A DNA stretch of 64,000 nucleotides from an uncultured Bacteroidota bacterium (lineage in GTDB: Bacteria; Bacteroidota; Bacteroidia; Flavobacteriales; Flavobacteriaceae), in assembly GCA_902619855.1 (NCBI GenBank), contig CACNGE010000005.1, positions 1 through 64,000 of the forward strand. Reading direction: 5' to 3'. Position numbers and translations under genes: made by a program. The notes beneath the pieces are model-generated. The model was given only the letters and a program-made list of their open reading frames with translations, did not search any database and had not been told where the DNA came from. Positions 1-64,000 of the stretch are shown piece by piece. Every line of letters starts with the position of its first letter. The first letter of the stretch is position 1.

Positions 1-1023
1 CTGCTCCCGCAATGCATTCTCTGTCTGATCAAATTCCAACAGAAAATCGGGGCTAAACATTCGTCCAGGAACAGACTCTAAGTTGGATATAAAATGTAAG
101 GCAACATGCAGCCCTATAGAACTGCCCCAAGTGTGAGGCACCACATCTACTCCGTAGGTGGAGGCTAACGAAGCGATGCGCTTGACCTCTGTCAGTCCCC
201 CACAAGCACAAATATCGGGTTGGATAATGTCAACCGATTTGTTTCTAAGAAGCTGATGAAAGCCAAAACGCAAGTATTCGCATTCACCACCAGCGATAGG
301 GATCGTGGTTTTTTGTCTCAACTCTCCGTATTGTTCATAAAACTCTGGAGATATAGGCTCTTCAAACCATGAAATTTGGTAGGCCTCTAATTTTTTTGCC
401 AATTCAAGTGCCTCCATATAGCTGTAGGCATGGTTTGAATCAATCATAAGTTTAATATCGTCTCCAATTATGGAGCGTAAATGCTTCACATTAGCAACAT
501 CTCTTTCAACACCAAGGCCTACTTTCATCTTGATAGCCTTAAACCCTTTCTCTAAATACTTTTTGGCCTCCACCTCAAAATCTTTAGCTGGATTGTCTTT
601 TTCTGTAAAATACATTCCCGTGGCATAAGGAACAACATAATTTCTGTGTACGCCTCCTAGCAATGCACCCACAGGCTGGTTCAATAATTTTCCTTTTATG
701 TCCCAAATGGCGATGTCGATAGCGCTCATGGAAGCGACCAAAACACCTCGGCGGGCAAAATCGAGTGTTTTGCGGTACATCTTATTCCAAATCACTTCAT
801 TGTGCAAGGGGTTTTGTCCTATCACCTGGGATTTTAAAAACTCAATTCCAGACTCCAAAATAAAAGCAGGACCATAGCCTTCTCCCCAACCGTAAGTACC
901 ATCAGAGCAGGTAATTTTAACAATACAGATACAGCGCTCTGAATATTCCCATTGAGAAAAGAAAAAACTTTTCTCCAAAGTATCCTTCAGAACAAAAGTT
1001 TCAATATTCGTGATTGTAGTCAT
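1..1023 (-). CDS. Enolase-superfamily (mandelate racemase-like) sugar-acid dehydratase or cycloisomerase, partial
   Basis: The gene starts at an ATG whose complement is at 1021-1023 and runs off the left edge, so the 3' end is missing; 341 residues are visible. The N-terminal capping domain (about 1-125) is followed by the barrel with the acid/base motif KMK (K165, K167), metal ligands D195, E221 and E247, and a late histidine H297 in PHTWG. That KxK plus His arrangement is the mandelate racemase subgroup. These enzymes abstract the proton alpha to a carboxylate. Next to a sulfated-galactan locus, the most attractive role is 3,6-anhydrogalactonate cycloisomerase or galactonate-type dehydratase, but substrate cannot be read from sequence. 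The family call is secure; the substrate is inference. Confidence 0.85.
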   Translation of the reverse strand, partial: MTTITNIETFVLKDTLEKSFFFSQWEYSERCICIVKITCSDGTYGWGEGYGPAFILESGIEFLKSQVIGQNPLHNEVIWNKMYRKTLDFARRGVLVASMSAIDIAIWDIKGKLLNQPVGALLGGVHRNYVVPYATGMYFTEKDNPAKDFEVEAKKYLEKGFKAIKMKVGLGVERDVANVKHLRSIIGDDIKLMIDSNHAYSYMEALELAKKLEAYQISWFEEPISPEFYEQYGELRQKTTIPIAGGECEYLRFGFHQLLRNKSVDIIQPDICACGGLTEVKRIASLASTYGVDVVPHTWGSSIGLHVALHFISNLESVPGRMFSPDFLLEFDQTENALREQ

Positions 1024-1111
1024 ATAAGTTCTCTATTTTTTTACAAATAAAAAAATTGTAAAATCAATTAGCCATTTTTGTTTAGCACATTTTAGTCACT
1101 AATTATCTTTT

Positions 1112-1417
1112 TTAATTGAAATAATCAACGATTTCCTCAGCTTCTTGAATAGATTGAATGTATGCCACCACCTCGTCGTGTACTGGATATTTAGTATAGG
1201 CCCAAAAAGTATCTTTGTTTTCAAAAGTAGAAACCAAACTGACATCAAAAAATGAAGCACTGTAGTCTCCTACATTGATTCCTGTTTCATAGGTTATGAT
1301 TTCTGGAATGTGCGAAGGCAGTTCGTCCAAGCGCCGCTTGACTTCTTGTGAGAGTTGAGCACGGTTCATGCCATTGGCATTTTTTTTCAATTTCCAAAAA
1401 ACGATATGCGTGTACAT
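1112..1417 (-). CDS. Dabb (stress-responsive A/B barrel) family protein
   Basis: This 101-residue protein has the typical Dabb pattern: an N-terminal strand MYTHIVFWKLK, a helix rich in R/E/L, a central G-x-N-x-G-like segment and the late helix with YxxHP-like spacing (YPVHDEVVAYI). Dabb proteins are small dimeric ferredoxin-like barrels, often of unknown function, sometimes linked to sugar catabolism. It has no signal peptide and is therefore likely cytoplasmic. It lies 88 bp upstream of the enolase-superfamily gene on the same strand, which suggests cotranscription. A hairpin terminator separates it from the gene upstream. Confidence 0.8.
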   Translation of the reverse strand: MYTHIVFWKLKKNANGMNRAQLSQEVKRRLDELPSHIPEIITYETGINVGDYSASFFDVSLVSTFENKDTFWAYTKYPVHDEVVAYIQSIQEAEEIVDYFN

Positions 1418-1431
1418 AGTTTGTTGCGTTA

Positions 1432-1472
1432 AAAAACTTCCTTAGTAAATTACCAAGGAAGTTTTTAATAAA
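1432..1472 (-). terminator. Rho-independent terminator downstream of the sorting-domain protein gene
   Basis: A perfect 12-bp inverted repeat, 1432-1443 against 1455-1466, encloses an 11-nt loop. Each arm ends in a run of A or T, so the hairpin can work in both directions. It lies 25 bp after the stop of the minus-strand gene ending at 1492 and before the Dabb start at 1417. Confidence 0.8.
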
Positions 1473-1491
1473 TAGTTTTCTGTCAAAAAAA

Positions 1492-2268
1492 TTATTCTTT
1501 GATAAGTTTTTGTGTGGCTACTTTTCCGTCTGCAGCAGAAGTCTTTAGCAAATAGATGCCTTTCGCTAGGTTTCCAACCTCGATTTGTTCGAAATTGTTT
1601 GTCTCTGAGAGCACTTTGGAACCAGTTAGTGAAAAAATCTCCACTCGCTCTAATGGCAATTCAGATTGAAACCCGATGACATCCTTCGCGGGGTTGGGAT
1701 AAATATTGAATTGAAAATCATTAAGATCAGAAAACGAGGCTGTTTGACAATCGGTACAGTTAATCTCCACGTCATCAATTTGAAAATAAGAAGATCCAAA
1801 TTTTTGTTGTATTCTAAAACCATAATTTACACTTTCATCAGCTGTGAAAGTTAATAATCTTTCTTCGTACCCACTATTAACACCACCATCTGATGATTTA
1901 TCGATTTCTACAGGAGACCCTGCTAGCTTCATGACTCTGATAAGCATTTTCCCATTATACCCATTTGTACGCTTGAAATATGCTTTGAAAGTGTATGTTT
2001 TACCTGAGACTAATTCTTTGACCATTTGGATTTCTTGATAACCTCCAGTTCTAAACTCAACAAACCAATCCGAGTTATTATTCCCAGATCCAGTGCTTTG
2101 AATAGTTTGTACTACGGGGTTTTGTTGAAAAACTTGCCAGCCATTAACCCCTTTCAAATCAGCCCCATTAGTATATCCTGTCTCAAAATTTTCGTTAAGT
2201 ATTGTTTGCTGGGCATTCGCCTGCAAACTGAACGAAATAAATAATAAAAAAGTAAATAAATGTTTCAT
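1492..2268 (-). CDS. Secreted jelly-roll (CBM-like) protein with T9SS type A sorting domain
   Basis: The 258-residue product has a signal peptide ending near ANAQ (about 1-20), a beta-rich central domain (about 21-170) starting with an ENFE motif and ending with an FQIDDVEI motif, and a C-terminal type IX sorting domain (about 185-258) with the hallmark YPNPAKD, a GSKV turn, KGIYLLK and a terminal KLIKE. The ENFE...IDDVE frame is typical of CBM4/9-like jelly rolls that bind carbohydrate. No catalytic domain is present. It should be exported and anchored on the cell surface or released through type IX secretion. The gene follows the related 2274-2795 gene after 5 bp, and a terminator follows it. 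Glycan binding is inferred. Confidence 0.75.
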   Translation of the reverse strand: MKHLFTFLLFISFSLQANAQQTILNENFETGYTNGADLKGVNGWQVFQQNPVVQTIQSTGSGNNNSDWFVEFRTGGYQEIQMVKELVSGKTYTFKAYFKRTNGYNGKMLIRVMKLAGSPVEIDKSSDGGVNSGYEERLLTFTADESVNYGFRIQQKFGSSYFQIDDVEINCTDCQTASFSDLNDFQFNIYPNPAKDVIGFQSELPLERVEIFSLTGSKVLSETNNFEQIEVGNLAKGIYLLKTSAADGKVATQKLIKE

Positions 2269-2273
2269 AATGT

Positions 2274-2795
2274 TTAAAGTTTAAAGAGTTTATAATTGTC
2301 TATCGAGACTTCAGTTCCATCTGCAAAACGGAATAATTGTAGTGTGACTTCGGATTTATTTTGCGGTACAGTAAAATTCAAACTGCTAGAAGTCCATGTA
2401 CCATTCTTAGGTTCAGCTATATTTTCCTTAACTAATTGTTGACTTTCGTCCCCTTTTCCAGAAACTACAGTGAGTACATGTGTTCGCTTCCATGCAGGAC
2501 CATTATTAACCACTTTAGTTTCTAATATCCATCGATAACGATTACCCGGGATTAAATCAAATGATTTGATTAAAAAAACTTTTGCTTGCGTAGTAGAAGT
2601 AGCTACTTTATTGGCTTCTTCTTGTCTAACTGTCCACACCGATTTATTCCAGCCTTGAAACTGAAGGGTATTCCTTTTGGTAATTTCTGTTCCTACTGTC
2701 TGATTCTCAAAATCGAGTTCGTATACCAATTCCTGCGCGGTTCCAAAAAATGAAAAAACCACAATAAAAAAGGCTGGAAGGTAAAAAAACTTCAT
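2274..2795 (-). CDS. Small secreted jelly-roll protein, carbohydrate binding suspected
   Basis: The reading frame is open further upstream, but the start at 2795 gives a clean signal peptide (MKFFYLPAFFIVVFSFFGTAQ-like, residues 1-20). The mature part, about 150 residues, is beta-rich and runs from an ELDFENQ motif to a VSIDNYKLFKL end, the same ENFE...IDNY frame as its downstream neighbour. It has no sorting domain and no catalytic motif. It is divergent from the GH2 gene at 2952. It may bind galactan or act as an accessory surface or periplasmic protein. I do not recognise a named family. Confidence 0.65.
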   Translation of the reverse strand: MKFFYLPAFFIVVFSFFGTAQELVYELDFENQTVGTEITKRNTLQFQGWNKSVWTVRQEEANKVATSTTQAKVFLIKSFDLIPGNRYRWILETKVVNNGPAWKRTHVLTVVSGKGDESQQLVKENIAEPKNGTWTSSSLNFTVPQNKSEVTLQLFRFADGTEVSIDNYKLFKL

Positions 2796-6119
<3,324 letters not shown>

Positions 6120-6131
6120 ATAGACGCTATC

Positions 6132-8039
6132 ATGAATAAACAGATTAAATATCAAATATTTGTATTGCTTTTGAGTTTTTCTTTATGTGCTCAAAATCAA
6201 TACTATTTGAGTAGCTCAACTGGAAATGACAACAACAATGGTTCGCAAACGCAGCCATGGAAAACTTTATCAAAACTTAGCAACACCACACTTGGCCCTG
6301 GTGACACAGTCTATTTCAAAAAGGGAGATACGTTTCGTGGACATTATGTTGTTAATGGGTCAGGGACAGAAGGAAACCTAATCACCTTTACCTCTTATGG
6401 ATCTGGAAATCAGCCTATTATAAGCGGTTCGAGCCATGATGATGGGGGCGGAGATTATCGAGAAGCAATCCTTGTAACCAATCATGACAATATGGTTTTT
6501 GATGGATTAGAAATTCAAAATCACAGAACAATATCCCGTTCTGGTGTAGGAGATTTGGTCAGTTTTGGAATAAGAATAGAAGTGTCTAATTCTAATGTAG
6601 ACCTTAATAATTTTTCCTTTAGAAATATGACCTTTAAAAACGTCTACGCTCTTTATTGGGTAGACCCAGCAGATCAAAATGCATTCAATGATTTTGAAGT
6701 ATCAGGCCTGACATTTATTTCATCTTGGGGTGGGATTATCAATAATGTGATTGTTGAAGAATCTTACTTTACAGACCTGCAACGAATTGGTGTTCATATT
6801 AAAAATACAATGGGTAAAACCTCTACTAAGAGAAATACAAATTTTGTGTTTAGAAACAATGAGTTTTTTCAAATAGGAGGTACTTGTGTACTACCTATTA
6901 GAACTGAAAACTGTTTGATTGAAAATAATATTTTCAACCAACCTGGTGCCAAAACCAATGATAAAATGATTGGTCGTGGAAGTGCCGTTTGGAATTGGTA
7001 TAGCATCAATACTATTGTTCAGTATAACCAAGCCGTGAATGCGAAAGGTATTTTGGATTCTCACGGAATTCATGTTGACCATTCGAACGTGGACACCTTT
7101 ATACAATATAATTATATGCAAGATTGTGAGGGGGGATTTGTTGAGATTCTTGGTGGAAACCAACGTGCTGTTTATCGCTTCAACATTAGTGTCAATGATG
7201 GCTGGCGTGTAAACCCCAATTGGGTTAACAGCGATCATACCATCTGGTTGAATGATAAAATTGGAGGTCAAAGCGGACACCCTTCTTATGAAAGCTATAT
7301 ATACAACAACACTGTTGTCATAAACAAAAGCGGAAATGATGCATTTGACACAGCAATTGATATCAATGGGCAAAACACCCGAATTTTTAATAATATTTTT
7401 TATGCTGTTAATGGCTCTGGTATTGGAAATCAACAAGGTAATTATAGTGACCCTAACCTAATGATGACCAACAACCTGTTTTTTGGAAATATTAGAAATA
7501 ATTTCAAAACCATCGACACAAACAGAATTGAGGTTAACCCTGTTTTTTACAATGAACAAAGTGGTGACCAATATGGGTTTCAAATTGATGCTTCTAGCCA
7601 AGCAATAGATGCAGGTGCAGCATATACAGGTAATTATGCTCATCCAGCCATTCCAGTGGACGCATCAACTATTTTTGCCAACTTGGAGGAATACCCGACA
7701 GTAGATTTCTTCGGCAATTCATTGTCAGGTGATTCTACACCCAATATAGGAGCTAGTAATGCGAAAAATGGAGAAATTACACTCTCCAACAAATCCGATA
7801 TTTCAACCGAAAAGGTTTACATACAAAACCCTATGATTTCTGATAAAGTTGTACTCCATGGAGTTAATAAGTCTTACCAATATGCATTGGTTGATATATT
7901 GGGGCGAACCAAACAACAAGGCTTTTTAGAAGCCCAAAAAGACGAAATCATTTTGGATGAGTCTTTAAATCCAGGCATCTATCTTTTACAACTGAGGGAC
8001 AAAACCAATACTATTACATCCAAAATTGTTGTGAACTAA
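6132..8039 (+). CDS. Secreted right-handed beta-helix protein with T9SS sorting domain, candidate polysaccharide-degrading enzyme
   Basis: This 635-residue protein starts with a signal peptide (about 1-20) and then a cap typical of parallel beta-helix lyases and hydrolases (YYLSSSTGNDNNNG...PWKTL, then GDTVYFKKGDTFRG). The middle (about 80-470) is a long run of short repeats rich in N, F and V (NNVIVEESYF, NFVFRNNEF, ENNIFNQ, IYNNTVVI, IFNNIFY), as expected for helix coils. The last 75 residues are a type IX sorting domain (DILGRTKQQG, GIYLLQLRD, KIVVN end). The fold is shared by many PL and GH families (for example PL6, GH28), so catalysis type is unknown. Its place between GH2 and GH16 genes argues for a galactan enzyme acting outside the cell. 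Confidence 0.75.
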   Translation: MNKQIKYQIFVLLLSFSLCAQNQYYLSSSTGNDNNNGSQTQPWKTLSKLSNTTLGPGDTVYFKKGDTFRGHYVVNGSGTEGNLITFTSYGSGNQPIISGSSHDDGGGDYREAILVTNHDNMVFDGLEIQNHRTISRSGVGDLVSFGIRIEVSNSNVDLNNFSFRNMTFKNVYALYWVDPADQNAFNDFEVSGLTFISSWGGIINNVIVEESYFTDLQRIGVHIKNTMGKTSTKRNTNFVFRNNEFFQIGGTCVLPIRTENCLIENNIFNQPGAKTNDKMIGRGSAVWNWYSINTIVQYNQAVNAKGILDSHGIHVDHSNVDTFIQYNYMQDCEGGFVEILGGNQRAVYRFNISVNDGWRVNPNWVNSDHTIWLNDKIGGQSGHPSYESYIYNNTVVINKSGNDAFDTAIDINGQNTRIFNNIFYAVNGSGIGNQQGNYSDPNLMMTNNLFFGNIRNNFKTIDTNRIEVNPVFYNEQSGDQYGFQIDASSQAIDAGAAYTGNYAHPAIPVDASTIFANLEEYPTVDFFGNSLSGDSTPNIGASNAKNGEITLSNKSDISTEKVYIQNPMISDKVVLHGVNKSYQYALVDILGRTKQQGFLEAQKDEIILDESLNPGIYLLQLRDKTNTITSKIVVN

Positions 8040-8073
8040 TCGAGTTTTAACACAAATCATTAAATGTCACGAT

Positions 8074-9018
8074 ATGGGTCTATCGAGAAGTTTTTTTGCC
8101 AACAAAAACACTATAATTTCAATCCTCTTTGTTTTTATTTTTTCATGTAACTCTCAAAACAATGGCCTCTCCGATGCTGATGAAGATGATTTAAATAATA
8201 ATAATTCATCTACAAGTCCTGTTCCAGCAAATTATGAGCTGATTAGGCAAGATGATTTTGGTTTTTTTGATAAAACAAATTGGTCAAAGGGTCTAATTCA
8301 TGACGCCAATGAATCCATTCGAATGATTTGGAATAAAAATACAGGTGGTGAGTTTCTGTTGAATGACAATTATGATGGTTACCTTGTAGACAATAATGTC
8401 TATGTTAGTGATGGACTACTTTATTTAGAAAACAGAAAGGAAAAAATACAAGGTACAGACCCCGTAGGGCAGTTTGACTATACCACTGGATGGATTAACT
8501 CCCTGCAAAAAATTAACTTTAATGGAACAGAAAAAGGAGTTTACATTGAAATACGTGCCCAATTTCCAAAAGGTGATAAAGTTTGGCCTGCCATTTGGTT
8601 GATTGACGACTCCCCAAACAGGGGCTGGCCCCCTGAGATTGATATATGGGAATATTTTGGGCGCTTTTTTAATACCAATCGGACTGATGAAATGTTTATG
8701 CGCTACATATATGGGCTTTGGAACGATAAAAAAGACCACAGTGTGCCCATTGAAAATTTTCAACAAACTTATAGTGCATTCAATCAGTTTTACACCTATG
8801 GATTTCTTTGGACAAAAGATCGTATGAGTTGGTATATTGATCACCAGCTCATACATACAAAGACCAAAGGAGTAGAAGTTCCATCAGCTGACTGGCCAAA
8901 CAAACCCATGTGTTTGGTCATTAACAATGGACTAATGCGAGCTGTCAGCGATGAGAACACCACCTTTCCCAATGCACTTGTATTGGATTACCTAAAAATT
9001 TACGAGAACAATAATTAA
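8074..9018 (+). CDS. GH16 family lipoprotein endo-galactanase (agarase/porphyranase/carrageenase group)
   Basis: The 314-residue protein has an N-terminal lipoprotein signal with the lipobox cysteine in FIFSCNSQ (about residue 25) followed by an acidic D/N-rich linker, a pattern used for surface lipoproteins in Bacteroidota. The GH16 active site is E188-I-D190-I-W-E193 (nucleophile, helper, acid/base), of the ExDxxE type. Other GH16 marks are the WSKG segment near the start, KVWPAIWLIDD before the active site, and the late IYEN strand. GH16 enzymes cut internal beta-1,4 or beta-1,3 galactosidic bonds with retention. The gene ends the plus-strand trio. Which galactan it cuts cannot be decided from sequence alone. 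Confidence 0.88.
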   Translation: MGLSRSFFANKNTIISILFVFIFSCNSQNNGLSDADEDDLNNNNSSTSPVPANYELIRQDDFGFFDKTNWSKGLIHDANESIRMIWNKNTGGEFLLNDNYDGYLVDNNVYVSDGLLYLENRKEKIQGTDPVGQFDYTTGWINSLQKINFNGTEKGVYIEIRAQFPKGDKVWPAIWLIDDSPNRGWPPEIDIWEYFGRFFNTNRTDEMFMRYIYGLWNDKKDHSVPIENFQQTYSAFNQFYTYGFLWTKDRMSWYIDHQLIHTKTKGVEVPSADWPNKPMCLVINNGLMRAVSDENTTFPNALVLDYLKIYENNN

Positions 9019-9032
9019 AATTACTGCGCATC

Positions 9033-10721
9033 TTACCAAAACAACGCGTACAACAGTACTGTAATAAGCAGTACGCCAAAAGCACCAACATTGAACGTTT
9101 TGTCTGTGGCAAAGAGCTTTTTGCTCAGCAAGATGCCTTTTGGATCATCTTGATTACCCTCTAGCTTACTGATCCCTGCAATCACGATTAATGTACCGAT
9201 ACAAGTCAGCATCATCTGGTGCATAAATGGAAGGTTCACAAACAAGGCCGTATCGCTCCAGCCGTTAGGTGCTACTTTAAAGTACATTGCAATCGGAATG
9301 GACAGTATCACACCCCAAATTGCTGCGTTGTTAGTGGCTTTTTTATAAAAGAGTCCCATGAGGAACACTGCCAATATCCCCGGGCTTACGACCCCTGTAT
9401 ATTCTTGTATAAACTGGAACACCTGCCCCAGACTACCCAGTTGCGGTGCAATCAGCATGGCGATGATAAGGGCAACAAGCCCTGTAAGACGTCCTACTTT
9501 CACCATTTGCTTGTCGTTGGCATTTTTGTTGAACATCGATTTGTAGATGTCCATGGTAAATATGGTCGATGTAGAGTTAATCATCGAGGCTAGTGAGGAG
9601 ACGATCGCTGCGGCCAGGGCAGCTAGGATAAGACCTTTTAGCCCCACTGGAATAAAGTTTTTAATCAGCCAAGGTGCGGCATTGTCATTGGCAACATTGC
9701 CAGCGGTTCCCAAAAAGCCCTCGCTGTTCAGAAGACCCATGTTTAGCGTGCCTGTCTCAGGGTCTAGGTTCATCACATAGGCAATGATCCCCGGAAGTAC
9801 CACAATCACAGGGATAATTAGCTTTAAAAAGGCTGCAAACACGATTCCTTTTTGACCTTCTTTTAAGCTTTTGGCAGCAAGTGTTCTTTGAATAATATAT
9901 TGGTTAAATCCCCAGTAGTAGAGGTTTGCAACCCACATTCCGCCAATGAGTACCGCTAATCCTGGCAAATCCCACCAAGCGTCTCTTCCGTTGGGGGTGA
10001 TAATCTCTCCTTTGGAGAGAATCATCGAAAAGCGTTCAGGTGCTTTTTCATAAACGTATTTCAGCCCGTCGATAAAGCTCCCAGAGTCTGTGACGTTCGC
10101 TAAGGCAAAATATGCCATAAGTAGACCACCAATGATGAGCAATACCACTTGTACAACATCTGTCCAAGCCACAGCTGCCAGCCCGCCCCATAGTGAATAG
10201 GCCGCAGCAAACAGACCAAGTCCTATGATGCTATTGAGTAAGATGCTTCCATCGCCGCTTCCTACAATGGTATCCAGTGCCTTCCCACCTAAAAAAAGTA
10301 CGGTTGTTAAGTTGACAAACACAAAGAGTGCGATCCAAAAAACGGCCAATATGGTTTTAAGGTTGGTGCTATATCGTTTTTCGATAAATTCTGGAATGGT
10401 ATACAGTCCTTTTTCAATAAAAATGGGCAGAAAGTACTTTCCAACCACAAGTAGCGTGATGGCAGCCATCCACTCGTAGGAGGCAATCGCAAGTCCAAGC
10501 GCAAAACCCGAGCCAGACATGCCGATAAACTGCTCAGCTGAGATGTTGGCAGCAATGAGCGAAGCACCAATCGCCCACCAGGGTAGTGATTTACCTGCTA
10601 AAAAATAATCTTCCGCACTTTTCGTCTCACCCTTCTTTTGCCGGGATACAAAGAGTCCGATTGATAAAATGATCAGCGCATAAAGCGCAAATACAGCTAT
10701 GTCTATTGTTGAAAAATCCAT
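9033..10721 (-). CDS. SGLT-type sodium/galactose (glucose) symporter
   Basis: The 562-residue polytopic protein carries the sodium:solute symporter family signatures: an N-terminal helix after STIDIAVF, LAGKSLPWWAIGASLIAANISAEQFIG (TM2 region), and a GGLAAVAWTDVVQ segment, with about 14 membrane helices by hydropathy. It is of the SGLT branch that carries glucose or galactose. It is the last gene of the minus-strand galactan operon, 25 bp after galT, so uptake of free galactose across the inner membrane is the natural role. It ends 14 bp from the end of the convergent GH16 gene. Confidence 0.88.
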   Translation of the reverse strand: MDFSTIDIAVFALYALIILSIGLFVSRQKKGETKSAEDYFLAGKSLPWWAIGASLIAANISAEQFIGMSGSGFALGLAIASYEWMAAITLLVVGKYFLPIFIEKGLYTIPEFIEKRYSTNLKTILAVFWIALFVFVNLTTVLFLGGKALDTIVGSGDGSILLNSIIGLGLFAAAYSLWGGLAAVAWTDVVQVVLLIIGGLLMAYFALANVTDSGSFIDGLKYVYEKAPERFSMILSKGEIITPNGRDAWWDLPGLAVLIGGMWVANLYYWGFNQYIIQRTLAAKSLKEGQKGIVFAAFLKLIIPVIVVLPGIIAYVMNLDPETGTLNMGLLNSEGFLGTAGNVANDNAAPWLIKNFIPVGLKGLILAALAAAIVSSLASMINSTSTIFTMDIYKSMFNKNANDKQMVKVGRLTGLVALIIAMLIAPQLGSLGQVFQFIQEYTGVVSPGILAVFLMGLFYKKATNNAAIWGVILSIPIAMYFKVAPNGWSDTALFVNLPFMHQMMLTCIGTLIVIAGISKLEGNQDDPKGILLSKKLFATDKTFNVGAFGVLLITVLLYALFW

Positions 10722-10746
10722 TTGGTTTTGTTTTTAATGGTTTTGT

Positions 10747-11784
10747 TTATGTTTTGTTTTTTGAATAGTGTTTGGTTGCACAATCACGTAAGCGTTGTGC
10801 AGCTTGCTCAGCCGTGATGTCACGCTGGGGATAGGCAAACATCTCGTAGCCAACCATAAATTTCTTGACCTCGGCTGAGCGAAGTAAGGGTGGATAAAAC
10901 AACATATGCATATGCCAGTGGCTGTTATCCTCTCCATCTGTGGGCGCTTGGTGTATACCTGCAGAGTAGGGAAATGAGGTTTCAAAAAGGTTGTCATAGC
11001 GAATAGTCAGGGCTTTTAGGATACTTGCATAATCCGATACTTCTTGCTGTGATAGTTCTAAAATAAAGGTAACATGTCTTTTGGGTATAATCATGGTCTC
11101 AAATGGCCATACTGCCCAATAAGGAACAAGTGCTACAAAGCTTTCGTTTTCCAATACAATACGCTCTTTGGCATCAAGTTCTTGTTGTAAATAATCGCCC
11201 AATAAACTGCTGCTGTTTTGGTCCCAATATCTTTTTTGGTGCACCACTTTTTTCTGCACTCCCTGAGGAATGGAGCGTTGTGCCCATATCTGTCCATGTG
11301 GGTGCGGGTTGGAGCAGCCCATTATCTGTCCTTTGTTCTCAAAAATCTGCACATAGTTGATGTTTGGATCACTCCCAAGGTCAGTGTATTCCTTTTTCCA
11401 AAGGGTGATCACTTCCTCTATGTCACGCTCTTCCATTAGTGGCAGCGTCAAACTGTGATTGGGGTGATAGCAAATCACTTTACATATTCCGGATTCGCTT
11501 TCGGCTTCTAGTAATCCCTCTCTAAAAGTTTCTTCTGGGCCTTCAAGTAGGGCTGCAAAATCGTTATGGAAGCTGTATGTGCCTGTATAATCTGGGTTTT
11601 TGGTGCCTCCTGCGCGCTCATTGCCCGGGCATAAATAGCAGTTCGGATCGTAATCTAACAGCTCCACTTCCTGGGGCTTGTCTTTTTTGCCTTGCCATGG
11701 GCGTTTGGTGCGGTGTGGAGATACCAGTACCCATTCGCCTGTGAGGATGTTTTTTCTTCTATGTGAGGTGTTGTTAAAATCCAT
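10747..11784 (-). CDS. galT: Galactose-1-phosphate uridylyltransferase
   Basis: The 345-residue protein shows the HIT-type GalT active site HPHGQIW with the nucleophilic histidine H163 (H161-P-H163), a zinc-like CYLC pair at C49/C52, and the N-terminal [14 protein letters not shown] block. It swaps UMP between UDP-glucose and galactose-1-phosphate in the Leloir pathway. It begins one base after the galK stop, so the two genes are translationally close and surely cotranscribed. Length is normal. galE is not in the window. Confidence 0.96.
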
Positions 11785-12921
11785 CTATGATTCGGAATTT
11801 ATTGTTTCTACGCCATTTGAAGTAGCTACCAATATGGAAGTAAGATTAATATCAAACTTTTGTTTGTAGGCTTTGCTTGCCAAATTCATAAACTCATTGA
11901 CAAAGTCCTCTTCCACAAGGTTGATTGTGCAACCGCCAAAGCCGCCACCCATCATACGACTTCCTACCACCTGCGGGAGGTCTTTGGAAAGTTCCACTAA
12001 AAAATCGAGTTCAGAACAACTGACCTCATAGTTTTTGGATAGCCCTTCGTGGGTTTGGTACATCAGCTTGCCAAAACCCTTAATATCTCCGCTTTGGATA
12101 AGCTCTGCAGCTTTTAAGGTTCTGGCGTTTTCACGAGACACAAAAAGTGCCCGCTGATAGACTTTTTCAGAGAGTTTTTCTTTATAAGTCTCGATGATTG
12201 TTTCTGGAACATCGGCTAAAAAATCATACTGAGGATGGTCTTTTTGAATGAGAGCAAGGGCTTGTTCGCATTCTTCTCTTCTCGTGTTGTACTCACTCGA
12301 TGCCAAGTTATGCGATACATTGGAGTTCAGTAGCAATATCTTATAAGGCGTAAACTCTGCATCAATGAGTTTGTAGTGTAAGGTCTCGCAGTTGAGAAGT
12401 AACAGCTTTTTACGTTTGCCCATCGTCACCGCAAACTGATCCATCACCCCACATTTGGTACCCACAAAGTTATGCTCTGCCATACGAGAGATCTCTATAA
12501 GCTCCAAATTTGAAAGCCCTAAGTCAAACAAACCATTTAAGCCTTTGGCAACACCACATTCCAGGGCGGCAGATGAGCTGATACCAGCCCCAATAGGCAA
12601 CTCACTGGATATAACACAATCAAAACCTCCGAGCTTTCCTGGACGGGCTTTTACAATACCATCGACAACACCAAGCACATAGTTCTCCCAATGGGTATCG
12701 CTGATTTGTAAGGGCTTGTTGATATCAAAAGTAAAAGCGCCCTCATCTTCAGAATTTACCCGACATAGGCTGTTGTCCCTTTTTTTAAACCACATGGTGA
12801 CTTTACGATCTATCGCTGCAGGCAGTACATGCCCGCCGTTGTAATCAATGTGTTCGCCAATCAGATTGATGCGACCAGGGGATTTTACAATTATGTCAGA
12901 ATCGTTTGTGTTTATGGTCAT
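11785..12921 (-). CDS. galK: Galactokinase
   Basis: The 378-residue GHMP kinase has the galactokinase signature GRINLIGEHIDYNGG (residues 16-30), the ATP loop LPIGAGISSSAALE (about 109-122) and the C-terminal MMGGGFGGCTI block (about 325-335). It phosphorylates galactose at O1 with ATP in the cytoplasm. It follows the sulfatase gene ending at 13004 after 82 bp and precedes galT, linking galactan breakdown directly to the Leloir pathway. Confidence 0.96.
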   Translation of the reverse strand: MTINTNDSDIIVKSPGRINLIGEHIDYNGGHVLPAAIDRKVTMWFKKRDNSLCRVNSEDEGAFTFDINKPLQISDTHWENYVLGVVDGIVKARPGKLGGFDCVISSELPIGAGISSSAALECGVAKGLNGLFDLGLSNLELIEISRMAEHNFVGTKCGVMDQFAVTMGKRKKLLLLNCETLHYKLIDAEFTPYKILLLNSNVSHNLASSEYNTRREECEQALALIQKDHPQYDFLADVPETIIETYKEKLSEKVYQRALFVSRENARTLKAAELIQSGDIKGFGKLMYQTHEGLSKNYEVSCSELDFLVELSKDLPQVVGSRMMGGGFGGCTINLVEEDFVNEFMNLASKAYKQKFDINLTSILVATSNGVETINSES

Positions 12922-13003
12922 TAGTGACGTTTGTTGGAAAATTAATCTTTTTTGAGCGCACTGAATGTGATAATCATAATTAACCTATAAAGTATGAACT
13001 ATT

Positions 13004-14569
13004 TTAAAATTTTAACTGTTTATTCAAAATACTAGAAAGTTTTTGTTTGACATTGTTATGTTTAATACTACTTGCTAGATTATACCGTTCGTGAGGGTCT
13101 TTTTTGTGATCATATAGCTCTTCATTACCGTTTGCATATTTAATATATCTATATCTTTTTCCTCTTACTGATAGGTGTTGTCGTTCAGGAAGTTGAGACC
13201 TCCAACTTGCAATAACTGTTAATGCTGCATCGGGACCATCCCATAATTTGGTTTTAGGATTTTTTAAAAATGGCTCTAAACTGAATCCATCTAACTGCTG
13301 TATTCCGTTTAGTTTAAGGCTTGAGACATTATTTCCTGTAAGAGATAATATTGTAGGATAAATATCTAGTAATGAAACCGGATGGGTTACTTTTTTTCCT
13401 GCATTTTCGTTATATTTTAGCGCTTTTATAATCAGTGGTACGCGTGTAGTTTCTTCCCACAGATTATACTTCCACAGATATTTTTTTTCTCCTAAATTGT
13501 ATCCATGATCACTAAAGAGAATAACAATGGTATTGTTGGCAAACTTCGAATTTTCTAATGCTTCAAGCAGCTCACCTACACGATCATCAGCAAAAGCAAC
13601 GCTTGCTAAATAGGCCTGTATGTATTTTTTAAGTGCAAGCTCCTTTGATTCATACCCTTCAACTAAACCTACATATGCCTTTCTTCCTCTTGACATTCCA
13701 CCTTTCTTAAGGTTGTTGTTTTCTAAATACGTATCCGAACAATCTTCCTCTTTTAAATGTGTCGTTTGAATGATTTTTAATGGGAACATATCAAAATATT
13801 TTTGAGGAACGACTAAGGGTGTGTGTGGTCTATGCAAACCAATCGCCATAAAAAATGGTTTTATTTTATCTTGTTTGCTTAGTTTTTCCAATTGTTTTTT
13901 TGCCCAAATAGTACTTTTCTCATCAGTCATTAAATCTCTATCAGTATCATTTACATAACGAAATGGTTTTCCTCCCCAGCTACCATTATACCATCCTTTT
14001 GCTCCAGGGGTATCATCAGTAGGTGAAACTTCGGGAACATCTACCAAAGAGAAAAATGTAGCATCAAGAGCTCCTAATTCACGCATACCTTCAGGAGATA
14101 AGGGGTGGGGAACTGATTTTTTGCCATTAAATGCTATGGGGCCATAGTCTTTTTTAACCCCCATAAGGCTCCAAGCGCCTTTTTTTGGACTATGAAAGAC
14201 CTTTCCAGACTGCATGCTAACATAGCCCTTTGCAATGAAAAACTCAGGAAGGGTAGTTGCTTGCGCTAATAATTTGTTCTTCGTCCAATTATCAAATCCC
14301 CACATTCGAGAACGCAATGGAGAAATGCCTGTCATAAAACTTGCTCTGGATGGTTGACATACTGGGACATTGGCATGTGCGTTTGTAAACAAAACTCCTT
14401 CTTTAGCAAGCCTATCAATGTTAGGGGTTTTTGCCTGTGGATGCCCATCTAAAACACCCACATAATCATTGAGGTCATCCAAAACAATCATCAAAACGTT
14501 GGGTTTTTCCTGCGCAAACAATTGCGATGTTGTCAAAATAAATAGAGAAAATAAAGCGTACCTAAACAT
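13004..14569 (-). CDS. S1-family (formylglycine) sulfatase, iduronate-2-sulfatase-like
   Basis: The 521-residue exported protein has a signal peptide (about 1-20, ending LFAQ), the metal-site strand NVLMIVLDDLND and the activation motif C71-Q-P-S-R, whose cysteine must be converted to formylglycine. The later FSDHGYNLGEKKYLWKYNLWEE block, with a second metal-site D-H pair and K residues, is typical of the iduronate-2-sulfatase-like S1 branch. It removes a sulfate ester from a sugar in the periplasm. It closely resembles the gene at 15981-17579 (same motifs, same position of the cysteine). It abuts the next sulfatase gene (5 bp). Target position on the galactan is unknown. Confidence 0.9.
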   Translation of the reverse strand: MFRYALFSLFILTTSQLFAQEKPNVLMIVLDDLNDYVGVLDGHPQAKTPNIDRLAKEGVLFTNAHANVPVCQPSRASFMTGISPLRSRMWGFDNWTKNKLLAQATTLPEFFIAKGYVSMQSGKVFHSPKKGAWSLMGVKKDYGPIAFNGKKSVPHPLSPEGMRELGALDATFFSLVDVPEVSPTDDTPGAKGWYNGSWGGKPFRYVNDTDRDLMTDEKSTIWAKKQLEKLSKQDKIKPFFMAIGLHRPHTPLVVPQKYFDMFPLKIIQTTHLKEEDCSDTYLENNNLKKGGMSRGRKAYVGLVEGYESKELALKKYIQAYLASVAFADDRVGELLEALENSKFANNTIVILFSDHGYNLGEKKYLWKYNLWEETTRVPLIIKALKYNENAGKKVTHPVSLLDIYPTILSLTGNNVSSLKLNGIQQLDGFSLEPFLKNPKTKLWDGPDAALTVIASWRSQLPERQHLSVRGKRYRYIKYANGNEELYDHKKDPHERYNLASSIKHNNVKQKLSSILNKQLKF

Positions 14570-14574
14570 ACAAT

Positions 14575-15978
14575 CTAATTTTTATTTTTAGTCCACCATT
14601 CGTCTTCACCCAATGTTGGGAATATTCTGTCTATATTTTTTTGATTCCAACGATTCCACGCATTTTGCAATTGTTTTTCCAAAACAACGTTGGAGCCTTT
14701 AATGTTTTTTGACTCAGAAACATCAAGTTTCAAATTATAAATTTCTGACTCTGACCTTTTATTTGATTTGAGTAGTTTATGATCTCCATGAATTACTGCC
14801 ATGGCGTTTTGTTTCCATTTTCGCCAAAACAAATAATCATGAGGCGCTCCTTGCTTTTCACCAGTCAGGTAAGGTATGATATTCACACCATCTAGAGGTT
14901 TTTTCCGATTTGATTTGATGTCTAAAATGTCTACCATACTTGCCATAATATCCAATGAAGATACAGATTCTTCGTACTTTGTATTTACAGGAATCACTCC
15001 TTTCCATTGTATGGCAAATGGCACTCTTAGTCCGCCTTCGTAAACACTTCCTTTAGTTCCTCTCAAAGGTGTATTTTGAGAAGCATTGTTATGTGCACCT
15101 CCGTTATCAGATAAAAACACAATAATGGTATTTTCAATTAGAGCATTTTTTTTCAACGTCTCTAATACTAGCCCTATTCCATCATCGACAGCACTTACCA
15201 TAGCTGCATAGGTCTTTCTTTTTCTATCCTGTATATCTGGAAATCTTGATAGGTATTTTTCAGTGGCATGCATAGGTGTATGTGGAGCATTATAGGAGAG
15301 AAATAAGAAAAAAGATTGGTCATTTTCAGCTTGTTTGTTAATAAAGCGAAGGGCTGCCTCACTGAGCTCATCTGTTAAGTAGTCGGTCTTATAATCATCA
15401 AATTCTAGTGTTTTATGATTTTCCTGAAGCTTAGTTCTATACCAAGCCCATTTTGATTTAACATTTTCAAGATTTTCTACAGTTAATTGATTCATAAAGT
15501 AATTATGCCCTCCAGATAAAAAACCATAGAAATAATCAAATCCTCTATTTAATGGATGAAAATTCGGATGTGTACCCAAATGCCATTTTCCCACAATAGC
15601 ACTTTTATAACCCTCATTGCATAAAACCTCAGCTAAGGTTTTTTCATCAAGTGGTAGACCAGCAATATCATTTGTCGGATCAATAGTCGGGTTGGTTGTA
15701 AAGCCAAATCTGTCTTGATAGCGGCCCGTGATAAAACCTGCTCTACTAGGTCCACAAACTGGAAATGACACATAACCATTTACAATATGTGCGCCATTAT
15801 ATGCAATAGAATCAATATTGGGTGTAGGGATATCTGTGCACCCATTAAACCCAACATCTGCATAGCCCATATCGTCAGTCATGATTACAATTAAATTGGG
15901 TTTTTTAGACTGACTCCACACAAAAATTGGTGCAACAAATAGTAATAAGTTAAATATAAAAACACCTTTTATCATCAT
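14575..15978 (-). CDS. S1-family (formylglycine) sulfatase
   Basis: The 467-residue protein has a signal peptide (about 1-22), metal-site DDMGYADVGFNG, and activation motif C75-G-P-S-R-A within a FPVCGPSRAGFITG run. GKWHLGTHPNFHPLNRGFDYFYGFLSGGHN and the FLSDNGGAHNN block complete the S1 active site. The MGYADVG...CGPSRAGF combination is typical of arylsulfatase A-like S1 subfamilies, several of which act on carrageenan and related galactans; I cannot fix the subfamily without comparison. The gene lies between two iduronate-2-sulfatase-like genes with gaps of 5 and 2 bp. Confidence 0.9.
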   Translation of the reverse strand: MMIKGVFIFNLLLFVAPIFVWSQSKKPNLIVIMTDDMGYADVGFNGCTDIPTPNIDSIAYNGAHIVNGYVSFPVCGPSRAGFITGRYQDRFGFTTNPTIDPTNDIAGLPLDEKTLAEVLCNEGYKSAIVGKWHLGTHPNFHPLNRGFDYFYGFLSGGHNYFMNQLTVENLENVKSKWAWYRTKLQENHKTLEFDDYKTDYLTDELSEAALRFINKQAENDQSFFLFLSYNAPHTPMHATEKYLSRFPDIQDRKRKTYAAMVSAVDDGIGLVLETLKKNALIENTIIVFLSDNGGAHNNASQNTPLRGTKGSVYEGGLRVPFAIQWKGVIPVNTKYEESVSSLDIMASMVDILDIKSNRKKPLDGVNIIPYLTGEKQGAPHDYLFWRKWKQNAMAVIHGDHKLLKSNKRSESEIYNLKLDVSESKNIKGSNVVLEKQLQNAWNRWNQKNIDRIFPTLGEDEWWTKNKN

Positions 15979-15980
15979 TG

Positions 15981-17579
15981 CTAATTTACTATGTTATTTA
16001 GTTGGGAACGAAATGTTTTAAGTTTCTTTCTATATCTTTTTTCAAATACTACATTGTGCCACTCGTAGGGATCTTTTTTGTTGTGATACAACTCCTCTTT
16101 TCCATTAGAATATTTGATATATCTATAATCAGTCGTGCGCAAGGAGTAGTTTTGTTTTTCTTTTGGGTATTTCAGCCCATAGTTTCCTACAATTGTTAAG
16201 GCATAATTAGGCCCTTTCCAATTTTTTGTGTTTGGATTTTCTAAAAATGCACGTAAAGAATACCCGCCTAGATTTCCACCAGAGTTTGATTTTTTGGTGT
16301 TTCCCAAAAGCGAACAATAGTCAATCAATGTTGGAAAAATATCGATTAGTGACACCGGGTGGTTTACCATACCTCTCACTTCGCTATTAGGAATGCGGAC
16401 AATGTAAGGAACACGTGTACTTTCTTCCCAAGGAGAGTTCTTAAATAAATGGTTTTTCTCGCCTAAATGCCATCCATGGTCACTGGTTAAAATGACTATG
16501 GTGTTTTTACTCAAGCCTGTTGATTCTAAAGAGTCTAAAATTTTCCCAACCTGATCATCAACAAAGGTAATACATGCTAAATAGGCTTGTAGGAAATATT
16601 TGAGAGCTAATTCTCTGTCTCCTCCGTATGAATCTACCAATGTCTTTAATAACAATGGACCTTTAAGATTTCCTCCTCTGTATCCGTAAACTGTTTTTAC
16701 ATCACCCTCAAGTGATAGGTTCCCCTGAAAATTTTCTTTCCAAAAGGTGTCCAATTCATCGCCGTCAATCCATTTATCCAATTCAATTTCATCAATGGGA
16801 TACATGTCAAAGTATTCGTCGGGAGCATGAAGGGGTGTATGAGGCCTCACAAAACCGACACCCATAAAAAAAGGCTTTGCTGTTTTGTTTTGTGCAATTT
16901 TTTCAAGCTTTTCAATGGCCCATTGAGCATGTAATTCTCCTTGAAGTAGATCTCTGTTATCGTTGTCTTGAAACCTGTACGGCTTCTTGTCCCATCCATA
17001 AACCAAACCAATTTCACCATATTTACCATTGGTGATGCCACCTTCAGAAATACGTCCGTAAGAGCCATCAATAGTTCCTATCTGGCGGTAGGGGTCTGGT
17101 ACGTTTGGTAATACACCAATTTCCTCACCATCAAAATAAAATGGCCCATAATTATGCTTAGGATTATTCCCCCATTCTTGCCAATATTGATGCGGCGCTC
17201 CATGTGTCAATTTTCCTGTACCTAAGGTTTGGTAGCCATTTTCAACAAAATATTCCATCATGGTTTTATTGTGCTTAAGCACAGGTTGTTTTGACATTGG
17301 TGTCCAGCCAAAATCTCCGGAATCGTGCGGATAAACTCCTGTAAATAAACTGTTTCTTGAAGGTTGACAAACAGGTACGTTGGTGTGTGCATTTGAAAAT
17401 TGTACACCCGATGCTGCCAAGCGGTCCATATTGGGTGTTTTAACATCGGGGTGCCCACCAAAAGCACCAATGTAATCGTTAAGATCATCTGCCATAATCA
17501 ACAACACATTTGGCTGTTCTTGTGATGTGGCTATAAAAGACAAAGAAATGAGTGAAAAAGTAAAAATATGTTTAAGCAT
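15981..17579 (-). CDS. S1-family (formylglycine) sulfatase, iduronate-2-sulfatase-like
   Basis: The 532-residue exported protein has a signal peptide (about 1-19), the metal-site strand NVLLIMADDLNDYIGAFGG, activation motif C71-Q-P-S-R and the TSDHGWHLGEKNHLFKNSPWEE block. Its N-terminal 75 residues align without gaps to the sulfatase at 13004-14569, so the two are paralogs flanking an unrelated sulfatase. The middle differs (a RDLLQGELHAQW segment, a longer PYGYRGG-like loop), which suggests different sugar or sulfate positions. It should act in the periplasm on a desulfation step. A 114-bp gap precedes it, the largest inside the operon. Confidence 0.9.
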   Translation of the reverse strand: MLKHIFTFSLISLSFIATSQEQPNVLLIMADDLNDYIGAFGGHPDVKTPNMDRLAASGVQFSNAHTNVPVCQPSRNSLFTGVYPHDSGDFGWTPMSKQPVLKHNKTMMEYFVENGYQTLGTGKLTHGAPHQYWQEWGNNPKHNYGPFYFDGEEIGVLPNVPDPYRQIGTIDGSYGRISEGGITNGKYGEIGLVYGWDKKPYRFQDNDNRDLLQGELHAQWAIEKLEKIAQNKTAKPFFMGVGFVRPHTPLHAPDEYFDMYPIDEIELDKWIDGDELDTFWKENFQGNLSLEGDVKTVYGYRGGNLKGPLLLKTLVDSYGGDRELALKYFLQAYLACITFVDDQVGKILDSLESTGLSKNTIVILTSDHGWHLGEKNHLFKNSPWEESTRVPYIVRIPNSEVRGMVNHPVSLIDIFPTLIDYCSLLGNTKKSNSGGNLGGYSLRAFLENPNTKNWKGPNYALTIVGNYGLKYPKEKQNYSLRTTDYRYIKYSNGKEELYHNKKDPYEWHNVVFEKRYRKKLKTFRSQLNNIVN

Positions 17580-17693
17580 GTCGTTTTTTTATGAATGATT
17601 CAATACAACTACTCAAAATAAATAAAACACTGGAATAGTAAGGTGCTAAATATTACCAATAATTTTGTGCTGGTTAACATATCTTCAATGTCT
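17580..17693. other. Longest gap within the minus-strand operon
   Basis: These 114 bp lie between two cotranscribed sulfatase genes. They contain no ORF of note. A GTGCTAAA at 17643-17650 shares the TTAGCA core seen upstream of other locus genes. An internal promoter is possible but no clear TAnnTTTG box with a -33 TTG was found. Confidence 0.3.
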
Positions 17694-19556
17694 TTATAAT
17701 TGTTTTATATAATCTATTTCAACCAAGTCATTTTTCTTGCCATGAAACGAAATTTTTAGCTTTGTTGTACCGCTCAAACTGGTGCTATTATTGATAGAAA
17801 TCAATACTTCTTCAAAAGATGAGTTACCCGAATATTCTGCAGTGCCCAAGTCGCCATAATCATTTGCAACAAAAATTTTCAAGCTTGCGTTTGATTTCAT
17901 TTTAATGGCAATGCTTTGATGATTGGTTTCTCTAATTTGTAATCCTGTTTTGTGTATGGTTCCTTTTTTGCTATCAAGTTTAAAATCCAGATAGCCCAAG
18001 CTTCCCGCTAAATTGGAAGAAATGTCTGTCGATTCCCAACCCTCTGTTTGCCAACCCCCACAATCAAAATCAAAATAAAGCAGCCCATCACTCGGGTCCC
18101 TCTTATTGGCTATTTCCCAGCTGTCAGACAAGCCATCACCATCAGAATCCACGCGATATTTTTCGTATTCTGGATTAACTCCTTCACCCCATTTTTTTCC
18201 ATCACCATTTGCCTTAAGATTTGCAATAGGTTCAGCTTCTGAACCCATGTCACCAACTGCTAACCATTGGTCTAGCAACTCACGATGCCTTTTAAGTTCT
18301 AAACTAAATGTAGGATTTCCAACCAAATTATAAATCATTGCTGGATCTGTACTTACATTATATAGTTCTTCTGCAGGGCGTTCACCAAAATAAATTTCTT
18401 TATGGACTTTAGAAAGTCTTTCTGAATTGTACAAATGATGAAGGTTTTTAATGAAGTTTTTTGAATCCCTGTATTGCGGCTGCAAAAAAATACGGTCTAA
18501 TTTATAATTTCGAATGTATCTATAATTTTCAGTTCTTATCGTTCTTACTCTGTCAATTGTATGATCTAGTCGGTCTTTGTGTGCAGCAACAAATACTCGT
18601 GGTGTAAAGTTTTTTGAAAATAAATTTTGCCCTTCATACCAATTTGGTACATCAACTCCTGCCCATGACAATGTAGTAGCGGAAAGGTCTAGCATGTTTA
18701 CCAAATCATTGCGAACTTTACCGCTTGGGACATATTTATTTGGCCCCATAACTACAAATGGCACATGCAATCCTCCTTCAGTGAGCATTTGTTTATGCCT
18801 TGGAAGGTTGTTGGCACCGTGGTCTGAAAAATAAACCACAATGGTGTTTTTGTAAAGCCCTGTGTCTTTTAGTTGCTGTATAATCTTCCCTATAATATTG
18901 TCATCTACTCGAATTGCTTCATAGTGTTGGGCTACTACCTCTTTAAAGATTTTATTATTTGGATAATCCGCAGGAACAGCAACATAATTCGGATTAACTT
19001 TAATTTCTTTATTTATGTTTTCAGTATTGTTTTTGCCTCCCCTAAGTTGAATTTGACCAAAGAACGGCTGTTTATTCACTAGCTCGGAGAAATCGGTTCT
19101 TTTTTTGAGCTTGTGATTATAGGTTTTACCCTGATTCCAAGCAAAATTATAATCTGCTTTACCAAAGTTAAAAGTGGTGTACCCTTGCTCAGAAAGCAAC
19201 TCAGGTAGTAGCTTGTAATTTTGAGGAAGTGGAATACGCGTTTTAGGGGTTCTAGAAGATCGGTGTTGATGTGCGCCAAAACGAATTGCTGACTGGCCAA
19301 TAATCATTGCAGATCTGGTAGCAGAACAAATAGGTGCCGGAACATACGCCCTGTTAAAACGCACCCCTAATTCCGCTATCGCGTCAATGTTAGGAGTTGC
19401 ATCAACGTTAACATCATCACCATAACATCCCATCCATGGAGAGGTATCCTCTGCATAAATCCAAAGTATGTTGGGTTTCTGAGCAAATGAAAACCCTGTT
19501 GATACCGTTAAGGAAAAAAAGAAAATGGTTGTGAAAAAACGAGAGGCATGAAACAT
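17694..19556 (-). CDS. S1-family sulfatase with C-terminal calcium-loop and jelly-roll extension
   Basis: The 620-residue protein has a signal peptide (about 1-26) and the metal-site strand NILWIYAEDTSPWMGCYGDD, as in heparan N-sulfatase (SGSH)-like S1 enzymes. The activation motif is C77-S-A-T-R, with alanine instead of proline at +2, which is allowed in S1 enzymes. The sulfatase fold runs to about residue 440 (FSDHGANNLPRHK at the second metal site). From about 470 there is an extra region of roughly 150 residues: a DSDGDGLSD calcium-type loop then a beta-rich domain ending EIDYIKQL, which looks like a carbohydrate-binding jelly roll. It is 6 bp from the next sulfatase gene. Confidence 0.88.
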   Translation of the reverse strand: MFHASRFFTTIFFFSLTVSTGFSFAQKPNILWIYAEDTSPWMGCYGDDVNVDATPNIDAIAELGVRFNRAYVPAPICSATRSAMIIGQSAIRFGAHQHRSSRTPKTRIPLPQNYKLLPELLSEQGYTTFNFGKADYNFAWNQGKTYNHKLKKRTDFSELVNKQPFFGQIQLRGGKNNTENINKEIKVNPNYVAVPADYPNNKIFKEVVAQHYEAIRVDDNIIGKIIQQLKDTGLYKNTIVVYFSDHGANNLPRHKQMLTEGGLHVPFVVMGPNKYVPSGKVRNDLVNMLDLSATTLSWAGVDVPNWYEGQNLFSKNFTPRVFVAAHKDRLDHTIDRVRTIRTENYRYIRNYKLDRIFLQPQYRDSKNFIKNLHHLYNSERLSKVHKEIYFGERPAEELYNVSTDPAMIYNLVGNPTFSLELKRHRELLDQWLAVGDMGSEAEPIANLKANGDGKKWGEGVNPEYEKYRVDSDGDGLSDSWEIANKRDPSDGLLYFDFDCGGWQTEGWESTDISSNLAGSLGYLDFKLDSKKGTIHKTGLQIRETNHQSIAIKMKSNASLKIFVANDYGDLGTAEYSGNSSFEEVLISINNSTSLSGTTKLKISFHGKKNDLVEIDYIKQL

Positions 19557-19562
19557 GGGCTG

Positions 19563-20987
19563 TTATTTCTTTTTTTGAAGATTGTAAAATCTGCTAGGGT
19601 CGGGTTTTACTCCATTAAACTCAGCAGCTGCCTCTGTATTAAATAGCGGTGAAAATGATTTGTCCCAAAAGGGATTTTTTACGTGTGCTTTTTGCATCAT
19701 ATTCTGAATTTTGACTACCACCTCTGGATGCTGTAGGGAAAGATCAAATTGCTCTGCCTTGTCCTTTTCTATATCATAAAGTTCTAGATTAAGTCCTTTT
19801 CGTCTGTCTTTGACTACCGCTTTCCACTTGCCAAATCGAACAGCACTATTGGGCCTACCCTCATAAAGCTCCCAATATAAAAATTCATGCTTTTTTTGCT
19901 TTACATCATTACCCAATAGCGTGGGTAGCATCGATATTCCATCCGTATGCCCATTGATAGGTTCGCCTGTCAACTCAGAAAAGGTTGGTAGCATGTCCCA
20001 AAATGCTGAAATATGTTTGCTAACACTACCTGCTTCAATTGTTCCTGGCCAATAGGCAAACATCGGTGAGCGAATTCCACCGTCATACATCATTCTTTTT
20101 ATACCTCTTAATTTGCCAGAAGGCTTAAAAAATGCTTCTGTTCCATCCTTTCCATGTGCACCATTGTCGCTGTTAAACATTATTAGGGTATTCTTGTCTA
20201 ACCCTAAGGATTCCAGTAATTCAGCTATAACCCCAACATCCCTGCTCATTCTTGATATCATTGCTGCTTGAATCTTCATGTTTTCGGGCCATTCTTTGTC
20301 TTTGTATTGTGCCAAATCCGGTACCTGTAACTTGAGGTGTGGTATAGTATAGGCTAAGTACAAAAAGAAAGGTTCATTTTTATTTTGTTTGATAAATGAA
20401 ATGGCTTTTTCTGTAAATAGATCGTGGCTGTAGTCATTTTGTTTGCCATTTCCATTGTCAAGAAATTGCTTTTTTCCATTTTGCCATAAATACTTTGGGT
20501 AATAATTATGTGCTAGCACTTGATCTGTGTACCCATAAAAATAATCAAACCCTTGCTTATTGGGATTGCCTTCATCATGAAAACCACCCAATCCCCACTT
20601 GCCAATGCAAGCTGTTTTGTACCCCGCACGTTGCATAAGTTTACCAAGGGTTTCGGAATCTGCTGGAATTGGTGTTTGCCCATCAGGATAACCTGGACTA
20701 TTGGACCTTATGTAGGCATGTCCTGGGTGTTGCCCCATCAACAAAGAAGCACGGCTTGGCGCACAAACTGCGTTTCCGCAATAGTGATTAGTAAAGCGCA
20801 TTCCATTGTGAGCAAGTTTATCAAGCTCAGGTGTTTCAATGAGTTCTTGCCCATTATATCCTACATCGCCATAGCCCAAATCATCTGCAAGGATATAAAT
20901 AACATTTGGTTTTTGCTCTTGTGCACTTACCATTGACGGGAATGAAACTACACAGCAATACATCACAGTAGCGAAAAACTTTTTCAT
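19563..20987 (-). CDS. S1-family (formylglycine) sulfatase
   Basis: The frame is open up to 21113, overlapping the GH16 gene, but the start at 20987 gives a proper signal peptide (MKKFFATVMYCCVV...VSAQ) and no overlap with the GH16 stop at 21010. The mature protein has metal-site DDLGYGDVGYNG, activation motif C75-A-P-S-R, GKWGLGGFHDEGNPNKQGFD and the FNSDNGAHGKDG block, all typical of arylsulfatase A-like S1 enzymes. Length (474 aa) is normal. It should hydrolyse a sulfate ester in the periplasm. The four sulfatase genes downstream follow on the same strand. Confidence 0.9.
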   Translation of the reverse strand: MKKFFATVMYCCVVSFPSMVSAQEQKPNVIYILADDLGYGDVGYNGQELIETPELDKLAHNGMRFTNHYCGNAVCAPSRASLLMGQHPGHAYIRSNSPGYPDGQTPIPADSETLGKLMQRAGYKTACIGKWGLGGFHDEGNPNKQGFDYFYGYTDQVLAHNYYPKYLWQNGKKQFLDNGNGKQNDYSHDLFTEKAISFIKQNKNEPFFLYLAYTIPHLKLQVPDLAQYKDKEWPENMKIQAAMISRMSRDVGVIAELLESLGLDKNTLIMFNSDNGAHGKDGTEAFFKPSGKLRGIKRMMYDGGIRSPMFAYWPGTIEAGSVSKHISAFWDMLPTFSELTGEPINGHTDGISMLPTLLGNDVKQKKHEFLYWELYEGRPNSAVRFGKWKAVVKDRRKGLNLELYDIEKDKAEQFDLSLQHPEVVVKIQNMMQKAHVKNPFWDKSFSPLFNTEAAAEFNGVKPDPSRFYNLQKKK

Positions 20988-21009
20988 TGCACCAATTAAA
21001 AGATCAGTT

Positions 21010-21918
21010 CTAATTATCTTTCTTATAAATTTCAACATAATCAATCTTAAGGTAATTTGGCCATTGAGTAGTTCGATCAGTTGCATTGGTTTGAACTTCA
21101 TTATTGAATACAATATACATGTCTTCGTTGGGCCATAAATTTGCTCTATTAGGAGTTAAGTTACTTTTGAGCAGCTCTCTTTTTATTTCTCCATCTACAG
21201 TCCAAACCGCCTTTTCTTCTGTCCATTCAAATCCATAAACGTGCCATGCTTCACAGCCATATGTAGCGTCAAAATTATAAATATAGCCTGTATCCCATTT
21301 TTGATTGGGCCATTCATCAACTAATAAATGCATTCCCATCACATCTTCACCTACAGTATTTTTACCAAAATATTCAAACATATCCCACTCGGGTCCCCAA
21401 ACTAAATCTTCAGCTATCAACCAAAGTGCAGGCCAAACCTTATCTCCTGATGGAAACTGCGCCCGCATTTCAATATATCCTTTATTGAAATACACTTTGT
21501 GCATAGACATCACCCAACCACTAGTGTAACTGTAATTGCCCGCAGGGCTTGTCCCTGTAAAGGACCTTTTTTGATTTCGTAACACTAAAGCACCGTCCTC
21601 TAAATAACTATCCTCTTTAGTAACATAACCACTGTATTTGGTTTTAAGCAAATGATCCCCATCGGCACCTGGTACAATATCTCCTGTATCTGGATCTCTT
21701 AATGATCCTACTGTCCAATGAGCAGTATTTATTTCTGTGCCATCAAAATGATCTTCCCATGTTTTTGTATAACCATCAGGAACAAAACGCTCCAAAGTGC
21801 CATCTATTATTTCCTCTGGATCATCACTATTTTTGACTATATCTTCGCCGCCACATGAATATAGCGTAAATAATAGGGATATCAGCAGAACTGTATTCTT
21901 ATCGCTTAAAATTTTCAT
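21010..21918 (-). CDS. GH16 family lipoprotein, second endo-galactanase candidate
   Basis: The 302-residue protein begins with a lipoprotein signal (lipobox C22 in LYSCGGED) followed by acidic residues, consistent with surface export. The GH16 active site is E177-W-D179-M-F-E182, the ExDxxE type, and the approach KVWPALWLIAED matches its paralog at 8074 (KVWPAIWLIDD). Both share the SYTSGW/DYTTGW and YLEDGALVL/YVSDGLLYL strands, so they form a paralogous pair with differing active-site loops. The gene follows the GH2 gene by 7 bp. Substrate is likely a beta-linked galactan; exact specificity unknown. Confidence 0.88.
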   Translation of the reverse strand: MKILSDKNTVLLISLLFTLYSCGGEDIVKNSDDPEEIIDGTLERFVPDGYTKTWEDHFDGTEINTAHWTVGSLRDPDTGDIVPGADGDHLLKTKYSGYVTKEDSYLEDGALVLRNQKRSFTGTSPAGNYSYTSGWVMSMHKVYFNKGYIEMRAQFPSGDKVWPALWLIAEDLVWGPEWDMFEYFGKNTVGEDVMGMHLLVDEWPNQKWDTGYIYNFDATYGCEAWHVYGFEWTEEKAVWTVDGEIKRELLKSNLTPNRANLWPNEDMYIVFNNEVQTNATDRTTQWPNYLKIDYVEIYKKDN

Positions 21919-21925
21919 TATTATT

Positions 21926-24616
21926 TCACTGAATAAATTGTTGTTGTTGTTTTCCTACATCGTTGATCTTATACTCCTGTAGCTCTTTTTGTACTTTACG
22001 CAACTCATTTTGTAATTTTTCTAAATCTTCGTTTTGGTCATTTAAAAGCGAAGTTTTAGCAGCTCTGTTTTTATTCGGCAATTCGTTGTAAAACAAATTT
22101 TGCGATGCCTCAACAGTGCTAAACTCAATTTCAGCAAAATCTGGGATATTCATCCCATCTTTCAGTATTGCTGCCTTAACTTTAATTTTTCCAGCTATAG
22201 TGCTTGAGCGTATTAGAGCTATTGCTTCTCCCCAAAGCATCTTTTGCGGATTAATTTCATTAGCTGTACCACCAATTAACACGCCTTCCCCTTCAACTGT
22301 AAAACGTACGTATTCGTCACTTAATCGTTTTATCGCTCCACCCGCATCTACCAAATAAGCAACAACCGTAGTAATATCGCTACCATCCGCTATGGGCTGA
22401 ATATCAGAATCATCTACTTTTATTACAAGCCTTCTCTTTCTTCCTACCGGCCAACGTTTGTGTTCTGTTACTACCGCTCCATTGATAATTCCTTCGGCTT
22501 TCATTATCGCACCCTCAACATATTCCTGATTTATTTTTCCGTACTCTTTTTTACTTTTATTTGTAACATCTGTGTATTTAAAAACATCTTTAAAAATAAC
22601 CGGCACTCTTGGTACTGGGTTAGCAGCATCTGTGGCTTTCTTTACGCCAATTTCTTCTCCGTACATTGTAAGTTTTATTTCCTCACAGTTGGTAAATACC
22701 ACAACATCTTCAGGAGAAAAGGGAGTCATCAGATGAGCTAAAAACACAAAAGGCTTTGCATCAACTTGGGGAACTTTTTCAAGACCGCTAGTTGGAAGGA
22801 GACTTTTCATTAGATAATATGAGAATTTTGGCTGGCGATAGGCGTCCATGATACCTCCCCAAAAGGGATCGGGATGATATCCCCGCTGATGATCAAATGG
22901 ATGCCACATAGTTGCACCGACTAATGATTTGCTAGCAGCATAAGACATTGTAATGGAAGGCCAGGTTTTGAGCTCACCATTTTCTATCCATTCTTCTTTA
23001 AAATAATGCAATGCTTGGCGGATTTGAGCTGTCTCACCCCATTGTTTTGCTACCCGGCTCACAGAGTTATGGTCTACCCAATTATCAACAAAATCGCCCC
23101 ATTCGCGCTTAAATATACTTTTGTTTGGATATTTTGCCACTAGGTCATTGGAATAAAGCATGTCAAAATATTTTTGGTTTTTTCCTCTCATTTCACGCGC
23201 ATCTGTTACTGTGTATAAGCCTTGAAATGGAAATTCCTCTTTTGCAGCTTTTGTAGCTTCTTGAGCAAATTTCTCAGGAAAATGCGTTTCATTAGGAATA
23301 ATTTCCCAAATAAATACTGACGGTCTGTTACGTTCCAAACGAATTAATTTTCGCACATCATCCAACATACGATACATGAAAATAGGGTCTTTATTCCAGA
23401 ATTGCCATCCTGGAATCGTCGCAATAAATAATAAGCCTAACTCATCGCAGGCATCCATAAATGCAGGGTCCTGAACAAAATGTGCCGACCGAATGACACG
23501 CATTCCAGTTTGACGTAGTTTTAATGCATCGCGATAATGTAAGTTGTTAGGAAGTGCGTGTCCAATATGTGCAAAGTCTTGATGCCTGTTAGCTCCTATC
23601 AAAAGCTGTGGGTAAGGCTTGCCGTTGAGATAAAACCCTTCTTGTCCTCGCATTTCAACAGTTCGAATACCAATCCTTTTTATAAAAGTATCCAACACAT
23701 CGCCACGTTTATTTTTTAAACTTACACGAAGATCATGTAGTTGTGGGTTGTCAGGGCGCCAAAGCTTGGGATTAAGAACCGTAAATTGCGCATGAGTTTG
23801 TACAGCATCGTTTTTTGGAAGTTGGTATTCTTTAACTGAGGATGCTACTGCTTTCCCATCGCTTTCTAGTAGGTCTAGCTGGACAAATACTGCCATCTTT
23901 TTTCCTTCATTATTAACATCAACATTAACAAAAACATCAACTGATTTTTCAGAAAGGTTTTCATAGTGAACAAACACACCCCCACCTGCTACTTTTTCCG
24001 CTGCAGTAGGATGTGTGACGTAAGTATGGTTATGAGTTATCAGCCAAACGTCTCTGTAAATACCCCCAAAATAGGTGAAATCTAATTGCTCTTGTGATTT
24101 CCCTGGAGGGTAGGTTTTGTCATTACTATTATCGGCACGAACTGCGACTGTGTTTGGTTTTTTAAAATCCACGTATTCAGTGACATCAATATGTATGGGG
24201 TAATAACCACTAAAGTTCTCTTTTATCATAGCACCGTTTACCCATATTTTAGATTTACCCATAATTCCTTCAAAATGAAGTATGACTTTTTTGGAACGCA
24301 TGGTTTCATTCAAATTAAATTGTTTTCGATACCATGCTGGTCCTTGGTAATTTACACCACCACTGGCAGCTAAAGGCAAAAGTTCCAAGCCATCAGGGAG
24401 GTTTACAACGCTCCATTCGCTATCATCAAAATCATGTTTTTCCGCACCAGTAACATCTTGCTTTATAAAGCGCCATCCTACATTAAAATTAATAGCTTCA
24501 CGAACACTCTTGTCTGTTTGGTAAAACCCTGCAGTAGAAAACTGCGGTTGATATTTTTGAGTATATCCAAAACCACTCAACAGTAAAAAAAACAATAATA
24601 GCCTATTCATTGGCAT
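21926..24616 (-). CDS. Glycoside hydrolase family 2 enzyme with C-terminal coiled coil
   Basis: The 896-residue protein has a signal peptide (about 1-19, GFGYTQ), the GH2 jelly roll (DDSEWSVVNLPDGLE, WYRKQFNL, EGIMGKSKIWVNG), Ig-like domains, the barrel (GANRHQDFAHIGHALP) and further beta domains. The predicted acid/base is E443 in IIPNETHF, with PNE in place of the common GNE, and the nucleophile candidate is E505 in KREWGDF. The last 45 residues are a heptad-like E/L/K/Q-rich coiled coil ending in poly-Q, unusual for GH2. The start overlaps the SGNH esterase gene by 14 bp, so translation is coupled. Likely an exo-beta-galactosidase on galactan oligosaccharides. Confidence 0.85.
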   Translation of the reverse strand: MPMNRLLLFFLLLSGFGYTQKYQPQFSTAGFYQTDKSVREAINFNVGWRFIKQDVTGAEKHDFDDSEWSVVNLPDGLELLPLAASGGVNYQGPAWYRKQFNLNETMRSKKVILHFEGIMGKSKIWVNGAMIKENFSGYYPIHIDVTEYVDFKKPNTVAVRADNSNDKTYPPGKSQEQLDFTYFGGIYRDVWLITHNHTYVTHPTAAEKVAGGGVFVHYENLSEKSVDVFVNVDVNNEGKKMAVFVQLDLLESDGKAVASSVKEYQLPKNDAVQTHAQFTVLNPKLWRPDNPQLHDLRVSLKNKRGDVLDTFIKRIGIRTVEMRGQEGFYLNGKPYPQLLIGANRHQDFAHIGHALPNNLHYRDALKLRQTGMRVIRSAHFVQDPAFMDACDELGLLFIATIPGWQFWNKDPIFMYRMLDDVRKLIRLERNRPSVFIWEIIPNETHFPEKFAQEATKAAKEEFPFQGLYTVTDAREMRGKNQKYFDMLYSNDLVAKYPNKSIFKREWGDFVDNWVDHNSVSRVAKQWGETAQIRQALHYFKEEWIENGELKTWPSITMSYAASKSLVGATMWHPFDHQRGYHPDPFWGGIMDAYRQPKFSYYLMKSLLPTSGLEKVPQVDAKPFVFLAHLMTPFSPEDVVVFTNCEEIKLTMYGEEIGVKKATDAANPVPRVPVIFKDVFKYTDVTNKSKKEYGKINQEYVEGAIMKAEGIINGAVVTEHKRWPVGRKRRLVIKVDDSDIQPIADGSDITTVVAYLVDAGGAIKRLSDEYVRFTVEGEGVLIGGTANEINPQKMLWGEAIALIRSSTIAGKIKVKAAILKDGMNIPDFAEIEFSTVEASQNLFYNELPNKNRAAKTSLLNDQNEDLEKLQNELRKVQKELQEYKINDVGKQQQQFIQ

Positions 24617-26012
24617 TTAAATTATCGGTTCTAAACGATGAAACAGGAAGGCCATTCCTTCCAAAAAGCGTTGGTATTACGCAGTTTTTGAATCCATAAC
24701 GCACTGCTTTTGGATTGGGTACTTTTTCAGAAAAAACCCTGACTTTTTGATCTTTATGATAGGGACTCTTCATAACTGCATTTGCTGGATAAAAAATCAT
24801 ATCAGTTCCTGCTATTTCAAAATTTTCTGAGTTACCTACATTCCTGTTTAATTGTATACGGTTCGAAAAAGTTAAAATGATCTCTTGTTTTTCAATAAAG
24901 TAATTTGTTAATGTGGGTGACTTGAAATCATATCCACTAATGCCATAATCTTTAGCTAGTGCTATATACGACAGACGCTTGCCAACTTCCCTTTTTTTTG
25001 ATGGATGGATTTGGGTGCAATCGCCAACATCTAACGTAACTACCATCTCTGCATTTTGTAAGTTTTGGCTACTCTTGAGTTGTGCTTCTCTTAAAAAAGC
25101 AGAATTATTTTTTCCATAATTAAAAGGTGCAATCTGAGCAAAATAAAAGGGGAAATCTCCAATATTCCATTGTTCTCGCCATGAAGTAACCATAGTATTG
25201 ACTATTTTTTCATATTCATTGGCATTAAGGCGATTTGCTTCTCCTTGATACCACAAAACTCCTTTAATACCATAGCCAATAAGTGGATGCATCATAGCAT
25301 TGTATAAAACCGTAGGCGTTTTTTGTGGCATCTCAGCAATTTCATTAGGAATTGTTATACCTAAATCATTTAGTGTTTTATCATCAGACCATGCCTCAGC
25401 CGTAGAAGAGCCCCAAGCCGTTACTACTATCCCAATTGGTACATCTAGTACCTTTTCTAGTTGTTGGGCAAAGAAGTATCCAACCGCGCTAAAGGATCCC
25501 GAAGTTGAAGGTGCTGCTTTTTCCCATCTACCTTTTACATTGTCTAAAGGTTTAAAACTTGAATTTTGTTTGACAGTAAAGAAACGGATTCTGTCGTTTT
25601 TTGAATTCACAATTGCATCCAACCCACCTTCAATGAAATTACCATCCAACCCACCGCTAAGAGGTATTTGCATATTTGACTGTCCTGAACATACCCATAC
25701 CTCACCAATCAATACATCATTAATTGTTACTATTGATGACCCCTTAATTGTAATGGCGTGTGGACCACCCGCAGTTGGAGTTGTTAATTGTAGCTTCCAT
25801 TTACCATTCGTTGATGTGGTTGCCTGGGAGGTTTCTCCCCATGAACTTACGACATGTATTTTTGTTCCTGCCGAATCAATTCCCCAAATATTTATACTTT
25901 TTTGTTGTTGTAGTATCATGCCGTCACTAAAGAATGAAGCAACGTGAGTTTGTGCATTGACAATCATATTACTACAAATCATTAAAAGAAAAATAAATAG
26001 TCTCGGATGCAT
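24603..26012 (-). CDS. Exported SGNH-type carbohydrate esterase (sialate O-acetylesterase-like)
   Basis: The frame is open to 26066, but the start at 26012 yields a good signal peptide (MHPRLFIFLL...VNAQ). The mature protein has block I GEVWVCSGQSNM with catalytic S112, the GVLWYQGEANR block, and a late D-H-type segment (DVGDCTQIHPSKKREVGKR) that supplies the His. This is the layout of sialate O-acetylesterase-like SGNH hydrolases, many of which deacetylate plant or algal polysaccharides. It opens the minus-strand operon and overlaps the GH2 gene by 14 bp, so the two likely work on the same oligosaccharide. Whether it removes acetyl or another ester is unknown. Confidence 0.85.
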   Translation of the reverse strand: MHPRLFIFLLMICSNMIVNAQTHVASFFSDGMILQQQKSINIWGIDSAGTKIHVVSSWGETSQATTSTNGKWKLQLTTPTAGGPHAITIKGSSIVTINDVLIGEVWVCSGQSNMQIPLSGGLDGNFIEGGLDAIVNSKNDRIRFFTVKQNSSFKPLDNVKGRWEKAAPSTSGSFSAVGYFFAQQLEKVLDVPIGIVVTAWGSSTAEAWSDDKTLNDLGITIPNEIAEMPQKTPTVLYNAMMHPLIGYGIKGVLWYQGEANRLNANEYEKIVNTMVTSWREQWNIGDFPFYFAQIAPFNYGKNNSAFLREAQLKSSQNLQNAEMVVTLDVGDCTQIHPSKKREVGKRLSYIALAKDYGISGYDFKSPTLTNYFIEKQEIILTFSNRIQLNRNVGNSENFEIAGTDMIFYPANAVMKSPYHKDQKVRVFSEKVPNPKAVRYGFKNCVIPTLFGRNGLPVSSFRTDNLNANE

Positions 26013-26202
26013 ATTTTTTATATAATTCTGAACGTCCAACTTAAACAAAAATAAATCACAAAGCATTATAATTTGTTCTTACTTATTACCAATATGATAA
26101 TATGTATTATCTAAAGTATGCTAATTGCTAATTTAATTTAGGTAATCTATAAAAACCATATTAGCAATCATTTTATACATTTGAATTTCCAATTACACAC
26201 TG
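26013..26202. promoter_or_regulatory. Divergent control region of the sulfatase operon and the 26203 sulfatase
   Basis: These 190 bp separate divergent units. Toward the plus strand a TACATTTG box at 26176-26183 fits the Bacteroidota -7 consensus TAnnTTTG, 20 bp before the ATG; no good -33 TTG is present. A perfect 9-bp inverted repeat, ATTGCTAAT at 26124-26132 and ATTAGCAAT at 26160-26168, straddles the region just upstream, and GTATGCTAA at 26116-26124 overlaps its left arm. Toward the minus strand a TATTTTTG box lies at 26046-26053. This arrangement suggests an operator, but no regulator gene is visible in the window. Confidence 0.45.
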
Positions 26203-27729
26203 ATGAAATCATTTATTGTTGCCTTTACTTTTATAATAACACTATCACTATCTAGCTGTTCTGAGGGTCACCAAAATCCTAACATCATTATTATATATAC
26301 TGATGATTTGGGCTATGGAGATGTAAGTGCTTATGGAGCTACAGAAATTAATACTCCCAACATGGACTTTTTAGCCAATAATGGGGTTCAATTCACACAA
26401 GGCTATGCGTCTTCAGCGACATGTACCCCGAGTAGATATGCACTACTTACGGGATCCTATCCATGGAAAGAAAAACGCGCTCGCATCCTTCCTGGAACAG
26501 CACCTTTAATTATTGATACAGCCCAAATAACATTGCCCAAAATGCTTAAAAAACAAGGATATCAAACAGCAGTCATTGGAAAATGGCATCTTGGCCTTGG
26601 TACAGGGCATGTAGATTGGAATACCCATATTAGTCCAGGACCAAATGAGATAGGATTTGATCACGCATACATTATGGCAGCAACACAGGATAGAGTACCA
26701 ACTGTTTACATTGAGAATGGTTACGTTGATGGTTTGGATCCATCAGACCCCATTGAAATCAGTTATAAAAGGAATTATGAAGGTCAGGCAACAGGAAAAA
26801 ACAATCCTGAGTTGTTATCAATGATGTGGCACCACGGACATAACGGAACTATTGTAAACGGCGTTCCTAGAATAGGTTTTATGAAAGGTGGGGAATCCGC
26901 CAAGTGGAGTGATATAGATATGGCAGATCATTTTTTGAATAAGGTTAAAAATTATATCAAATCAAAAAAAGATAAACCATTCTTTTTGTACTATGGCATG
27001 CAACAACCTCACGTACCACGCACGCCCCATCCTCGCTTTGTTGGAGCTACTTCTTTAGGACCAAGGGGTGATGTGATTGCTGAGGCTGATTGGTGTGTTG
27101 GTGAACTGGTGAAAACGCTACAAGAAGAGGGTCTTATGGAAAATACGCTAATCGTGTTTTCAAGTGATAACGGACCAGTGCTAAATGATGGTTACTATGA
27201 TGATGCGGTTGAAAAAAACGGAAGTCATACGGCAGCAGGTGTGTTGCGAGGGGGTAAATACAGCCTATTTGAAGCGGGCACAAGGGTTCCATTCATCACC
27301 TACTGGAAAGGAAAGATTCAGCCCAAAAAATCAGATGCCTTGGTGAGCCAATTGGATTTGTTTTCTTCCTTAGCCAAATTGACTGGGAGTGATCTGAGAG
27401 CCGATGATAGTGTAGATTTGCTAGATACCTTTATGGGAAATAGTAATATTGGGCGTGAAGAGTTGATTTTGGAGGCAACAACGCGCACTGCTCTCAGAAG
27501 CGGTGATTGGGTTATGATTCCCCCTTACAATGGACCTGCTAAGTTAAAAGCTGTTAATATTGAAATCGGTAATAGTAACCAGTACCAACTTTACGATCTT
27601 TCGCAAGATATAAGCCAGCAAATTAATTTGGCGGAGTCAAATCCGGAAAAACTCAACGAAATGATTCTTAGATTTAAGGAAATTAGGGGGGAGAGTTATT
27701 CAAAAGTTGAAAAAATAGAACTTAAATAG
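26203..27729 (+). CDS. S1-family (formylglycine) sulfatase, lipoprotein
   Basis: The 508-residue protein has a lipoprotein signal with lipobox cysteine C19 in SLSSCSEG, unlike the other five sulfatases, which have ordinary signal peptides. It therefore should be membrane anchored. The metal-site strand is IIYTDDLGYGDVSAYG, and the activation motif is C74-T-P-S-R within ATCTPSRYALLTGSYPW. GKWHLGLGTGHVDWN and FSSDNGPVLNDGYYDDA complete the site. The YPWKE...RILPG segment after the motif is typical of one S1 arylsulfatase branch active on algal glycans. It is divergent from the esterase-led operon and convergent with the GH2 gene downstream. Confidence 0.9.
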   Translation: MKSFIVAFTFIITLSLSSCSEGHQNPNIIIIYTDDLGYGDVSAYGATEINTPNMDFLANNGVQFTQGYASSATCTPSRYALLTGSYPWKEKRARILPGTAPLIIDTAQITLPKMLKKQGYQTAVIGKWHLGLGTGHVDWNTHISPGPNEIGFDHAYIMAATQDRVPTVYIENGYVDGLDPSDPIEISYKRNYEGQATGKNNPELLSMMWHHGHNGTIVNGVPRIGFMKGGESAKWSDIDMADHFLNKVKNYIKSKKDKPFFLYYGMQQPHVPRTPHPRFVGATSLGPRGDVIAEADWCVGELVKTLQEEGLMENTLIVFSSDNGPVLNDGYYDDAVEKNGSHTAAGVLRGGKYSLFEAGTRVPFITYWKGKIQPKKSDALVSQLDLFSSLAKLTGSDLRADDSVDLLDTFMGNSNIGREELILEATTRTALRSGDWVMIPPYNGPAKLKAVNIEIGNSNQYQLYDLSQDISQQINLAESNPEKLNEMILRFKEIRGESYSKVEKIELK

Positions 27730-27867
27730 TGTTCACTTCTTTAATGAAACCTGGGAGCTGACGCACTTTGTTTTCGGATTTCATGAGATATTGGTTATGA
27801 GTAATTTCATTGCTACTCAGTTTAGAACATATTCCAAATTAAAATGCGTTACCGAAGGTTCTCTACT
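27730..27867. other. Gap with a short unassigned open stretch
   Basis: On the minus strand an open stretch without a usable start spans about 27722-27844 and ends in a run reading KVRQLPGFIKEVN before a stop that overlaps the sulfatase end. I do not recognise it. It may be debris of a former gene, like the kinase relic next to it. Confidence 0.25.
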
Positions 27868-27942
27868 GAAGCAGAAAAAGCGCAAATAGCCCTGAAGTGC
27901 TAAGCGCAACATGATTTCACCAAAGTTGACAATTTTTTTTAT
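27868..27942 (-). pseudogene. Relic of a 2-keto-3-deoxygluconate kinase N-terminus (PfkB family)
   Basis: Reading the minus strand from 27942 gives IKKIV-NFGEIMLRLALQGYLRFF, which closely matches the conserved N-terminus of PfkB-type KDG kinases (KxVTFGEIMLRL...GxxRF). The start codon position reads ATA rather than ATG. After about 25 codons the similarity stops, the expected GGGEANVA sugar-binding block is absent, and a stop follows. The remaining kinase is missing, so this is a small gene remnant, probably left by a deletion. KDG kinases act on 2-keto-3-deoxy sugars made from anhydrogalactose or uronate. The match is from memory of the family, not a search. Confidence 0.6.
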
Positions 27943-27946
27943 CTAT

Positions 27947-30880
27947 TTATTGATTTAGGTAATTTATCATATTATTTAAAATAAGTTCAGCAACCGGATC
28001 TTTTCCTAGGTTTCCAACAATATCAAAAGTCGATAACAGCATAGTTCCTTCTCCAAACCCTGTTTCTAAAAGATTGGCGCCAAACCAAATGTCCCCGGGA
28101 CCAGGATAATGACGAAGCATCAAATCTAAATTTTGAAAATGGTCATAGCTAACTACCCCCGATATCATTTTACCTTGTTGCATCATCATCGTGGTTTTTG
28201 GATGTACATTCTGGTAAACTTCTTGCATAATCACTCCCGTTGGTAGTCCTTGGAACACGGGATGTTCCATGACCATATGAGGTTTTCCAGCCCAAAGTCC
28301 AAGAGTGGTACCTTTGTTTAACAAATTTGCAGAAAACGGCAGGCCTTCAATGCTGTTTGATTCAAATTTTCTTCCAAAGTAAGGCGGTGTTTTTCCAGTT
28401 ACATCTAAGATGATAAGCTTTCCTCCTTTACCAACTTCAGTTTTGGCATTTTTAAGCAACTCGTTAAAAGCTTTTTTTTCAGATCTTGGTACTGAACCAC
28501 TGATAATCAATCCCCCAGCATGTTCATTGGAGTCAAAATCTACAAAAGAAATATTTTTTTTGGTTAAAAATATTTTTAGGTCTCCTTGTGGATCTATGAC
28601 GCGCAGCGGTGCATCGCTATCAAAAACTACAGGGTCAAAAATGTCAAAATCAAAACTATTTTTGGCAATAAGATTTCCTTTTTTGTCTTTTAATTTTACA
28701 CGCGCTTGAAAACTTCCCGTTAAGCTAAACATGTTAATTTCTTCACTCAGATAGGATGTTATCCCTTGGGTTAAAGGTTTATGTACTTCTTTTTCTATAA
28801 GAAGGTTTTCCGACGCATCAAATACTTGAAAATGAATTTGGGCTTTCATTTCCATATTTTCGTTGACGCCAATCACTTCTACCTTTGGGTTAACACCTGA
28901 ATAACTGTTTCTAGGCATCACACGTAAGGTAACAATTTGCTCTTGGTTCGCCTCCTTGGTCATTTCATAAACATCTGTTTTTGGATTTCGCCACAAATCA
29001 AGCAGACCTGCACCCATTATCCAATCTCCTGCTGTGAGCGCATGAACACAATACCCGATTACATTCGGGTTGGAGCGTGTGGCTTCAAGCAATCTTTTGT
29101 TCGCCATTCCATGTGCCGTTTGCTGAGCCAAACAGAACTCTTCAAAATTGTCAAACAAACGATCAAAACCTGTTTTTTGCATCATTTGCTCAAGTTCTTT
29201 CTCTAGTCTTTGGTGATAGCGCATGGTGGGTGTAAGGGGATTTCCTTTTTGTCTAAATTCTTCATTGTTTCGAGGGAGGTTAGGCAAACTGCCATAACCC
29301 AATTCAGAAACGAATGAGAGTCGCCCAGAAACAACATTTTTCCCTGGTATTTTTAGTCCAGAAAGGCCTTTCTCTTTCAATTCGTCTTTTGAGGCACCAA
29401 TATTGGCATATCCATCATATATATCTTGTGTAATTTGGGAACCTGAATAATCATGAATATCATTAAACTGATTCCCTGTTTTTTCGTAAGGCAAATACAT
29501 CCTTGCACCCTTGGCCCATCCGCCTGATTCGTCTAGAATAAGCCTGGTTGGGTCAAGCTCACGGGCTTTGAGCGACATGGGTTGAAGCATTTGAATCATC
29601 ACTGGCTGTAAAAGCTCATTAAAAAGTTCCCAAATGACCACACTTGTTCGGTTTCGATCTCTAAGAATGCTCTGTGTAAGTTCATTTTCTACCCGCATAG
29701 GCAAATAAGCCGATTGGATAGGTCTATTCATACATTCTATTGCCAAGCTACCCACGGTTAGCACACCCATTTCGTCACACAGATCAAGCCACATTTTGGG
29801 TGGAGGCTTCCGCCAAGGCCTAATCATATTGAATCCCGCATCTTTGGCAAGTTGAATTTCTCTAATCGCCATTTCCTTAGAGTCAGGATAAGCAAGTCCT
29901 ACGGGGTAAAGCCCTTCAAAAAAGGTTGCTTTTAAATACAGGGGTTCGTTGTTTAGATAGAACTGATTGTTTTGAATTGTAAACTTTCGCATGCCAAAAC
30001 GGTGTGTCCAGTTGTCCGTTGTTTCTTTGCCATTTGTAAGTGAGATGTCAATAGAATACAGGTGTGGGCTTTTGGGTGACCAAAGCTTTTGATTTGGAAT
30101 ATCGACGGATGTTTTTAGGCTATTTTTTCCTGGATCTAATTCCATGTTTTTTTCAAAAACGCCCACCGTGTTACCGGCTGCGTCATTGACCTTAATTGAA
30201 AGAGTTGTTTTTTGTTGTGCTGATTGGTGATTGTATAATTCTAGATCAATACCAATTTGCGATTTGTCAATGTCGGGTTTTAAAAAAGCATCATGAATCG
30301 TTACATTTCCTCTGCGCTGAATCCAAACGTCTTGCCAAATCCCCCCTGTAATCGCACCTCTCCATTGGGGTACTTCCATACGACCCATTTCGTCGATACG
30401 TTGGTCAGTCATTAGTATAGGACCGACAACCCTCATAATTATGTGGTTTATCTCCCCGGGTTTCAGAACTTCATCGATTTGAAATGAAAAAGGAGTAAAG
30501 CCGCCTTCATGAGTACCAACGGCTTGGTCATTTACCCAAACTTCAGTTTTGTAATTTACAGCTTCAAAATGAAGACTAAAAACTCCCTCATTCCACGATT
30601 CGGGTACCCGAAATGATTTCTTGTAGAAGACCACCCCTTCAAAGTCTTTTTTGATGGTTTCCCAATGACTTGGAACTTGAATGTCTAACACCTCTTTCTG
30701 CTTCTCAAATTCTTGTTTTAAATACCATTTTTCAAGACCTCCCCGATTGTCATGGTCAAAAATAATAGCCCATTTTCCGTTAAGTGATATGTTATCGATC
30801 ATATCATCAGCTTGGGCTGAAAGTAGCGTTAAATGAATAAAAATAAAGTAGCAAGTAATATTAATTAAACTTTGAAGCAT
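27947..30880 (-). CDS. Glycoside hydrolase family 2 enzyme with C-terminal amidotransferase-like domain
   Basis: The 977-residue protein has a signal peptide (about 1-24, LLSAQA), the GH2 jelly roll (GKWAIIFDHDNRGG, VPSHWETI, FEAVNYKTEVWVNDQAVGTHEGGFTPF), an Ig domain, and a barrel with acid/base E422 in WELFNELLQP and nucleophile E526 in FVSELGYGS. The NE and SELG motifs resemble beta-glucuronidase-type GH2 members more than LacZ. From about 762 to the end there is an alpha/beta region (LIISGSVPRSEKKAFNELL, GKLIILDVTG, HPVFQGLP) resembling the glutamine amidotransferase-like domain of some galactosidases, without a clear catalytic triad. It is convergent with the 26203 sulfatase and divergent from susC. 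Confidence 0.85.
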   Translation of the reverse strand: MLQSLINITCYFIFIHLTLLSAQADDMIDNISLNGKWAIIFDHDNRGGLEKWYLKQEFEKQKEVLDIQVPSHWETIKKDFEGVVFYKKSFRVPESWNEGVFSLHFEAVNYKTEVWVNDQAVGTHEGGFTPFSFQIDEVLKPGEINHIIMRVVGPILMTDQRIDEMGRMEVPQWRGAITGGIWQDVWIQRRGNVTIHDAFLKPDIDKSQIGIDLELYNHQSAQQKTTLSIKVNDAAGNTVGVFEKNMELDPGKNSLKTSVDIPNQKLWSPKSPHLYSIDISLTNGKETTDNWTHRFGMRKFTIQNNQFYLNNEPLYLKATFFEGLYPVGLAYPDSKEMAIREIQLAKDAGFNMIRPWRKPPPKMWLDLCDEMGVLTVGSLAIECMNRPIQSAYLPMRVENELTQSILRDRNRTSVVIWELFNELLQPVMIQMLQPMSLKARELDPTRLILDESGGWAKGARMYLPYEKTGNQFNDIHDYSGSQITQDIYDGYANIGASKDELKEKGLSGLKIPGKNVVSGRLSFVSELGYGSLPNLPRNNEEFRQKGNPLTPTMRYHQRLEKELEQMMQKTGFDRLFDNFEEFCLAQQTAHGMANKRLLEATRSNPNVIGYCVHALTAGDWIMGAGLLDLWRNPKTDVYEMTKEANQEQIVTLRVMPRNSYSGVNPKVEVIGVNENMEMKAQIHFQVFDASENLLIEKEVHKPLTQGITSYLSEEINMFSLTGSFQARVKLKDKKGNLIAKNSFDFDIFDPVVFDSDAPLRVIDPQGDLKIFLTKKNISFVDFDSNEHAGGLIISGSVPRSEKKAFNELLKNAKTEVGKGGKLIILDVTGKTPPYFGRKFESNSIEGLPFSANLLNKGTTLGLWAGKPHMVMEHPVFQGLPTGVIMQEVYQNVHPKTTMMMQQGKMISGVVSYDHFQNLDLMLRHYPGPGDIWFGANLLETGFGEGTMLLSTFDIVGNLGKDPVAELILNNMINYLNQ

Positions 30881-31087
30881 GGTTGATTAATTTTTATCAA
30901 AAAACTAAAAAAAATTTGACTTTAAAATATGAAAAATTACCCTTTAAATGGCACAGATTATCAAGCATAAATTAATAAAATGATAATTTTTGAGTATGTT
31001 TTGTTAATAGATTAGCAATTTAAATTGACATTTACTGATAGTTTTGAAATTATAATTTTTTAACTAAAACTTTGAAAACCAAAAATT
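30881..31087. promoter_or_regulatory. Divergent control region of GH2 and susC
   Basis: These 207 very AT-rich bp separate the divergent GH2 and susC genes. On the plus strand TAGTTTTG at 31039-31046 fits the TAnnTTTG -7 consensus, about 40 bp before the susC ATG, but the nearest TTG is at the wrong spacing. ATTAGCAAT at 31011-31019 repeats the arm sequence found at 26160-26168 upstream of the sulfatase gene. Confidence 0.4.
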
Positions 31088-34000
31088 ATGACTAAACTAA
31101 CAATTAGCAATTTTTCAACAAAGACTTTCACAGCTATGCTAGTGCTGTTTTTTTCTTTTACGTCTGTGAATGGGCAACAGTTGAAAGTAAAAGGAACCGT
31201 TACTGGAGACGGTAGTTTACTGCCGGGCGTAAGTGTAGCAATAAAGGGAGACCAAGTTGGCTCAGTTACTGACTTTGATGGGAATTTCGAAATTTCCGCA
31301 AATAAAGACGATGTGCTTGTTTTCAGTTATGTAGGTTTTAAAACCTTGGAGGTTAACCTTGAAGGGAGAAACAACCTAGATGTGAACCTTATTGCAGATG
31401 TTTCCGAGCTCGATGAAGTCGTGGTTGTTGGATATGGTTCTGTTAAGCGTAAGGATTTGACTGGAGCTGTATCGACTATCAAGTCCGATGAGATTGAAAA
31501 AATTAAAACAACCAGCTTTGAAGGCGCCATAGCTTCAAAAGCTGCTGGTGTGCAAGTGGTGCAATCTGAAGGAGGACCTGACGCTTCATTCAAAATTAGA
31601 ATTCGTGGGGGTACTTCAATAAATGCCAGCAATGACCCATTATATGTAATTGATGGTTTTCCAATTACGGGTGCCGGTGTTTCTACCTCAGTTGGTCAAG
31701 GAAATAGTTCAACAAGCCCGCTTGCTACTATAGACCCAAGCAGTATCGAGTCTATTGACATTTTAAAAGATGCCTCAGCAACTGCCATTTACGGCTCTAG
31801 AGGAGCTAACGGAGTAATTTTAATAACAACTAAAAAAGGGTTGCCGGGAAGAAATCAAATAACTTTTCAGTCATTTTATGGGGTTTCAACACTTTCTAGG
31901 AAACTTGATATTTTATCGGCACAAGAGTTTATTGATTATCGAAATGATTATCAGACTTGGTTTCCCCAGTTCTCAGAAGTTACAGATGATACGAACCAAA
32001 GTAAGTATTTAGCTGAATCTATGAGGGTTGATGATGGTACAGGCACTTATATCCCCATAGATTTAGCAACAATGGAATTTGATCCACCCATATTAATTGA
32101 TGATTGGCAAGAAAATATTACACGTGAAGCTATTACAAAAAACTACAGAATTAACGCTAGTGGTGGTAACATGAATACGCGCTATAATGCAGCATTTTCG
32201 TATCAAGACCGTGAAGGTATAATTCGAACATCTGGAATTGAAAGGTATACAGGTAATTTCAATATAAGCTCTAAGTTAAATGATAGACTAGAGGCAGGAT
32301 TTAATGGAAATATTGGACATATTTCTAGGTCAGGTGTTGTAACTGCTTCTTCGGATAACAGCCAAGGCAGATCTGGGATAGTAACAAGTGCCATTCTTTT
32401 TTCTCCTGTTCAATCACCAAGGCAATGGTTTCAAAATGAATATGACCCAGAAACTGGACGGATAATTGCAAATCGAAACGGAGACGTAAGCAACCCCGAA
32501 TTAATATTATCTGAAAATAATAACTTTGGAAAAACACTACAAACAAGCCTAAATGCCTATCTCTCATACGAATTAACAGAGGGTTTAACTTTTAGATCAT
32601 CAATTAGAGGATTTTCTATGGCTGTAAAAAATAAGGCTTGGTACACAAACAAATTTGGCTGGTCAAAAGCTGTTGGTGGTAGAGCAATAACGAGATTTTA
32701 TAATAGTGGGAGTTTAGTTACTGAACAAAATTTAAGCTTTCTAAAAGATTTTGGTAACCACCGTATCAATACAACGCTTGTATATGAGAGACAACAAAAT
32801 ACATCAGAAACTTTAAGATCAAATTCAACTGGTTTCGATATCCCAGACTTAAATTTAGATGCACTTCAAGGTGCTCTCAATACAGAACCAACACAGTCCT
32901 ATGCATTCAATTCTTCTGTTGAGTCATTTATTGCTCGGATTCAATATGATGGATATAAAAAATATTTACTTACAGCTAGTTTACGCTATGACGGTTCCTC
33001 ACGTTTTGCTCAAGATAAACGCTGGGATTATTTTCCCTCAATTGGTTTTGCTTGGAGATTATCTAATGAAAAATGGTTCGCTAGTCATACCGGTTCATTT
33101 TGGAAATACCCCATTGGGTCTTTTATTCAGGACAATGTTTCAGAAGTTAAGCTGAAGTTCAGTTATGGTCAGTCAGGAAATACTGAGATTCCTGCCTACA
33201 AATCGATTGCTCAAGCAGGGATCTCTAGCTATGTTTTTGGTGGTAGTTCACTTACAACAGGTTCATCTATCACTCAGTTGGCCAATGAAGAACTTACGTG
33301 GGAGACCACTCGTGAGATTGATTATGGTCTTAATCTTGGTCTTTTTAACAACAGGGTTAGTATTGAAGCAGATTATTACGATAAGGAAACTTCTAACTTA
33401 CTTTTAGAAGTTCCACTACCATCAACATCAGGATATAAGACAGCATTTAAAAACCTAGGTTTGGTTAGCAACAAAGGATATGAATTTGCTGTAAACGCAA
33501 ACATGATTGAGAATCGAGATTTTAATTGGAATATGAATTTCAACATCAGTTTCAATGAAAACAAAGTATTGGACCTGGGAGGTGCTGACGAATTTTTTGT
33601 TACAGCAATTGGTGATAATTTAACAAATAACGATTATATAGTTAAAGTTGGCGAATCATTAGGATCAATATATGGGCTAGATTTTGATGGAGTTTATACA
33701 TATGATGATTTTATTGAGTTTGAAGGGTTGACAGATAGCGAAGCGGCATCTAAATTATATGCAGATGCAGCTGCAGTTGGAGATGACGGCACTGCAATGT
33801 GGTGGTCGTTAAATCAGTATACCTTAAAAGATGGAGTCCCACTGAATGCACTTGTTACTAATGGGACTTACCGCCCCGGGATGACTAAATTTAAAGATAT
33901 TAATGGTGATGGGATTATTAACGATGATGACAGACATATTATTGGAAATACTTTACCTAAGCACTTCGGAGGTATGTCACAAAATTTAAATTTCAAGAAT

Positions 34001-34459
34001 TTTGATTTATCTATTCAAACATCTTGGTCATATGGAAATGATGTATATAATAAAACATTAAAAAAGGGTATACAAACCTCAGTTCCTTGGAGAAATAAAT
34101 TTGCCATAGTCAATGATAGATGGTCACCTGAAAATCCAATGGGAAAATTCACCGCTTTCAGCGCAGGAAGTAGCGGAGATGTTAATTCAGCTGCATATGA
34201 TTCATACGTTGAAGACGGCTCATATTTTAGAATTGGAAATATTACTTTAGGTTTTACTTTACCTAAGGATTTAATCAGAAAAATAGGGTTTAAAAATCTT
34301 CGTATTTATGCATCTATGGATAATGTACACATTTGGACTAAATACAGTGGATGGGACCCAGATGTAAGTGTTGGAAACAATCAACTCACACCTGGTTTGG
34401 ATGTTGACTCTTATCCAAGATCTAGAACATTTAGAACAGGAATTGTAGCACGATTTTAA
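31088..34459 (+). CDS. susC: SusC/RagA-type TonB-dependent outer-membrane transporter
   Basis: The 1123-residue protein has a signal peptide (about 1-30, SVNGQ), a carboxypeptidase-like regulatory domain (about 32-108, KGTVTGDGSLLPGVSV...GNFEI), the SusC signature DEVVVVGYGSVKRKDLTGAV, the plug (IRGGTSINASNDPLYVIDGFP, KDASATAIYGSRGANGVILI) and a long barrel ending in an aromatic residue (GIVARF). It imports oligosaccharides with its SusD partner, 18 bp downstream, driven by TonB. Size is normal for SusC. It marks the right side of the locus; the ligand is presumably the galactan oligosaccharide cut by the GH16 enzymes. Confidence 0.96.
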   Translation: MTKLTISNFSTKTFTAMLVLFFSFTSVNGQQLKVKGTVTGDGSLLPGVSVAIKGDQVGSVTDFDGNFEISANKDDVLVFSYVGFKTLEVNLEGRNNLDVNLIADVSELDEVVVVGYGSVKRKDLTGAVSTIKSDEIEKIKTTSFEGAIASKAAGVQVVQSEGGPDASFKIRIRGGTSINASNDPLYVIDGFPITGAGVSTSVGQGNSSTSPLATIDPSSIESIDILKDASATAIYGSRGANGVILITTKKGLPGRNQITFQSFYGVSTLSRKLDILSAQEFIDYRNDYQTWFPQFSEVTDDTNQSKYLAESMRVDDGTGTYIPIDLATMEFDPPILIDDWQENITREAITKNYRINASGGNMNTRYNAAFSYQDREGIIRTSGIERYTGNFNISSKLNDRLEAGFNGNIGHISRSGVVTASSDNSQGRSGIVTSAILFSPVQSPRQWFQNEYDPETGRIIANRNGDVSNPELILSENNNFGKTLQTSLNAYLSYELTEGLTFRSSIRGFSMAVKNKAWYTNKFGWSKAVGGRAITRFYNSGSLVTEQNLSFLKDFGNHRINTTLVYERQQNTSETLRSNSTGFDIPDLNLDALQGALNTEPTQSYAFNSSVESFIARIQYDGYKKYLLTASLRYDGSSRFAQDKRWDYFPSIGFAWRLSNEKWFASHTGSFWKYPIGSFIQDNVSEVKLKFSYGQSGNTEIPAYKSIAQAGISSYVFGGSSLTTGSSITQLANEELTWETTREIDYGLNLGLFNNRVSIEADYYDKETSNLLLEVPLPSTSGYKTAFKNLGLVSNKGYEFAVNANMIENRDFNWNMNFNISFNENKVLDLGGADEFFVTAIGDNLTNNDYIVKVGESLGSIYGLDFDGVYTYDDFIEFEGLTDSEAASKLYADAAAVGDDGTAMWWSLNQYTLKDGVPLNALVTNGTYRPGMTKFKDINGDGIINDDDRHIIGNTLPKHFGGMSQNLNFKNFDLSIQTSWSYGNDVYNKTLKKGIQTSVPWRNKFAIVNDRWSPENPMGKFTAFSAGSSGDVNSAAYDSYVEDGSYFRIGNITLGFTLPKDLIRKIGFKNLRIYASMDNVHIWTKYSGWDPDVSVGNNQLTPGLDVDSYPRSRTFRTGIVARF

Positions 34460-34477
34460 TTTTTAAATTTTAATAAA

Positions 34478-36145
34478 ATGAAAAATATAAAAACATTAAG
34501 ATATTTCATATTTGGACTGTTTCTTTTAGGCTGTCAAGAAGATTTTCTACAGGAAAATCCAACAAGTATTATTGATCCAGCTGCTTTATTAACTGATAAG
34601 GCAGGGGCAGAGATTTACACTGTTGGTGCATATGATGCAGCAAGGAACGCATTAATGTCAAACTTCCAAACAGGCTGGTTAAATATTTGGGGTGTTATGG
34701 CTGTTGATGAAATTGTATCTCCGGGATGGAGTAAGTTTAAACCCATATATCTTCATACTGTATCTCCCTCAGACATCATAATACGGGATATTTGGGAGAA
34801 TATGTATGTCAATCTAAACAAAGTTAACAGCGTCATTGACAGAGTAGGTGATATGTCTGAAGATCAAATTGATGATGATAATAAAAATAAGCTTGTAGCT
34901 CAAGCACGTTTCTTAAGAGCAATTATCAATTTTGCTTTAGTTAGTTCATGGGAGAACATTCCTCTGATAAAAAATGAAACAACCTCTTTGGAAAACCTGG
35001 AAGTCCCACAGTCAACGCCTTTAGATGTTTATAAGTTCATAGAAAACGACTTACTTTTCGCCAAAGATAATTTAGAAGCAAATCAAGGAGGAGGACGTGT
35101 TACAAGAGGAGCAGCACAAGCTGTTCTAGGTCGTGTTTACCTTCAGATGACAGGGCACCCAATTAACGACCCTAGCTATTTTGCCAAAGCTGAAACAGAG
35201 CTAAAAGATGTTATCGACAGTGGGGTATATGATTTAGTTGACTATTACCCTGATATTTTCAAAGTCGATAATGAGCAAAACCAAGAAGTTATTTTTTCTT
35301 TTGGATTTGATGGACCTGGAATGGGTCAAGGAAGTGCAGTGGGTACGCTGTATGGCCCTTTAGGATCGGTTTCAAATGGTTCAGCTAATGGAAATATGTG
35401 GTATGTAAATTGGGAGTTAGCAGGCCCGGCTACTGGACCAGGAAATACTGGCAATTGGACTTCATCTAATGGAAAGGGTGGACTCCCCAGAAACAATCAT
35501 GCTTTTGCACAACCATACGAAGATCTTGACATTCGCTCAAGAAATAACATTGCAAAAACCAATGTGAATCAATCACAATGGATTAACAATTGGCCAGAAG
35601 ACGGTATGTTTGGAGATAGAGGTCAAACTACGTATGGACAAGCAAGGAGATTAGGAAAAGGAGCATGGAAGCCTTGGAAGTGGCATAATATTCGCCCGAG
35701 TGATTGGGGAAGTGATACCCCAGTAGATGAAATTTATATTCGCTATGCTGATGTTCTATTGATGTATGCAGAGGCTTTAAACGGTCAAAACAAACTCACA
35801 CAGGCTGATGCAGATATGACCATCAACTTGTTAAGGGCTCGCGCACGTGTATGGCCTAATGAAGTCAAAACTGGAATAGCAGCAGATTTGGTTGTTGGAA
35901 CCCAGCAACACAACAAAGATGAAATCTTGAGTGAACGTAGAAAAGAACTATGCTTTGAAGGGTGGAGAAGAAATGATCTTGTTCGAAATGGGGTTTATTA
36001 TGAGGCAATTAACTCATCTCAACCCATTTGGTCAAACAGCGGTAATCCACAGCCGCAGTATACACCTAATGAGATTAGATGGCCCATACCAACGTCAGAA
36101 CTACAAATAAACTCTAAATTAGTTCAAAACGAAGGGTACGACTAA
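34478..36145 (+). CDS. susD: SusD/RagB-type surface glycan-binding lipoprotein
   Basis: The 555-residue lipoprotein has lipobox C19 in FLLGCQEDFL, the FLQENPTS SusD start, TPR-like helices (RFLRAIINFALVSSW, TRGAAQAVLGRVYLQM) and the C-terminal EILSERRKELCFEGWRRNDLVR block ending IPTSELQINSKLVQNEGYD, a common SusD ending. It forms the lid on SusC and helps bind the glycan. The gene follows susC by 18 bp, the standard pair. No further surface-binding (SusE-like) gene follows it. Confidence 0.96.
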   Translation: MKNIKTLRYFIFGLFLLGCQEDFLQENPTSIIDPAALLTDKAGAEIYTVGAYDAARNALMSNFQTGWLNIWGVMAVDEIVSPGWSKFKPIYLHTVSPSDIIIRDIWENMYVNLNKVNSVIDRVGDMSEDQIDDDNKNKLVAQARFLRAIINFALVSSWENIPLIKNETTSLENLEVPQSTPLDVYKFIENDLLFAKDNLEANQGGGRVTRGAAQAVLGRVYLQMTGHPINDPSYFAKAETELKDVIDSGVYDLVDYYPDIFKVDNEQNQEVIFSFGFDGPGMGQGSAVGTLYGPLGSVSNGSANGNMWYVNWELAGPATGPGNTGNWTSSNGKGGLPRNNHAFAQPYEDLDIRSRNNIAKTNVNQSQWINNWPEDGMFGDRGQTTYGQARRLGKGAWKPWKWHNIRPSDWGSDTPVDEIYIRYADVLLMYAEALNGQNKLTQADADMTINLLRARARVWPNEVKTGIAADLVVGTQQHNKDEILSERRKELCFEGWRRNDLVRNGVYYEAINSSQPIWSNSGNPQPQYTPNEIRWPIPTSELQINSKLVQNEGYD

Positions 36146-36326
36146 GATTTAACCATTTAAAACTAATTTGATCAAATTCCCACCCCAGTCTTGTTTTAGA
36201 GTACTAGAAAGTGTATAAGCTTCACTCTCTACAATTGCTCCTATACCATAATTTTACTCTAGGTGCTTTATAAGCATAGAGAGGGGGTGTTTGCAGGGAT
36301 AAAGATAAATTAGTTACCTTTAGGAT
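36146..36326. other. Gap after susD
   Basis: These 181 bp hold no ORF. A TACCTTTA box at 36315-36322, just before the ATG at 36327, resembles a -7 element with a last-base mismatch. I see no convincing terminator hairpin for the susCD transcript. Confidence 0.3.
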
Positions 36327-36821
36327 ATGAATAATCGACTAGAGAAACTCTTATGGAACGTCCGATACGTGACATTACTAGCAGTAATTCTTTCAATTAT
36401 TTCCTCAATTTTTCTTATGATCCTTGGAAGTTGGGAGATTATTGAAGCAATTCTTTTTTATAATCCACTCATTGATTCCTCTATTTCTGAAAACAATGAA
36501 CTCCTTTTTAAAATCATCTCCTCTATTGATTTGTTTTTAATTGCAATCGTGTTGTTAATTTTTGGCTTTGGTATTTACGAATTGTTTGTCAGTGAAATTG
36601 ATTTTACACATTCAAAATTTAAAGAATCAACTTTAATTATTCGTGATTTAGACCAATTAAAAAACAAAATCATCAAAGTCATTATTATCGTTTTAATCGT
36701 AAAGTTTTTTGAAAAAATATTAAAGTATTCCGAGAGTTTTTCTTCTACAACCGACATCCTCTACTTTGGATTGTCAATCCTTTCGATTTGTATAGGTTAT
36801 TACTTACTCAACAGAAAGTAA
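36327..36821 (+). CDS. UPF0114/YqhA-family inner-membrane protein
   Basis: The 164-residue protein has four membrane segments (about 15-40, 70-95, 115-135 and 145-162) with the family pattern RYVTLLAVILSIISS near the start, LIAIVLLIFGFGIYELFVSEID in the second helix and VLIVKFFEKIL in the third. The function of this family is unknown. It stands alone on the plus strand, convergent with the symporter gene, and is probably not part of the galactan locus. Confidence 0.8.
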   Translation: MNNRLEKLLWNVRYVTLLAVILSIISSIFLMILGSWEIIEAILFYNPLIDSSISENNELLFKIISSIDLFLIAIVLLIFGFGIYELFVSEIDFTHSKFKESTLIIRDLDQLKNKIIKVIIIVLIVKFFEKILKYSESFSSTTDILYFGLSILSICIGYYLLNRK

Positions 36822-36832
36822 ATGTCTTTATT

Positions 36833-38494
36833 CTAAGGCTTCCGAATATTTACCACCAGCTCCTGTATGTCTTTGCTTGGTGCTGGGGTTTGTCGACTTA
36901 CCACAAGTGTCACTACAAAATTGGCAATCATCGCGATACTTCCAAAGCCCTCTGGCGATATCCCAAACCACCAATCGGCCTTGGTGCCTCCGCCAAACCA
37001 ACCGAACTTAAACTTAAGCATATAAAATAGCATCAGTGTTACCCCCACCAGCATACCACTAATCGCACCTTCTTTGTTAATGCGTTTGGAGAATATTCCA
37101 AGTAATATGGCTGGGAAAAACGACGAAGCTGCCAGTCCAAATGCCAAGGCTACTGTTGCTGCTACAAAGCCTGGTGGGTTGATCCCAAAATATCCGGCCA
37201 GACACACTGCTCCTGTTGCAGCTATTCGTGCGGCGATCAGCTCTCCTTTTTCAGAAATATTTGGTATCACCATTTTTTTGAGTAGATCATGTGATACTGC
37301 TGATGAGATCACCAGCAATAGTCCTGCTGCTGTGGACAGTGCTGCTGCCAATGCTCCTGCTGCAAGAAAGGCAATAACCCAACTGGGAAGTTGAGCGATC
37401 TCTGGGTTGGCAAGTACCATAATGTCTGCATCAACTGTCAGTTCGTTGGTTGTCGTGTTGGCTGTATATTGAATCAGCCCATCTTCGTTTTTGTCTATAA
37501 AGCCAAGCAGTCCTGTGGTCTCCCATTTGTGAAACCACTCAGGCATCTGCTCGTATGGTTGGTTACTTACTGTCTCAATAAGATTGGTTCTTGAAAACAC
37601 AGCTATCGCTGGTGCTGTGGTATAGAGAATGGCAATAAACAACAGTGCCCATCCAGCTGACTTTCGTGCATCACTGACTTTCTTAACTGTGAAAAAGCGC
37701 ACGATCACATGTGGTAGCCCTGCTGTTCCAACCATAAGTGCCATGGTGATGCAAAACACATCTAACATCGATTTGCTGCCCGAGGTGTATTCATGAAAAC
37801 CTAGTTCCTGGTGTAAGCCGTCCAGCTTATCCAAAAGATATACCCCATCTGCGCCACTCGATCCAAAGCCGAGTTGTGGAATCACATTGCCTGTGACTAG
37901 AAATGAAATATAAATCGCTGGGACCATAAAGGCAAAAATCAGTACGCAGTACTGCGCCACTTGGGTGTAGGTGATGCCTTTCATACCGCCCAGTACTGCA
38001 TAGAACAATACGATTCCCATACCTATGAGTACGCCTGTTACAATGTCTACCTCAAGGTATCTAGAAAAAACTACCCCTACCCCACGCATCTGTCCAGCGA
38101 TATAGGTAAAGGAAACAATCAGTGCACAAAACACAGCTACCGAGCGGGCGGTGTTGGAGTAATACCTGTCCCCTATAAAATCAGGCACAGTAAACTTGCC
38201 AAATTTTCTGAGGTATGGCGCTAATAGTAAGGCCAGTAGTACATAACCCCCTGTCCAGCCCATGAGGTACACTGACCCATCATAGCCACTAAAGGAGATG
38301 ATCCCTGCCATGGAGATAAACGAGGCTGCCGACATCCAGTCGGCTGCAGTTGCCATACCATTGGCAATGGGGTGAACCCCTCCTCCTGCAACATAAAACT
38401 CTTTTGTTGAGCCAGCACGCGACCAAATCGCAATACCGATATATAATGAAAAGCTAAGACCAACTGCTATCCAAATCCAATATTGAAGTTCCAT
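36833..38494 (-). CDS. Sodium:solute symporter, ActP-like
   Basis: The 553-residue membrane protein belongs to the sodium:solute symporter family: GIAIWSRAGSTKEFYVAGGGVHPIANGMATAADWMSAASFISMAG covers the conserved TM1-TM3 region of the acetate-type branch. About 13 helices are visible, plus a soluble loop of about 50 residues (FHKWETTGLLGFIDKNEDG...) between helices. With the DUF4212 protein encoded 3 bp upstream it forms a known pair in which the small protein is thought to be a partner subunit. It probably imports acetate or another short carboxylate driven by Na+; the exact solute is inference. Confidence 0.88.
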   Translation of the reverse strand: MELQYWIWIAVGLSFSLYIGIAIWSRAGSTKEFYVAGGGVHPIANGMATAADWMSAASFISMAGIISFSGYDGSVYLMGWTGGYVLLALLLAPYLRKFGKFTVPDFIGDRYYSNTARSVAVFCALIVSFTYIAGQMRGVGVVFSRYLEVDIVTGVLIGMGIVLFYAVLGGMKGITYTQVAQYCVLIFAFMVPAIYISFLVTGNVIPQLGFGSSGADGVYLLDKLDGLHQELGFHEYTSGSKSMLDVFCITMALMVGTAGLPHVIVRFFTVKKVSDARKSAGWALLFIAILYTTAPAIAVFSRTNLIETVSNQPYEQMPEWFHKWETTGLLGFIDKNEDGLIQYTANTTTNELTVDADIMVLANPEIAQLPSWVIAFLAAGALAAALSTAAGLLLVISSAVSHDLLKKMVIPNISEKGELIAARIAATGAVCLAGYFGINPPGFVAATVALAFGLAASSFFPAILLGIFSKRINKEGAISGMLVGVTLMLFYMLKFKFGWFGGGTKADWWFGISPEGFGSIAMIANFVVTLVVSRQTPAPSKDIQELVVNIRKP

Positions 38495-38497
38495 CGT

Positions 38498-38734
38498 TTA
38501 TTTGTTTTGTGTTTGATCGAGTTTGTTCATCAGGTAGATATAGGTGAAAATTATGGCAACAAAGCCAAAAATAGACCCCTGTTGGGCAAACCAAAAGCCC
38601 AGTTTAAAACCACCAATTTGAATGTTGTTTAACTGCTCTACAAACAAAATCCCACAACCAAATGAGACGATAAACCATAGACTCAAAAGAATGGTGATAT
38701 AGCGAAGGTTTTTCTTCCAATAAGTGTTTTCCAT
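38498..38734 (-). CDS. DUF4212 small membrane protein, symporter partner
   Basis: This 78-residue protein has two membrane helices and the DUF4212 marks: a YWKKNLRYITILLSLWFIVSFGCGILF first helix and GFKLGFWFAQQGSIFGFV before the second. Genes of this family nearly always precede ActP-like symporters, as here (3-bp gap). The role of the small subunit is not established. Confidence 0.88.
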   Translation of the reverse strand: MENTYWKKNLRYITILLSLWFIVSFGCGILFVEQLNNIQIGGFKLGFWFAQQGSIFGFVAIIFTYIYLMNKLDQTQNK

Positions 38735-38749
38735 AAGAGTATTAGTGAA

Positions 38750-40048
38750 TTAGTTTCGTAAACGTTTGGCAGAAACTGCGAAAATAAAAATGATCAAATA
38801 ACAATAGATGAGAATATAATAACTCTCTTGCGCAGAGGTAGCCAAAGCATCAGCAGAAGATACTCCTGCCTCTATCAAAGTTTCTTTTCCATGATCAACC
38901 AATTGACCATACAGTGGTGGGATAATTGCACCCCCAGCGATAGCCATGATTAATAATGCAGATGCCGTTTTGGTGTGCCTACCTAAGCCTTCAAGAGTGA
39001 GAGGCCATACAGCAGGCCAAACCAAAGCATTGGCAATACCTAAGGCAGCAACAAATAAAACAGATGTAAAGCCATCAGTGATTAGTATTAAAATACTAAA
39101 AACAATCCCCAAAAGAGCACTGATCTGTAGTGCCTTTTGTTGGCTGATAAATTTTGGAATCAACACCACCCCAAGTGCATAGGTCGCAACCATTGCCATG
39201 AGGGTAAAGGTGGTAAAAAACTTGGCTGTTGAAGCAGAGATGCCCAAAGCAATCCCATAGGCAATGATAGAATCTCCAGCAATTACTTCAGCACCAACAT
39301 ACACAAACAAGGTTAGCATTCCAAGCCATAAGTGTGGGTATTGAAATATAGTTTTTTGAGATTCCTCATCTGACTGTGTATTGGCATCTATGGCTGCCTC
39401 TACATTGGGTAACGGTGCTTTCCGCATCAAAAGACCCAGCAAAAATAAGACAACAGCCATAATGACATAAGGGCTGAAAACACTATCGGCCATTTGATCT
39501 AAAAGTGTAGCTTTTTCGTTAATGGAAACGCTATCGAGTTGGGCCTTAACTTCATCAATACCTTTGAGAAGAATTGCACCGAAAATAAGTGATCCCAAAG
39601 CACCCGCAACCTTATTCGCAACCCCCATAATCGCAATACGTTGGGCGCCACTTTCTATTGGGCCAAGTATTGTGATATATGGATTTGCTGCGGTTTGCAA
39701 TATGGTCATCCCTGTACCTTGTACAAAAATCCCTGTCAAGAACATCCAATAGGTACGGGCCTCAGCAGCTGGAATAAATAACAGTGCTCCGATAGCCATA
39801 ATAAATAGTCCGATAGACATGCCCATTTTATAACCTACTTTCTGCAGCAGATATGAAGCAGGAAGTGCCATAACTACAAATGATATATACGACGCGGATG
39901 CAACAAGATAGGATTGTGCTTCTGTGAGCTCATTAATGGTCTTCATAAACGGAATTAATGCTCCATTGACCCAAGTGATAAATCCGAAAATGAAAAAAAG
40001 TCCTGCGATGATAGCAATCGCAGTTTTGTTGTTTGTATTGGTATTCAT
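38750..40048 (-). CDS. gluP: GluP/FucP-type sugar MFS permease
   Basis: The frame is open to 40156, but the start at 40048 gives the usual N-terminus (MNTNTNNKTAIAIIAGLFFIFGFITWVNGALIPF). Twelve helices and the motifs SYLVASASYISFVVMALPASYLLQKVGYK and GTGMTILQTAANPYITILGP identify the FucP/GluP branch, which imports fucose, glucose or galactose with protons. The protein is 432 residues. It lies 16 bp downstream from nothing shared with the symporter pair (opposite end) but on the same strand. Close to the galactan locus, a galactose or anhydrosugar role is possible; this is inference. Confidence 0.88.
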   Translation of the reverse strand: MNTNTNNKTAIAIIAGLFFIFGFITWVNGALIPFMKTINELTEAQSYLVASASYISFVVMALPASYLLQKVGYKMGMSIGLFIMAIGALLFIPAAEARTYWMFLTGIFVQGTGMTILQTAANPYITILGPIESGAQRIAIMGVANKVAGALGSLIFGAILLKGIDEVKAQLDSVSINEKATLLDQMADSVFSPYVIMAVVLFLLGLLMRKAPLPNVEAAIDANTQSDEESQKTIFQYPHLWLGMLTLFVYVGAEVIAGDSIIAYGIALGISASTAKFFTTFTLMAMVATYALGVVLIPKFISQQKALQISALLGIVFSILILITDGFTSVLFVAALGIANALVWPAVWPLTLEGLGRHTKTASALLIMAIAGGAIIPPLYGQLVDHGKETLIEAGVSSADALATSAQESYYILIYCYLIIFIFAVSAKRLRN

Positions 40049-40187
40049 TTTTTGTTTTTTGTCAATATAGATATATATATTCAAATGAATATTGAAATAA
40101 TTGCATCTGCTTCTATAGTCCCTAATATAAAAGCATAATAATTTAGTAACAATCAACTCATTTTACTAAGCTAATTTAGTATTAAGA

Positions 40188-40928
40188 ATGAATTCAATTG
40201 TTGCAGAGTTTATCGGTACATTCATTATGATGTCTCTGGGTTTAAGTGTTGTTGCTAATCTTAACCTGAAAAATACCTATGGAAATAATGAGGGAAGCAA
40301 ATGGATGCTGCTGACTTCTGCATGGGGATTTGCAGTTTTTTTTGGAGTAATCGTAGCTAGTGAGTATAGCGGTGGTCACCTCAACCCCGCGGTAACAGTT
40401 GGCTTAGCAGTTGCAAATAAATTTACATGGTCCCAAGTGCCATCCTATATATTTGCTCAATTTTTGGGTGCTATGGCTGGTGCTATTGTTGCATATGTTT
40501 TTTATAGAGACCATATCAAATTAACGCAACATGAAAGAGTGATAAAAGGCTGTTTTTCCACAGGCCCTGCCATTAGAAATACTAAATCTAATTTTATTAG
40601 TGAATGTTTGGGGACATTTATGTTCGTTTTCTTGATATTTTTCATCGCAAGTCCCATATTAACCATCAATGGTTTAGAGACTATACAATACGGTATCGGC
40701 TCAATGGATGCTTTCCCAGTGGGTGTACTCGTTTGGCTGATTGGGATGGCTTTAGGTGGAACAACGGGTTATGCAATTAATCCAGCACGAGATCTAGGTC
40801 CTCGAATCATTTATACATTATTGAGGGGTAAAAAGGCAAAGCCTGATTGGTCTTATGCTTGGATCCCAGTTTTTGGACCAATTGCCGGAGGCCTTTTTGC
40901 AGGGATTGTTTATACATATTTAATGTAG
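40188..40928 (+). CDS. Aquaglyceroporin (MIP family)
   Basis: The 246-residue protein has six membrane helices and two half-helix motifs, N66-P67-A68 (GGHLNPAVT) and N198-P199-A200 followed by R201-D202 (GYAINPARDLGPRI). The aspartate after the second NPAR is the mark of glycerol-conducting members (GlpF branch) rather than strict water channels. It mediates passive passage of glycerol or small polyols across the inner membrane. No glycerol kinase gene lies next to it. It is divergent from the sugar permease. Confidence 0.92.
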   Translation: MNSIVAEFIGTFIMMSLGLSVVANLNLKNTYGNNEGSKWMLLTSAWGFAVFFGVIVASEYSGGHLNPAVTVGLAVANKFTWSQVPSYIFAQFLGAMAGAIVAYVFYRDHIKLTQHERVIKGCFSTGPAIRNTKSNFISECLGTFMFVFLIFFIASPILTINGLETIQYGIGSMDAFPVGVLVWLIGMALGGTTGYAINPARDLGPRIIYTLLRGKKAKPDWSYAWIPVFGPIAGGLFAGIVYTYLM

Positions 40929-40955
40929 TTTACTTGCTTTCTCTTTGAATAGAAA

Positions 40956-41192
40956 TTAATTAACTTTTACTACTTTTTTGATTTGCGGAGCATACTTTTT
41001 AATAGTTGTCTCTACACCCAATTGCAGAGTCATTTGATTGACTGAACAGGAAATACAGTTTCCTTCAAGTTCCACAATAACCGTATCTCCCTCAATAGCG
41101 ACTAAGGAAATATTTCCACCATCGTTTACCAGGAAAGGACGTATTTCTTCTAAGGCTTGTTCTACTTGCTCTTTGACTTCTACCATACTCAA
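40956..41192 (-). CDS. NifU C-terminal domain (Nfu-type) Fe-S scaffold protein
   Basis: The 78-residue protein is a stand-alone Nfu domain: VEQALEEIRPFLVNDGGNISLV at the start and the cluster-binding C-I-S-C motif (NCISCSVNQMTLQLGVE) in the middle. It carries or delivers a [4Fe-4S] cluster. It is encoded 4 bp after the Mrp gene, a common pairing that supports a shared role in Fe-S protein maturation. Confidence 0.92.
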   Translation of the reverse strand: MSMVEVKEQVEQALEEIRPFLVNDGGNISLVAIEGDTVIVELEGNCISCSVNQMTLQLGVETTIKKYAPQIKKVVKVN

Positions 41193-41196
41193 ATTA

Positions 41197-42321
41197 TTAG
41201 GAAATTGCTGAACATCCAGCCATAGTGGTGATCTTTACAATTTCGGTTGGGGGTAATTCATTGTTTCGTTGTACCAATTCGGTAATTAGTGACTGAGTTA
41301 TAGACGTAAATGCATCTTCGATAGCACCACCTTGCAATACAGCTGGTCTACCTATGTCTCCAGATTCACGAAGACTTTGAACCAGTGGTAAATCACCTAG
41401 AAAAGGCACCCCAACATCATCTGCTAGATATTTGGCCCCATCTCTTCCGAAAATGTAATATTTATTTTCTGGCAATTCTTCTGGTGTAAAGTGGGACATA
41501 TTCTCAACAATCCCTAAAACGGGAACCTGAATCGAATCTTGTTGAAACATAGCAACCCCTTTTTTGGCATCGGCAAGGGCTACAGCTTGCGGTGTGCTCA
41601 CCACCACAGCTCCAGTCACTGGTAGCGCTTGTAAAATACTCAGGTGAATATCTCCTGTTCCAGGAGGTAAGTCAATTAATAAAAAATCAAGCTCACCCCA
41701 ATCCGCGTCGAAAATCATTTGGTTGAGTGCTTTTGATGCCATCGGTCCACGCCATATCACGGCTTGATCTGGCTTTGTGAAAAATCCGATCGATAAGAGT
41801 TGAACACCATAGTTGCTCACAGGTTTCATCTTTGATTTGCCATCAACCTGGACAGATAAAGGGCGTTCGAAAGCCACATCAAACATCAGTGGCATCGATG
41901 GTCCGTAAATATCTGCATCCAATACCCCGACTTTAAACCCCATACTGGAAAGGGTGACCGCCAAATTGGCTGTTACTGTAGATTTACCAACGCCTCCTTT
42001 TCCTGAGGCAATCGCAATGATATTTTGAACCCCTTTCAGTGGCTTTCCTTTGATTAGGTTTGGCTTTTCATCAGTAGTGTTCTTATGTGAAACTTTTACT
42101 TTACACGTATAGTAGTCACTTAATTTCTCCTTCAAAGCAGCCTCGACATGCGCTTCTATCTTTTTTCTAGATTGCAAACTCGGACTATGCATCAATAGAT
42201 CTATAAGGACTTCCTTACCCATGATCTGAACATTTGACAATGCACCAGCATCTCCTATGCTTTGGGCAGAACCCAGCAGTGGAATGTCTTTGACAATAGA
42301 CGTAATGTCAGATTTTTTCAA
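41197..42321 (-). CDS. mrp: Mrp/ApbC-type P-loop Fe-S carrier ATPase
   Basis: The 374-residue protein has an N-terminal DUF59 (MIP18-like) domain (about 5-80), then a deviant Walker A GKGGVGKSTVTANLA, the switch region DADIYGPSMP and the LLIDLPPGTGDIHL Walker B-like block. It also has a long form C-terminal tail (TMAGCSAIS). Mrp proteins bind and transfer Fe-S clusters. The neighbour on the same strand is the Nfu protein. Confidence 0.95.
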   Translation of the reverse strand: MKKSDITSIVKDIPLLGSAQSIGDAGALSNVQIMGKEVLIDLLMHSPSLQSRKKIEAHVEAALKEKLSDYYTCKVKVSHKNTTDEKPNLIKGKPLKGVQNIIAIASGKGGVGKSTVTANLAVTLSSMGFKVGVLDADIYGPSMPLMFDVAFERPLSVQVDGKSKMKPVSNYGVQLLSIGFFTKPDQAVIWRGPMASKALNQMIFDADWGELDFLLIDLPPGTGDIHLSILQALPVTGAVVVSTPQAVALADAKKGVAMFQQDSIQVPVLGIVENMSHFTPEELPENKYYIFGRDGAKYLADDVGVPFLGDLPLVQSLRESGDIGRPAVLQGGAIEDAFTSITQSLITELVQRNNELPPTEIVKITTMAGCSAIS

Positions 42322-42375
42322 AGTTTGCTTTTTTAAAATGATTCTAAATTACAAATATAGCACAAAGCCAGCAAC

Positions 42376-42714
42376 TTACATAGTGTTAACTGGATCCCAA
42401 AACACTTGTTTGAAGTCGATGATTTGGTCGTTTTCGATTTGATGACCCTCATTTTCCAACAACTGCTGCATAACCCTAGGTCCCCCAAAATGGTGTTTCC
42501 CAGTAAGCAACCCATTTCGATTGACAACACGATGCGCAGGTACATCTGGTTTTATATGCGCAGCGTTCATGGCCCAACCCACCATTCGTGCCGATCGACG
42601 CATGCCCAAACAAGCTGCAATTGCACCATAGCTTGTCACACGACCCTCCGGTATTTGACGAACAATAGCATAAACACGGTTAAAGAAATCGGAACCATTT
42701 GACTTGTCACTCAT
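42376..42714 (-). CDS. Alkyltransferase-like (ATL) DNA-binding protein
   Basis: The 112-residue protein corresponds to the C-terminal DNA-binding domain of O6-methylguanine methyltransferase (FFNRVYAIVRQIPEGRVTSYGAIA, SARMVGWAMNAA with the helix-turn-helix). At the active-site position the usual PCHR reads P59-A60-H61-R62, so the methyl-accepting cysteine is replaced by alanine. Proteins of this kind bind O6-alkylguanine and hand the lesion to excision repair rather than reversing it. The stop lies in a region overlapping nothing; the start overlaps the end of trmB by 8 bp. Confidence 0.92.
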   Translation of the reverse strand: MSDKSNGSDFFNRVYAIVRQIPEGRVTSYGAIAACLGMRRSARMVGWAMNAAHIKPDVPAHRVVNRNGLLTGKHHFGGPRVMQQLLENEGHQIENDQIIDFKQVFWDPVNTM

Positions 42715-43378
42715 AACTAAATCTTAGGTAGGTTATTGGGATTTTTTGAGCCAAATACTGTTGCTCATAAAAGGTTTGAATAGAAATCACATCTGTTGGT
42801 GCATGAACATATTTATATACATCATGTTGTGCCATTTGAGGTTCAATTCCCATGCCGTCTAAAACACCAAGGGTATATCCATGTAGAAAAGAACTGTCAG
42901 TTTTTAGGTGTACAACTCCTTTTGGCTTGAGAACTCGCTGGAACTTCTCCAAAAATTCGGGGTTGGTCAACCTGTGTTTTGTACGCTTGAACTTTAGTTG
43001 AGGATCTGGAAAAGTCAGCCAAATTTCGGAAACTTCACCTGCTGCAAATACATGTTCAATCAGCTCGATTTGTGTTCGAACAAATGCAACATTAGTGAGT
43101 TGTTCTTCATAAGCTGTTTTTGCTCCTCTCCAAAAACGTGCCCCCTTGATGTCGATTCCAATGTAATTGCAATCAGGATTTTGCTGTGCCAATGCCACTG
43201 TATATTCTCCCTTGCCACAGCCCAACTCAAGGATGATGGGGTTATTGTTTTCAAAATAAGTATGCCAGTTCGCTTTATAACCAAACGATTCATTGACCAG
43301 TGACTCCCTATTTGGCTGAATCACATTGGGTAAAGTTTCATTTTCTTGAAAACGCTTTAGCTTATTCTTACTGCCCAT
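42707..43378 (-). CDS. trmB: tRNA (guanine-N7-)-methyltransferase
   Basis: The 223-residue protein has the SAM-binding motif ILELGCGKGEYTVALA, the YIGIDIKGARFWRGA block, and the TFPDPQLKFKRTKHRL motif, the TrmB counterpart of FPDPWPK. It methylates G46 of tRNAs. It lies between the histidine kinase gene (6-bp gap) and the ATL gene (8-bp overlap). Confidence 0.93.
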   Translation of the reverse strand: MGSKNKLKRFQENETLPNVIQPNRESLVNESFGYKANWHTYFENNNPIILELGCGKGEYTVALAQQNPDCNYIGIDIKGARFWRGAKTAYEEQLTNVAFVRTQIELIEHVFAAGEVSEIWLTFPDPQLKFKRTKHRLTNPEFLEKFQRVLKPKGVVHLKTDSSFLHGYTLGVLDGMGIEPQMAQHDVYKYVHAPTDVISIQTFYEQQYLAQKIPITYLRFSYE

Positions 43379-43384
43379 TGACTT

Positions 43385-44455
43385 CTATGTTTGGTAAACC
43401 GAATAGGTTGCCTTGTCTAAGGTAAAAGAAAATTGAGAACCAATATCAACTTTACTTTCAACAAACATTTCTTGCTGATGGGCTTCGACGATGTGTTTCA
43501 CGATCGAAAGCCCCAAGCCTGAGCCCCCATCTTTACGGCTTCCACTTTTGTCAACTCGATAAAAACGCTCGAACAAACGTGGCAGATGCTCTTCTGCAAT
43601 TCCCTCGCCATTGTCTGCAATATGAACTGTGATTGTGTGTTCATCAACGTCTTCAAAACGAACTTCTGTTGTCCCTTTTTTCTTTCCGTATTTAATCGAA
43701 TTTACAATCAGATTTGTCACAACTTGTTGAATTCTTTCTTCATCTGCATGAACTTCAATCGGGAACAAATAATCTTTGTCAAATTCTAAAGATATATTGG
43801 CTTTGGCCGCTCGAATTTCTAGCAATTCAAATATATTTCTAACGTGCTCCACAATATCAAAATTTGATATCATTAGTGCTTGATTTTGTGTCTCAAGTTG
43901 TGTCAGCAAATCCAGATCTTTTACAATGTAAAGCAGTCTATTGACCCCTTTGCTTGCTCTAGTAATATATTTTTTATTGACTTTTGCATCATACAAAGCA
44001 CCATCTGATAAGGTCGATAAATAACCTTGAACTGTAAATAAGGGGGTTTTAAGTTCATGCGCCACATTGCCTAAAAACTCTTTTCTAAAGGCATCTTGAC
44101 TTTTTAAAGTGGTGATTTCTAATTTTCGCTTGGAAACAATTTCTTTAACCCTCTTCTCCAACTCCTTCAAATCAATGACTTCATTGGCTTGATAGAGAAC
44201 TTCATTTTCCGCAGAAAAATCTTTGAAGAGTTCTTTGAGGTGGGCGTCCAAAAGTTTATTGATTTGTCTGTTGAGCCAGAAATAAATAGCGAACGAAAAA
44301 ATAACTCCTAATCCGATTGAAAGGGTTAAGATATTGGCTGAAAATGGGTCTTGATTAAAAAGTAAATAACTCGAAAGAGAAACTGCGATTACAACAATCA
44401 ATAGGCAGGCAGTTGAGAATGCAATGGCAAGTGATTTTCGTTTCTTTGATAGCAC
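43385..44455 (-). CDS. phoR: PhoR-like sensor histidine kinase
   Basis: The 356-residue kinase has two membrane helices (about 9-33 and 42-61) with a very short periplasmic loop, a linker helix, the dimerization helix with phosphoacceptor H133 in NVAHELKTPL, and ATPase boxes N (NLIVNSIKYG), G1 (IADNGEGI), F (ERFYRVDKS) and G2 (GSGLGLSIVKH). It lies 10 bp after the PhoB-like regulator gene. Without a periplasmic sensor domain the signal may come through partner proteins. The Pho assignment is by family resemblance; phosphate control is inferred. Confidence 0.88.
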   Translation of the reverse strand: MLSKKRKSLAIAFSTACLLIVVIAVSLSSYLLFNQDPFSANILTLSIGLGVIFSFAIYFWLNRQINKLLDAHLKELFKDFSAENEVLYQANEVIDLKELEKRVKEIVSKRKLEITTLKSQDAFRKEFLGNVAHELKTPLFTVQGYLSTLSDGALYDAKVNKKYITRASKGVNRLLYIVKDLDLLTQLETQNQALMISNFDIVEHVRNIFELLEIRAAKANISLEFDKDYLFPIEVHADEERIQQVVTNLIVNSIKYGKKKGTTEVRFEDVDEHTITVHIADNGEGIAEEHLPRLFERFYRVDKSGSRKDGGSGLGLSIVKHIVEAHQQEMFVESKVDIGSQFSFTLDKATYSVYQT

Positions 44456-44465
44456 AGGAGTTCAT

Positions 44466-45152
44466 TTAGATGACGTATTTGTATCCAACACCTTTAACTG
44501 TTTTGAAGTGTCGATCGCCAATTTTTTCTCTGAGTTTACGGATGTGTACGTCAATTGTACGTCCACCGACGATGACCTCGTTTCCCCAAACACGATCGAG
44601 AATTACTTCACGCTCAAAAACTTTATTGGGCTTACTCGCCAAAAGCGAAACGAGCTCAAATTCTTTTCTAGGAAGAATTTTTTCATCACCCTCATATATG
44701 ATTTTATATTCTTCACGATTAACAACAAGGCTGCCGGCTTCAATTATTTTACTGCTTTCTTTCCCATCACTAACTCGACGCAAAAGTGATTTAACCTTAC
44801 TGATGAGGACTTTAATTTTCACTGGTTTTGTGATGTAGTCATCTGCACCAGCTTCTAAGCCTGCAACCTGTGTATAGTCCTCACTGCGTGCAGTCAGAAA
44901 AACAATGATTAACTTTTCTCCCAATTTGGGTATTTTTCGCAAGTTCTCACATGCCTCGATCCCATCCATGACTGGCATCATGACGTCAAGTAAAATTAAG
45001 TGTATAGACTTGCTTTTAGCTTTTTCAATAGCCTCTTCTCCATTGGTAGCAGTGTAGACTTTATACCCCTCATTAGATAAATTATAACTCATGAACTCTA
45101 AGATGTCTGGTTCATCATCAACGAGTAAAATCTTAATCTTTTTTTTATCCAT
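44466..45152 (-). CDS. phoB: PhoB-like response regulator
   Basis: The frame is open to 45191, but the start at 45152 is the standard one (MDKKKIKILLVDDEPDIL). The receiver has acidic D12/D13, phosphoacceptor D56 (LLDVMMPVMDG), T87 and K109 (ITKPVK). The C-terminal winged helix ends with the GRTIDVHIRKLREKIGD...VKGVGYKYV OmpR/PhoB signature. It is cotranscribed with the kinase gene 10 bp downstream. Confidence 0.92.
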   Translation of the reverse strand: MDKKKIKILLVDDEPDILEFMSYNLSNEGYKVYTATNGEEAIEKAKSKSIHLILLDVMMPVMDGIEACENLRKIPKLGEKLIIVFLTARSEDYTQVAGLEAGADDYITKPVKIKVLISKVKSLLRRVSDGKESSKIIEAGSLVVNREEYKIIYEGDEKILPRKEFELVSLLASKPNKVFEREVILDRVWGNEVIVGGRTIDVHIRKLREKIGDRHFKTVKGVGYKYVI

Positions 45153-45166
45153 TATACGCCAAAACT

Positions 45167-45195
45167 CAAATGTATAAAATTTATAGCTCAATCAA
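45167..45195 (-). promoter_or_regulatory. Promoter of the two-component operon
   Basis: On the minus strand TACATTTG (45167-45174) fits the -7 consensus TAnnTTTG and a TTG lies at 45193-45195, with an 18-bp spacer, close to the usual 19-21. The -7 box is 14 bp upstream of the regulator ATG at 45152. Confidence 0.5.
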
Positions 45196-45226
45196 CTGCT
45201 CAAACATTAGATTAACGTTAAAAATG

Positions 45227-45234
45227 TAAATTTG
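45227..45234 (+). promoter_or_regulatory. Candidate -7 box of the LuxE-like gene
   Basis: TAAATTTG on the plus strand lies 10 bp before the ATG at 45245, which would make a nearly leaderless transcript. A TTA, not TTG, sits 17 bp upstream, so the -33 element is weak. Confidence 0.35.
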
Positions 45235-45244
45235 ATATCGATTT

Positions 45245-46210
45245 ATGAACCAACTATTGTTTTACCAATCATCAAAAGCATTTGACCTGCAAGCGATTCA
45301 ATTATATGAAAAGCAGTTCTCAGAAAATCCTATTTATCGTTCGTTTTGCGATTTGGTTCACAAACTTCCTAGCGATTGTGAATCTGTAATAAAGATTCCT
45401 TTTTTACCCATTTCTTTCTTCAAAACACACAAGGTCCTAACAGGAAACCCAGAGTGTTCACATATTTTTGAAAGTAGTGGAACGGGAGGCAAAACAAGCG
45501 CACATCATGTAGCAGATATTGAGGTTTATGAGCAGAGTTTTTTCAATTGTTTTGAATTTTTTTATGGGCATCCCAACCAATTTGCTGTGATTGGTTTATT
45601 GCCTGGGTATTTGGAAAAACCCAATTCGTCATTGATCTACATGATGCAAAAGTTGATCGAAATGTCGGATTGTGCAGACAGTGGTTTTTATCTCGACAAC
45701 TACCAAAAACTACATGATGTTTTGAAACGTCGTGAGCAGGCCAATCAAAAAACTTTTTTGCTGGGAGTAAGTTTTGCTCTCATGGATTTTGCAGAACAAT
45801 TTCCAAGCTCATTGCAGCATACTATCGTGGTCGAAACTGGGGGTATGAAAGGGCGTCGCAAAGAACTGGTGCGTGAGGAACTTCATGCACAACTTAAGCA
45901 AACTCTAGATGTTGAGGGTATTCAGTCAGAGTATGGAATGACAGAGCTACTCTCACAAGCATATGCAAAAGACAATGGGCGATTTCGCTGTCCACCTTGG
46001 ATGAAAGTCCTTGTTCGAAATCCAAACAACCCTTTGGATATTCAAGCGCATGGAACAGGGTGTCTGAACATTATTGATCTGGCAAATAAAAATTCTTGTG
46101 CTTTTATCGGAACCGATGACCTAGGCAGGATTTATCCCGATGGAACCTTTGAGGTGATCGGTAGAGCTGATTCGAGTGACGTCAGAGGGTGCAATCTTAT
46201 GGTTAGTTGA
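45245..46210 (+). CDS. LuxE-like acyl-protein synthetase family protein
   Basis: The 321-residue protein matches the LuxE/acyl-protein synthetase family: [15 protein letters not shown] near residue 55, the nucleotide loop [14 protein letters not shown], and the adenylate-forming block [15 protein letters not shown]. LuxE enzymes activate fatty acids as acyl-AMP, but no luxC, luxD or luxAB is nearby. Members in Bacteroidota are often single and probably activate some acyl or aryl acid. It is convergent with tyrS, overlapping 8 bp at the stops. Confidence 0.85.
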
Positions 46211-47498
46211 ACACTACCAAAAAGTAGTTCTTTTTTCCTCGTTGAATCAATAAATAGCGATCACAGATTAGATCGAGTACTTGTGCTGTAAACGACTCGT
46301 TTATCTTTTCTTTATTTATTGAAATCGAATTCTCTTTCAGTGCTCGTCTAGCCTCGCCGTTTGAGGATAAGAACCCTGTTAAGGAAGCGAGTAAATCTAT
46401 AGCAGTGCATCCTTCTGCAAGGGTCGACTTGGATAAGGTGGCTTGAGGAACACCCTCAAACACATCCAAAAAAGTTGCTTCATCCAGTTCCTTTAGCGAT
46501 GCCGAAGTTGCTTTTCCAAAGAGAATTTCTGATGCTTGTACAGCCAATAACCTTTCTTCTTCAGAGTGTACCATCCTTGTCACTTCATCTGCTAGGGTCA
46601 TTTGAAGCTTACGCATATGTGGAGCTTCTTTGTGTTCTGAAATGAGATTAGCTATCGTTTTTTCATCCAAAAAGGTGAATATTTTGATATATCGCTCTGC
46701 ATCATCGTCAGATGTGTTTAGCCAATATTGATAAAACTTATAAGGAGACGTTTTGGTTTTATCCAACCAAACATTACCCTCTTCTGTTTTTCCAAACTTG
46801 GTGCCATCGGCTTTAGTAATCAAAGGGCAAGTAAGCGCATAGGCCTTACCCCCTGCTTTTCTACGCACGAGCTCTGTGCCAGTGGTAATGTTACCCCACT
46901 GATCACTTCCACCCATTTGCAACAAGCAGTTGTGATGTTTATACAAATAAAGAAAATCATATCCTTGAATCAATTGATAGCTGAACTCAGTGAAGGACAT
47001 CCCTTCTTTGGCATTACTCCCAAGGCGCTTTTTTACAGAGTCTTTGGCCATCATATAGTTGACTGTCAAATGCTTGCCAATATCTCTTGCAAAATCAATC
47101 AGCGAAAAACCAGACATCCAGTCGTAGTTGTTAACGAGCTTGGCGGCATTGGAAGAATTTTTATCGAAATCCAAAAAACGACTTAGCTGATTTTCAATCC
47201 CTTTCACATTTTTTTCGAGTGTTTCTTTATCGAGTAAATTTCGTTCCTGTGATTTGCCAGATGGATCACCAATCATCCCAGTAGCACCTCCAATCAAAGC
47301 AATAGGACTGTGCCCTGCTTTCTGAAAATGCATCAAGATTATAATCTGTACCAAACTCCCAATGTGCAAAGAGTCGGATGTGGGGTCAAAACCGATGTAG
47401 CCAGCAGTTGACGCCTCCTTCAATACCTTCTCAGTGTCGGGCATGATGTCATGAATCATCCCTCTCCACTCTAGTTCTGCTACAAAGTTTATTGCCAT
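46203..47498 (-). CDS. tyrS: Tyrosyl-tRNA synthetase
   Basis: An upstream extension is open to 47540, but the start at 47498 ([21 protein letters not shown]) fits the family. The class I motif is H-I-G-S ([14 protein letters not shown]) and the KMSKS counterpart is KFGKTEEG. The C-terminal S4 RNA-binding domain follows ([12 protein letters not shown]). The product, 431 residues, charges tRNA-Tyr in the cytoplasm. Its 3' end overlaps the convergent LuxE-like gene by 8 bp. Confidence 0.97.
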
Positions 47499-47551
47499 TG
47501 GTTTAGAATTACACAAATATAAGTCCTTAATGCTGATCAAAAAAGCATAGA

Positions 47552-47950
47552 CTATTCATCCATTATTATTTTGGGAGACAGTTTATTACCAATGGAGTCG
47601 ATCACTATTTTTTCGTTCTGGCTTTCCTGCACTCTTTTTTCAAAATCCTCAAATTTTTTTTTAGCTGCACTTATAATGCGCAAGTATGCTTTTGGTTGCT
47701 TTGCGTAGTAGGCGTTACTCAAAGCAAACTTTGTGCTATCGATATTGTGGTACTTATAAAATGACTCACTGTCCAAACCAATTCTAGTTGTTTCTCCCTT
47801 CATTACAAAGGCCTTACTGGCATCAAATAGCGCAAGCTCGAAAATCAAATCGGCCATTTTCTCCTCTTCAATTAGATTTTCTGGTTTTTCTTGATCAACT
47901 TGCCCACAAGACAAAAACATCAAAAACATCAAAAACAAGAGTTTTTTCAT
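47552..47950 (-). CDS. DUF4296 lipoprotein
   Basis: The 132-residue protein has a lipoprotein signal (lipobox C15 in FLSCGQ) and the DUF4296 pattern: [20 protein letters not shown], then a [30 protein letters not shown] segment. This family is restricted to Bacteroidota and of unknown role. It overlaps the dihydroorotase stop by 4 bp, an ATGA-type junction, and shares its strand with pyrC and the GT2 gene. Such synteny (GT2, pyrC, DUF4296) is common in flavobacteria. Confidence 0.88.
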
Positions 47951-49290
47951 CTGTTAAATTTAACAGCCATCGCAGCACTTTTACTTGAAAATACACCATT
48001 GTCATAGGTCAAAACTCCATTTACAATTGATTGGGTTACGCGCGACCGAAAGCGCTGCCCTTCAAGAGGCGACCAGCCACATTTGTAAAGGATATTTTCT
48101 TTAGAAACAGTGTAGGGCCTGTCCAAATCTACAAGTACCAAATCTGCAAAATATCCCTCGCGAACAAATCCTCGTCGATCGATATCAAACAGTTTTGCAG
48201 GGTTATGTGCCATTTTTTCAACGATTTTTTTTAACGAAATTTTTCCTTGCAAATGACATTCCAATAACACAGACAAAGCGTGTTGGACCATTGGACCACC
48301 CGAGGGAGATTTGGTGTATGGATTCATTTTTTCTTCCATTGTATGAGGCGCATGGTCAGTGGCAATAATATCAATTCGATCGTCATTGAGTGCTGTCCAA
48401 AGACCATGACGATCTTGGGATGATTTTACAGCTGGATTCCACTTGATCAAACCCCCTTTTTCGTCGTAATCTGCATCTGAAAACCAAAGATGATGAATGC
48501 AAACCTCTGACGTTATATTCTTTGTTTTTACATCAAAATGACTGTCAAACAATTCGGTTTCTTTTGCTGTTGACAGATGAAATACATGAAGTCTTGCACC
48601 TGTTTCTTTGGCAAGTGAAACAGCCTTGGATGAGGAAAGGTAACAAGCATCTTCAGATCGAATATGTGGGTGAAAAGACATAGGGATATCATCACCATAT
48701 TTTTTGATAAATCCCGACAAATTGTGTCGAATGATTTGTTCATCTTCGCAGTGAACAGAGATTGGGAGTTTTGTATTGGAAAAAATATCTCGCAAAACCT
48801 CAGGCTTATCAACCAGCATATTGCCAGTCGATGAGCCAAGAAATAACTTTATTCCTGGCACAAGTTGAGGGTCGACGGTTAGTACTTCGTTGAGGTTGTC
48901 ATTGGTGCCTCCAAACATAAATCCAAAATTGGCCCAAGAAGATGCTTTGGCAATTTCAATTTTGTTTTGAAATTCGTTCCAGTTGGTCGTTTGGGGGTTT
49001 GTGTTTGGCATTTCAAAAAAGGTGGTAATGCCCCCAGCAACTGCAGCACGACTTTCTGTTTCTATTGTGCCTTTGTGCGTGAGTCCAGGCTCGCGAAAAT
49101 GAACTTGATCGTCAATGAGTCCAGGAAGTAACAACTTACCCATAGCGTTGATTTCAACATCTGCCACATCATCGATTTGAGGCGCAATTTTAGAAATAAA
49201 TGGCCCCTCGACGAAAAGATCAAGGGTTTTGATTTGCCCCTCGTTTACGACTTTGGCATTGCTAATCAATAGTGTTTGATTATTTGGCAT
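47947..49290 (-). CDS. pyrC: Dihydroorotase (amidohydrolase family)
   Basis: The 447-residue amidohydrolase has the barrel start LPGLIDDQVHFREPGLTHKGTI. The usual HxH metal pair reads Q62-V-H64, so its first histidine is glutamine. Later metal-site elements are visible: SVHCEDE, RLHVFHLSTA and IIATDHAPHT (with aspartate). It closes carbamoyl-aspartate to dihydroorotate in pyrimidine synthesis. The start overlaps the end of the GT2 gene by 11 bp. The glutamine is probably a lineage feature, not a defect. Confidence 0.9.
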   Translation of the reverse strand: MPNNQTLLISNAKVVNEGQIKTLDLFVEGPFISKIAPQIDDVADVEINAMGKLLLPGLIDDQVHFREPGLTHKGTIETESRAAVAGGITTFFEMPNTNPQTTNWNEFQNKIEIAKASSWANFGFMFGGTNDNLNEVLTVDPQLVPGIKLFLGSSTGNMLVDKPEVLRDIFSNTKLPISVHCEDEQIIRHNLSGFIKKYGDDIPMSFHPHIRSEDACYLSSSKAVSLAKETGARLHVFHLSTAKETELFDSHFDVKTKNITSEVCIHHLWFSDADYDEKGGLIKWNPAVKSSQDRHGLWTALNDDRIDIIATDHAPHTMEEKMNPYTKSPSGGPMVQHALSVLLECHLQGKISLKKIVEKMAHNPAKLFDIDRRGFVREGYFADLVLVDLDRPYTVSKENILYKCGWSPLEGQRFRSRVTQSIVNGVLTYDNGVFSSKSAAMAVKFNR

Positions 49291-50002
49291 ACCAGCTTTT
49301 TATTTTCATCAAAATTATACCAAAAATAGCTTCGCTGATAATTGATCGATTCATTTTTGAAACTCCACGCGCACGATCTGTGAATACAACAGGTATCTCA
49401 CTTAAACGAAAATTTTTGACCCATGCTTTGAATTTCATTTCAATCTGAAAAGCATATCCAGAAAAACGGATATTTTCATTTATGATGGCTTGAATAACCT
49501 CTTTTTTATATCCCACAAAGCCCGCAGTGGTATCTTTAATAGGCATTCGAGTAATCAAACGAACGTATAGTGAGGCGAAATAGGATAGTAAAATTCGAGA
49601 CAAAGGCCAATTGATGACTTGAATTCCACGAACATATCTCGATCCCACAACAACATCTGCCTTGTCCTGCTGTAGTATTTCATATAATTTGGTCAGGTCA
49701 TAAGGGTCATGAGAAAAATCAGCATCCATTTCGAATAAAAACTGATAATTTCGATCCAATGCCCATTTGAATGCCTCGAGATAGGCAGGGCCCAAGCCTT
49801 CTTTGGTTGGTCGTTTCAGTAGGTGTAAACGATCTTTGTATTTTGGCTGTAATGCTTCGACCAATTTAGCAGTTCCGTCTGGCGAATCATCATCTACAAC
49901 AAGCATATCAAAAGGATAATCTAAAGCCATTACAACAGCAACCAATTCCTCGATGTTTTCGGCTTCGTTGTAGGAGGGAACAATAACTAGCTTTTCTTTC
50001 AT
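49280..50002 (-). CDS. GT2 polyprenol monophosphomannose synthase-like glycosyltransferase
   Basis: The frame is open to 50053, but the start at 50002 (MKEKLVIVPSYNEAENI) matches the family. The GT2 fold shows LVVDDDSPDGTA (nucleotide-binding aspartates), the FEMDADFSHDP metal motif and the GSRYVRG...WPLSRILLSYFASLYVR segment. This pattern is of dolichol/polyprenol-phosphate mannosyltransferase type. No C-terminal membrane domain is present (240 residues). It overlaps pyrC by 11 bp. The sugar is most likely mannose by family but unproven. Confidence 0.9.
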   Translation of the reverse strand: MKEKLVIVPSYNEAENIEELVAVVMALDYPFDMLVVDDDSPDGTAKLVEALQPKYKDRLHLLKRPTKEGLGPAYLEAFKWALDRNYQFLFEMDADFSHDPYDLTKLYEILQQDKADVVVGSRYVRGIQVINWPLSRILLSYFASLYVRLITRMPIKDTTAGFVGYKKEVIQAIINENIRFSGYAFQIEMKFKAWVKNFRLSEIPVVFTDRARGVSKMNRSIISEAIFGIILMKIKSWYAK

Positions 50003-50069
50003 GATATACGCAAAACAAAAGTAGGAAATTCGGCGGTCTTGTTCCCATACCATTGTTTACTTTTGCACT

Positions 50070-50735
50070 GTGAGAGAATATACTTTATTGCCATACACTG
50101 TTGATGATTCTACTATCATGTGGTATTCATTGCTACTCTTGTGTTTTTTACTTGTGATAAAGGTCAGAGATCAAGGGTCGTTTTTTTCGATCATTCGCAT
50201 CAACCAAACTGATATTCCTTCAACCAAAAAAATTAACACCCCCTCAGAAAACATAAAAATTCAAGACATCATCACCTTTGCTTTTCGTGGATTTGCATTT
50301 GGGTATTTCGTCTATAAACTATTGGTTCATTGGTATTTGATTGATGTACTAACACCAATTTACTTGGTTATTGGCGTATGGCTCGGATATACCACTGCCA
50401 AGTTTGTTTTAGAATTCATCATTGGATTGTTTTGGAAGTCATGGCGCATGTTGCTAGAAGTAACTTTGCGCAGAGCACTGCTAAAAACAAAAGCAGCATT
50501 TATATTGTTTACATCTATCTTATTCTCAAACTACCCTCCACTAGATCACCAAATATACTGGGGGAGTGTGGGTCTGATTTATATTTTGTACTACATCATT
50601 GGATATCAGTTCTTTGCCAAGCCTTATAGACAATTGATACAAAAAAGGAAAGTACTATTTATTTCTTATATTTGCATCCTCGAAATTGGACCCCTTTGGG
50701 TCTTGTTCGTGTTACTGAATCAAACCAACACATAA
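50070..50735 (+). CDS. DUF4271 membrane protein
   Basis: The 221-residue protein uses a GTG start and has about five membrane helices (for example 17-31, 68-90, 95-115, 142-160 and 175-195, 200-218). It ends in a short hydrophilic tail with KRKVLFISYICILEIGPLWVLF, the usual end of DUF4271 proteins. This family is found almost only in Bacteroidota and has unknown function. It is encoded 7 bp before the hemD gene, the common flavobacterial order. The GTG start is a guess; an ATG at residue 17 is the alternative. Confidence 0.75.
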   Translation: MREYTLLPYTVDDSTIMWYSLLLLCFLLVIKVRDQGSFFSIIRINQTDIPSTKKINTPSENIKIQDIITFAFRGFAFGYFVYKLLVHWYLIDVLTPIYLVIGVWLGYTTAKFVLEFIIGLFWKSWRMLLEVTLRRALLKTKAAFILFTSILFSNYPPLDHQIYWGSVGLIYILYYIIGYQFFAKPYRQLIQKRKVLFISYICILEIGPLWVLFVLLNQTNT

Positions 50736-50742
50736 ATCATTT

Positions 50743-51489
50743 ATGAAAGTAAAAACGATTCTTGTTTCACAACCCGAACCAGCTGTTGAAAACTCACCAT
50801 ACAACCAACTTGTTGAGAAGAGAAAAGTTGCCATTGACTTTAGACCATTTATCCACGTTGAAGGAGTTGCTGCAAGAGAGGTTCGCAAGCAAAAAATTGA
50901 CCTGAGTAAATTTTCAGCAATTATTTTGACAAGTCGAAATTCGGTGGATCATTTTTTCAGACTAGCAGAAGAGATGCGCTTCCCTGTTCCCTCAACCTTA
51001 AAGTATTTCTGTCAATCAGAAGCTGTTGCTTATTATCTTCAGAAATATGTGGTTTATCGCAAGAGAAAAGTCTATGTTGGCACACGAACGTTTTCAGATT
51101 TGATCGAGCTGATTGCTAAGCACAAAAGCGAAAACTTTTTACTACCCTGTTCAGATGTGCTGAAACCAAGTGTTCCTGAGGCGCTTGATAAGCTCGAAAT
51201 CAACTGGACAAAAGGTGTGTTTTACAACACTGTTATCAGCGATTTATCAGATTTGCGTGATGTATATTATGATATTTTGGTGTTTTTTAGTCCCTCAGGG
51301 ATTGAGTCTTTGTTTCACAATTTCCCAGACTTTCAGCAAAACAATACACGTATTGCTGTTTTTGGCAATAGTACAGTCAAAGCTGCTGAAACTGCTAATT
51401 TGCGAATCGATATCCTCGCACCAACCCCTACCAACCCTTCAATGACTAAAGCACTGGACGAGTATATTGCCAAAGTAAATAAGCGATAG
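50743..51489 (+). CDS. hemD: Uroporphyrinogen-III synthase
   Basis: The 248-residue protein has the two-domain HemD fold with few conserved residues: KTILVSQPEPAVENSPYNQLVEKRKV at the start, the ILTSRNSVDHFFRL motif, and the late ILVFFSPSGIESLF and IAVFGNSTVKAAE motifs. It closes hydroxymethylbilane with ring D inversion in heme synthesis. It follows the DUF4271 gene by 7 bp. A hairpin terminator follows the stop. Confidence 0.9.
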   Translation: MKVKTILVSQPEPAVENSPYNQLVEKRKVAIDFRPFIHVEGVAAREVRKQKIDLSKFSAIILTSRNSVDHFFRLAEEMRFPVPSTLKYFCQSEAVAYYLQKYVVYRKRKVYVGTRTFSDLIELIAKHKSENFLLPCSDVLKPSVPEALDKLEINWTKGVFYNTVISDLSDLRDVYYDILVFFSPSGIESLFHNFPDFQQNNTRIAVFGNSTVKAAETANLRIDILAPTPTNPSMTKALDEYIAKVNKR

Positions 51490-51517
51490 TCTACTGCATT
51501 TATTACCTGCTTAAAAT

Positions 51518-51553
51518 AAAACCCTTAACTTGATTTGTAGTTAAGGGTTTTTT
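51518..51553. terminator. Bidirectional terminator after hemD and tRNA-Leu
   Basis: A 13-bp inverted repeat (51518-51530 against 51539-51551) with an 8-nt loop is followed by a T run toward the plus strand and, through the A run, toward the minus strand. It serves hemD and the convergent tRNA-Leu gene. Confidence 0.8.
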
Positions 51554-51556
51554 TGT

Positions 51557-51637
51557 GCGGGTGAAGGGACTCGAACCCCCACGCCGTGAAGCACTAGATC
51601 CTAAATCTAGCGTGTCTACCAATTTCACCACACCCGC
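51557..51637 (-). tRNA. tRNA-Leu (anticodon TAG)
   Basis: The minus strand gives a full cloverleaf with a 7-bp acceptor stem GCGGGTG/CACCCGC, a D arm with AATTGGTAGA, an anticodon arm with loop TTTAGGA (anticodon TAG, reading CTA), a short variable arm and a T arm GGGGTTCGAGTCCCC. The long variable arm region fits a class II tRNA-Leu. CCA is not encoded. A -7 like TATATTTG lies at 51651-51658 upstream. Confidence 0.93.
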
Positions 51638-51650
51638 TATTAATGGGTTG

Positions 51651-51658
51651 CAAATATA
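51651..51658 (-). promoter_or_regulatory. Candidate -7 box for tRNA-Leu
   Basis: Minus-strand TATATTTG fits TAnnTTTG and ends 13 bp before the tRNA 5' end. No TTG at the expected -33 spacing is seen. Confidence 0.4.
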
Positions 51659-51719
51659 AACACATTTAGCGATTTTTTATCTCTAAATTATGCGATATAT
51701 TCGTATTCAATTCAACATT

Positions 51720-53117
51720 ATGTCAGCACAAGCTACCTACATCGAAAAAAATAAAAAACGCTTCCTAGAAGAACTGTTTTCGCTCATACGCATACCCTCT
51801 ATTAGTGCAGATTCGAACTATGCCTCTTATATGCAAACTGCTGCACAAGCAGTGGCAGATGCCCTCACTATTGCAGGATGCACACTCACCGAACTCTGTC
51901 CCACTGCAGGTTATCCGATCGTCTACGGCGAGAAAATCATTGACCCTTCCCTACCTACTGTGCTCGTTTATGGGCATTATGACGTGCAACCACCCGATCC
52001 GATAGACCTGTGGGACACGCCTCCTTTTGAACCAGAAATAAGAACAACCGATGTCCATCCAGAAGGAGCCATTTTTGCGCGTGGTGCTTGTGATGACAAA
52101 GGGCAAATGTTTATGCATATCAAAGCACTTGAAGTGATGGAGCAAAATGGCGGCATTCCTTGCAATGTCAAATTTATGATTGAAGGAGAAGAAGAAGTTG
52201 GCAGCGACAATTTGGAAACCTTTGTGCGTGAAAATACCGATAAACTCGCGAATGATGTAATACTGATTTCCGATACTGGTATGCTTGCCAACGACATTCC
52301 TTCCATCACTACTGGTCTACGTGGCATGAGCTATGTGGAAGTGGAAATCACTGGTCCTAATCGTGACTTGCATTCAGGTCTTTATGGTGGGGCAGTTGCC
52401 AATCCGATCAATATCCTGACCAAAATGGTGGCGTCCCTCCACGACGAAAACAATCGAGTAACAATTCCAGGCTTTTACGATAAAGTGGAAGAACTCAATT
52501 CTGCAGAACGCAAGCAATTCAAACAAATCCCATTTTCCTTAGAAAACTATCAAAACGCACTTGACATTGAATCGGTTTATGGAGAAAAAGGCTATTCTAC
52601 AATAGAACGCAAGTCCATTCGCCCAACCCTTGACGTCAATGGCATTTGGGGAGGATATATTGGTGAAGGTGCAAAAACTGTTATTGCATCAAAGGCCTAT
52701 GCAAAAATATCGATGCGATTGGTGCCTAATCAAAAGTCGGAAGTAATTACAAAGCTATTCATGGATCATTTTGTTTCAATCGCCCCCAAAGGAGTGACAG
52801 TAAAAGTTACTCCACATCACGGAGGAGAAGCCTATGTCATGCATCCAGATGGTCTGGAATTTCAAGCAGCATCAAAAGCATACGTTGAAACCTTTGGTAA
52901 AGCCCCCATCCCAGTACGTGATGGAGGGAGTATTCCAATCGTAGCATTGTTTGAAGAAACCCTGCAAAGCAAGACCGTATTGATGGGATTTGGTCTCGAC
53001 AGCGACGCAATTCACTCCCCCAATGAGCATTTTGGTGTCTTTAACTTTTTAAAAGGTATAGAGACAATTCCGCACTTTTACAAACACTTCACGACGATGC
53101 ACCAAGCAAGTCAATAA
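51720..53117 (+). CDS. M20-family dipeptidase
   Basis: The frame begins at 51690 but the start at 51720 (MSAQATYIEKNKKRFLEELF) is the usual one, giving 465 residues. The metal motifs of M20 are visible: VYGHYDVQPPDP, ARGACDDKGQ, GEEEVGS and, late, HSPNEHF. The length and order match M20 dipeptidases. It is cytoplasmic and has no signal. Its 3' end overlaps that of the convergent hemW by 29 bp. Confidence 0.93.
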   Translation: MSAQATYIEKNKKRFLEELFSLIRIPSISADSNYASYMQTAAQAVADALTIAGCTLTELCPTAGYPIVYGEKIIDPSLPTVLVYGHYDVQPPDPIDLWDTPPFEPEIRTTDVHPEGAIFARGACDDKGQMFMHIKALEVMEQNGGIPCNVKFMIEGEEEVGSDNLETFVRENTDKLANDVILISDTGMLANDIPSITTGLRGMSYVEVEITGPNRDLHSGLYGGAVANPINILTKMVASLHDENNRVTIPGFYDKVEELNSAERKQFKQIPFSLENYQNALDIESVYGEKGYSTIERKSIRPTLDVNGIWGGYIGEGAKTVIASKAYAKISMRLVPNQKSEVITKLFMDHFVSIAPKGVTVKVTPHHGGEAYVMHPDGLEFQAASKAYVETFGKAPIPVRDGGSIPIVALFEETLQSKTVLMGFGLDSDAIHSPNEHFGVFNFLKGIETIPHFYKHFTTMHQASQ

Positions 53118-54231
53118 GAAACAAGTCTGCAGAAATTCCATCAGCTAAAAATGCACCACTTCGAGTGGTTTTTAAAGCATCGTTTTCAATATGCAACAAT
53201 CCTTCTTCTATAAATCGTTGTGCTTGCTCCTCCAGATGCTGCCGATAAAGCAGTCCCAAATTACTTTCCATTTTCTGCAAAGACACACCCCAAGATGCAC
53301 GCAAGCCAATCATAACCGATTCGTTGTATCGATTAATTACACTCAACTTTTCTATCGTTTGTGGCAGTTCGCCCTGTGTTATCTTTTGCATATAATTTGC
53401 ATTATTGCTCACATTCCAATATCGATGAACACCATCAAACCCATGAGCTGAGGGACCAATACCTAAGTAGGTTTTGCCTTGCCAATAACCAATGTTGTTG
53501 CGCGAATGATACCCCGGTTTTCCAAAACTTGATAGTTCATAATGATCATAACCCATGTCAGTTAGGGTGTCAACCAAATAATTGAACTGCGCGTCAACAA
53601 GCTGTTCGTCCAAAAGAGAAACAACCCCCTTGTCTACAAAACGTTCAAGAGCTGTTTTAGGCTCAAGGGTAAGTGCGTATGATGAAATATGTGGCACATC
53701 TAGATGAAGGGCATAATCAAGATTTTGTTTCCAATCGTCTAGCGTAGTATTCGGATTGCCAAAAAGCAGGTCAATCGACAGATTTTTAAAAACTGCTTTT
53801 GCATCCTGTACTGAAGAAATGGCTTGACTGCCATTGTGCGCGCGATTCATCAGGTTTAACTCATCGTCCAAAAACGATTGCACGCCTATCGATAGGCGAT
53901 TGATGCCTAGCTTTTCAATGTCACGCATATATGCTTTGGCTAAATCATCGGGGTTAGCTTCAAGAGTGATTTCCGGTTTTTTCACAATTTCATAACACTG
54001 ATTCACTTCATCTATCAATAATTGGAGTTGTGCAGGGCTAAGTACAGATGGTGTACCACCACCAAAATAAATTGTCTCAATAGGGATTTTAGCATCTTGT
54101 TTTCGCAGTCGAATTTCTTGTTGAATTGCAGCCAACATATCATCAGCATAGCGCATTGAGGTCGAAAAATGGAAGTTACAGTAATGACATGCCTTTTTAC
54201 AAAAAGGGATATGTATGTATAGTCCCGACAT
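53089..54231 (-). CDS. hemW: HemW-like radical SAM protein
   Basis: The frame is open to 54432, but that stretch overlaps ruvC; the start at 54231 (MSGLYIHIPFCKKACHYCNFHF) is right. The Fe-S site is C11-xxx-C15-xx-C18, the next motifs are TIYFGGGTPS and GVQSFLDDELNLMNR, and the C-terminal HemN_C domain ends in a GISADLFLIDLL run. At 380 residues it fits HemW (heme chaperone) better than HemN. It starts 2 bp after the ruvC stop. Antisense overlap with the M20 gene is 29 bp. Confidence 0.9.
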   Translation of the reverse strand: MSGLYIHIPFCKKACHYCNFHFSTSMRYADDMLAAIQQEIRLRKQDAKIPIETIYFGGGTPSVLSPAQLQLLIDEVNQCYEIVKKPEITLEANPDDLAKAYMRDIEKLGINRLSIGVQSFLDDELNLMNRAHNGSQAISSVQDAKAVFKNLSIDLLFGNPNTTLDDWKQNLDYALHLDVPHISSYALTLEPKTALERFVDKGVVSLLDEQLVDAQFNYLVDTLTDMGYDHYELSSFGKPGYHSRNNIGYWQGKTYLGIGPSAHGFDGVHRYWNVSNNANYMQKITQGELPQTIEKLSVINRYNESVMIGLRASWGVSLQKMESNLGLLYRQHLEEQAQRFIEEGLLHIENDALKTTRSGAFLADGISADLFLIDLLGASS

Positions 54232-54232
54232 G

Positions 54233-54799
54233 CTATTTTTTAATTCGATGAGCCTCTTGTTTGACAAAAGAGCCCCAACCCAAATAGGTTTTTCCAGATT
54301 CCTTCGCAGGGTTGAAAAAGTGACAGACAGCAGCTGCCAACCCATCTGTAGCATCAAGGTTTTTGGGTAGGGTTTTGAGATCCACCAGTTGTTGAAGCAT
54401 TCTAGCAACCTGCTCCTTGGAGGCGTTTCCATTGCCTGTGATAGCCATTTTTATTTTTCTGGGAGAATACTCGGTTATTGCCAACTCTCGGGATAATCCA
54501 GCAGCCATAGCAACACCTTGTGCACGACCCAACTTTAACATCGACTGAACATTTTTTCCAAAAAAAGGTGCTTCCAAAGCCATTTCATCTGGATGAAATT
54601 TATCAATGATCTCGATGGTCTTTTCAAAAATCTTTTGCAAACGCAAATAGTGATTTTCTTTTGAATTCATCACCAGTTCATCCATGTGAAGGAGCTCCAT
54701 TTTTTTTCCATCGACTGTGATAAGACCATATCCCATTATCGTTGTTCCTGGGTCAATGCCAAGAATAATGCGTTTCGAGCTAGAGATTGTCTCTTTCAT
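54233..54799 (-). CDS. ruvC: Holliday junction endonuclease RuvC
   Basis: The 188-residue protein has catalytic D16 in ILGIDPGTTIMGYG, E75 in ALEAPFFGKNVQSMLKLGRAQG, and the late NLDATDGLAAAVCHFF acidic pair. It cuts Holliday junctions in recombination repair. The stop lies 2 bp before the hemW start, so the genes are coupled. Length is normal. Confidence 0.97.
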   Translation of the reverse strand: MKETISSSKRIILGIDPGTTIMGYGLITVDGKKMELLHMDELVMNSKENHYLRLQKIFEKTIEIIDKFHPDEMALEAPFFGKNVQSMLKLGRAQGVAMAAGLSRELAITEYSPRKIKMAITGNGNASKEQVARMLQQLVDLKTLPKNLDATDGLAAAVCHFFNPAKESGKTYLGWGSFVKQEAHRIKK

Positions 54800-54811
54800 T
54801 GTTTGATCATA

Positions 54812-55252
54812 TCAGTTTTGAAGTAGAATAGGTATGCGAAACTGCACTTGGGCTGTAACCCCTACATTGGTTTTTGTTGCTGGGCTTACAATTGGTAGTT
54901 CATCAATGGCTGTTTGCATGGCTTGAAGAATTGCCCTGTCTGTATCAGGTTCAATTCCTTTGAACAGCACTTTTCCACTTTGATCAACTTCTACATAAAG
55001 AATCACAGATTTTGGTGCATTGGCTTGTAGTGGTAAAGGATTTTCTGTAAAAGCCATACTAATCGATCGAGAAATCGATGCCTGGAAACAATCCCATTGA
55101 TCGGCAGTCGTTTCTCTACTCTCGCATCCAGGATATACAGGGGGTTGATCTGTTGATTGCCAGGCAGTGTTGGGCTTGCGAATTTGCTCTGCATCAGTTT
55201 GGTTGCAGGAATTCGCCAACATCAGTATCCCAATAAATAATGCCCTCAACAT
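54812..55252 (-). CDS. Hypothetical lipoprotein with TonB C-terminal-like fold
   Basis: The 146-residue protein has a lipoprotein signal (lipobox C16 in LANSCNQ). After YPGCES, seen in many Bacteroidota TonB-like proteins, the ILYVEVDQSGKVLFKG...A...IVSPATKTNVGVTAQVQFRIPI end resembles the TonB C-terminal fold. No transmembrane anchor other than the lipid exists. I do not recognise a named family. It precedes ruvC by 12 bp. Confidence 0.6.
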   Translation of the reverse strand: MLRALFIGILMLANSCNQTDAEQIRKPNTAWQSTDQPPVYPGCESRETTADQWDCFQASISRSISMAFTENPLPLQANAPKSVILYVEVDQSGKVLFKGIEPDTDRAILQAMQTAIDELPIVSPATKTNVGVTAQVQFRIPILLQN

Positions 55253-55336
55253 TGGTTATGAAAAGTACAAAAAAAATTATGGAAACATTTGCATAATACT
55301 CCCACTTCGCTAATTTAGCATCTCCTATTTTATACT

Positions 55337-55831
55337 ATGGACATTATACTAATCATTTTTGGTGGTCTGCTAATATTGTTAGGCGTAGCAGGAAGTTTTT
55401 TACCAATCATTCCAGGGCCAGTTTGCAGTTGGCTGGGCTTGCTTGTACTCCATCAAATAGAAAGTGTTCCATCTAACACAACATTTTTAACACTCACATT
55501 CATTATCGCTCTTGTCATTTTCTTACTCGACGGTTTACTTCCTGTATGGGGTACAAAAAAACTAGGTGGCACACGAATAGGTACCATTGGTTCTGGCATT
55601 GGTCTTCTCATCGGATTTTTCTTTGGGCCAATCGGACTGGTTTTTGGCCCTTTTGTAGGAGCATTAGCTGGTGAGCTAACGCAAAATTCAGATCTCAAAA
55701 AAGCTGTTCGTGCTGCCTTTGGTTCCTTGATGGGATTTTTAGCCGGGACAATGATGAAGTTTACCCTTGCAGTCGTTTATTTAGTTCTGTTTGTAAATAT
55801 TTTTTGGAAGCACAAAGAGGTGTTTTTTTAA
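55337..55831 (+). CDS. DUF456 membrane protein
   Basis: The 164-residue protein has an N-terminal LGVAGSFLPIIPGPVCSWLGLL helix pair, a conserved LDGLLPVWGTKKLGGTRIGTIGSGIG loop and a glycine-rich FFGPIGLVFGPFVGALAGEL segment, all of DUF456. The family is of unknown function. It is divergent from the 54812 lipoprotein gene. An 11-bp palindrome GCTAATTTAGC lies at about 55309-55319 before the ATG. Confidence 0.85.
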   Translation: MDIILIIFGGLLILLGVAGSFLPIIPGPVCSWLGLLVLHQIESVPSNTTFLTLTFIIALVIFLLDGLLPVWGTKKLGGTRIGTIGSGIGLLIGFFFGPIGLVFGPFVGALAGELTQNSDLKKAVRAAFGSLMGFLAGTMMKFTLAVVYLVLFVNIFWKHKEVFF

Positions 55832-56249
55832 AAAAGACCCGGCAATCTAAAGTTCCTATCAAATCACAGCTGTGTAGTTAAAAAAGAACTTTTCAATGCT
55901 TGGAAATGTTTATTGCTACCATTAAAAAATCAAATCACAATAAATTTTAACTTCACGAAACTTTTTAAATTTGTATCTCAACCAATCTTGCTTAGGGCAA
56001 AAAAGGATACATACTTGTCGGCAATAATTGTACTATGGTTACAATAATGATAAACTAAAAATGAAAAAACAATAAAAACAATTCAGTATCGTCTTAACAC
56101 TATGAATATGCTACAAAATTGATTTAAAAAAATCGTTTTGCCGTGAAAAAACTATATAAGAAAACGCCCCCCCCCAAAAAAAAAGTGAATTCAATGATTA
56201 TAAATAAATGGTGTATAAGAAAATACTTATTTTGGTGTAGTTTAAAACC
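55832..56249. other. 418-bp convergent gap without genes
   Basis: No ORF of more than about 10 codons is visible on either strand. A weak imperfect hairpin, AAAGTTC at 55849-55855 against GAACTTT at 55886-55892, with a CACAGCTGTG palindrome in the loop, could be a terminator for the DUF456 gene. At 56167-56184 a run of nine C and nine A occurs, which is odd in this AT-rich DNA. Nothing else is recognisable. Confidence 0.4.
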
Positions 56250-58352
56250 TTAAAAATAGTTGAATCTATTATCAACCACTTCATAATGATCGCGAATGAC
56301 CTCGTCTATCAATGGTCGAAGACGGCTCAAAACGTTTTCATTTAACGAACTCGAGTAACCATCGTAAGAGGGCAATGGTGTTGATTCTTCAAATAAATCA
56401 ACTTCTAACACAAATATTCCTTGTTTTCCCTGTATCAATGCTGAGGTCTGATTCATTTCAAGTGAAAAACCTGACCCCACTACAAATGGCTCTGTCCCTG
56501 CACCAGCTATTGACCCTGCTGCTGCATTGATCGCTGATGAGGTTAAAATGCTTTGTCCATAATCCTCTGCAATTGTTGCAAGTGATACATCACTACCATA
56601 TTTCGAACGGAGAAGATCATACTTTTTGTCTTGGATTAACTTAGCTTGTACAGCGTTTCTTGCATCTTCTACACTTGAAGTTCCAGCAAATGATTTTTCT
56701 ATCAACTCAGCAACAACATATCCACCTCCAAGAAGGTCAAATCGTTTGATATCACTCACGCTTGTTTTTTCTTCAAAAGACCATTTCACAATGGTACGCT
56801 GAGCGCCAAGACCTGGGATGCTCTCATCCATAAGCTTCAAATTGGATCCATTTCGCAAATCGTAACCTAATGACTCTGATGCAGTTGAAAATCCGTTTTT
56901 CATACTCTCTATTTCAAACTCTGTAGCCAATCGAAAAACTTCGTTGCTCGTAGATTCAGATGGTACAATTTTTTTGACAACGGATGCAATCAAGACTACA
57001 TCTTCTTTTTCTTGTACCTCAATCACATGATAACCAAAATCTGTTTCAACGACGCCTATTGAGCCAGTTGGTTTTGAAAACACAAAATCATTAAACGCCT
57101 CAACCATATCATCACGTCTAAAAAATCCAAGGTCACCACCTCTATTTTTGGATGGCCCATCAGAATAAGTTCTTGCCAACTCGGCGAAGTCAGAGCCATT
57201 GGCACGCACCAAACGAAGTACGCGATAAGCCTCTTTACTTGCTTCGTTTTTTGTTCTAGTCACATCGCTAGATGCATTCTGTGACCCTTCATAAGCAATC
57301 AATATATGACGTGCTTTCACAGAACCTCCTCGATCGAAATCCATCATACGAGAGAGCTTAAACTGATTTCCATCTTTATATGGTCCGAAAACCTCACCTT
57401 CTTCAAGGTCGAAAAGTGTGTTTGCGTAGGTGCCTAATTGAGCTCTGGTTTTATAAGTCTCATCATATGGTGTTTCTGAATATTCGGCAATAAACTCCTT
57501 TACATTATCTGTCTGAGAGAATGATGGTAAAGTTTCTTCAGCTTCACTTACTTCATTAAATATGACCTGAGGTTCGAGTAATTTTTTAAGCCCGTTTTCG
57601 ATTTCCAAATTATCTTCGACAGAGGCTTTTTCATCAAAAACAACATACTGAATCGATCGGCTTTCTTCCACTTCAAACTCTTCTTCGTTAGCATTGATGT
57701 ATTTTTTGATGTCTCGATCTGAAATCGCTACCAGACTATCTGGAATAGAGTTGTATGGTACTTTTACAAAAGATATACTAATCTTATCATTTTCGAGTTT
57801 GTGTTCTGTTTTTCCATCAAATGCAGTGTGATAAATACCAGCTTGAATCATAGTGTTGTATAACTGTCGGCTGATAGTGCTTCGTATTGATTCTTCCTGT
57901 AGCTGCCATTGGCTATATACTGTAGGATTGTTTCTTTTACTGTCATTGATAAAATCAGTAAAAGCAATAACATCAAATTCCCCTAAAGCGTTTTGAAAAC
58001 GGCTGTCTTGTCTAAATCCAGGAGAATTAGCAATAAAATTTTCAACATGACTTCGACCCACATCAAGACCAAGCTCCTCCTGCAACTGGTTGAAGGAATA
58101 TTCTGTTAGAATTTGGTTCCAAACAGAATTGGCTGCCTGCACATTACTCATACCTGTATTTCGTTCAACATCATCCACGCGCCTACTAAACTGTTCGATG
58201 GTTATTTCCTCATCTCCTACAATAGCGACTGGTTCTTGGGTGATGGTTCCAGCGCCGTCAAAAACACCTGAAATAACAAACGCAAATAGTGCCATTCCAA
58301 TAACTAGTATTAGTACGATTGATTTTTCTCGAATTTTACCTAAAATCGCCAT
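56250..58352 (-). CDS. ppiD: PpiD/SurA-type membrane-anchored peptidylprolyl isomerase
   Basis: The 700-residue protein has an N-terminal membrane helix (about 10-30, IVLILVIGMALFAFVISGVFDG), the SurA-like chaperone domain (QFSRRVDDVERNTG, WNQILTEYSFNQLQEELGL), and a central PPIC rotamase domain of about 100 residues (ARHILIAYEG, FAELARTYSDGPSKNRGGDLGFFRRDDMVEAF, GYHVIEV). It helps fold outer-membrane and secreted proteins in the periplasm. It is the last gene of the CoaX-to-PpiD cluster, 69 bp after the CNNM gene. Confidence 0.9.
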   Translation of the reverse strand: MAILGKIREKSIVLILVIGMALFAFVISGVFDGAGTITQEPVAIVGDEEITIEQFSRRVDDVERNTGMSNVQAANSVWNQILTEYSFNQLQEELGLDVGRSHVENFIANSPGFRQDSRFQNALGEFDVIAFTDFINDSKRNNPTVYSQWQLQEESIRSTISRQLYNTMIQAGIYHTAFDGKTEHKLENDKISISFVKVPYNSIPDSLVAISDRDIKKYINANEEEFEVEESRSIQYVVFDEKASVEDNLEIENGLKKLLEPQVIFNEVSEAEETLPSFSQTDNVKEFIAEYSETPYDETYKTRAQLGTYANTLFDLEEGEVFGPYKDGNQFKLSRMMDFDRGGSVKARHILIAYEGSQNASSDVTRTKNEASKEAYRVLRLVRANGSDFAELARTYSDGPSKNRGGDLGFFRRDDMVEAFNDFVFSKPTGSIGVVETDFGYHVIEVQEKEDVVLIASVVKKIVPSESTSNEVFRLATEFEIESMKNGFSTASESLGYDLRNGSNLKLMDESIPGLGAQRTIVKWSFEEKTSVSDIKRFDLLGGGYVVAELIEKSFAGTSSVEDARNAVQAKLIQDKKYDLLRSKYGSDVSLATIAEDYGQSILTSSAINAAAGSIAGAGTEPFVVGSGFSLEMNQTSALIQGKQGIFVLEVDLFEESTPLPSYDGYSSSLNENVLSRLRPLIDEVIRDHYEVVDNRFNYF

Positions 58353-58421
58353 GAGTTATTTTTTTGATAGATGGCGAAAATACAACTTCTTTGGATGAAA
58401 AAAAAAGAAGTTTACAAGCTC

Positions 58422-59684
58422 TTATTTGGCAAGGATTTTAATAAGTTCAATTTTGCTTGCTGTTACCTTTTGGATTTCAAATTCGTATTCACCAATTTCT
58501 ACGATTTCGCCTTTTTTAGGGATACTTTGCGTGTGATGAACGATGTAACCACCTAAAGTATCATATTGATCATCTTCGATCAAGTCGAGCTTGTATTTGT
58601 CGTTGAGGTAGTCGACCTCTAGTCTCGCTGAAAGCAGATAATCGCCTGATTCCAGCTTTAACTCGATTAAATCGATCTGATCGTATTCATCTTCTATTTC
58701 TCCAAACAACTCCTCAACGATGTCTTCTAAGGTGATCATTCCGGCTGTACCACCATATTCGTCAAGCACTATGGCAATGCTTTTTCGCTTTTTGGTAAGA
58801 GAATTTAAAATATCCTTAATCAACATCGATTCTGGTACAAATACAACTGGATGTGTGATCGATCGAACATTTTTTGGTTTCTTAAACAAGTCAAATGCAT
58901 GAACGTATCCAACCACATTGTCTAGGTTTCCCTTGTAGACCAAAATTTTTGAAAAACCAGTACTTGAAAAAAGGCTAATAAGTTCCTTATTGGACACATA
59001 GCGATCGACAGCAGTTACTTCGGCTCTAGGAACCATAATTTCTCTCGCTTTTCGATCGTTGAATGTCAATGCATTGTGGAAAATTTGTACCTCACTGTCG
59101 AGCTCTTCATCATCTGTTGATTCGACCTGTTCGCTCACATATTCTTCAAGATCAACTCTGGAGAAAGCTGTTGGGATATGATCCTCACTCGTTTTAAAAA
59201 AACGTTTTAGAATGACATTGGAAAACCACAAAAATGCATCTGTCAAAGGGCTCAATATATGATAAAAGAAGACTGTTGGGATTGCAAAAAATTGCAGCAA
59301 AGCATTAGCATAAATCTGAAACACAACTTTGGGTAAAAATTCTGCAGCAATCAAAATAACTACTGCAGAAATAACAGTTTGTATAAAAACAATCGAAAGC
59401 GTTAAATCATCAACCCCCACCATATCAGGGTAGATTTTAAATATGATGAATTCTCCCATAAACAATCCATAAATGACCAACGCGATATTGTTTCCAACCA
59501 AAGTGGTTGCAATGAATTTTGAAGGGTTTTTGGTGATGTTTGCCAAGGCAGAGGACACTAGCCCAGGTTGTTTGATTTGCAATGCCAATCGTACTCTATT
59601 TGAGGATACAAAAGCAATTTCCATCCCTGAAAAAAAAGCAGATAGCATCAAGCAACCAAAAATGACAAACAGCTCAGAGGTCAT
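58422..59684 (-). CDS. CNNM/CorC-type membrane protein with CBS pair
   Basis: The 420-residue protein begins with DUF21 (four membrane helices, LSAFFSGMEIAFVSSNRVRLAL; VGNNIALVIYG), then two CBS domains (about 190-315, REIMVPRAEVTAVDR, YVHAFDLF) and a CorC/HlyC C-terminal domain from about 330 (YDTLGGYIVHHTQSIPKKGEIV). EYGGTAGMITLEDIVEELFGEI is the CBS signature. Related proteins are Mg2+ transport/efflux factors; the gliding protein GldE is a relative. It starts 4 bp inside the end of the small membrane gene upstream (ATGA). Confidence 0.9.
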   Translation of the reverse strand: MTSELFVIFGCLMLSAFFSGMEIAFVSSNRVRLALQIKQPGLVSSALANITKNPSKFIATTLVGNNIALVIYGLFMGEFIIFKIYPDMVGVDDLTLSIVFIQTVISAVVILIAAEFLPKVVFQIYANALLQFFAIPTVFFYHILSPLTDAFLWFSNVILKRFFKTSEDHIPTAFSRVDLEEYVSEQVESTDDEELDSEVQIFHNALTFNDRKAREIMVPRAEVTAVDRYVSNKELISLFSSTGFSKILVYKGNLDNVVGYVHAFDLFKKPKNVRSITHPVVFVPESMLIKDILNSLTKKRKSIAIVLDEYGGTAGMITLEDIVEELFGEIEDEYDQIDLIELKLESGDYLLSARLEVDYLNDKYKLDLIEDDQYDTLGGYIVHHTQSIPKKGEIVEIGEYEFEIQKVTASKIELIKILAK

Positions 59685-59881
59685 TTCTGATTTTGATTTC
59701 TACTTTCAAATTTTTTACGATACTTACGTCGGAAGAAAAACATTCCAAAAGCAGTAGCTCCCAATATACAGGAGATATAAAAACGCTGATTCAGTCTTTG
59801 AATGTTTACAATGGCCTCGATGATAAATACGCAACCAAAAAACAAATACATTTTTTCTGAAAATCTGTGAAACTTATTCAT
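59681..59881 (-). CDS. Small two-helix membrane protein of unknown function
   Basis: The 66-residue protein has two hydrophobic stretches (about 12-27 and 34-50) and a basic tail (RRKYRKKFESRNQNQK). Its ATG is directly after the LptC stop and its stop overlaps the CNNM ATG by 4 bp, so tight coupling supports a real gene. No family recognised. Confidence 0.75.
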   Translation of the reverse strand: MNKFHRFSEKMYLFFGCVFIIEAIVNIQRLNQRFYISCILGATAFGMFFFRRKYRKKFESRNQNQK

Positions 59882-60430
59882 TTAATCTATGTTTTCGTCT
59901 TTCACTAGAATATTACCCCTTATCATTCCTGTCATCAGTTTTTGAAATGAGCGATTGGCATCCAATCGAACTGCTTTGATGTCATATGAACTATTGGTAA
60001 AAGTAAAATTTTTTTCTGTGAACAACCACTCTTTACCCGCATCCCAGTACAATTGACTTGTGTTCAACTTTGTTCCTGTTGTATCAGAAATGACGACATT
60101 GCCTCTAAGGTCAATGATTTCTGTTTTGGGGTAATAGATACCATAATCTGATCGAATAAAAGTGATTTCACCCCGATCTCCATGCAAAGTTGCATCTAAC
60201 CCCTCAGGGAACTCCGAATAAGGAAATTTTTGATTTGTAAAATCAATATAAACAGGGGCAATGAGCTCTGCTTCCTTGCGAGCCGAGTCAGAGTAAATCA
60301 AGTGGAGATCTTCTGCAATACCAACTGGTATATCATCAAATTTATTCATCTGTTGTACAGCTGAAAACTGATCTGTGCAACTTGCAAACATCACTGCAAC
60401 CAAAAGAACAAAATACCTCCCGGTAGTCAT
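59882..60430 (-). CDS. lptC: LPS export protein LptC (lipoprotein-like)
   Basis: The frame is open to 60478 but the start at 60430 (MTTGRYFVLLVAVMFASC) gives a lipoprotein-like signal. The body matches LptC: HLIYSDSARKEAELIAP, FPYSEFPEGLDATLHGDRGEITFIRSDYGIYYPKTEIIDLRGNVVI repeats of the OstA-like beta jelly roll. It bridges LptBFG and LptA in LPS transport. It lies 4 bp after the TPR gene's stop and directly before the small membrane gene. Confidence 0.88.
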   Translation of the reverse strand: MTTGRYFVLLVAVMFASCTDQFSAVQQMNKFDDIPVGIAEDLHLIYSDSARKEAELIAPVYIDFTNQKFPYSEFPEGLDATLHGDRGEITFIRSDYGIYYPKTEIIDLRGNVVISDTTGTKLNTSQLYWDAGKEWLFTEKNFTFTNSSYDIKAVRLDANRSFQKLMTGMIRGNILVKDENID

Positions 60431-60434
60431 GTAC

Positions 60435-61814
60435 TTATAAGTTGGGAACAGTAACAGATGATCGAATCCAACAGTCAAACGTGATCACCTCACCAGCCTT
60501 TCCTTGTGTAAAAATATCGGTTTTGGAAGGTGCTCGTCCACTATAACTCGCTTCGAGTTTTTGGGATGTTTTCTTTAATGATGGATCAACAGATGCTGCT
60601 CGACGTGCCGTTTGGGCTGCCAACCAATAAACTGATTGTTTTTCAAACTGATTGTTCCCACAGTCATTGGCACTATCGGCATACAAACCTGCTATCAAAA
60701 TATATGCTTTACCCATCGATGGTTTGTTCGACAAGGCTTGGTTTGCATATTTTCTCGATTGGCTTTTCAAACCTCTTTTCTTGAGTTTTGAAGCGATTTT
60801 GTACATTATCTCTGCCTTTCTGTAATTATCTGTTTCTAGTTTGAGGGACTCTTCATAGAAGGTGATGGCTTCAGTTGTGTTTCCAGCCTTGTCCTTTAAG
60901 ATGCCCAAATAATAGGCAGAATCTGCAGAGGGGCTTAGACTGTGAAGAGCTTCGACAAGCTCAACAAACAATGGGTAGTCTGAACACTCTTTGGCATCCA
61001 TACGACTTGCTGCACGCTTGAGCCATTTCTCATCCGATTTGTTTTCATCAAAGTTTGACCGATAAAGTGGAATCAGGTTTTCACATGACGCTTCTTGCGA
61101 AATCATGGCATCTAGATTATTGGCATAAGTCGAATTGGCGCGTGAATTGATCTCAGCAACGCGTTTACTTCGTTTATCTCTCGAGGTCAAGCTTTCGCCA
61201 GCATCTTCCTTTTTTATGATTCTATCAAGTGTTTTAGAGAGTTTTTGATTTTCAATATTAAATTTTTCAGAAACATCCTCATACTTTGAAAACAAAACAT
61301 CAATGGTCACATTGTCTTCTCCGTTTTTATACATAGTGTATAAAGTCTTAAAATAACTGTAGAGTGCTTTTGGATTGTTAAAACTCTCAACATCAGATAA
61401 GTAAGCCTGGTCAAAAATTGCATATATCTCTGCTAGTGGAGCTGTTTCATACTCAAACATCGACTGTGCTTTGGCAGCCAAAATTTTACCTTGTTGCGAT
61501 TTACCTCTTCTGTCTGTAGGGAAATGTGTTAGCCAATCGTCGTACAGAGACGCCAACATTGTTTTGAACTCTGCGTTATCCTCAGTATTTTTGATTTTGT
61601 GGTTGAGGATGCGTTCTCCATAAATATATGTTGCTTCATTCAAATCTGGGCAATGGGTTTTTACTTCAAGCCAAGGTGCATAGGCTGAATCGTAATTTTT
61701 AACTTTTGCAAACTCGGCAAAAATACTGAGGTTGGCTGGACAGTCTGCTGGGGATTGTGCAGATAGTGTTTCAAATGAATAAGAGAGTAATATGATTAAA
61801 GTAAATTTTTTCAT
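60435..61814 (-). CDS. Exported tetratricopeptide repeat protein
   Basis: The frame is open to 61913, but the start at 61814 gives a signal peptide (MKKFTLIILLSYSFETLSAQ). The mature protein of about 440 residues has helix-hairpin repeats, best seen near AYYLGILKDKAGNTTEAITFYEESLKLETDN and KPSMGKAYILIAGLYADSA, and cysteines that may form a disulfide. Homologs are standard between the outer-membrane porin gene and lptC in flavobacteria. Role likely in envelope assembly; not known. Confidence 0.8.
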   Translation of the reverse strand: MKKFTLIILLSYSFETLSAQSPADCPANLSIFAEFAKVKNYDSAYAPWLEVKTHCPDLNEATYIYGERILNHKIKNTEDNAEFKTMLASLYDDWLTHFPTDRRGKSQQGKILAAKAQSMFEYETAPLAEIYAIFDQAYLSDVESFNNPKALYSYFKTLYTMYKNGEDNVTIDVLFSKYEDVSEKFNIENQKLSKTLDRIIKKEDAGESLTSRDKRSKRVAEINSRANSTYANNLDAMISQEASCENLIPLYRSNFDENKSDEKWLKRAASRMDAKECSDYPLFVELVEALHSLSPSADSAYYLGILKDKAGNTTEAITFYEESLKLETDNYRKAEIMYKIASKLKKRGLKSQSRKYANQALSNKPSMGKAYILIAGLYADSANDCGNNQFEKQSVYWLAAQTARRAASVDPSLKKTSQKLEASYSGRAPSKTDIFTQGKAGEVITFDCWIRSSVTVPNL

Positions 61815-61815
61815 T

Positions 61816-63063
61816 TTAATTGTATTTACGTTTGATAAACCAACGATCATTGAGCGAAAACCCAATGCGTGTGTTGAAATAATTTTCTTGAATAAGGGTT
61901 TCGCCATCAGCACCTAATTTTCCAAATTCGATTCCGATGTTCAAATTTGAAAAACCAGAAACTGGGAGTCCAAATCCAAAAGTTATGCCAGTATTAATTA
62001 TTGCTTTGTCATTTAAAATCATTCCTGTTTTGAATGATACAAAACCAGCGCGATAAACAATGCGTTTCCAATAAGACGAAAAAGAGTCATATTCAGGGAT
62101 AAAATACCCCCCCAGTGATAATTTTGTAGCAGGTTCATATTGAACAGATCCTGTCGAGTATAATGAATTATCGATAGACTCTTTTGATGAGGACCATTGC
62201 CCTCCAATAAACCATTTTTTAGGCTCGCCAATCCCTCCCCCAAATGTTTGTTTGGATGGTAATCTACTGATCGTTTCATCGAGACCATTATTTGAGAGGT
62301 TTACATCTTGTGAGTCACGTGTTTCACCAAATGATGTAAATGTTGATATCGTTCGAGAATTGAAAGATTCTAGGTCTGCAGTAGGTTGATATGCATAGTG
62401 CAATTGCATCTGAAGACGATTTGAAAGATTAATCTTATAATATGATGAAAGATTCAACTCAACTCCTCTTATTTCTGATTCACTGGCCAATTGTGAGAGC
62501 AAATCAATGCCTTCGTCTTGACGGGTATGAAATCGTGAGAATGACCCAAAATTATAATGTACCGCCAGTCCGATTCCTGCATTGTTTATAGGAGAGAAGC
62601 CCAATGAAAAGAAAACTTGGTTGATTCCTCCACTTCCTTCATAATTAGAATTGGTGTTCACGCCATCTAATTGATCATCAACACTCAATCGATAACCAAC
62701 TGCCGTTTTGGGAATTAAACCAAAACCAAATCCAAAGTATTTGGTTGGAATGGCTACTGACATATAATCAATCCCAGCAGTGACATTGTTCGTAGAATTG
62801 TCTTCAGAACTAAATTTTCGGCTTGAATGATTTGTCCCTACTGCGTAATTGACAAGTTTTAGATCGGCCAATGATGCAGGCGACGATATGTTGAAGTGAA
62901 TACTATCGACGTGTGCGACCAAACCACCCATAGATCTTTGGTCTATGGTTCCTTCAAACAAGGATTCCCCCAAACCATAATAAGAGTAAGGGGAAAGAGT
63001 GCCCTTTTGAGCAAACACAAGATGTGAAATAAAAAGAAATGTGATGATAAAATAGCGAGTCAT
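61816..63063 (-). CDS. Outer-membrane beta-barrel protein
   Basis: The 415-residue protein has a signal peptide (about 1-18, LVFAQ), an N-terminal SPYSYYGLGE segment, and long alternating beta strands ending in the WFIKRKYN tail. GTDHSSRKF... and GFGFGLIP turns fit an outer-membrane barrel such as the FadL-like or flavobacterial porin-type proteins. It follows coaX directly (stop at 63064), and precedes the TPR gene. Substrate unknown. Confidence 0.78.
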   Translation of the reverse strand: MTRYFIITFLFISHLVFAQKGTLSPYSYYGLGESLFEGTIDQRSMGGLVAHVDSIHFNISSPASLADLKLVNYAVGTNHSSRKFSSEDNSTNNVTAGIDYMSVAIPTKYFGFGFGLIPKTAVGYRLSVDDQLDGVNTNSNYEGSGGINQVFFSLGFSPINNAGIGLAVHYNFGSFSRFHTRQDEGIDLLSQLASESEIRGVELNLSSYYKINLSNRLQMQLHYAYQPTADLESFNSRTISTFTSFGETRDSQDVNLSNNGLDETISRLPSKQTFGGGIGEPKKWFIGGQWSSSKESIDNSLYSTGSVQYEPATKLSLGGYFIPEYDSFSSYWKRIVYRAGFVSFKTGMILNDKAIINTGITFGFGLPVSGFSNLNIGIEFGKLGADGETLIQENYFNTRIGFSLNDRWFIKRKYN

Positions 63064-63783
63064 TTATGACTTGTTCGTTTCGAGCAAAAGATTTAAACCA
63101 AATGCTAAAAAATTTGCGTCCGCTAATATGCTATTTTTTAATCGTTTAGACAAGAAACCAGCGTCTCCACCTGTTAAAATTGTCATAAAATTTGGTGTAT
63201 GAGTCTCAAATCTATTGATAAATGCCTCTATTTCAGCTGTAACACCAAAGATAACCCCATGATGTATGGCTTCATTGGTATTTGTGGGTGGAAATGCAGC
63301 GGGCTGCTGTATCTCTAAGTTTGGCAATTGATGTGTGTTTTTGTGCATGGCTTGATATCTCATGGCAAGACCAGGACTGATGATACCTCCAAGATGATTT
63401 GCACTTGCAGTGATAAAATCGTAAGTGATACAAGTACCTGCATCGATAATCAGGGCATTTGTTTTTGGAAACAAGTATGAAGCAGCTGCCAATCCCACAA
63501 CTCGATCAATCCCCAAATTCGTAAAAGGCTCATATGCAGATGTAAATGGGAGTTGAAGCTGATGATGCACTTCCAAACATTGGGTTTTGGCGTAAAGGTC
63601 ATCTAGCGCTAACTGTTGATTTCCAACCTGTGAAACAATGGCATGGGTGACCTTATTTGTCGAGACAATCGATTTCCATTCGATGGGTCCGTTGGTTCTA
63701 TACTTCTCTGTAGATTTCAAGTCCAAACCTTCAAAAAACCCGAGCTTGGTGTTTGTGTTTCCGATATCTATTGTGAGGTTCAA
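63064..63783 (-). CDS. coaX: Type III pantothenate kinase
   Basis: The 239-residue protein has the ASKHA motifs: DIGNTNTKLGFFEG (phosphate 1), IVSQVG, GIDRVVGLAAA and ALIIDAGTCITYDFI, GGIISPGLAMRYQAM and late LTGGDAGFL. It phosphorylates pantothenate in CoA synthesis. It opens the cluster that continues to ppiD; the genes are spaced by 5 bp or less up to the CNNM gene. Confidence 0.95.
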   Translation of the reverse strand: MNLTIDIGNTNTKLGFFEGLDLKSTEKYRTNGPIEWKSIVSTNKVTHAIVSQVGNQQLALDDLYAKTQCLEVHHQLQLPFTSAYEPFTNLGIDRVVGLAAASYLFPKTNALIIDAGTCITYDFITASANHLGGIISPGLAMRYQAMHKNTHQLPNLEIQQPAAFPPTNTNEAIHHGVIFGVTAEIEAFINRFETHTPNFMTILTGGDAGFLSKRLKNSILADANFLAFGLNLLLETNKS

Positions 63784-63829
63784 AATGATACTTTGTTAGT
63801 GCTAATGTACTTCAATTTTCAATAGTCCC

Positions 63830-63859
63830 TTGTCAATTCTATAAAGGGTTTTATATTTG
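63830..63859 (+). promoter_or_regulatory. Promoter of tRNA-Phe
   Basis: A -33 TTG at 63830-63832 and a -7 TATATTTG at 63852-63859 have a 19-bp spacer, matching the Bacteroidota primary sigma factor consensus TTG-N19-TAnnTTTG, and end 17 bp before the tRNA 5' end. Confidence 0.7.
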
Positions 63860-63876
63860 CATTTGCCAAAGTGCAT

Positions 63877-63949
63877 GGTACCTTAGCTCAGTTGGTAGAG
63901 CAAAGGACTGAAAATCCTTGTGTCCCTGGTTCGATTCCTGGAGGTACCA
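63877..63949 (+). tRNA. tRNA-Phe (anticodon GAA)
   Basis: A 73-nt cloverleaf has acceptor stem GGTACCT/AGGTACC with discriminator A, D arm TAGCTCAGTTGGTAGAGCA, anticodon loop CTGAAAA (anticodon GAA), and T arm CCTGGTTCGATTCCTGG. CCA is not fully encoded. Confidence 0.95.
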
Positions 63950-63950
63950 C

Positions 63951-63986
63951 AAACTCCGAGTTTTATCAAACTCGGAGTTTTTTTAT
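63951..63986 (+). terminator. Rho-independent terminator after tRNA-Phe
   Basis: A perfect 10-bp stem (63951-63960 against 63971-63980) with a 10-nt loop is followed by a T run. Confidence 0.85.
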
Positions 63987-64000
63987 AACATTTTCAAATA

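Follow-up and report, generated by a model that had tools for sequence, protein, structure and literature searches.

What the 217-bp gap between the end of a GH2 glycosidase gene and the end of a convergent sulfatase gene contains, and how it came about, is the question raised by this locus of an uncultured Flavobacteriaceae bacterium. The window, meaning the whole stretch of DNA analyzed, is 64,000 nucleotides long (CACNGE010000005.1, positions 1-64,000; assembly GCA_902619855.1), and its own genome, here G000, is an incomplete assembly of 65 contigs. It was compared with the congeners G001, G002, G008 and L145, with the bin record L146, and with G094, a member of the same family but of a different genus; GH2 orthologues are 95% identical in G002, 95% in G001, 90% in G008 and 73% in G094. 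Although the record L146 (NZLM01000039.1) is titled as a Euryarchaeota archaeon, it carries the flavobacterial locus, with GH2 DNA that is 98.4% identical, and is probably a mislabelled or mixed bin. We conclude with high confidence that the gap is a composite pseudogene, formed by in-place deletion of a redundant gene pair consisting of kdgK (a PfkB 2-keto-3-deoxy-sugar-acid kinase) and eda (a KDPG/KDPGal aldolase). The identification of the scar is firm, and the reason for the loss is one that we infer. The features are listed in the table.

Table. Features of the window that bear on the gap between the GH2 and sulfatase genes
Feature	Position	Strand	Evidence
DauB-like 3,6-anhydro-D-galactonate cycloisomerase (enolase superfamily), truncated by contig end	1..1023	-	PDB 5olc; MR_MLE Pfam domains
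Sulfatase, intact, convergent neighbor	26203..27729	+	Pfam PF00884, E 1e-56
eda remnant (KDPG/KDPGal aldolase), approximately the last 44 codons and stop codon, with an in-frame stop	27722..27854	-	Stop-anchored identity to the eda gene in the same slot of G094
Deletion junction, kdgK fused to eda (exact breakpoint approximate)	27855..27873	-	Translation; common to G001, G002 and L146
kdgK remnant (PfkB 2-keto-3-deoxy-sugar-acid kinase), codons 1-23	27874..27942	-	DNA match, shuffles, L145 orthologue
GH2 glycosidase, intact, upstream neighbor	27947..30880	-	Pfam GH2 domains; orthologues

The first-pass annotation had claimed a minus-strand match to the N-terminus of PfkB KDG kinases, and this match holds up. 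From position 27942 down to 27877, the minus strand translates as I-KKIVNFGEIMLRLALQGYLRF, beyond which kinase similarity ends; the GH2 stop codon lies 4 nt ahead of the lost kdgK start. The scar peptide matches the N-terminus of the Bacteroidota PfkB KDG/KDGal kinases, with 77% identity over 22 residues to the intact kinase on contig C18 of the same genome, and the underlying DNA is 86.6% identical to that kdgK over 67 nt (E 5e-16). Nowhere else in the window was a kinase match obtained. As the first-pass annotation had also said, the position of the start codon (27942-27940) reads ATA, where the intact congener L145 has ATG, and the remainder of the kinase is gone: codons 1-23 are left, and the bulk of the gene has been deleted, and with it the full PfkB fold and its substrate and ATP sites. 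By its sequence, the kdgK scar is a relic and no longer a member of the kinase family. A Pfam scan of the 40-residue scar peptide alone returned no match because the peptide is too short. That AT-rich intergenic DNA resembles a kinase N-terminus by accident can practically be dismissed. The scar peptide, at 22 residues, is indeed short and escapes Pfam, but the C18 kinase scores 37.4 bits against the scar and never more than 24.6 bits against 5000 dinucleotide shuffles of the gap. Several congeners, moreover, carry the remnant at the corresponding position, and the intact orthologues that L145 and G094 have in this slot refute a chance match outright.

Those two relatives preserve the state before the loss, and they bear out the earlier claim that this locus formerly had a full-length kinase. 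The collinear locus of G094 carries GH2, kdgK (348 aa), eda (225 aa) and then the convergent sulfatase, which is 83% identical to the sulfatase in the window and in the same place; by Pfam the two slot proteins are PfkB and KDPG aldolase, and the eda product scores above the NCBIfam cut-off of NF005499. In L145 (GH2 92% identical in DNA), GH2 is followed by ATGAAAAAAGTAGTC and a kdgK gene with its ATG, which stays open for 176 codons to the contig end and is 96% identical to the C18 kinase; any eda would lie beyond the contig, so that L145 documents an intact orthologue for the kdgK part and G094 for both genes. From the GH2 end to the sulfatase end there are ~1750 bp in G094 versus 217 bp here, and therefore ~1.5 kb is gone. 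The first-pass annotation had read the remnant as a sign that the locus was rearranged. This does not stand, since the gene order around the scar is unchanged and collinear with G094, which rules out rearrangement of, or transfer into, the locus and indicates a deletion in place. The slot kdgK of L145 (2795-3322) is closer to its C18 paralogue (96% identical) than to the slot gene of G094 (84%), whereas the slot eda tail resembles that of G094 and not that of C18, and kdgK may have been converted or copied between loci inside this genus. The closest solved relatives of the sulfatase are S1-type enzymes such as 7ozc (E 2e-198), together with the N-acetylgalactosamine-6-O-sulfatase entry 6s20; these structural relatives may help to name the polysaccharide target.

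The first-pass annotation was correct about the kdgK part and fell short on extent: the relic is larger than claimed (27942-27722) and includes an eda C-terminus that had been overlooked. An ungapped, stop-anchored alignment of 120 nt to the slot eda of G094, with 2000 shuffles and a slide control, gave 69 of 120 identical positions for G000, 70 for G001 and 69 for G002, versus a maximum of 52-53 in the shuffles and 46-47 when the tail was slid along the gene. The G008 tail is marginal in the same test (56 versus a shuffle maximum of 52). This test was devised after a plain local alignment of the G000 tail had proved borderline (58 versus a shuffle maximum of 61). The eda paralogues of the own genome reach 32-35 of 120 against the tail, which is the shuffle level, and a DNA search likewise found no similarity to them; the slot orthologue of G094 is thus the only eda gene that the tail matches. 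The homology to the eda C-terminus comes with the position and orientation of the orthologue, down to an 8-nt overlap between the 3' ends of eda and the sulfatase gene here and in G094. A complete aldolase barrel is absent, as ~180 N-terminal eda codons are missing. The match to the G094 slot eda makes the gap feature a kdgK-eda composite, and 27864-27855 can tentatively be read as still belonging to eda (VENLR resembling EENLK).

The kdgK remnant is also found between GH2 and the sulfatase in G001, G002 and G008, and one junction is common to G000, G001, G002 and L146, with a further internal deletion of ~24 nt in the G002 scar. Several kdgK-eda paralogues exist in these genomes, and G000 is fragmented and incomplete, conditions under which an assembly or binning artefact might collapse near-identical kdgK-eda copies onto one another. 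Such an origin is nevertheless highly improbable. Collapse would yield intact copies, and the remnant is diverged (87%) and contains stops; moreover, the same junction recurs in AG-349-I20, AG-908-E14 and a metagenome bin, which were assembled independently of one another, and this makes a common assembly error unlikely. The breakpoints differ in G008, which keeps ~118 nt of kdgK (a 125-nt alignment with the intact G001 gene shows 80% identity, E 8e-24) and has space for at most ~80 nt of eda, versus 69 nt of kdgK and ~133 nt of eda in the G000 clade. Since these breakpoints are not nested, neither deletion derives from the other, and the intact L145 branches between the two: the GH2 DNA tree places it beside the G000 clade, apart from G008 (support 0.994; 0.87 in the protein tree). 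The slot therefore underwent two separate losses, and by this comparison those of the G000/G001/G002 clade and of G008 are independent.

A scar common to G000, G001, G002 and L146, 92-94% identical among the first three and preserving the spacing between two convergent genes, could be thought to have been retained as a short peptide, leader or regulatory element after the enzyme was lost. Its divergence speaks against such a function, which we consider very improbable. Scar identity is 92.0% between G000 and G001 and 93.0% between G000 and G002, compared with 87-94% at the 4-fold sites of neighboring genes (for G000/G001, 89.6% in GH2 and 87.4% in the sulfatase), and between G000 and G008 it is 61%, versus 73.6% and 65.6% at the 4-fold sites of GH2 and the sulfatase, respectively; the scar thus diverges about as fast as 4-fold sites. 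Coding capacity has gone as well: the start is lost (ATA) or, in G008, followed by a stop, stops and indels (including the internal deletion in G002) interrupt the sequence, and the frames end at differing places. The scar appears to be drifting, approximately without detectable constraint.

The composite pseudogene derives from an ancestor in which GH2, kdgK and eda met the sulfatase gene tail to tail. As comparison with the intact loci shows, the ~1.5 kb between the kdgK 5' end and the eda 3' end was deleted in place, leaving ends that now drift; the remnant has no activity of its own. The pair may have been dispensable because other intact pairs encode the lower Entner-Doudoroff step, in which 2-keto-3-deoxy-(gal/glu)conate is phosphorylated at position 6 and the product split into pyruvate and glyceraldehyde-3-phosphate, and possibly also because an HpcH/HpaI aldolase encoded beside dauA/dauB can cleave the unphosphorylated acid directly. 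As the first-pass annotation had anticipated, an intact kinase lies elsewhere in the genome: G000 holds two intact kdgK-eda pairs (contigs C18 and C10), and G001, G002, G007 and G008 hold one each, so that each scarred genome retains at least one. The scarred genomes are 63-78% complete, and further copies could exist; eight other congeners, whose assemblies are incomplete, show no kdgK.

Similar scars are found at other loci of these genomes. A second kdgK-eda scar lies on the minus strand at 6553-6792 of L077 (G001:C6) and at 6336-6574 of L078 (G008:C2), where ~50 kinase codons lead without interruption into the eda C-terminus; the open frame spans 71-72 codons and lacks the original ATG. 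Its operon carries a tagaturonate-reductase gene, and the pair is whole there in G000:C10 and G002:C24; the junction falls at short imperfect repeats of the intact genes, GATGTGGATTTTG in kdgK and AATGAAGATTTTG in eda, ~1.6 kb apart. A third scar (L079, G008:C24, ~2085-2290, minus strand), upstream of the start of a transporter-like gene, joins ~20 kdgK codons to an eda C-terminus, and here too both genes have a short sequence in common near the junction, which in the C18 pair reads TTGCGT. The deletions may plausibly have arisen by slippage between such short repeats. The wider reading is that in this genus kdgK-eda pairs in separate sugar-acid operons have been removed repeatedly and independently, leaving scars with a kinase 5' end and an aldolase 3' end, and that the lower Entner-Doudoroff step has thereby come to depend on the one or two pairs that remain, or has been taken over by an aldolase acting directly (non-phosphorylatively). 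We give this reading about an even chance; recurrence was assessed within the genus.

The DauB-like protein at the edge of the window indicates which pathway the pair may have served. Its closest solved relative, aligned over 337 residues, is PDB 5olc (E 2.2e-135), the 3,6-anhydro-D-galactonate cycloisomerase of Zobellia (PMC5698469), whose product, 2-keto-3-deoxy-D-galactonate, is the substrate for a kinase (DauC) followed by an aldolase (DauD) (PMC5698469). The DauB-like enzyme therefore likely makes the substrate of the lost kinase, and because dauB is in the same locus, we infer that the lost pair served the anhydrogalactose pathway. The first-pass suggestion of a deleted sugar-acid branch survives in part: the kinase is gone, and the aldolase with it, but loss of the branch itself is unsupported, since dauB is retained and intact copies or the HpcH/HpaI aldolase may serve the step. 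In G001 and G008, dauB is followed by genes for a DauA-like dehydrogenase, an HpcH/HpaI aldolase and a RhaT-family transporter, whereas in G000 the end of the dehydrogenase gene and the HpcH gene open contig C27, and dauB lies at the edge of C5, an arrangement consistent with a contig break inside the dau cluster. The HpcH/HpaI aldolase beside dauA/dauB (L072, G001:C1, 9211-9975; L112, G000:C27) has only distant relatives among solved structures. Close to its 5' end, the DauA-like gene of G001 (L072, ~7770-7985) is frameshifted at a run of G, reflecting either a sequencing error or decay.

The strongest competing account concerns the reason for the loss and not the scar. It holds that the HpcH/HpaI enzyme, a candidate direct 2-keto-3-deoxy-galactonate aldolase, cleaves the unphosphorylated acid and so turns the pathway non-phosphorylative. 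The clustering of its gene with the other dau genes in G001 and G008 (and in parts on C27 and the C5 edge in G000) favors this account, as do relatives of the enzyme that act on 2-dehydro-3-deoxy sugar acids and the suggestion of a non-phosphorylative route in species without dauC (PMC5698469). It is weakened by NCBIfam scores that are all below cut-off for the HpcH aldolase, by the retention of intact kdgK-eda pairs in all scarred genomes, and by G094, which holds the HpcH gene and an intact pair together; the HpcH gene therefore probably preceded the loss and alone provides no explanation. We regard the account as a tentative one, with somewhat less than an even chance of being correct. With the pair at this locus lost by deletion, the kinase/aldolase step may now fall to one of the intact pairs (C18 or C10) or to the HpcH enzyme.

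Literature searches for pseudogenes of kdgK at loci of this kind turned up no directly relevant work. Among the nearest known systems, the dauC-dauD genes of the carrageenan regulon of Zobellia galactanivorans (PMC5698469) likewise encode a sugar-acid kinase and a phospho-sugar-acid aldolase; they finish the breakdown of 3,6-anhydro-D-galactose after DauA and DauB, and dauC is missing in some species (PMC5698469). Here, in contrast, both genes are a scar in a locus beside GH2 and a sulfatase, and the likeness to ZGAL_3154 and ZGAL_3153 is one of described role. The flkin-flald genes of Flavobacterium sp. UMI-01 (PMC5334617) encode a KDG kinase and a KDPG aldolase of the Bacteroidota type in one operon, an intact alginate operon in which both activities have been demonstrated (PMC5334617), whereas only the two ends of the pair, likened to it by description, remain here. 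Ordinary bacterial pseudogene remnants resemble the scar in their in-place deletion, frameshifts, lost start, near-neutral drift and intact paralogues, but the scar with a kinase 5' end and an aldolase 3' end has had four or more origins, spread over three loci of a single genus. The gene loss is ordinary in kind; what makes it interesting is that it recurs within one genus.

The comparison displays ordered steps in the shedding of a metabolic module, from intact through loss of the start codon and deletion to drift, and the module shed by the polysaccharide locus is one supplied already by other operons. In the annotation of such loci, the anhydrogalactose pathway would seem to lack its final steps, yet the cell encodes them elsewhere. 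The repeated loss amounts to a modest natural experiment on redundancy in bacteria with small genomes.
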